From a virus, in the IMG/VR virus record IMGVR_UViG_3300035162_003017, positions 1 to 23,355 of that record: a DNA stretch of 23,355 nucleotides, one strand, 5' to 3'. A program made the position numbers and the translations under genes. Position 1 is the stretch's first letter. Each line of letters opens with the position of its first letter. This document shows positions 1 through 23,355 of the stretch, piece by piece. The notes below the pieces were generated by a model. It worked only from the letters and a program-made list of their open reading frames with translations. It was not told where the DNA came from and did no database searches.

Positions 1-393
1 CGCTGATGCTGCTTGAAAAACATTAGTTACGAAGTTATAATAGTAACCGCTGGTGTTGTCTTTTATCTCTAGCCTAAACTCAGCTCCATCACTGCCAAAA
101 ATACTAAATAACCTACGCTCACCAACCTCTGGTATATCAGACAAATCTAAATCAAAAGCTGTTATTATTTTATGTGATGCAACACTTAGTCTAGCGTGCT
201 CATCATCAGACATGAGAGTGCCATCCGCCATAAAGTGAAAACCAATTGGAGCTACAGGTTGACTAGTAATAGGTGGTGGGGCTACAACCGTATTGCTAGA
301 AGCGTTATTTGTTCTTTGATTTGCGTTGCTAGAGGTGTTATTTGTTCTCTGGTTTGCGTTGTTAGAGTTGCTACCCGTATTATGATATGACAT
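1..393 (-). CDS. Tail fibre-type structural protein, N-terminal part (3' end outside window)
   Basis: This reading frame is open from an ATG at 393 to the window edge, giving 131 residues. Residues 8-35 are a low-complexity Asn/Ser/Thr linker with two 11-residue repeats, followed by a Pro/Val stretch (VVAPPPITSQPVAP). Then comes a compact domain with 'GFHFMADGTLMSDDEHARL', a 'FDLDLSDIPEVGERR' strand region and 'GSDGAEFRLEIKD' followed by 'YYYNFVTNVFQAA'. I recall this kind of domain at the N-terminus of long tail-fibre or structural proteins of marine phages, but I could not run a search. It begins 16 bp after the 120-aa gene and is the last tail gene visible. The start is preceded by an A-rich leader without a Shine-Dalgarno match. 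Being a gene is well supported; the fibre role is inference from the domain and position. Confidence 0.75.
   Translation of the reverse strand, partial: MSYHNTGSNSNNANQRTNNTSSNANQRTNNASSNTVVAPPPITSQPVAPIGFHFMADGTLMSDDEHARLSVASHKIITAFDLDLSDIPEVGERRLFSIFGSDGAEFRLEIKDNTSGYYYNFVTNVFQAASA
298..363 (-). repeat. Two tandem 33-nt coding repeats (Asn/Ser/Thr linker)
   Basis: Two in-frame 33-nt units lie at 331-363 and 298-330. They encode NNANQRTNNTS and SNANQRTNNAS. They differ mainly by synonymous changes (AAC/AAT, CAG/CAA) and a few substitutions, so this is a slightly diverged tandem duplication. It lengthens the flexible linker at the start of the fibre-type gene. Confidence 0.8.
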
Positions 394-409
394 AGTTTAT
401 TTTTAGTTT

Positions 410-772
410 TTATTTACTACTTTCCGTGATATCTGATCCAACACTAAACAATTCTACTTTGCCTCTCGAGTCATTAACAAAGTTAACGCTAGCATAGTAA
501 CCTATCAAGCTACTTGTGTTTACTCTTTTGTCTTTAACGAAAGTAAAAAAATCCCCCACTACTGGTGTGACGAGAACGATGGTGTCGTCATATTGCACCG
601 TTATTTGAGTGCCATTTATAGCTGTTATTGGCCCCAAAACACTAGTGTTACCTACGTCTACCTCGTCAAAGCCACCCAGCAATGCTCCGCCGGTAGTAAA
701 GTATACGGTGTCCCCCACTTGTGCGGATATATTTACATCACTGAAATTAAAAGTGTATTGAAGTATTGACAT
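410..772 (-). CDS. Small virion-associated structural protein, 120 aa
   Basis: This is a 120-residue protein predicted to be almost all beta: 'FNFSDVNISAQVGDTVYFTT' at 8-27, then 'VLGPITAINGTQITVQYDD' and 'VVGDFFTFVKDKRVN'. It ends 'GYYASVNFVNDSRGKVELFSVGSDITESSK'-like, with residues 91-120 the most distinctive part. I recall short proteins with this 'GYYA.V.FVN...K.ELFSVGSE..ESSK' ending next to tail genes of marine phages, where their role is not established. It has no signal peptide, membrane segment or catalytic motif. It sits 18 bp after the giant tail protein gene and 16 bp before the fibre-type gene, with A-rich leaders on both sides, which supports a tail or baseplate-like structural job. 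Function beyond that is unknown. Confidence 0.75.
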   Translation of the reverse strand: MSILQYTFNFSDVNISAQVGDTVYFTTGGALLGGFDEVDVGNTSVLGPITAINGTQITVQYDDTIVLVTPVVGDFFTFVKDKRVNTSSLIGYYASVNFVNDSRGKVELFSVGSDITESSK

Positions 773-790
773 GTTTGTTTATTTATTATA

Positions 791-3700
791 TTAGAACGAA
801 CGAGTAGCTCGCGAAGGCCTTTCAATATCCTTGGTTAGCCCCACTGGAACGCCAGTGTTCGGGTCAACTGATCTAGCGAGATACACAGTTTGCTCCGTGG
901 ATGTCCAGTGTAGCATATTACCGGTAAAGTTACCTATGTTAAGCACGCTAACTCCGGATGTATTCACTTGTCCTCCAGTTGCCATCAGGCCAATGGCGTT
1001 ATGCATTATTGACGCCTGTCCAGCGCTTGGTAAATACCAATCACTGTAAGTTAAGCCCGTAGTTGGATCAGTCACACTGTAATCATCAGCAAGTCTTGCC
1101 GCTATACCGGTTTGGTTACAACCTGCGATTATGTCGAGTGTGTTTTGCACTCCATCAGTACTTTGAGCTCCTGGAATATCAGTTCCATGACAACCCCACT
1201 CTGCATTTGCTAGGTTTGTTAACGCTGCGATCCAACCACCACCCATCCCATTCAAGTAATATATAATTCCACCTTGGTGAAGATCACCTATTGCAAGTGG
1301 AGGGTATAAACAAGAACCATCATCAAAATTAGCTGTTGCGTCATAGTTTGTTGCTGTAGCGTCCGTACAACCAAACCAGATACAAGAACCATCATCAAAA
1401 TTAGCTAATGGGTCATAGTTTGACGCAGAAGGATTTGTACATCCATTAACATTAGTATAATAACATGAACCATCATCAAAATTAGATGTTGCATCATAAT
1501 TTATTGCTGTTGGATCAATACAACCAAAGTAAAGACAATTACCAAGAGAAATATTTGCACTAGGGTTATAGTTATCTGCTGTTGGATCCATACAACCATA
1601 GGTTGTCAGGCATGGACTACCTAAATCACAAGTAGCTAATGGATCATAGTCAAATGAAGCGGTTGAAGTACAACCATAAACACAAGCAATACAACTTCCA
1701 TCGTCCATAGTTGCTAATGAATCATAATTAGAATTTACCTGCGGATAGTAAGTGGATCCAGTTGTACAACCATATACTGGGTAGGTACAAGAACCATCAT
1801 CAGTTGTTGCTGATGGATCATAGTTTAACGCTGTAGAATCTGTACAACCATTTACTATAAGAGTAATACAAGAACCATCATCTGTATTAGCTAATGGATC
1901 ATATTCTGTATATAGTGCGTTTGTACAACCATTTACAACCGCAATACAAGAACCATCATTAGTATTTGCGTTAGGATCGTAATTAAACGCTGTAGAATCA
2001 GTACAACCATCTAATACAGCTATACATGAATTATCATCTACATTAGCTAGAGCATTATAGTTAAAAGCCGCACTATCAGTACAACCTAATACAACCGCAA
2101 TACAAGAACCATCATCAACTGTAGCTGATGGATTATAACCTATTGCCGTTGGATCCGTACAGCCAAGCCAGTAACAAGAACCATCATCTGTGTTAGCTAA
2201 TGGATCATAGTTTGACGCAGAAGGATTAGTACAACCATACGTAAACGGAATACATGAACCATCATCTGTATTTGCATTAGCATCATAATTGAATTGAGTT
2301 GGATCTGTACAACCATTTATAGGTGCAGGTGCTGGTGCAGAAGTAATTCTTCCAAGCCCTTGAATTGAAAGACTGCTTAAATCAAAGTTAGAAAGTGGTT
2401 TTGGATTTAACGTTTCTCCAGGCAAAAGATATTGTCCAGCTAGCTGTATCTCCTTTCCTTTTATGTAGTTAAACCATTTTCCTTCTTTTTCTATAAATTC
2501 ACTTACCGCGCCAACCTCTTTGTTTGTGAATATATGGTCAACGTACCACCCTTTTTTGTCATGTAGGTTGTAGTATTCTCCGTCTGAAAGCCCCGTTGTT
2601 GGATCAATTAAAAACTGATTAACCTTAGATTGGCTCCCTTCGTAGTTTATAGTGTTAAATGATTTAGCACTACCAGGAGCGTCGTTTAGGATAACATTAA
2701 AAGATGAATTTTTAGGAATATTGTAAAAAGTATTTCTACCAATTTCTTTCCCCAAGACATCAAACTCCTCAACGTGGTGCAACCAAGGGGTAGCGCCTTT
2801 GAATGTGTAATACTCATTAGCACAGCTAATAGCATTATCTGGCACGAATGACTTAAAACTAACCCAACCTTTAACATCTTCTTTAAACGAGACGGTTAAA
2901 CCGCTAGGAAAATGGTTTGCATCAACAACTTGTTTTAAAGTTATGTTATACTCGCTTTTCTTATCATCATGACTACCTGTTAAAATACTGTTTAGCTTTA
3001 AGTTATCCTTAAACCAGTCTTTCATTCCATAGTTAGATATAGCTGTTAAACCGTCTTTGGATAAACGCACTACCGCTCCTCTGACTCTGTCGGTAAAGTA
3101 AGCCCTGTAGCTTTCCGATGCAAATGATTCTGGGTTTTTAGATATACCAAAATTACCGCTAAAAGGCACTGCTTGCCCAAGAACGTTATTGCTAGCTATC
3201 AACTGCGGGTTTCCATCGGCATTATACAGAGCATCTTTATTTGCTAGAATTTTTAAAATCCTATCTTCACACAAAACTATTAGATCGCCGTCAGCTGTAG
3301 ACCTTGAGTGGAGTTTTTGAATACTACCATACACTGGGTTTACATCTTTAGTTATTTTCTCTGCTTGAATAAATTGATTTAAATTATTCACACCGGAGGT
3401 AGAGTTGTATATACCGGAGTATATCAACCCGGTTTTTCTACGCTCCTTTTTGTAACCACCACTCAGTGTTGTAGATACTTTAACTCCATTTGATATGAAT
3501 GGGGAGTTAAAAGTGTCTTTGATCCTATTTGATTCAACACCATTCCCAAAAGAATAGCAATTGTGCCAGTTTAAATTATACTCAGCGTTGGATAAAGATG
3601 GCGACAGAATAAGGTTTTTAGCTATTGTTGGGGTTATTAAGTTAGGAGTCCAACCAGCCACTTTTACACTAAATTGTATTCCGTTAGGTTTTGTTATCAT

Positions 3701-6700
3701 CAATACGTCTCCAACCACCACCGGCGTTGTACCGTCAGGAGCTAAGCCTGGGCCAACCCAGAAAAATTCCGACACACGTATCTCTTGTCCAGACGCAGAC
3801 GAGTTGCTAGTTACATACACGTTATTCCACGTACCTCCATTACCCGAAACACCCACTACGGTAGAATCTTGAGGTATTGCTGCTTTGATAGTCTGCGTGT
3901 TAAGCTCAGTCGGATTGTTCTCGCTTATCTCGTAGTAAATATCTAAGTCATTATTTTTTTTAGGCTCTGTCTCCCATACAAAAGGGTTTTCTGGTAGATT
4001 TCCCCCATCACTATACTCATCAACAGGCTCCATAAACACCATGTCATAACCAACAGCTCCGATCTTCCCTAAAGGATTTACACCATTATCCGACAATGGC
4101 CCATTTACTTGCCTTGCATCAGTATTATCCTCTGTAAAATTACTCGCCCCATTCATAGATACTTGGTAGAATTCCAATCCCTCACCAATTACAAAGTCAA
4201 CTGACAAGTTGCCGGCGGCGAAAGTGGTGTTCATTGGGTTTTGGTACCCCGCCAAGGTGAGTTTCCAACCACTCACGTGGGGTCTTATCTCTTTTATTAT
4301 AACGTCATGGGCAATATCTACACTGCTATCTATATTATACGCATGAAGCTTCATTCCCTCGTGAAGGCTGTACAAAGGCTTTAGAGTGTTTCCATTGCTA
4401 CACTTTGTTGTTATGTTGTCGACCACTATGTAGTTCTCTCTTGGCTGCGCTGTGTTACCAGCTAACCCAAACATATGTTCTTCTACTACTCTTATTTGGA
4501 ACGCGCTTCTAAAAGGCTGACCCGCAGATATCCCACCGGTAGCAGCTGGCTCAATAGTTATTTTATTGTTTTGTAAGTCTACACTAGTAACTTTAGAGTC
4601 CAAAGGAATATTTGTGTTAATACCAACGGACATACCTACTTGTATAGAGGTAACATCATCTAGTGTTATAACTACATCTCCACTACTTACGGCTATTGCA
4701 ATAGGTCTTGTCGTGTACATCCCAGCTCCCAATTTCAACCCATTCATCATACCTGCTTGCCCTGAATACGTGCCTACTGGTGCACTAGGATCCCAACCAT
4801 CCATAGATGGAGTCACTTTAAATCCAAACGTTTTAGTGTAAGACGACGGGGCTCCAATCAAGAGTTTAGTTTGTCTTATTTTATCCGCAAAATAGCAATC
4901 AAGCCCCTCATCAAGCCTCCCAAACCTTAAGTTTCTTTGGTAAGAGGTTTGTCCTTCAACTTTATATATCGTTTCCGTTGGGTCTTTTTTCCATCTAAAA
5001 CTAAATCCAGCACTTAAACCATCAACAAACTTAGTGGTTGCGGCATCGTTCCATCTAGTATTACCCATACCCACACCGTAAAAATTATCCAGAGAGCTTT
5101 CGGTATATTGATGGTCACCACAGTCAATATTTGCTTTCCAATCAGCCTCAGCGTAAGGATCACCAAAACCTCCAAACCCAAGTTCTATAAACGAGTTGTC
5201 GTTTGCCACATCATGAGTTATACCATTACCAATCTCTCCCGCCACCCCAGTGTAGCCACACGCGGCAGCATCCTGACACTGTGGAGAGAACATGTCGTTC
5301 ATGCCATTTTGGTCTAGCCACTTAAATTCATTATCTCCTTGTATTACTTCATATTTTTTAGTTGACCTATCTATAAACCAAACCCCCATATCCTTAAGCG
5401 TATTCGACCCTTGAGAGCGATATGAGTGCAGATGGTTAAAGGCAACGCTGGGTGCGTTGGCATTGCTTGGGGAGTAACTCTTCCATGAGGTAGCATCAAA
5501 GAAATACGTTTCTCTAGCAGCAAGGTGGTTAAAGTTAAGGCCGCCAGGGTTACGAGCAAGATCAACAGGCACTAATGGGTCGGTTGTATAATCAAGTGTG
5601 ATATAGTTGAGCGCGGGAGATGCATTATCTGGGGATTCGTATAAAGCTGACTGCGAGACGGTTCGAAGTTTATCGTCATCCTCTAGAGCGTAAACCGTTT
5701 TATGAGCTACATCTATATAATTTACACCAACCGCATCATCTGTTATTTGTGTTTGAATTTTACCATCATTTTCAATTTTAGCAAAAAACCTACCGTCAAA
5801 CTTCGGCTTATTCTCTACAACGGCTTTTGTGAACACAATCTTAATGTCATCAACTATCTTTGTTGGAGACGCGGCGTTGTCAAATATGAAATTTATATCA
5901 CCCTTGAAAGCGGTGTCAAGTGTTACGTGGTAATTTCCCGGATTAGTAGCTGCTGGAGCATTATTTACATCAAAGTCAGATGTGATTTCCGAGATTTTGT
6001 ATTGGTCAGAGTAATCGACTGAGCTAACAAACTGTATATATATATCCTCTTTAATGTCCTCTATTTTAGATAAGCTAGTTCCATAAAAACCACCTCCCTC
6101 ATAGTCCATTGTAAATGACGCCGACTTCACGTGTGGAGCCGCGCTAAAATCACCAAAGACTTCAGCCGAACCCTCGTAGTGTGCAACCGCACCTATTCGT
6201 ATCCTTCTTGTTTTAATGAACTCTGGCGCTTCATTTTCTATAGCTAAAACCTTGTATTTTGTAGAGTTTTCAATAACATTCTCGTCGCCCTCTACCCCTC
6301 TCTTAAAATACAAAGAGGTTTCTAAATCCATTTTATTCCTATCGGAAGAGGGGAATGCTAACCATAAGTTACCATCTTCCGCTTTGTACCAGCGGTCCAT
6401 CGCTAAGTTGTAATACTCGTTAGAAGTCTCTTTTACATAAAACTTATAGTAAGTCATTTCAAGCGGCGTTTGACCTTTGAGTTTAACTTTCAGCCTATTT
6501 GCGTTTATAGAGTTTTGTTTTTCTACCCTAAAACCACCACTTTCACCAATTAGAACCGGTGTTTCCCTCCCGTGTTCATCCGTAAAAACAACGCCTAACT
6601 TATAATCTCTTAAAGATTTTATTGATTTTCTTGGGCTAGCGCTTGTTGGCGGAGCCCAGTTAATTAGGCTGTTTGAAAAATCAGGTCTATAACTTTGACC

Positions 6701-9481
6701 TTGACTCTTTAGATTATAGTTTTGCTCGTAATTAGCGTATATTACTCTGTTACCACTAATACTCTGCGCTAGAGCTTTTTTAGGAACGTTATCCCACGGT
6801 CTTAAGAGTTGGTTAGAGGGAATTATTCCTTTTATCGTTTCTGATTTTATTAAATACTCGTTAGAGTACCAGGGTAGTTTATTATTTTGGCTTGTAAGTA
6901 CGTCTACAGGGCTAATAGTCTGGACAAGGTATATGTTTGGTGAGCTATCTTCCTTATATAATATATCCACTTCAACTATATCCTTGCCCAATGGAGAACC
7001 CCACGTTGTGCTGTAAAAGCCTTTGACTTTTATGGATCTAACGTTGTTGAGCATTCCGGTGTTCCACCCTTTTTTAGGTTCATAATCAAATCCAGAAGGC
7101 AAGAATGCCACTTCAGACCACGGCGCAAAAGTTGAGTATTCCCCGTCCTCATATTTATATCTATAAGAAAACCTAGGAAACTTGTCCTCAAATATAACTG
7201 GTTGAGTATCTTCTAGGTCGACAATATAATACAAAGGATCGTTTGGTAAAGATGGATCCGGCGATCCCGGGGTTCCATTAATTCCTACCACTTGTATCTC
7301 TACTTGGACGAAACTCGCTACTGTATTTTCAAAGCTATTTAAAGGGGACTCTGTTATCAAACCCCTTATAGTCCAATTTACCAAGGGAACATTATCTGCG
7401 ATACCATTGCTAAATTCTTTTAGCAATAAATAACCCCCTTCTTCCCATGCAAAATCAAGATTTAGGTTAGCACCGAGGTGGTCTTCTTCTATGAAAAAAC
7501 TAACCGTATCTCCAATTGCCAACGCACTAAAGTCTAAACTAACAGCGTTATTGGAGGAGTTTATTATTGACGTGATGTTTGAGCTGGTACCCACTTGTGT
7601 GCGACCTGCATAACTTAGCGAAGGGTCTCTACCATTGCTAAGCTCTAGGTTTAAGGCATTTTTTGGTGCTTTTCTTATAACTGTAATGTGCTCTTCTCTA
7701 ATGGGGTTGTAATCGTTTGTTAAATCATACCCCGCACCTTGATTAACAATAGCGGTGTGTATCTCGCCACCCACGTCCGTACCCTGCGCGCTTCTAGTGA
7801 TATTTATTTTCTTAGGTTCAGTAAAATTATCTGTCCAAAGTAACACGTCATCAATGATATCAATACCAGTGATCAACTTATCGTGCTCAAAATTTAGCGC
7901 TCTTTCTGACTCAAAGCAGACAGTGTCCACGCCATTCATATTAACTATCTCATTTAATATAATACCCTCTATATCGTTCCCTATAATATTAAAAGTTACA
8001 GGTTTCCCGGTTGTATCTGGGATTATCACCCCTGGTGCTAGCCCTAAACCAGTGTCACAATCGATTATTGCAAATTCCGAATCGTAGATCCCGGCCGCTA
8101 TATCAAGATTAGCGGCATCGATAACAGATGCTGGGTCAATACATGAGTTAGGAGGAAAATTATACCCAGACCCTATATTGTTATCAACCTGCAATTGAAC
8201 CCCAGCAATCAAGGTCCCACTCGCGTCATAAAGCGAATTATAAATCTCATCCAACCATCCCACCGAAGCAGCCGCAACATTTATGTTGTTGTTTGTTACA
8301 GACGTGTATGCTGTCGTGGTAATTGGAACAATTGTAGCCTCTAACTCGTAAAATGGAAAAGCATCTCTTAATTGTGTCCCCGTAGCAATTAAAGCTGCTT
8401 TCTGCCATATACCAGAGTTATAATTGTTACATCCGAATGTGGCACCAAGGGAATCACTCCAGCAGCTATTGACTCTATTCGGAAAACCATCTGGGCCAAG
8501 TATATCTCCAACTGTTATTATCCAAGCTTGTATGGGTTGAAAGTTAAAAGGGTGAATAACTTGGCCTAAGAAGATGTCATTAACCGTTATGCTAGGAAAA
8601 CCATTTAATACATTCGCACCCACGTTGAGAGCGTGGTAAGGTGGAGCACCAATATTTTGAATCGTACTACCTATTGTTATATTGTGTTGAGCGGGTAGGT
8701 CCGATACAGGTATCCAAAATTGAGACGATCCTTCTGGAGGTAAATTTGCTTGTGATATTGGCGCGCCTGTTGTATCCACCGTAGAATCATAATGGATGTT
8801 AGTATAATCTTGCGTGGTGTCATTCCAAAAACCCCTAATGTGCATGGTGGTATTGTCTGCGTCTGAGATGACAATTTGTGGTGGAGTAAAGGGGGTGCCA
8901 GTAAAATTGAAATTATTATAGTAATTAACTGCCAGTGTGGTTATGTTGCCAATACCAATCACTGGTGTAGGTCCGAATAAATTAATGTTGTTACCGTAGC
9001 CAGTAGCTGTCATACCCGCCGTCACCTGTGCGTACAAGCTACTATCTATTACTATGGAGTTTGTTAAATTACTACCTGCTGAAATTCCAACACAAAACGA
9101 GTAGCTATCAACAAAGATAGGATCGCAAAGCTGTGAAGAAACATCAAGGCGTACTATTAAGTCTTTTAGACTAACTGTTTCATTAACCGCTAGTTGTTGT
9201 CCGCCTACGTCTACGGGTCCAGATACAAGCCAATATAAAGAATCATTTTTTTCATCTGCAACAGAACCCACCACGTGCGAACCATCTTGTATGTAGTTGC
9301 CAGTGTTATTAATACACCCGTTTGTGTTTCCTAATATATTTTGAATAGTACCAACATCAGATCCCTCTGAGGTTGAAACCTGTATGTTCATCGCATCTCT
9401 ATACTCTCCGTTGGGAACAAGTCTTTCGTCCACGTCCTTGTTCATCTTACCGCCGGTAAACTGGTGTTTAATTTCTGGCAT
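791..9481 (-). CDS. Giant tail muzzle/stabilisation-type protein with C-terminal adhesin-like repeats and lectin-like domain, 2,896 aa
   Basis: This is one uninterrupted frame. The N-terminus (about 8-50) carries 'FTGGKMNKDVDERLVPNGEY' followed by an 'STSEGSDVGTIQNILGN' block. I recall this from P22 gp10-like stabilisation/muzzle proteins of crAss-like and marine Bacteroidetes phages. Later blocks typical of that body include 'DDVLLWTDNFTEPKKINITR' (~540-560), a 'SYRYKYEDGEYSTFAPWSEV' segment (~770-790), 'LRDYKLGVVFTDEHG' (~956-970), 'SIQKLHSRSTADGDLIVL' (~2052-2070), 'AYFTDRVRGAVVRLSKDG' (~2124-2141) and 'EGKWFNYIKG' (~2332-2341). An Ala/Pro hinge leads to thirteen Cys repeats (2390-2724) and a ~170-residue domain with 'HQGGIIYYL', 'YSDWYLPS' and 'HWTSTE'. 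It follows the connector genes with only 3 bp between. The protein would form the distal tail opening and display a binding module. Gene certain; muzzle role probable; receptor binding inferred. Confidence 0.85.
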   Translation of the reverse strand: MPEIKHQFTGGKMNKDVDERLVPNGEYRDAMNIQVSTSEGSDVGTIQNILGNTNGCINNTGNYIQDGSHVVGSVADEKNDSLYWLVSGPVDVGGQQLAVNETVSLKDLIVRLDVSSQLCDPIFVDSYSFCVGISAGSNLTNSIVIDSSLYAQVTAGMTATGYGNNINLFGPTPVIGIGNITTLAVNYYNNFNFTGTPFTPPQIVISDADNTTMHIRGFWNDTTQDYTNIHYDSTVDTTGAPISQANLPPEGSSQFWIPVSDLPAQHNITIGSTIQNIGAPPYHALNVGANVLNGFPSITVNDIFLGQVIHPFNFQPIQAWIITVGDILGPDGFPNRVNSCWSDSLGATFGCNNYNSGIWQKAALIATGTQLRDAFPFYELEATIVPITTTAYTSVTNNNINVAAASVGWLDEIYNSLYDASGTLIAGVQLQVDNNIGSGYNFPPNSCIDPASVIDAANLDIAAGIYDSEFAIIDCDTGLGLAPGVIIPDTTGKPVTFNIIGNDIEGIILNEIVNMNGVDTVCFESERALNFEHDKLITGIDIIDDVLLWTDNFTEPKKINITRSAQGTDVGGEIHTAIVNQGAGYDLTNDYNPIREEHITVIRKAPKNALNLELSNGRDPSLSYAGRTQVGTSSNITSIINSSNNAVSLDFSALAIGDTVSFFIEEDHLGANLNLDFAWEEGGYLLLKEFSNGIADNVPLVNWTIRGLITESPLNSFENTVASFVQVEIQVVGINGTPGSPDPSLPNDPLYYIVDLEDTQPVIFEDKFPRFSYRYKYEDGEYSTFAPWSEVAFLPSGFDYEPKKGWNTGMLNNVRSIKVKGFYSTTWGSPLGKDIVEVDILYKEDSSPNIYLVQTISPVDVLTSQNNKLPWYSNEYLIKSETIKGIIPSNQLLRPWDNVPKKALAQSISGNRVIYANYEQNYNLKSQGQSYRPDFSNSLINWAPPTSASPRKSIKSLRDYKLGVVFTDEHGRETPVLIGESGGFRVEKQNSINANRLKVKLKGQTPLEMTYYKFYVKETSNEYYNLAMDRWYKAEDGNLWLAFPSSDRNKMDLETSLYFKRGVEGDENVIENSTKYKVLAIENEAPEFIKTRRIRIGAVAHYEGSAEVFGDFSAAPHVKSASFTMDYEGGGFYGTSLSKIEDIKEDIYIQFVSSVDYSDQYKISEITSDFDVNNAPAATNPGNYHVTLDTAFKGDINFIFDNAASPTKIVDDIKIVFTKAVVENKPKFDGRFFAKIENDGKIQTQITDDAVGVNYIDVAHKTVYALEDDDKLRTVSQSALYESPDNASPALNYITLDYTTDPLVPVDLARNPGGLNFNHLAARETYFFDATSWKSYSPSNANAPSVAFNHLHSYRSQGSNTLKDMGVWFIDRSTKKYEVIQGDNEFKWLDQNGMNDMFSPQCQDAAACGYTGVAGEIGNGITHDVANDNSFIELGFGGFGDPYAEADWKANIDCGDHQYTESSLDNFYGVGMGNTRWNDAATTKFVDGLSAGFSFRWKKDPTETIYKVEGQTSYQRNLRFGRLDEGLDCYFADKIRQTKLLIGAPSSYTKTFGFKVTPSMDGWDPSAPVGTYSGQAGMMNGLKLGAGMYTTRPIAIAVSSGDVVITLDDVTSIQVGMSVGINTNIPLDSKVTSVDLQNNKITIEPAATGGISAGQPFRSAFQIRVVEEHMFGLAGNTAQPRENYIVVDNITTKCSNGNTLKPLYSLHEGMKLHAYNIDSSVDIAHDVIIKEIRPHVSGWKLTLAGYQNPMNTTFAAGNLSVDFVIGEGLEFYQVSMNGASNFTEDNTDARQVNGPLSDNGVNPLGKIGAVGYDMVFMEPVDEYSDGGNLPENPFVWETEPKKNNDLDIYYEISENNPTELNTQTIKAAIPQDSTVVGVSGNGGTWNNVYVTSNSSASGQEIRVSEFFWVGPGLAPDGTTPVVVGDVLMITKPNGIQFSVKVAGWTPNLITPTIAKNLILSPSLSNAEYNLNWHNCYSFGNGVESNRIKDTFNSPFISNGVKVSTTLSGGYKKERRKTGLIYSGIYNSTSGVNNLNQFIQAEKITKDVNPVYGSIQKLHSRSTADGDLIVLCEDRILKILANKDALYNADGNPQLIASNNVLGQAVPFSGNFGISKNPESFASESYRAYFTDRVRGAVVRLSKDGLTAISNYGMKDWFKDNLKLNSILTGSHDDKKSEYNITLKQVVDANHFPSGLTVSFKEDVKGWVSFKSFVPDNAISCANEYYTFKGATPWLHHVEEFDVLGKEIGRNTFYNIPKNSSFNVILNDAPGSAKSFNTINYEGSQSKVNQFLIDPTTGLSDGEYYNLHDKKGWYVDHIFTNKEVGAVSEFIEKEGKWFNYIKGKEIQLAGQYLLPGETLNPKPLSNFDLSSLSIQGLGRITSAPAPAPINGCTDPTQFNYDANANTDDGSCIPFTYGCTNPSASNYDPLANTDDGSCYWLGCTDPTAIGYNPSATVDDGSCIAVVLGCTDSAAFNYNALANVDDNSCIAVLDGCTDSTAFNYDPNANTNDGSCIAVVNGCTNALYTEYDPLANTDDGSCITLIVNGCTDSTALNYDPSATTDDGSCTYPVYGCTTGSTYYPQVNSNYDSLATMDDGSCIACVYGCTSTASFDYDPLATCDLGSPCLTTYGCMDPTADNYNPSANISLGNCLYFGCIDPTAINYDATSNFDDGSCYYTNVNGCTNPSASNYDPLANFDDGSCIWFGCTDATATNYDATANFDDGSCLYPPLAIGDLHQGGIIYYLNGMGGGWIAALTNLANAEWGCHGTDIPGAQSTDGVQNTLDIIAGCNQTGIAARLADDYSVTDPTTGLTYSDWYLPSAGQASIMHNAIGLMATGGQVNTSGVSVLNIGNFTGNMLHWTSTEQTVYLARSVDPNTGVPVGLTKDIERPSRATRSF
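794..1300 (-). other. C-terminal DUF1566/Lcl-like (putative C-type-lectin fold) domain of the giant tail protein
   Basis: The last ~170 residues after the Cys repeats hold 'IGDLHQGGIIYYL', 'EWGCHGTDIPGA', 'QNTLDIIAGC', 'YSDWYLPSAGQ', 'NIGNFTGNMLHWTSTE' and 'LARSVDP', and end RPSRATRSF. This is the pattern of the DUF1566 (Lcl C-terminal) family as I remember it in Bacteroidetes surface proteins, where 'YSDWYLPS', 'WSSTE' and 'VRAVR.F' are the landmarks. The family has been linked to C-type-lectin folds and is used as a binding domain. At the tip of a virion protein a host-surface binding role is a reasonable inference. The ligand is unknown. Confidence 0.7.
1310..2314 (-). repeat. Thirteen-copy cysteine repeat array (GCTDP..NYDP.A..DDGSC) inside the giant tail gene
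   Basis: Thirteen in-frame units of 24-32 residues, mostly 24-27, run head to tail over 335 residues. The consensus is GCTDPTAxNYDPxAxxDDGSC followed by a 3-6 residue spacer. Copies 8-10 are irregular: copy 8 has an extra segment, and copies 9 and 10 lose the DDGS box but keep the cysteines. Each copy has a leading and a closing Cys, suggesting one disulfide per unit once outside the cell, and Asp/Asn-rich loops that could bind calcium. This motif is known to me from secreted Bacteroidetes proteins. Copies 2 (2165-2236) and 12 (1373-1444) are closest in DNA sequence. Confidence 0.92.
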
Positions 9482-9484
9482 GTA

Positions 9485-10843
9485 CTAGTGTTTTATTTGT
9501 TTTGATTTACCTCTTAAAATTTGAGTGAGTTCTTCTAATTTAAGGTTTGATAATCGTAGTTTTGCAGTTCTTATAGCGGCAAATCTTTGTTTCTTAAGTC
9601 TATTAACTTGGTATTCTGGGATATTGGCTTTTCCAGATAGGACGCCGTGGGACATCCACGCGTACATAGCTTCTTCCGCAAACTTGTGAACTTGCATTTC
9701 ACCGCTAGTACCAAGGCTATCGCTTATGTAGTCTAAGATTACAGTTTTACCAGCAATATTAGAGCTAAAATGTATTTTTCCCGAAACACAATCTATATAA
9801 AACGAACCATTGGCCTGTGCGTGTTGAGGGTCAAGTCCATACCTACTTCCATTCATTGGCCAGTAAGTATCGTCTTGGTAGTCATCTTGGTTTTCTGACG
9901 GTACTCCAGACTTGTAATTACTCCAAGCCGTAGAATCTGTTTTGTTAGAAACAAACCCAACTGTAGCGCCAGTCGGAATAACTTTTGAACAAGGATGAGA
10001 AAGTTCGACAGTTGTTAAACCAATCCCCACAACTTGAATAGCTCCTTGACCATTAGACACGTTATTGTCATTTACAAAACCACTAGAGTTTATAAACATA
10101 CCTACCTCTATACCCGCTGTACTAGTTAAGTTTAGAGCAGTGTCTGAGATAGCCGCTGCTGTAGTCGTGGTTGTTTCCACTAAAACTGCATTAGAAACTC
10201 TTAATTGATGCCCTAAGTTACTAAAACGCGATATAGACAACTGTTCGTTGGTTGTAGCTAGTGCGTTTTTAGCGGCCGTGCCTGATTTGTTTAGTAAAGT
10301 AATAGATGTTATACCACCTGTAGTTGTTATGTCATGTATATAACTGGCTGGTTTTAGATTTGGTCCGTCAACTCTCATACCGTGAACTAAAGTTCCGCTG
10401 TAATCTGCATCTAAAACAATTATGTTAGAGCCAAGCGTTAATATACCAACAGGTGTTATATCATACCCACCATCACTATGTTGGTGTGAGGACCCGGGGT
10501 TTGAAGTTTTACTCGTAGGATATAATAAGTGTTTTATTCCAGCGGAATCTACCCAAGAAACTTTAACGTAGTTTACGTAATCTTGTGGTAAAACCATTTG
10601 TAGTGACGCTGGAACAATAATCTCTTGCGCTTTGCACGATTTTAACGTATCAAATGATAGCTCGGCTAAACCTCTTTGCGCATGGAAAGCAACATCCACT
10701 CTACTAGCATTTCTTATTAACTTGTCTTCACCCACATATACAACCATAAACTGGTCTATAATATCTGCCAGCGAGGTGAATTGATAGTCACCGTGATTAT
10801 TTCCTTGGTAGTAAACTAGTTCAGTTTCATTTAATAATGCCAT
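9485..10843 (-). CDS. Tail connector/ring-type structural protein, 452 aa
   Basis: The N-terminus has 'DYQFTSLADIIDQFMVVYVG' followed by 'EDKLI', 'VDVAFHAQRGLAELSFDTLK' and 'VLPQDYVNYVKVSWVD' (~20-125). I recall this core in head-tail adaptor or ring proteins encoded between capsid and stabilisation genes of crAss-like and marine phages. The middle holds two beta-rich segments that resemble each other ('DADYSGTLVHGMRV...' at ~137-207 and 'LTSTAGIEVGMFIN...' at ~237-300). The C-terminus is helical and very basic (LKKQRFAAIRTAKLRLSN), which may contact DNA or the portal. It starts 4 bp after the 244-aa gene and ends 3 bp before the giant tail gene, so the three are probably co-translated. The neck-structure role is inferred from position and the N-terminal core; no enzymatic motif is visible. 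Confidence 0.75.
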   Translation of the reverse strand: MALLNETELVYYQGNNHGDYQFTSLADIIDQFMVVYVGEDKLIRNASRVDVAFHAQRGLAELSFDTLKSCKAQEIIVPASLQMVLPQDYVNYVKVSWVDSAGIKHLLYPTSKTSNPGSSHQHSDGGYDITPVGILTLGSNIIVLDADYSGTLVHGMRVDGPNLKPASYIHDITTTGGITSITLLNKSGTAAKNALATTNEQLSISRFSNLGHQLRVSNAVLVETTTTTAAAISDTALNLTSTAGIEVGMFINSSGFVNDNNVSNGQGAIQVVGIGLTTVELSHPCSKVIPTGATVGFVSNKTDSTAWSNYKSGVPSENQDDYQDDTYWPMNGSRYGLDPQHAQANGSFYIDCVSGKIHFSSNIAGKTVILDYISDSLGTSGEMQVHKFAEEAMYAWMSHGVLSGKANIPEYQVNRLKKQRFAAIRTAKLRLSNLKLEELTQILRGKSKQIKH

Positions 10844-10847
10844 TTAT

Positions 10848-11582
10848 TTATTGTTTTTCTTGTTGTTGCTTAGCGCTTTCTAGGGTTATCCCAGACTGCA
10901 CTAGCTGTGGTTTTTGCATCGAGATACCTGCGAATGTTAATATTCTATATACTAACTCCGATTCTTCAGCCGAATGTAGCTCAAAGTGAGTTGTTTTAGT
11001 GGGGGAACTATCGTAAAGCGCCGTGCCGCCAACCACAAAGTAACCCCAGGAAACCAGGTTGGGCAAGCGGTAATAATCAATCTCAATACCAATCGTGACA
11101 CCTGCCCCATTGTTAACTTTAAGTATTCCATCATGCGTCGTATGTATTGGTCGCGATACAGTGGGTCTAACCAACGGTCCCGAGGTAACAGTGTCCATAA
11201 ACCTATTAGTGTCCATATACTCCGAGTGATAACCACCTACGCTAACTCTAGACAACCTATATACTTTAGAAATCCCCGTTGTTGGATCAACGGGTAGAAC
11301 TTTACCGCCACCAGAAGTTGTATAGCCATTGACAGTAGCGGCAGGATCTATTGATATAAAAATATCTAGTTTTTGCCTAACAAGTGTGGTGGTGTCGTTA
11401 TTTAGACTATAAGAGGCGTCTCTCATTTCAAAATTATTTACATCATAGTGGTATTGCTCGTATATTTCTATCTGCGCTTGATTGGCGTACAAATTAAACT
11501 CTTGAGGTGTTATATAGCCTCTTTGCTCTTTATTTGCAAAAGCTAAAACTTTTTGGTACACCGTATTTATATTTACCGCCAT
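10848..11582 (-). CDS. Head-tail connector/ring-type structural protein, 244 aa
   Basis: The start reads MAVNINTVYQKVLAFANKEQ, continuing 'RGYITPQEFNLYANQAQIEI' with 'YEQYH'. This helical 'ITPQEFN.Y.NQAQ' opening is familiar from the first connector (ring) protein after the capsid genes in crAss-like and related phages. The middle is beta-rich ('VYRLSRVSVGGYHSEYMD', 'GVTIGIEIDYYRLPNLVSWG'). The C-terminus is helical: 'HFELHSAEESELVYRILTFA' followed by 'GISMQKPQLVQSG' and a Gln/Lys tail. It would sit on the portal ring and join it to the tail. It follows the 53-aa gene by 9 bp and precedes the 452-aa gene by 4 bp. The leader is A-rich, and I chose the first ATG because the conserved opening begins there. 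Connector role is inference. Confidence 0.75.
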   Translation of the reverse strand: MAVNINTVYQKVLAFANKEQRGYITPQEFNLYANQAQIEIYEQYHYDVNNFEMRDASYSLNNDTTTLVRQKLDIFISIDPAATVNGYTTSGGGKVLPVDPTTGISKVYRLSRVSVGGYHSEYMDTNRFMDTVTSGPLVRPTVSRPIHTTHDGILKVNNGAGVTIGIEIDYYRLPNLVSWGYFVVGGTALYDSSPTKTTHFELHSAEESELVYRILTFAGISMQKPQLVQSGITLESAKQQQEKQ

Positions 11583-11591
11583 AATTTCTTT

Positions 11592-11753
11592 TTATTTATT
11601 ATACGGAAACAATCTATTTAACGTATCTTTTCTTGCTCCGCAATTGCAATCTTTTTTAACAGCTTTACCTACTGTATCTACAACTTTCTTTATTCCAGTT
11701 GCTTTTGTGATCTTTTCTATAGTATCACCTAATCCTTTAGATTTTTCTTTCAT
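11592..11753 (-). CDS. Small conserved-type cysteine protein, 53 aa
   Basis: This short gene occupies most of the 228-bp gap between the 289-aa and 244-aa genes. The 53 residues begin MKEKSKGLGDTIEKITKATG, continue IKKVVDTVGKAVKK, and end DCNCGARKDTLNRLFPYNK followed by TAA. The first 34 residues look like an amphipathic, Lys-rich helix. The end has a CxC pair, a basic RK, and a hydrophobic tail. I recall small proteins of Bacteroidetes phages with the same 'TGIKKVV...C.C..RK..LN..FP' arrangement, so I take this as a real gene. Its role is unknown, and two cysteines alone would not make a complete zinc site unless it dimerises. It lies downstream of an 11-bp hairpin and 9 bp before the connector gene. 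Confidence 0.75.
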   Translation of the reverse strand: MKEKSKGLGDTIEKITKATGIKKVVDTVGKAVKKDCNCGARKDTLNRLFPYNK

Positions 11754-11772
11754 ATAATTAAATTTAGTAGTT

Positions 11773-11798
11773 TACGATCGCCCCGTAGAGCGACCGCA
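11773..11798 (-). terminator. Hairpin with UACG tetraloop after the 289-aa gene (weak terminator or mRNA-end element)
   Basis: Read on the minus strand, an 11-bp stem (three G-U wobbles) closes a C(UACG)G loop, a UNCG tetraloop of high stability. It starts 12 nt after the stop codon of the 289-aa gene. Only A/T-mixed sequence without a long U run follows, so it is either a weak intrinsic terminator or an RNA stability/processing hairpin. The rest of the 57-bp gap up to the 53-aa gene holds nothing else I can name. Confidence 0.6.
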
Positions 11799-11810
11799 TC
11801 TACAGTTAGA

Positions 11811-12680
11811 TTAATTTAATCTTTTTTCAATATTGGAGTAAATCTCCATTCCTTCGTCAGTTTTAAACCAAGCGGCTAAAGCTGAGTAAGGATGCTCATC
11901 AAAAGGAACGTTCATTAGTTTTCTATCGTTAGATCCCCATGAAAAAGTTCTTTGATCAGAGGATAATTTTAATATTCCCATTTCAGTTGCTTTAATACCA
12001 AAGTTTCTAAGTACAACGTTCTCATCATTTACTAACTCTAAGAACAAACCTGGGTTTCTCTTAGCATATAATAGTAAATCTCTTTTAAGTTCCTTAGAAC
12101 TCATCTCTGATACTTTAGAGCCTATCTCAACACGCATAATAGCTTCAGCCATGTCTATATCAATAGCTTGAGCGGCATTTAAAGCTTTGATTTCTCGCTC
12201 CAATATATCTATTTCATTGGTTGCTATTTCTACAGTATCTAGCTCTTCATAAACCTTGTTTCTGTGCGGGTGGTATAAAGATAAAAACTTTTGTAGTACC
12301 ACTTTGTTTTCTGGCACTGCTAAAACTCCGTTTCTAAAAATAATATGAGATAATCTTTGATCACCCTTCATTTCATCTACAAATGGAGTTCTTTGATTTT
12401 CACAATATTTTATTTCTCTTTCATAACCTAGTTCTTTGTCAAACCAGTATATGTTTGCAGACTTAATAGACTTACTCAAAGGAGTTCTGCTGTTTTTTAA
12501 AAGATATAGTCTATCTTTTATTTCCCAAGTATTTTTCTTTGGTTTTGAAGTTTCCATAACCGGTTTTTTTACTTTTGGTTCTGCAACTACAGTTTCTTCA
12601 AAAAATTCTGTAACCACTTCTTCCATTGTTTCGATTTGAGGTTCTACCTCAACTTTTTTTGTGTTAGCTTTTTTAGCCAT
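11811..12680 (-). CDS. Head-associated protein of unknown function, 289 aa
   Basis: The N-terminal ~50 residues are a charged, disordered-looking stretch of Lys, Glu and Val, with 'PQIETMEEVVTEFFEE' and several KKP/KPKK clusters. From about residue 53 the protein is folded: 'KDRLYLLKNSRTPLSKSIKS', 'IYWFDKELGYEREIKYCENQ', 'RLSHIIFRNGVLAVPENKVV', 'LQKFLSLYHPH', 'MAEAIMRVEIGSKVSEMSSK', 'ELKRDLLLYAKRNPGLFLEL', and the end 'YSALAAWFKTDEGMEIYSNI'. I recall homologous-looking proteins directly after the capsid gene in marine phage genomes, always without known function. It is the only gene here lying between two UNCG hairpins and it has its own 25-nt leader identical to that of the scaffold gene, so it is probably expressed as a separate unit. 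A head decoration, completion or scaffold-like role is possible but unproven. Confidence 0.75.
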   Translation of the reverse strand: MAKKANTKKVEVEPQIETMEEVVTEFFEETVVAEPKVKKPVMETSKPKKNTWEIKDRLYLLKNSRTPLSKSIKSANIYWFDKELGYEREIKYCENQRTPFVDEMKGDQRLSHIIFRNGVLAVPENKVVLQKFLSLYHPHRNKVYEELDTVEIATNEIDILEREIKALNAAQAIDIDMAEAIMRVEIGSKVSEMSSKELKRDLLLYAKRNPGLFLELVNDENVVLRNFGIKATEMGILKLSSDQRTFSWGSNDRKLMNVPFDEHPYSALAAWFKTDEGMEIYSNIEKRLN

Positions 12681-12705
12681 AATATAATATAATATAAATT
12701 AATAA
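12681..12705 (-). promoter_or_regulatory. A/T leader of the 289-aa gene, identical copy 1 of 25 nt
   Basis: Directly before the ATG at 12680 lies a 25-nt leader that on the minus strand ends in three TATAT/ATATT-type pentamers. The same 25 nt stand directly before the scaffold gene start (15408-15432). There is no Shine-Dalgarno match. It lies just after the capsid terminator, so it may carry a promoter as well as serve translation. Which of the two is not decided by the sequence. Confidence 0.5.
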
Positions 12706-12709
12706 AAAT

Positions 12710-12739
12710 AAAAGGCCGAGGCCGAAGCCCCGGTCTTTT
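12710..12739 (-). terminator. Strong intrinsic terminator after the major capsid gene
   Basis: On the minus strand a 13-bp stem (one A-C mismatch, one G-U wobble) closes a C(UUCG)G tetraloop. The stem is flanked by AAAA on the 5' side and TTTT plus a T-rich tract (TTTTATTTTTATT) on the 3' side. It begins 13 nt after the capsid stop codon. This is a textbook Rho-independent terminator and would set the end of the highly expressed capsid transcript before the 289-aa gene. Confidence 0.92.
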
Positions 12740-12752
12740 AAAATAATTGTGC

Positions 12753-14216
12753 TTAGTTCATCAACATGAAGTTGTTAGCACCTTGAGTAATTAAACATCT
12801 TTCAGATAAATAATGTACTTCCATTGCGTCTAAATCAGAAGTAACAGCCCCAACAGAACCAGTAGTCCATGTTTTTAGTTTTCTGTCATCTGTTGAAGAA
12901 GCTCTATATCTAACGTGTAAGAAAGGACGTTTAAGATTCTTTCCTAATTGTTGGTCATAAACTGAAGAAACTCCAGCTGGAATCATAACCCCTCTGATCG
13001 CATTAACAGTGTCTATACCATTAATTAACCCTCTAGTAGATAAATCATTTAAGTATTTCCAGTCAGACTTGTAGAAGTCATAAGAACCTCTTCTGAAACC
13101 AGAGAAACCTAAGTTTAAAGCCATATCTTCAGAGTTGTCAAATACCCCGTAAGAAGTACCACCAGCTCCGTAAGAATTCATAGAAGCTAACATGTCATCT
13201 ATTGCTAGAGCAGTAGATCTGTTAACAAACATCATGTTTTCTTCAATAGCTCCATTTTTATCAAACTCAGCTAAGATAGCATCAAATTCAGCTAAATCAG
13301 TAGCCGCATTAACACCAGTAACACCAGTAGTTTCATTACCACGAGCGTTAATAGCCGCGAATAAACCTTCTGTACCAGTAATAGCAGAACTTTCAACTAC
13401 AGATGCAGCCGCTAAGTCAGTAAGACCTTGACCAGTTGCTTTCTCCGCTTCAATCATTGACATCTCTAAGTAATCAGTAAAACGAGTTCTTGTATCACCC
13501 TCAGCTTTTAAATACCACATGTATCCGTTTTGTCCATCTTCACCAGACACTTCAACCCAACCAATTTGAGAAGCGTCAGACCCAGAGATCTCATACTTAT
13601 CTTTGATAATAATTGGTTTGTTGTCATATTGTTTGAAAGCAGGAGCATTTGCACCAACTCTACCTGTTTCACCTTTTGCATATTCAGAACCAAATACTAA
13701 TACCTTAACACCAGCCGCATCAGCAATACCAGCGTTTGTAAGTGTAGCAAAGTTTCCGTAAGGTTGAACAGAGATTTCTCCTGTTGCATCAACACCTGTA
13801 ACAAAAGCCTTACAAGTTGCACTTGCGTCAGCCACTATTAGCATGTCACCTGGACGTATACCGTGATTACCATCAGTATAAGGAGCAGTAGTAGCCGCAG
13901 CTGTTCCATCTGCATCGTTTGTAACGATCATAGTTACCCCAGTTGTAGTAGCACCTGTTGTAACCGTGTAACTTAAATGTAATCTACTTTGTTCTGACCA
14001 AATAACTTGGTCGGAAGTCATAGCTTCTTCAGCCCCAACTTGTGATAAGAATCCTGAGACACTTCTGTTTCCAAAAATCTCTGATTCTTTCTCCACTAGG
14101 TCTGGTAAATATTGTTGTACCCAAGATCCAGCAGCTACTGTAAAGTCGATATAAGCCGAGGCTAATGTCTGTTTAGTAGGCGCTGCAGCAGGGGTTACGT
14201 TGCTTGTAATTGCCAT
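12753..14216 (-). CDS. Major capsid protein, HK97 fold, 487 aa
   Basis: This forms the icosahedral shell. It is recognised by size, by position directly after an acidic scaffold-like gene, and by landmarks I associate with crAss-like and marine capsid proteins: 'VQQYLPDLVEKESEIFGNRS' (~34-53), 'GFLSQVGAEEAMTSDQVIWS' (~55-74), 'SRLHLSYTV' (~77-85), a beta-rich insertion of ~100 residues (~85-190), 'GYMWYLKAEGDTRTRFTDYL' with a following helix (~231-260), and the end 'VHYLSERCLITQGANNFMLM'. No cleaved pro-domain is evident. The gene starts 12 bp after the scaffold stop with an A-rich leader and ends at a strong terminator, fitting high expression. It shows strikingly uniform, alanine/threonine-rich codon usage compared with the tail genes. 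Identity as capsid protein is probable to certain; the family placement is from memory. Confidence 0.92.
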   Translation of the reverse strand: MAITSNVTPAAAPTKQTLASAYIDFTVAAGSWVQQYLPDLVEKESEIFGNRSVSGFLSQVGAEEAMTSDQVIWSEQSRLHLSYTVTTGATTTGVTMIVTNDADGTAAATTAPYTDGNHGIRPGDMLIVADASATCKAFVTGVDATGEISVQPYGNFATLTNAGIADAAGVKVLVFGSEYAKGETGRVGANAPAFKQYDNKPIIIKDKYEISGSDASQIGWVEVSGEDGQNGYMWYLKAEGDTRTRFTDYLEMSMIEAEKATGQGLTDLAAASVVESSAITGTEGLFAAINARGNETTGVTGVNAATDLAEFDAILAEFDKNGAIEENMMFVNRSTALAIDDMLASMNSYGAGGTSYGVFDNSEDMALNLGFSGFRRGSYDFYKSDWKYLNDLSTRGLINGIDTVNAIRGVMIPAGVSSVYDQQLGKNLKRPFLHVRYRASSTDDRKLKTWTTGSVGAVTSDLDAMEVHYLSERCLITQGANNFMLMN

Positions 14217-14228
14217 AATTTTGTTTTT

Positions 14229-15407
14229 TTAATTTTTAAATTTATTGTTTTTAATTTTAAACTTAAAATCAGAAGAATCTTGGCCTAACACTTTAAACTT
14301 AGTACCACCTGTTTTAATTTCGCCATGAGCTTGTCTTGGATTCATATCAACATTCTTAGCTTTAGCCATACTATTTTTCATAGCATCGGCTTTACCTTGG
14401 TCGTAAAAGTGTTTTGCAACAGCGTCAGCATTCATTGCCGTGTACAGAGATTTATGATAACCCTTAGCGTCTGACATTTCATTATTTTTATTCAAGAACT
14501 TCTTGACAAAATTATTAATATCACTTTGAGTATCCTTAACCTCATTAGCATTGTTAACATTGAATCTATATTTTTTCTCCCCGACGTTATATTCAAAACC
14601 TTTGAATTTGTCGTTAAAAACCTGCTCGGTTTTATTTAAAAAAGTAGATTTTTGTGCTTCTGCTGTTTTTTGAGTTACTTCTGACTCCTTGTTGTACCTA
14701 TCAAAGAAGTTAACTGCTTTCTGTTGCTCGGTTGTGAGTTTCGATCCAGCTTTAATTTCTTCATAGTATGTAGACTTTTGCCCGTCTAAGTGGCTTTTAG
14801 CGCTGGCAACTTGCTCTTTAAGCGCTAATTTCTTTCTACGTATATCTCTATCGTCGTCAACATCTTCGTCGAATGAGAATGTATCTTCCATAAGGAAGTT
14901 AATTTCTTCTGCATTTAAATGAGGTTTTGTTTGCTTGTAGTATTCATATAGTAAGCTAGTATCATCTAACTTGCTATAATCTTGGTTAAGCTTAACATAG
15001 TCACTCAAATCTCCACCAGTCTCATCCATAAAGTCCATTAACTTTTGAATATTCTCTGGTAATGGTTTTCCAGTAGCCTGGGCTTCTGCTATAGCTTCTT
15101 CAACCTGCTCTTCAACTTCTTCAACTTCTTCTTCAGTAATTTCTTCTAATACTGCGGCTTCTTGTGTTTCGGCTTTCGGCTGTACTTCTTCTTGTTCTTG
15201 TGGGGCATTGGCATCTTCAGCGCTTGCAACCATTCCGCTGTCGTCAGCGTCACTTTCTTTAACTTCATTTTCTTTTGGTGTTGGGGGTTTACTTAAATCC
15301 ACTTTCATGACACTATCGTCTCCAGCAGACTCAAATTTACTTTCATCAACTTGTTCAGTTGTTTCTTGCGTAATCTCTTCGACTACTTTTTCATTTTCTT
15401 CTTCCAT
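14229..15407 (-). CDS. Putative capsid scaffolding protein, 392 aa
   Basis: The first ~115 residues are extremely acidic and disordered-looking (many Glu/Asp, e.g. 'EEITEEEVEEVEEQVEEAIA'). The middle is helical ('NAEEINFLMEDTFSFDED', 'RRKKLALKEQVASAKSHLD', 'KAEAQKSTFLNKTEQVFND'-like stretches), and the last ~70 residues are Lys-rich and basic (ending 'KFKIKNNKFKN'). An acidic body with a basic C-terminus, encoded directly upstream of the capsid gene, is the usual build of phage scaffolding proteins, whose basic end binds the inside of the capsid protein. It follows the portal gene by 27 bp, most of it the duplicated 25-nt leader. No protease domain is visible in it, so head maturation by cleavage is not indicated here. 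Scaffold role is inference from composition and position. Confidence 0.75.
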   Translation of the reverse strand: MEEENEKVVEEITQETTEQVDESKFESAGDDSVMKVDLSKPPTPKENEVKESDADDSGMVASAEDANAPQEQEEVQPKAETQEAAVLEEITEEEVEEVEEQVEEAIAEAQATGKPLPENIQKLMDFMDETGGDLSDYVKLNQDYSKLDDTSLLYEYYKQTKPHLNAEEINFLMEDTFSFDEDVDDDRDIRRKKLALKEQVASAKSHLDGQKSTYYEEIKAGSKLTTEQQKAVNFFDRYNKESEVTQKTAEAQKSTFLNKTEQVFNDKFKGFEYNVGEKKYRFNVNNANEVKDTQSDINNFVKKFLNKNNEMSDAKGYHKSLYTAMNADAVAKHFYDQGKADAMKNSMAKAKNVDMNPRQAHGEIKTGGTKFKVLGQDSSDFKFKIKNNKFKN

Positions 15408-15432
15408 AATATAATATAATATAAATTAATAA
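15408..15432 (-). promoter_or_regulatory. A/T leader of the scaffold gene, identical copy 2 of 25 nt
   Basis: These 25 nt directly before the ATG of the scaffold gene are identical to 12681-12705 before the 289-aa gene. The identity continues into the ATG and stops sharply upstream, two bases before the portal stop codon. No Shine-Dalgarno motif is present. It is a candidate translation enhancer or promoter/leader shared by two head genes. Confidence 0.5.
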
Positions 15433-15434
15433 TT

Positions 15435-17852
15435 CTAACTAGGGTCAAAACTACCTAAATCAAATCCGCCACCTAGTATATCATTACCTGCGGACTCAAA
15501 GTTTTTAGGCGGTTTACCACCATTTCTTTGTTCAATCATCTCACTTTGTTGAGTTGCTTGAATTTTTGTTCTTTCATCTTTACGGTCTTCTTTTTCTTTT
15601 TCACCCGCTTTTTTACTGTCTACCTCTACACCTCGTAACTGCATATTGTATTGAAACTCTAGAGCCATCAACTCTTTTTTCATTTCAACTTCCTGCTGCA
15701 TTTTTTGAGAATCAATTTGGGCTTTTAATTGTTCTATCTCTGCTTTACCAGCATTAATTGCTTGGTTCTTTTGAATTTCAGCTTGAGCAGCCGCTTGTGT
15801 AGCTTGAGTATTAGATTGAGTTTGGGCTTGAATATTTTCTAGTTGTAACTTGCGATCTCTTTCAAGCTTTTTTTGCCTACGTATTTTAAGCAATTGATTT
15901 GCTAGTTTAATGTTTTTTATTTCCCTAAGGTCAATAGCATCAGCAAGCTCTATTAATTGTTGTTGGATTGCCATTTGAATATTGTTCTCTAACAACCCCT
16001 TTTCTTCTTCATCAGGTTGTAACTCTATAAACACACCAAAGTCGTATAAATGTAATTCAGATATCTCTTCTAAAGTCGCCACGTTATGCACTCCTATAGC
16101 TTGTATAAAAGCATCTTTTGTTGGAGAGTACTCTATAATGTCAGATATTCTAAGAGATAAACATTCACATGTTTCAGCTGTTAAATACAACCCAGCTTGT
16201 AATATGTGTCTAGTCGCAGTGTTAGAATTAGCAGCCGCTAGTTTTTGAACTCCAACTAAAGCGTTTTTATCAGGCATACTACCATCTCTAGCTTCGTTAA
16301 GACCAGTTACATCCCTGATCATTTGCAAGTAGTAATTATACGTACCAATTAGAGCTTGCATTTTATTACCACCAGATCCTGATGTTATTTCTTGAATGGG
16401 AACTTTCCCTGGGTTCATGTCTCCGTCAGAAGTAAACGATCTACCTATTACAGACCCAGTTTGGAAATACATGTTTAAAGCTTCTTGTGGATTGTAATTT
16501 GTTCCGTTACCTAAATCGATTTCAGCTAAACCATCTGCATCTAAGTACACTCCATCTGGAACCAACCTAGACATAACCTGTTGCAGCTTCAAGTGGGTCA
16601 ACTGTATCATGTCAGCAAAACCAGTTATTCTTTTAACCAACGAGTCTATTTTACCGTTGTACATTCTAGGGGCAACAATAGAGTAATTCATTTTAACCTT
16701 AGTGTAATCACTCTTAGGTCTCATCATGTTTTTAGCCATCTCCCACTTAAGCAGTTTATCAGTGCCAAGAATCATTGCTCCTTCGTACAAACACTCTATA
16801 GACCTTAGCATCCTACCGTAACCACCTTCTTTGTCTTCCGGTGGGTTGTATTGATCGTCTCTAGGTATTATTTTATCCGCACCACTACTGGTTTCTTTAA
16901 CCTTATAAACCTCATTCATATAAGTTTTATAGTTAAAGTATATTACTTGAATTGTATTGTTGTCTTCTTTATCGTGACTATGTCTTGAGTTATAATTGGA
17001 CCTGCTAGTAGATTTATTCTTCATTAAATCTTCTAAATCTTCTTCTGATAAATGAGGGAATTGCTTTGCTAATTCGTTAGCCGGTATGGTTTTTACTTCC
17101 CCAACGTAGTATATATCCTCAAAATACGGTGAATCCGTGTAGGAGTAAACCAAGTTTGCAGGATCTACGTAATCTATAACAACTCCTTCAGATGTGTTAA
17201 AAGAGGTTTTCACAGCACCTATACCAAGCACTGTTAAATCATAATAAAACCTCTTTTTTATTAACTCGTAGTTATTGCCATCAAACAAAACATTTAAAGC
17301 CTGCTCTTCAGCTAACTCTATAGACTGCTTATACGTTAATTGCATGTACAACTGCAGTTCTTCAGGTGATTCTGGCAACTCACCCTCAGTGTCCCTGGTG
17401 TTGATGTCATAATTAGCTTGCATCTCAGCATCAAAAGCTTTCATTTCCATATCCTTCAAAGTAGACTCCATATACTCGGTTCTTTTGTTCACTCCAAATG
17501 GATCTTGAGAATATGCTTTTATATCATACATTCTTTCAGACATACCGTTAACAACAATATCTACAAACTTAGAGATAATCGGGACAGGCTTCCAGTCTAA
17601 ATTTAAATAGGACAAATCACCGTTGATCGATAACTCATCCTTATATTTTTGAATAGACTGTTCGCCTCGAGCGTACAACCTTAAATTATGAAAATCATTA
17701 CTATTAGCTTTATACCTATTAGAACCTCTATCGTGATTAAACCATTCTTGCTCTATAGCTTTACCTACCTTTAACCCATACTCATAGCTCAACTTTTCAG
17801 CGTCGCTAACTGTTTGACTTGGGAAATAACTTTTAATGCCAGACTCTGCCAT
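15435..17852 (-). CDS. Portal protein, 805 aa
   Basis: The portal is the dodecameric ring at one capsid vertex through which DNA enters and leaves, and the docking site for the terminase. The call rests on position between terminase and scaffold/capsid genes, the length typical of crAss-like portals, and the block 'LDWKPVPIISKFVDIVVNGM' (~83-102) that marks the N-terminal part of such portals. Further on are 'TSFNTSEGVVIDYVDPANLV' (~212-231), a helical crown region around 'QMIRDVTGLNEARDGSMPDK', and a long Gln/Ala/Lys-rich helical tail (~640-770) with 'QATQAAAQAEIQKNQAINAG'. The end is Gly/Asp-rich. It starts 5 bp after terL and is probably translated from the same mRNA. No membrane or signal segment is present. 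Confidence 0.87.
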   Translation of the reverse strand: MAESGIKSYFPSQTVSDAEKLSYEYGLKVGKAIEQEWFNHDRGSNRYKANSNDFHNLRLYARGEQSIQKYKDELSINGDLSYLNLDWKPVPIISKFVDIVVNGMSERMYDIKAYSQDPFGVNKRTEYMESTLKDMEMKAFDAEMQANYDINTRDTEGELPESPEELQLYMQLTYKQSIELAEEQALNVLFDGNNYELIKKRFYYDLTVLGIGAVKTSFNTSEGVVIDYVDPANLVYSYTDSPYFEDIYYVGEVKTIPANELAKQFPHLSEEDLEDLMKNKSTSRSNYNSRHSHDKEDNNTIQVIYFNYKTYMNEVYKVKETSSGADKIIPRDDQYNPPEDKEGGYGRMLRSIECLYEGAMILGTDKLLKWEMAKNMMRPKSDYTKVKMNYSIVAPRMYNGKIDSLVKRITGFADMIQLTHLKLQQVMSRLVPDGVYLDADGLAEIDLGNGTNYNPQEALNMYFQTGSVIGRSFTSDGDMNPGKVPIQEITSGSGGNKMQALIGTYNYYLQMIRDVTGLNEARDGSMPDKNALVGVQKLAAANSNTATRHILQAGLYLTAETCECLSLRISDIIEYSPTKDAFIQAIGVHNVATLEEISELHLYDFGVFIELQPDEEEKGLLENNIQMAIQQQLIELADAIDLREIKNIKLANQLLKIRRQKKLERDRKLQLENIQAQTQSNTQATQAAAQAEIQKNQAINAGKAEIEQLKAQIDSQKMQQEVEMKKELMALEFQYNMQLRGVEVDSKKAGEKEKEDRKDERTKIQATQQSEMIEQRNGGKPPKNFESAGNDILGGGFDLGSFDPS

Positions 17853-17857
17853 ATTTA

Positions 17858-20071
17858 TTACTTGATTATTTGTGAATTATTTCCAGTGTTCGTATATCTG
17901 GAAACGTTTATATTTAGTTGAGGTTTTTTAACCTCAGCATTTGGTCTATATAGATGTCTATTGTTAGCCATTATAGCTAAACCAGAACTTATAGACGCAT
18001 CATGCTTTGTTCTTTTGTTTATATCAAACTTGCACCAGTCATTTAGTAACTCGTTAAAGTAACAATCTCCGTGTGTTCCATCTTGCTTAATACCTACGTG
18101 ATCTTGAATGTACATCTCAATCGCGGCGGCATGCGCTTGTTTTATATCTTCGCTTGAATTCGGTATTCCACCAACTTCTTTTTCTGCTACAGATAATTTG
18201 TTCCATATTTTATCAGGTCTATTCATACTAAACCCTCTATATCCTCTTCGCCTTAAATAGTACAAGAGACGCGGCTTATTGTTTTCTGCTAATATTGGCA
18301 TCCCGTAAAACACTAAAGCCATTAGAACGTCTTCAAAAAACATCTCAGCCGTTGGAGGTCTTGATAAGTATTCTAAAAAGAAACTGTTTGCCGGAGCATC
18401 TTCCATTGAGAACTTAGTTAAACCGTGTAAAGCTCCTTTTGATCCTACTCCATCTACAGTTCCTGATATATCATATGAATCACAACCAAATGAACCCATA
18501 TGTTCGTTGCCTGGATACTTAATACCATTTTTAAGTACAACGTTGTTTTGTATGTTAGAAGGTGGAACCCAACTAACTTTAAACCTACCTTTTCTATCTG
18601 GATAAAATATTACTTGAGAATCCTTAACCCCATTAACCCATTGAAAATTACCTTGAGTAACGCCTAGGCTTTGAGACATCTCTTCGTTGTAATCTATCTG
18701 TTCATATAGCTTAACAAGATTAAAAATACTTCCTTTAGTCTCGTCTCTAAACGCGTGCTCTGTAGTTCTTGGAAACTGACGGTAAAATTCATTTAAACCA
18801 TCTGAATCATCCTTTAAACCATCTACTTCGTTTTGCCAGTTGTCTATTACACCTACATCTATTAGTTCACCGCTTGGGTCGAACCTATCGACATCAGGAG
18901 TAGTGAAAACTGGAATTCCGAACTCATCAATAAATCCTTCGTAGTTCCATTCCATTGGGATAAACAAAGAGTATAAACCAGACTTTGTCTGGCCATTTCT
19001 GTTTCTTCTTGTAACATCTGAAGCATTATATAGTTTTTTAAAGTTTTCACCTCCTTTGTCTAAAGCATTTGATGTTGATCCCATCATGCACTTACCGATG
19101 ATTCTAGATCCTAATCTTAAACAAGTTTTTGTAACTCTCCAGTTATTAAGTATATTTTCAGGCCTCTCCCACTTGCCAGCCTCATCGTGTACTAGTAAAG
19201 CTAGTTTTTCACCATCATAACTATTGTCTCCTGTATTCTTCCAGTCAATCGTTGTATCTAACCCTTCTAAATCTTCTATCTTTTCGTTTGCTGTTATCTT
19301 TTTTCTGGTAAACCTTGTAGATGGAACTCTGTAAGCAAGTTCTGTTTTTGGGCGATCCATACCATCTTGTATCGGTTTAAAAAAGAAAGGGTAGTTTATA
19401 CTAATTGGTACAATTTTATCAGTAAACATCTTTTTGGCATCTGCACCTGTTTTAGATAACACTCCAAATCTACTATCACCTGCAAGGGTGGCTAAGTTAA
19501 CGGTTTCAGCTGATGACATAAAAGAAAATCCAGAACGTCTATTTTTAAGGTAGCACATTCCATAACATCTTTTATCCGCTTTACAAGCCTCCCAAAATAT
19601 AAAGAATAACCTATTTGCCTCTCTAAAGTCTGGTGCTCCAACATCAATCTTACTCCATTGTAAATACATGTACTGAGTACCTGGCATCCACGTTGCTTTA
19701 CCGTTGTTCATAAACCAAAATCCTTCTTCTCTTCTTCTGAATTCTTCGTCTATGTAGTCGTACCATTGTTCTTTTTGATCCTCCGGATAAGCACGCCAAT
19801 CAAAGATGTTCTTTAAGCGCTCTAATTCCTTTGGCTGAGCAAATCTAACCCATTTCTGTTTAGTGTTGCTATACACATCCTTAGGTACCTTAGGTAGAGC
19901 GATGACTAGGTTTTGTATCTCTATGATTTCTCCTATCTGACCGGTGCGAGAAAGCACTATAATATCATGCTCCTTATCATAACCGTACTTCCACTTCTTG
20001 CCCTTATTCATTCTAGAGATAGTAGTCTTTTTTATCGGCTCAACCGTCTCGACTAAAGTTTGCTCGTACAT
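17858..20071 (-). CDS. terL: Terminase large subunit, 737 aa
   Basis: This is the packaging motor: ATPase plus DNA-cutting nuclease, acting at the portal. The ATPase part shows a deviant Walker A 'LKNRRSGFSF' (~173-182) with no GKS/T box, as in several terminase families, a Walker B 'LALLVHDEAG' (~290-299) whose acidic pair DE serves Mg-ATP hydrolysis, and a coupling motif 'MMGSTSN' (~328-334). The RNase H-like nuclease part shows acidic residues in 'FGCDSYDISGT' (~525-535), 'GMPILAENN' (~588-596) and 'KHDASISSG' (~687-695), matching the three expected catalytic acids. The length fits crAss-like large terminases. Its ATG overlaps the stop of the upstream small gene by one base (TAATG), pointing to translational coupling with the candidate small subunit. 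Confident call. Confidence 0.93.
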   Translation of the reverse strand: MYEQTLVETVEPIKKTTISRMNKGKKWKYGYDKEHDIIVLSRTGQIGEIIEIQNLVIALPKVPKDVYSNTKQKWVRFAQPKELERLKNIFDWRAYPEDQKEQWYDYIDEEFRRREEGFWFMNNGKATWMPGTQYMYLQWSKIDVGAPDFREANRLFFIFWEACKADKRCYGMCYLKNRRSGFSFMSSAETVNLATLAGDSRFGVLSKTGADAKKMFTDKIVPISINYPFFFKPIQDGMDRPKTELAYRVPSTRFTRKKITANEKIEDLEGLDTTIDWKNTGDNSYDGEKLALLVHDEAGKWERPENILNNWRVTKTCLRLGSRIIGKCMMGSTSNALDKGGENFKKLYNASDVTRRNRNGQTKSGLYSLFIPMEWNYEGFIDEFGIPVFTTPDVDRFDPSGELIDVGVIDNWQNEVDGLKDDSDGLNEFYRQFPRTTEHAFRDETKGSIFNLVKLYEQIDYNEEMSQSLGVTQGNFQWVNGVKDSQVIFYPDRKGRFKVSWVPPSNIQNNVVLKNGIKYPGNEHMGSFGCDSYDISGTVDGVGSKGALHGLTKFSMEDAPANSFFLEYLSRPPTAEMFFEDVLMALVFYGMPILAENNKPRLLYYLRRRGYRGFSMNRPDKIWNKLSVAEKEVGGIPNSSEDIKQAHAAAIEMYIQDHVGIKQDGTHGDCYFNELLNDWCKFDINKRTKHDASISSGLAIMANNRHLYRPNAEVKKPQLNINVSRYTNTGNNSQIIK

Positions 20072-20349
20072 TATTTAGATCTTCCTTCTGCGAATCCTTT
20101 GAATGTTTTTTCCTTCTTATCCTCTGGTTCTTTTCCTTCTAGTAAATTCTCTTCTTCTTCTATTCTATTAAGTATTTCAAATGCATCAAATATAGCTAGC
20201 TTCTTTGAAGCCGCCGCGTTCTTTAACTTGTCAGCTGTTAGGTCATCTTCAGAGTCAGTGACAATTGCTTCTTTAGCTACCTTAATTAACTCTTCAACTG
20301 CTTTGTGCCCAGCTTGGATTATACTCTTCTTCGTCTCCTTGATGTTCAT
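20071..20349 (-). CDS. Candidate terminase small subunit, 92 aa
   Basis: I chose the ATG at 20349 (MNIKETKKSIIQAGHKAVEE). The upstream codons in frame run back inside the preceding gene and have no fitting leader, but an earlier ATG at 20436 would give 121 aa. The protein is predicted all-helical: two helices at ~1-25 and ~35-65 ('DKLKNAAASKKLAIFDAFEI'), then a charged tail with 'EEEENLLEGKEPEDKKEK' ending FKGFAEGRSK. It overlaps the end of the GroES-like gene by 56 bp and the terL start by one base. The tight coupling to terL and helical make-up suit a small terminase, which binds DNA and feeds it to TerL, but there is no clear helix-turn-helix. Function is inferred from position only. Confidence 0.6.
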   Translation of the reverse strand: MNIKETKKSIIQAGHKAVEELIKVAKEAIVTDSEDDLTADKLKNAAASKKLAIFDAFEILNRIEEEENLLEGKEPEDKKEKTFKGFAEGRSK

Positions 20350-20884
20350 ATTTGATTGTAATAAAATTAGATTTAACTCGATATAGTCTTTCGCCATCAA
20401 CGATAAACTCGTATTCACTACTTGGTCTAAAACCAACTAGATCGCTTACTTCTACAGTACCATCAGAGAATTTAACGATACCTTGTAAAGGGTTTTCAGA
20501 TTCAATATTAAATTTATCCACTGCTTTCAAGGGCATTACAAAACAATATCCCTTAGGGCAAATCCATTCCGAATCTCTTTTATATAAAAAGATCTGGTCT
20601 TCACCTATAAAGTAAGTTGATTCATTAAAATAGCTTCTGCTATTCTTTTCAATTCCTTTTACGTTGTGCCATCGTCTAAAAACGTTGTGATGTACCAGTA
20701 CAGTATCGCCAGCTCGTATGTCAGCATGACCTACCAATGGAGTTGCAGTTACCGTAGCTTCTCTATTAACAAACTCGTGGTTGAAGATCTCAGTGTTTAA
20801 TATAAGCTCTCCGCCGTCTAACTGTTTAGTGTTGTTGTATCTTTCTCCTTTTGGCGTTACAACAAAGTCGTGAACGCTTTTCAC
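20294..20884 (-). CDS. GroES-fold-like (chaperonin-10-like) protein, 196 aa, GTG start
   Basis: The start codon is GTG, sharing its first G with the preceding stop (TAGTG). After an opening 'KSVHDFVVTPKGERYNNTKQ' come 'NREATVTATPLVGHADIRAG', 'DTVLVHHNVFRRWHNVKG', 'ESTYFIGEDQIFLYKRDSEW' and 'CPKGYCFVMPL' (~37-120). This resembles the GroES beta-barrel with its 'V..GD.V....' turn and mobile loop. The last third ('GIVKFSDGTVEVSDLVGFRP', then 'FIVDGERLYRVKSNFITIKY') is a second beta-rich unit ending 'EEYNPSWAQSS'. Phage co-chaperonins of the gp31 type help the host GroEL fold the capsid protein, and a place beside the head genes suits that. The family call is only moderate; it may instead be a structural beta-barrel protein of unknown role. 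Confidence 0.5.
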   Translation of the reverse strand: MKSVHDFVVTPKGERYNNTKQLDGGELILNTEIFNHEFVNREATVTATPLVGHADIRAGDTVLVHHNVFRRWHNVKGIEKNSRSYFNESTYFIGEDQIFLYKRDSEWICPKGYCFVMPLKAVDKFNIESENPLQGIVKFSDGTVEVSDLVGFRPSSEYEFIVDGERLYRVKSNFITIKYEHQGDEEEYNPSWAQSS

Positions 20885-21105
20885 TAGTATTGTAAGTTAT
20901 ATTCTACAGAGACAGCCATGTTCTTGTTAAAATCTTTCCAAGGCAGAACATCTTTACCTTTCTTGATGTAAACAGAGAACTTGTTGTCTTCTTCTATGAT
21001 ATCACAGATAGTATGACCACCATACACTTCTTGCCCCACGGCATAGTGCATAGCGTCATTCTTATAGTCTTTACCTATAGATATTTTACGAATCAGCTTC
21101 GACAT
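20884..21105 (-). CDS. Small hypothetical protein, 73 aa
   Basis: This 73-residue protein begins MSKLIRKISIGKDYKNDAMH, continues 'YAVGQEVYGGHTICDIIEED', 'KFSVYIKKGKDVLPWKDFN', and ends 'VSVEYNLQY'. Predicted beta-rich, with a basic N-terminus and no membrane segment. I recall closely similar short proteins in marine Bacteroidetes-phage genomes near terminase genes, none with known function. It overlaps the upstream gene by 20 bp and the downstream GTG start by one base, so it belongs to a compact co-translated block. I would not guess a role. Confidence 0.75.
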   Translation of the reverse strand: MSKLIRKISIGKDYKNDAMHYAVGQEVYGGHTICDIIEEDNKFSVYIKKGKDVLPWKDFNKNMAVSVEYNLQY

Positions 21106-21373
21106 CGTAATTTATTGTTCCGTCTTGTATGTTCACATCCACGGTTCCGTATTCCTTCTTGAGCTCTTCTTGTAATACAGCTAACTCATCTTTTACTCCA
21201 GCTAGTTGATGTAATACTTCGTGCTTTCTTAATTCCATACCACCAATCTCTATTTGAGCTCGGTTCATAGTGTTAACTGTTTCTTGAACTTTATTCAACT
21301 GCTCTGCAGTGATTTTTTCAGGCTTTACACCTTTAAGTTCTTTAATTTTTGCGTTTGTTCCTTTTGTTGCCAT
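21086..21373 (-). CDS. Small helical/coiled-coil hypothetical protein, 95 aa
   Basis: The start MATKGTNAKIKELKGVKPEK is Lys-rich. Residues ~20-80 form a heptad-like helical stretch ('ITAEQLNKVQETVNTMNRAQ', 'MELRKHEVLHQLAGVKDELA', 'VLQEELKKEYG'), likely a coiled coil. The end 'VDVNIQDGTINYDVEADS' is a small beta-like, acidic tail. It resembles small helical proteins I have seen in marine phage genomes just upstream of terminase genes. It could be an accessory packaging or assembly protein, but there is no motif that decides. It follows a 28-bp A/T leader with repeated AATTT pentamers and overlaps the next gene by 20 bp. Confidence 0.75.
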   Translation of the reverse strand: MATKGTNAKIKELKGVKPEKITAEQLNKVQETVNTMNRAQIEIGGMELRKHEVLHQLAGVKDELAVLQEELKKEYGTVDVNIQDGTINYDVEADS

Positions 21374-21401
21374 AATTTAATTTAATTTAAGTTAGTTTAA
21401 T
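21374..21401 (-). promoter_or_regulatory. A/T pentamer leader before the 95-aa gene
   Basis: The 28 bp between the 257-aa gene and the 95-aa gene consist of A/T only, apart from one AAC/GTT step, with tandem AATTT/ATTAA pentamers up to the ATG. No Shine-Dalgarno match is present. It looks like a relaxed translation leader of the Bacteroidetes type; a promoter here is possible but not shown. Confidence 0.35.
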
Positions 21402-22175
21402 TTAATTTTCAAATCCAAATATTACTGTTATTGGATTTGCATTTACTATTTCTTCATTGTCCTCAACCTGAGCTGCTAGATTAGCATTAAGAACTATTTC
21501 TGACGCTCCCATCGATTTAACTGTGCCTAAAGCTGTGTTATCTGTATTTGTGTAAATAGTGTCGCCTATTTGAAAGCATTTTCTAGGATCTTGACCGTCG
21601 GTAGCTATAGTGTCCGTTGAAGTTGCGGCTTGAGCGGTAGGTTTTACTCCTGTTGAAAAGTCAATAGCACTGCCAGCAAAAGCAGCTACATATATAACAT
21701 CATAACCAACGTTTTGACCGCTATTAGGCTCACCTTCTAGAACTAGATTTACCGCATGCCCGTTAGCAGCACCTTGATAACCAGAACTAAACGCATCTCC
21801 AAAAGCAACACCTATAGTAGCGCTTGAAGTACCCTCAACTTTAGTATGTCCAAGAAAGTGTAATGGTAATTCAAAACACAAGGTTTGAGCGACGTTTACC
21901 ACCCCTAACCTTGATGGCGCGACACCGTTGATTGATTTTGCAAATATAAACTCTATGTCAGAGTTTACTTGCACGCCACCATCTTCACCCATCATGAAAC
22001 CCGTTATGCTATTTAACTTGTTAGTTCCTTTTGGAACTTGTAAAGCTTGCCAATCAAACAGTATGTCTGAAGCTGAAAAAGGAGTGTCAGTTGCAGCTGG
22101 AACTTGAGCGCCTATTACACTGGCAACATTTCCATTTATTATATCTGGTTTTATTCTTACTGTATAATATCCCAT
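21402..22175 (-). CDS. Probable virion structural protein, 257 aa
   Basis: This protein is beta-rich and low in Lys/Arg. It begins MGYYTVRIKPDIINGNVASV, then 'TPFSASDILFDWQALQVPKG' and 'FIFAKSINGVAPSRLGVVN', with 'HAVNLVLEGEPNSGQNVGYD' in the middle. From about 200 it has a compact module 'FQIGDTIYTNTDNTALGTVK', 'GASEIVLNANLAAQVEDNEE', ending 'PITVIFGFEN'. That module resembles small beta-barrels in other structural proteins here. I recall proteins starting 'GYY.VRIKPDI' as virion structural components in marine phages, but their place in the particle is unsettled. A head fibre, decoration or minor capsid role is the most plausible. It lies 4 bp after the holin-like gene. Confidence 0.7.
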   Translation of the reverse strand: MGYYTVRIKPDIINGNVASVIGAQVPAATDTPFSASDILFDWQALQVPKGTNKLNSITGFMMGEDGGVQVNSDIEFIFAKSINGVAPSRLGVVNVAQTLCFELPLHFLGHTKVEGTSSATIGVAFGDAFSSGYQGAANGHAVNLVLEGEPNSGQNVGYDVIYVAAFAGSAIDFSTGVKPTAQAATSTDTIATDGQDPRKCFQIGDTIYTNTDNTALGTVKSMGASEIVLNANLAAQVEDNEEIVNANPITVIFGFEN

Positions 22176-22179
22176 AATT

Positions 22180-22572
22180 TTATTTTTTTACTTTTTCTAG
22201 TGATCGTCCACCGAAGTAGGCACCGATCACGGTTATTAATACTAATTGTAATAAGTCTACCCACGAGGATTTAACCTCAAACTGAATAATTCCAGCATCG
22301 ATAAATATTAATAGAACTGTCGATACTACTAGAAATATTAGAACTAGTGGTCTTATATTTTTACTAAGCCATGAATCGGATTGCATATCCATTTTCCAAC
22401 GCTCAGTTACTTGTTTTTGCATTTCTGCTTCATAACCCATTACTAGGTCTTTGATCTTTGCTTCTGCCGCTAACTTCTCTTCCTTCGACGTAGTTAGGTT
22501 ATCTAGAACTCCTCCTACGCTTTCTACAAGCTTAGCTGCTCCACCTGATAGTATTTTAGTTAGGATACTCAT
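22180..22572 (-). CDS. Holin-like membrane protein (3-TM GTA/phage holin family), 130 aa
   Basis: The end of the protein carries two membrane helices: 'IRPLVLIFLVVSTVLLIFID' (~73-92) and 'WVDLLQLVLITVIGAYFGGR' (~104-123), separated by a short charged turn. In front is 'WKMDMQSDSWLSKNIRP', a landmark of the GTA_holin_3TM-type family, and an N-terminal amphipathic helix (1-28) that could be the third membrane-associated segment. Such proteins make holes in the inner membrane to time lysis. There is no endolysin gene beside it in the window. Its stop codon is followed by 4 bp before the next gene, and its ATG overlaps the preceding stop (TAATG). It could also be another small phage membrane protein, but the motif pattern is good. 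Confidence 0.8.
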   Translation of the reverse strand: MSILTKILSGGAAKLVESVGGVLDNLTTSKEEKLAAEAKIKDLVMGYEAEMQKQVTERWKMDMQSDSWLSKNIRPLVLIFLVVSTVLLIFIDAGIIQFEVKSSWVDLLQLVLITVIGAYFGGRSLEKVKK

Positions 22573-22805
22573 TAGTAACCCGCTTTCCTCTCAGCCTTGA
22601 CTTTCTTCAAAGCTTTAGCTATTTGTGATTTTGATGGTTTTTGGACATCATAATCGTTTATAGCATTCTCTATAGCCTGTTCCCTGTCTTCAAAATCTTG
22701 GCTAGCACTATCAGTGCCAACTGAGCGATTAGTTTCTGGACCTGCTTTTTTTGTAACTGGTGAATTCCCAAAATCCATCCCTTTCATTTTGTATGGTGTT
22801 TTCAT
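22572..22805 (-). CDS. Small basic hypothetical protein 'MKTPYKMKG', 77 aa
   Basis: The 77 residues open with MKTPYKMKGMDFGNSPVTKK, a form I recall at the start of many short marine phage proteins of unknown function. They continue with a polar stretch and a helical basic end ('DVQKPSKSQIAKALKKVKAE', RKAGY). No membrane or catalytic feature. It lies between the zincin-like gene (3 bp gap) and the holin-like gene (one-base overlap), so it is part of the same transcript and perhaps of the lysis or virion-associated group. Confidence 0.7.
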   Translation of the reverse strand: MKTPYKMKGMDFGNSPVTKKAGPETNRSVGTDSASQDFEDREQAIENAINDYDVQKPSKSQIAKALKKVKAERKAGY

Positions 22806-22808
22806 AGT

Positions 22809-23258
22809 TTATTTGTTTCCGTTGTTAGCGTCATCCTCCCAAGGAAAACCAGTATCTCCAGCTTCCTTCCATTTACCGTCTACTAATATAGAGTCTACGC
22901 CATCAATGTCTTGTCTTTCAAATCTCTCTCCATTATACATGATATGATCATCATCATAAGCCAGTTTACCTAACTTCATATCCGTAGCGTGTCTCATTTC
23001 GTGATTAATCACTTGTCTGTACTCTGCCCCGTTAGGATCAAGCTTATTACTTACGAATATAGTTCCATCCATATTAGCTTCTCCTAGTATTTCAAATTGA
23101 TCTCCATCCCCAAGAGACTTAGCTATAATAGGTGTTCCAGGAATAGTGGCTTGTTGGTTTCGCCTAAAACTAAGTTTAGTTTTAATCTCACCGTTACCAG
23201 CTTGAAAGCCCATTTCCTTCCCCATCTTAAACCCGGTGCTTTTCTTGAAGTTTGGCAT
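22809..23258 (-). CDS. Zincin-like protein with HEMRH motif, 149 aa
   Basis: Residues 86-90 read HEMRH, matching the HExxH zinc-binding motif of metallopeptidases, in the context 'YRQVINHEMRHATDMKLGKL'. Further candidate ligands lie in 'AYDDDH' (100-105). The preceding region ('GTPIIAKSLGDGDQFEILGE', 'ANMDGTIFVSNKLDPNG') is beta-rich, like the small N-terminal sheet of zincins. The end has 'MYNGERFERQ', 'VDGKWKEAGDTGFPWEDDA', a pattern I recall in short marine-phage proteins of this kind. No signal peptide is present. It may be a peptidase acting on a virion or cell-wall component, or a non-catalytic zinc protein; neither substrate nor activity can be read from the sequence. It starts 1 bp after the upstream gene's stop. 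Confidence 0.65.
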   Translation of the reverse strand: MPNFKKSTGFKMGKEMGFQAGNGEIKTKLSFRRNQQATIPGTPIIAKSLGDGDQFEILGEANMDGTIFVSNKLDPNGAEYRQVINHEMRHATDMKLGKLAYDDDHIMYNGERFERQDIDGVDSILVDGKWKEAGDTGFPWEDDANNGNK

Positions 23259-23259
23259 A

Positions 23260-23355
23260 TTACCTATCTTTATCTTTTATCATATCATCTATAGATTTAT
23301 TGAAAACCTTGTCAGTATATGTTTTGTTGTTATAGAAAACACTTCTCTCTGAAGT
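23260..23355 (-). CDS. C-terminal fragment of an unknown protein (5' end outside window)
   Basis: The frame is open from the window edge to a TAA at 23260-23262, giving 31 residues that end 'KVFNKSIDDMIKDKDR'. The stretch is helical and charged, and the stop is one base before the next ATG (TAATATG), the same tight spacing as elsewhere in the operon. Too little is present to name it. Confidence 0.6.
   Translation of the reverse strand, partial: TSERSVFYNNKTYTDKVFNKSIDDMIKDKDR

Follow-up and report, generated by a model that had tools for sequence, protein, structure and literature searches.

A small HExxH protein encoded near a phage holin gene is a likely zincin with a possible role in lysis

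What does a 149-aa protein with an exact HExxH motif do for the phage that encodes it? The question is raised by one gene in the window, the whole 23,355-base virus record IMGVR_UViG_3300035162_003017, which is most likely a fragment. A sequence-only reading had placed this protein, here called the zincin, two genes upstream of a holin-like gene, and the order zincin, 77-aa ORF, holin agrees with that (Table 1). The stop codon of a 146-aa ORF is separated from the zincin ATG by a single base. The holin reached 22.7 bits against Pfam GTA_holin_3TM (PF11351), below the cut-off of 24.8. The same reading saw neither an endolysin nor a head-maturation protease in the window, which fits our library matches (10 proteins per library) for what is most likely a partial genome. 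The terminase, portal and capsid proteins matched PHROG models. The nearest named relatives of the terminase were found in phage record ctfjg026 (62.8% identity) and in Flavobacterium elemo phages (about 45%), and among the matches listed were Cellulophaga and Tenacibaculum phage terminases at 31–38%, some of these phages belonging to the Pachyviridae. Of 14 candidate stretches in genome contigs, one held a relative of the zincin; it belongs to a Sphingobacteriales MAG. The named terminase relatives together with this MAG point to the host of the window's group, probably a Gram-negative member of the Bacteroidota.

Table 1. Positions in the window of the zincin gene, its predicted parts and the adjoining genes.
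Feature	Position	Strand	Basis or remark
Zincin ORF, 149 aa	22809..23258	minus	ATG start
HEMRH, residues 86–90, predicted zinc-binding and catalytic motif	22989..23003	minus	invariant in 55-row alignment A2
FPWE, residues 138–141; E141 is the predicted third zinc ligand	22836..22847	minus	conservation in A2; C-terminal helix of model
N-terminal region, residues 1–39, low model confidence	23142..23258	minus	pLDDT
N-terminal tag MPNFKKSTGFKMG, zincin residues 1–13	23220..23258	minus	homologue comparison
77-aa ORF with zincin-type tag (MKTPYKMKGMDFGNSP)	22572..22805	minus	between zincin and holin
Holin, 130 aa	22180..22572	minus	PHROG 3427, E=8.5e-30
146-aa ORF, 3' end, cut at window end	23260..23355	minus	conserved; winged-helix look by eye

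An HExxH motif alone is weak evidence of a zincin, since a second one (HEVLH; HELxH in some relatives) lies in a coiled-coil-like 95-aa protein at 21086–21373 of the window; the 17 late-strand genes counted encode 7489 residues in all, for which 0.10 such motifs were expected by chance and two were found. We scanned viral contigs with the window protein and obtained 352 relatives among 361 candidate stretches, the best 80 of which were kept; loci L083–L161 lay mostly on the same contigs as this set and were not recounted. A viral scan with a diverged zincin member gave 307 relatives, and distant members were added through a motif pattern, a scan anchored on the 146-aa ORF and the scan with the diverged member. 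In alignment A1 (39 rows, the window and 38 of the 80 loci), H86, E87, H90, D93 and F138–E141 were kept. In alignment A2 (55 rows, down to 26% identity, with 10 of 58 non-redundant anchored-set proteins left out), only H86, E87, H90 and E141 were invariant, and P139 and W140 were conserved in at least 90% of rows. Because most A2 rows had been selected by a regular expression that requires HExxH, the motif was counted again by homology alone with the A2 profile. The results showed a zincin homologue in all 80 clade-1 loci, 70 of the 80 anchored loci and all 80 clade-2 loci, and an HExxH followed by a later [WH]E in 229 of these 230 loci, which are not independent events because some of them share contigs. 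The one exception (L335, from 2532 onward) reads EEMIH and has no first predicted zinc ligand. HExxH matches at three loci (L326, L335, L375) belonged to the 95-aa family and were removed from the zincin count, which fell from 66 to 63.

The conservation across homologue loci argues that HEMRH is not a chance occurrence, and the predicted active site is kept while the remaining zincin sequence varies. The sequence-only reading had made its proposal depend in part on the conservation of these H and E residues, and the count shows them conserved. By the motif that defines the zincin group the family is thus predicted to belong there, and the conserved downstream glutamate, as the predicted third ligand, places it with the gluzincins at the level of conservation. 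Single-sequence tblastn with the window zincin, and likewise with the copy at locus L223, gave no match in the phage collection. Other small HExxH proteins occur in Cellulophaga phage phi13:2 (103 aa, L189, 1328–1639) and Tenacibaculum phage Gundel_1 (127 aa, L190, 41131–41514), both without a match to the A1 profile.

The zincin was modelled by AlphaFold2 fed with A2. Mean confidence per block was 88–95 over residues 41–140, apart from 78 for residues 51–60, and 75 over residues 141–149; 35 residues were below 50, nearly all within residues 1–34. The pLDDT values below 50 covered residues 1–39 in model 1 and 1–34 in model 2. In the model the HExxH motif sits on a helix (78–95), followed by strands between residues 99 and 132 and by a last helix (139–146) that carries E141. 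Foldseek searches of the PDB with the zincin models gave no match below E 1. By title, 43 of the 50 matches listed by VIA-align were zincins, including four titled only 'transcriptional regulator', which we took to be zincins. The best was PprI (8sln, Z 6.0, rmsd 3.5, 81 residues), and the others included IrrE (3dti, Z 5.9, rmsd 5.4, 90 residues), 6mdx (Z 5.0, rmsd 4.0, 82 residues), abylysin (4jiu, Z 4.6, rmsd 3.0, 71 residues) and selecase (4qhj, Z 4.3, rmsd 4.2, 75 residues). According to the VIA-align guidance a best Z of 7–8 is typical even for models without a clear match, so these scores prove nothing alone and the run of zincins is a hint. Searched against a library of viral models, the first zincin model gave two matches below E 0.001, and several SprT-like proteins stood among the next ones.

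Known families were approached only distantly. A1 members weakly matched 12 Pfam families, of which we take seven to be zincin families, by name or recall, and five not; among the 39 members, the matches were to M91 (17), M90 (9), eCIS_core (7), SprT (3), M35 (2), DUF6782 (2) and DUF2268 (1). The Peptidase_M91 and M90 matches cover the HExxH region, with a best E of 0.0033 for M91 among these members. The window protein itself reached no curated Pfam or NCBIfam cut-off: it scored 14.3 bits against 25 for Peptidase_M91 and 11.3 against 26.2 for M90, and M78, SprT-like and eCIS_core were likewise below cut-off or unlisted. Although IrrE and PprI, which belong with ImmA to the M78 group, gave its best fold matches, it had no match to the family model (PF06114) up to E 1, and the best diverged member scanned (L264) reached 18.4 bits against a cut-off of 22. 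A clade-2 relative (L439) matched PHROG 16532 (8.2e-11) and 10499 (1.1e-9), both of unknown function, and 87, a metallo-protease (4.3e-4); for the window zincin the first two gave E=0.13 and 0.17. A PDB search with the A1 profile found no sequence relative, only the unrelated 3cjp at E=0.2.

Minigluzincins are gluzincins with a zymogen form, in which the compact domain is inactivated by its own C-terminus. The solved examples abylysin (4jiu), jannalysin (4jix) and selecase (4qhh) are soluble zincin domains of 104–108 residues, with VIA-align Z of 4.6, 3.9 and 4.2, and the window zincin fits them in size. It differs from them by the modelled strands between the HExxH helix and the glutamate helix and by its N-terminal tag. 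The earlier suggestion of a minimal phage zincin is made likely by the HExxH, the invariant downstream glutamate and the mostly zincin fold list, with scores that stay modest. The accompanying remark that the protein is too short for known families holds only in part, given the lengths of the minigluzincins. Taken together, the model makes a zincin fold likely, and the fold comparison leans, with modest scores, to compact gluzincins.

In six mapped contigs the genes run, with local differences, in the order GroEL, GroES, 146-aa ORF, small ORFs, zincin and holin, and downstream of the holin come p95, p73, a GroES-like gene and the terminase, portal and capsid genes. A holin homologue starts no more than 0.7 kb after the zincin in 78 of the 80 clade-1 loci; of the two exceptions, L071 is cut and L078 has a holin-like ORF there by eye. 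In clade 2 the holin follows the zincin in 77 of 78 loci. It abuts or overlaps the zincin in 59 of the 77, starting at most 4 bases past the last zincin codon, and 43 of these 59 have the same 8-base overlap of holin and zincin stop (as called), L392 being an example; the other 18 holins start 247–2017 bases beyond. Record G030 keeps its zincin away from the usual locus, 1.3 kb downstream of an M15 gene (PHROG 894 'endolysin', E=7e-30). Three ORFs separate the two genes, one with a lipobox, one of 90 aa and a hydrophobic one of 82 aa; by eye, the last resembles ORFs beside clade-1 zincins. A crude spanin scan (lipobox plus C-terminal hydrophobic stretch) found no late-strand candidate in the window and eight zincin-bearing contigs. 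Over all 12 sources it gave two candidates, both opposite to the late strand (G012, G022), the lipobox ORF of G030 lying outside the scan; as zincin-less contigs also had no late-strand candidate, the scan does not discriminate.

Two further small proteins recur in this neighbourhood. A hydrophobic holin-like protein of 70–85 aa stands beside the zincin, in differing contexts, at six loci (L042, L053, L056, L072, L077, L471) and is a candidate second holin or antiholin. Seven loci (L036, L038, L042, L054, L068, L079, L080) have, between zincin and holin, a small protein with a GYHTH...GYMGG..H-like motif, whose C-terminus is often rich in Gly and Ser.

A peptidoglycan-cutting endolysin or a head-maturation (prohead) protease were the roles named in the sequence-only reading, and the window shows no other candidate for either. 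For a lysin, the phages related by terminase are informative: ctfjg026 (UOF82502) and elemo (gp35) encode an M15 peptidase in the stretch that precedes the p73, GroES-like and terminase genes, so the window zincin sits in a region where these relatives keep a lysin, theirs being of another family (PF08291, PF13539). We scored M15_3 (PF08291) in records hand-picked as long or zincin-less. One set of 16 virus records contained it in 4 and a second set of 37 in 19, with six records common to both; the MAG of L082 also had it, though not on the contig of its phage locus. Combined, 19 of the 40 zincin-bearing virus records had it and none of seven zincin-less ones. The 21 zincin-bearing records in which it was not found, a point in favour of the endolysin role, are probably fragments, and contigs without it often end 31–46 kb downstream of the zincin, about the expected M15 site; the long record nearest to the window (G001), one of the 21, stops about 39 kb beyond its zincin. 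For clade 1, four of the six mapped contigs show the M15 gene at the far end of the late strand, about 40–48 kb away from the zincin and on its strand. Among the 55 clade-2 loci that extend more than 1.5 kb upstream of the zincin, 35 have an M15-type ORF, recognised by motif, 280–1106 bases before it, and PF08291 placed the M15 gene 0.5–0.7 kb upstream in five of seven clade-2 records, about 35 kb away in one and nowhere in another; in G026 the distance is about 24 kb upstream. Amidase_2 was found in none of 22 records tested. The co-occurrence with M15_3, in clade 2 often less than 1.2 kb away, speaks against the zincin as sole endolysin; it may be a second lytic activity beside the M15 peptidase. 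A prohead protease is expected among the capsid genes, and the zincin gene stands by the holin, with the terminase, portal and capsid genes further downstream. Ten of the 80 anchored loci, moreover, had no zincin homologue. In L342 (G023) the zincin is at the usual place just beyond the anchored stretch, in L357 (G030) it is about 43 kb away, in L347 none was found within the anchored stretch, and in seven whole contigs (L317, L326, L336, L349, L365, L366, L375; 7.8–62.5 kb) no zincin was found, an absence that is not proven because these contigs are probably fragments. The position by the holin and this apparent absence disfavour a prohead protease, although the zincin may process another virion protein. 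We consider it very improbable that the zincin is the endolysin or the head-maturation protease.

The best fold matches, IrrE and PprI, suggest another role, that of an ImmA/IrrE-type regulator protease cutting a DNA-binding protein, possibly the product of the adjoining 146-aa ORF. This ORF is upstream of the zincin in all 43 clade-1 loci with more than 1 kb upstream and ends 0–917 bases before it in 68 clade-1 loci, and a zincin match in phage OC is annotated as an ImmA/IrrE family metallopeptidase. The L223 copy of the ORF matched PHROG 17028 (unknown function, E=1.7e-9) and no Pfam family; the label 'MarR' is given by eye. The two genes do not stay together, however: in four clade-2 loci inspected by eye (L392, L425, L439, L464) several ORFs and more than 1 kb separate a 146-aa-type ORF from the zincin downstream of it, in G030 the distance is about 43 kb, and two isolate-type records carry homologues of the ORF (35.9% and 27.9% identity) and, by the A1 profile, no zincin in the stretches read. 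A regulator protease is thus distinctly unlikely in our view. A different possibility starts from the N-terminus, since an M-x-F-K-[LM]-type start was found in 223 of the 230 zincin homologues; of the other seven, five begin with MPNFKKS[TG]GFK like the window and two (L018, L437) are cut at the contig end. All 63 zincins first extracted from the anchored set start with M-x-[FY][KRS][LMI], in one case only once the sequence is trimmed to an inner start. A tag motif, [FY]K[ML] together with any of nine residues, was chosen after such ORFs had been seen. Of the non-redundant ORFs of these loci, 34 of 261 near ones and 31 of 280 far ones carried it within residues 1–32, whereas shuffling gave 3.4 and 3.3; within residues 33–64 it occurred in no near and two far ORFs. 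Near and far ORFs did not differ (p = 0.51). The ORFs were made non-redundant by a simple k-mer rule, and some hidden homology may remain. An MPNFKK-type start is common to ten non-redundant ORFs, and on the coding strand of the window the tag is carried by the zincin and the 77-aa ORF only, plus one antisense ORF. By motif, then, dozens of small proteins of these phages that are otherwise unrelated share an FK[LM]K/G tag. In three whole zincin-less contigs, by comparison, no ORF was judged truly tagged (four motif matches in all), which is suggestive of a link between tag and zincin. As a mark of zincin presence the tag was tried at locus level and rejected (33 of 63 versus 1 of 7, p = 0.107, not significant). 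The number of tagged ORFs also varies among contigs: the zincin-bearing G028 has six, G024 about one besides the zincin, G004 and G001 about one each, and G012 none on the late strand; the scan takes the longest ORFs and misses some zincins, including those of G001 and G024. If the tag were a packaging signal, the zincin would be packed into the virion and injected, to cut a host protein early or to trim the tagged cargo. The N-terminal enrichment, the near-universal tag on zincins, the unstructured residues 1–34 of the model and the three contigs with neither zincin nor tagged ORFs are in favour of such a virion cargo, but the zincin is grouped with the holin and often with M15 genes rather than capsid genes, the locus-level link is not significant and other tagged ORFs are few or missing in some zincin-bearing contigs; on balance this is somewhat unlikely. 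Rather unlikely, too, is a broader cargo system in which the shared tag sends the small proteins and the zincin to one place, the virion or the lysis site, with the zincin as cargo or as trimmer of the tag. Phage T4 combines capsid-targeting tags with a prohead protease, and a tag-trimming zincin would be a metalloprotease counterpart of that arrangement.

We tentatively favour an accessory lysis protease, a reading to which we give close to an even chance, because a holin follows the zincin in two divergent clades and an M15 gene lies just upstream in much of clade 2. The protein would be a minimal gluzincin with H86, H90 and E141 as zinc ligands and E87 as catalytic base, its catalytic domain of about 110 residues (40–149) standing behind a flexible N-terminal tag. 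Encoded in the lysis part of the late operon, it would be made together with the holin. No secretion signal was noticed by eye in the window zincin, so it would collect in the cytoplasm until the holin opens the inner membrane and lets it reach the envelope. There it might cut an envelope protein, a peptidoglycan-anchored protein or a lysis protein, and in this way assist the M15 peptidase and the holin in completing lysis of the Gram-negative, probably Bacteroidota, host.

Analogies from other phages and bacteria fall on both sides of the lysis-protease reading. It is favoured by a distant match in phage Melnitz (gp69, E=3e-4), four genes after a GH108 gene, by the G030 zincin near an M15 gene, and by two precedents: a phage-derived metzincin is reported to raise the sensitivity of Listeria to phage lysis (PMC8235301), and a metallopeptidase of the VgrG2b kind is reported to act as a periplasmic toxin that disrupts bacterial shape (PMC6899460). 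Against it, a gene neighbourhood can arise from co-transcription alone, and the 146-aa ORF and the tagged small ORFs share this one with no known lysis role. The nearest match in phage pT24 stands among baseplate and head-completion genes, and that of phage OC has no clear lysis neighbour, since the nearest lysis-related gene, a putative rIII, is at a distance of about 2.4 kb. The distant M15 gene of clade 1, the 21 records without M15_3, the lack of Amidase_2 in the records tested, the modest fold scores and the Foldseek result in the PDB likewise weigh against it.

Lysis genes of flavobacterial phages have been described, and phage Molly is reported to encode a zinc-dependent metallopeptidase of 199 aa that includes a lipoprotein domain (PMC8776804). 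One survey gives unimolecular spanins only for Bacteroidetes phages, and by word count its main text contains none of the words metallopeptidase, metalloprotease and zincin (PMC12596118). Within the library and terms used, and among the papers listed, our literature search recognised no description of the zincin family or of the FK[LM] tag. The relatives of the two members used as queries, from one scan each, would form a large uncharacterised family of phage zincins, linked with genes for lysis in several settings. Should the zincin act on the envelope, it would assist the disruption of the outer layers as a protease. The shared tag could point to a sorting signal that tailed phages use.

Other features of the group were seen along the way. 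Its phages encode GroEL and GroES (L082, 2757–4566; L223, 5543–7361; L472, 21–1830), plus a second GroES-like protein, which in the window lies at 20294–20884 (PHROG 13932). The 2896-aa late protein at 791–9481 of the window carries in its C-terminal part, by eye, many cysteine-bearing repeats of the type GCTDPxAxNYDPxAxxDDGSC.
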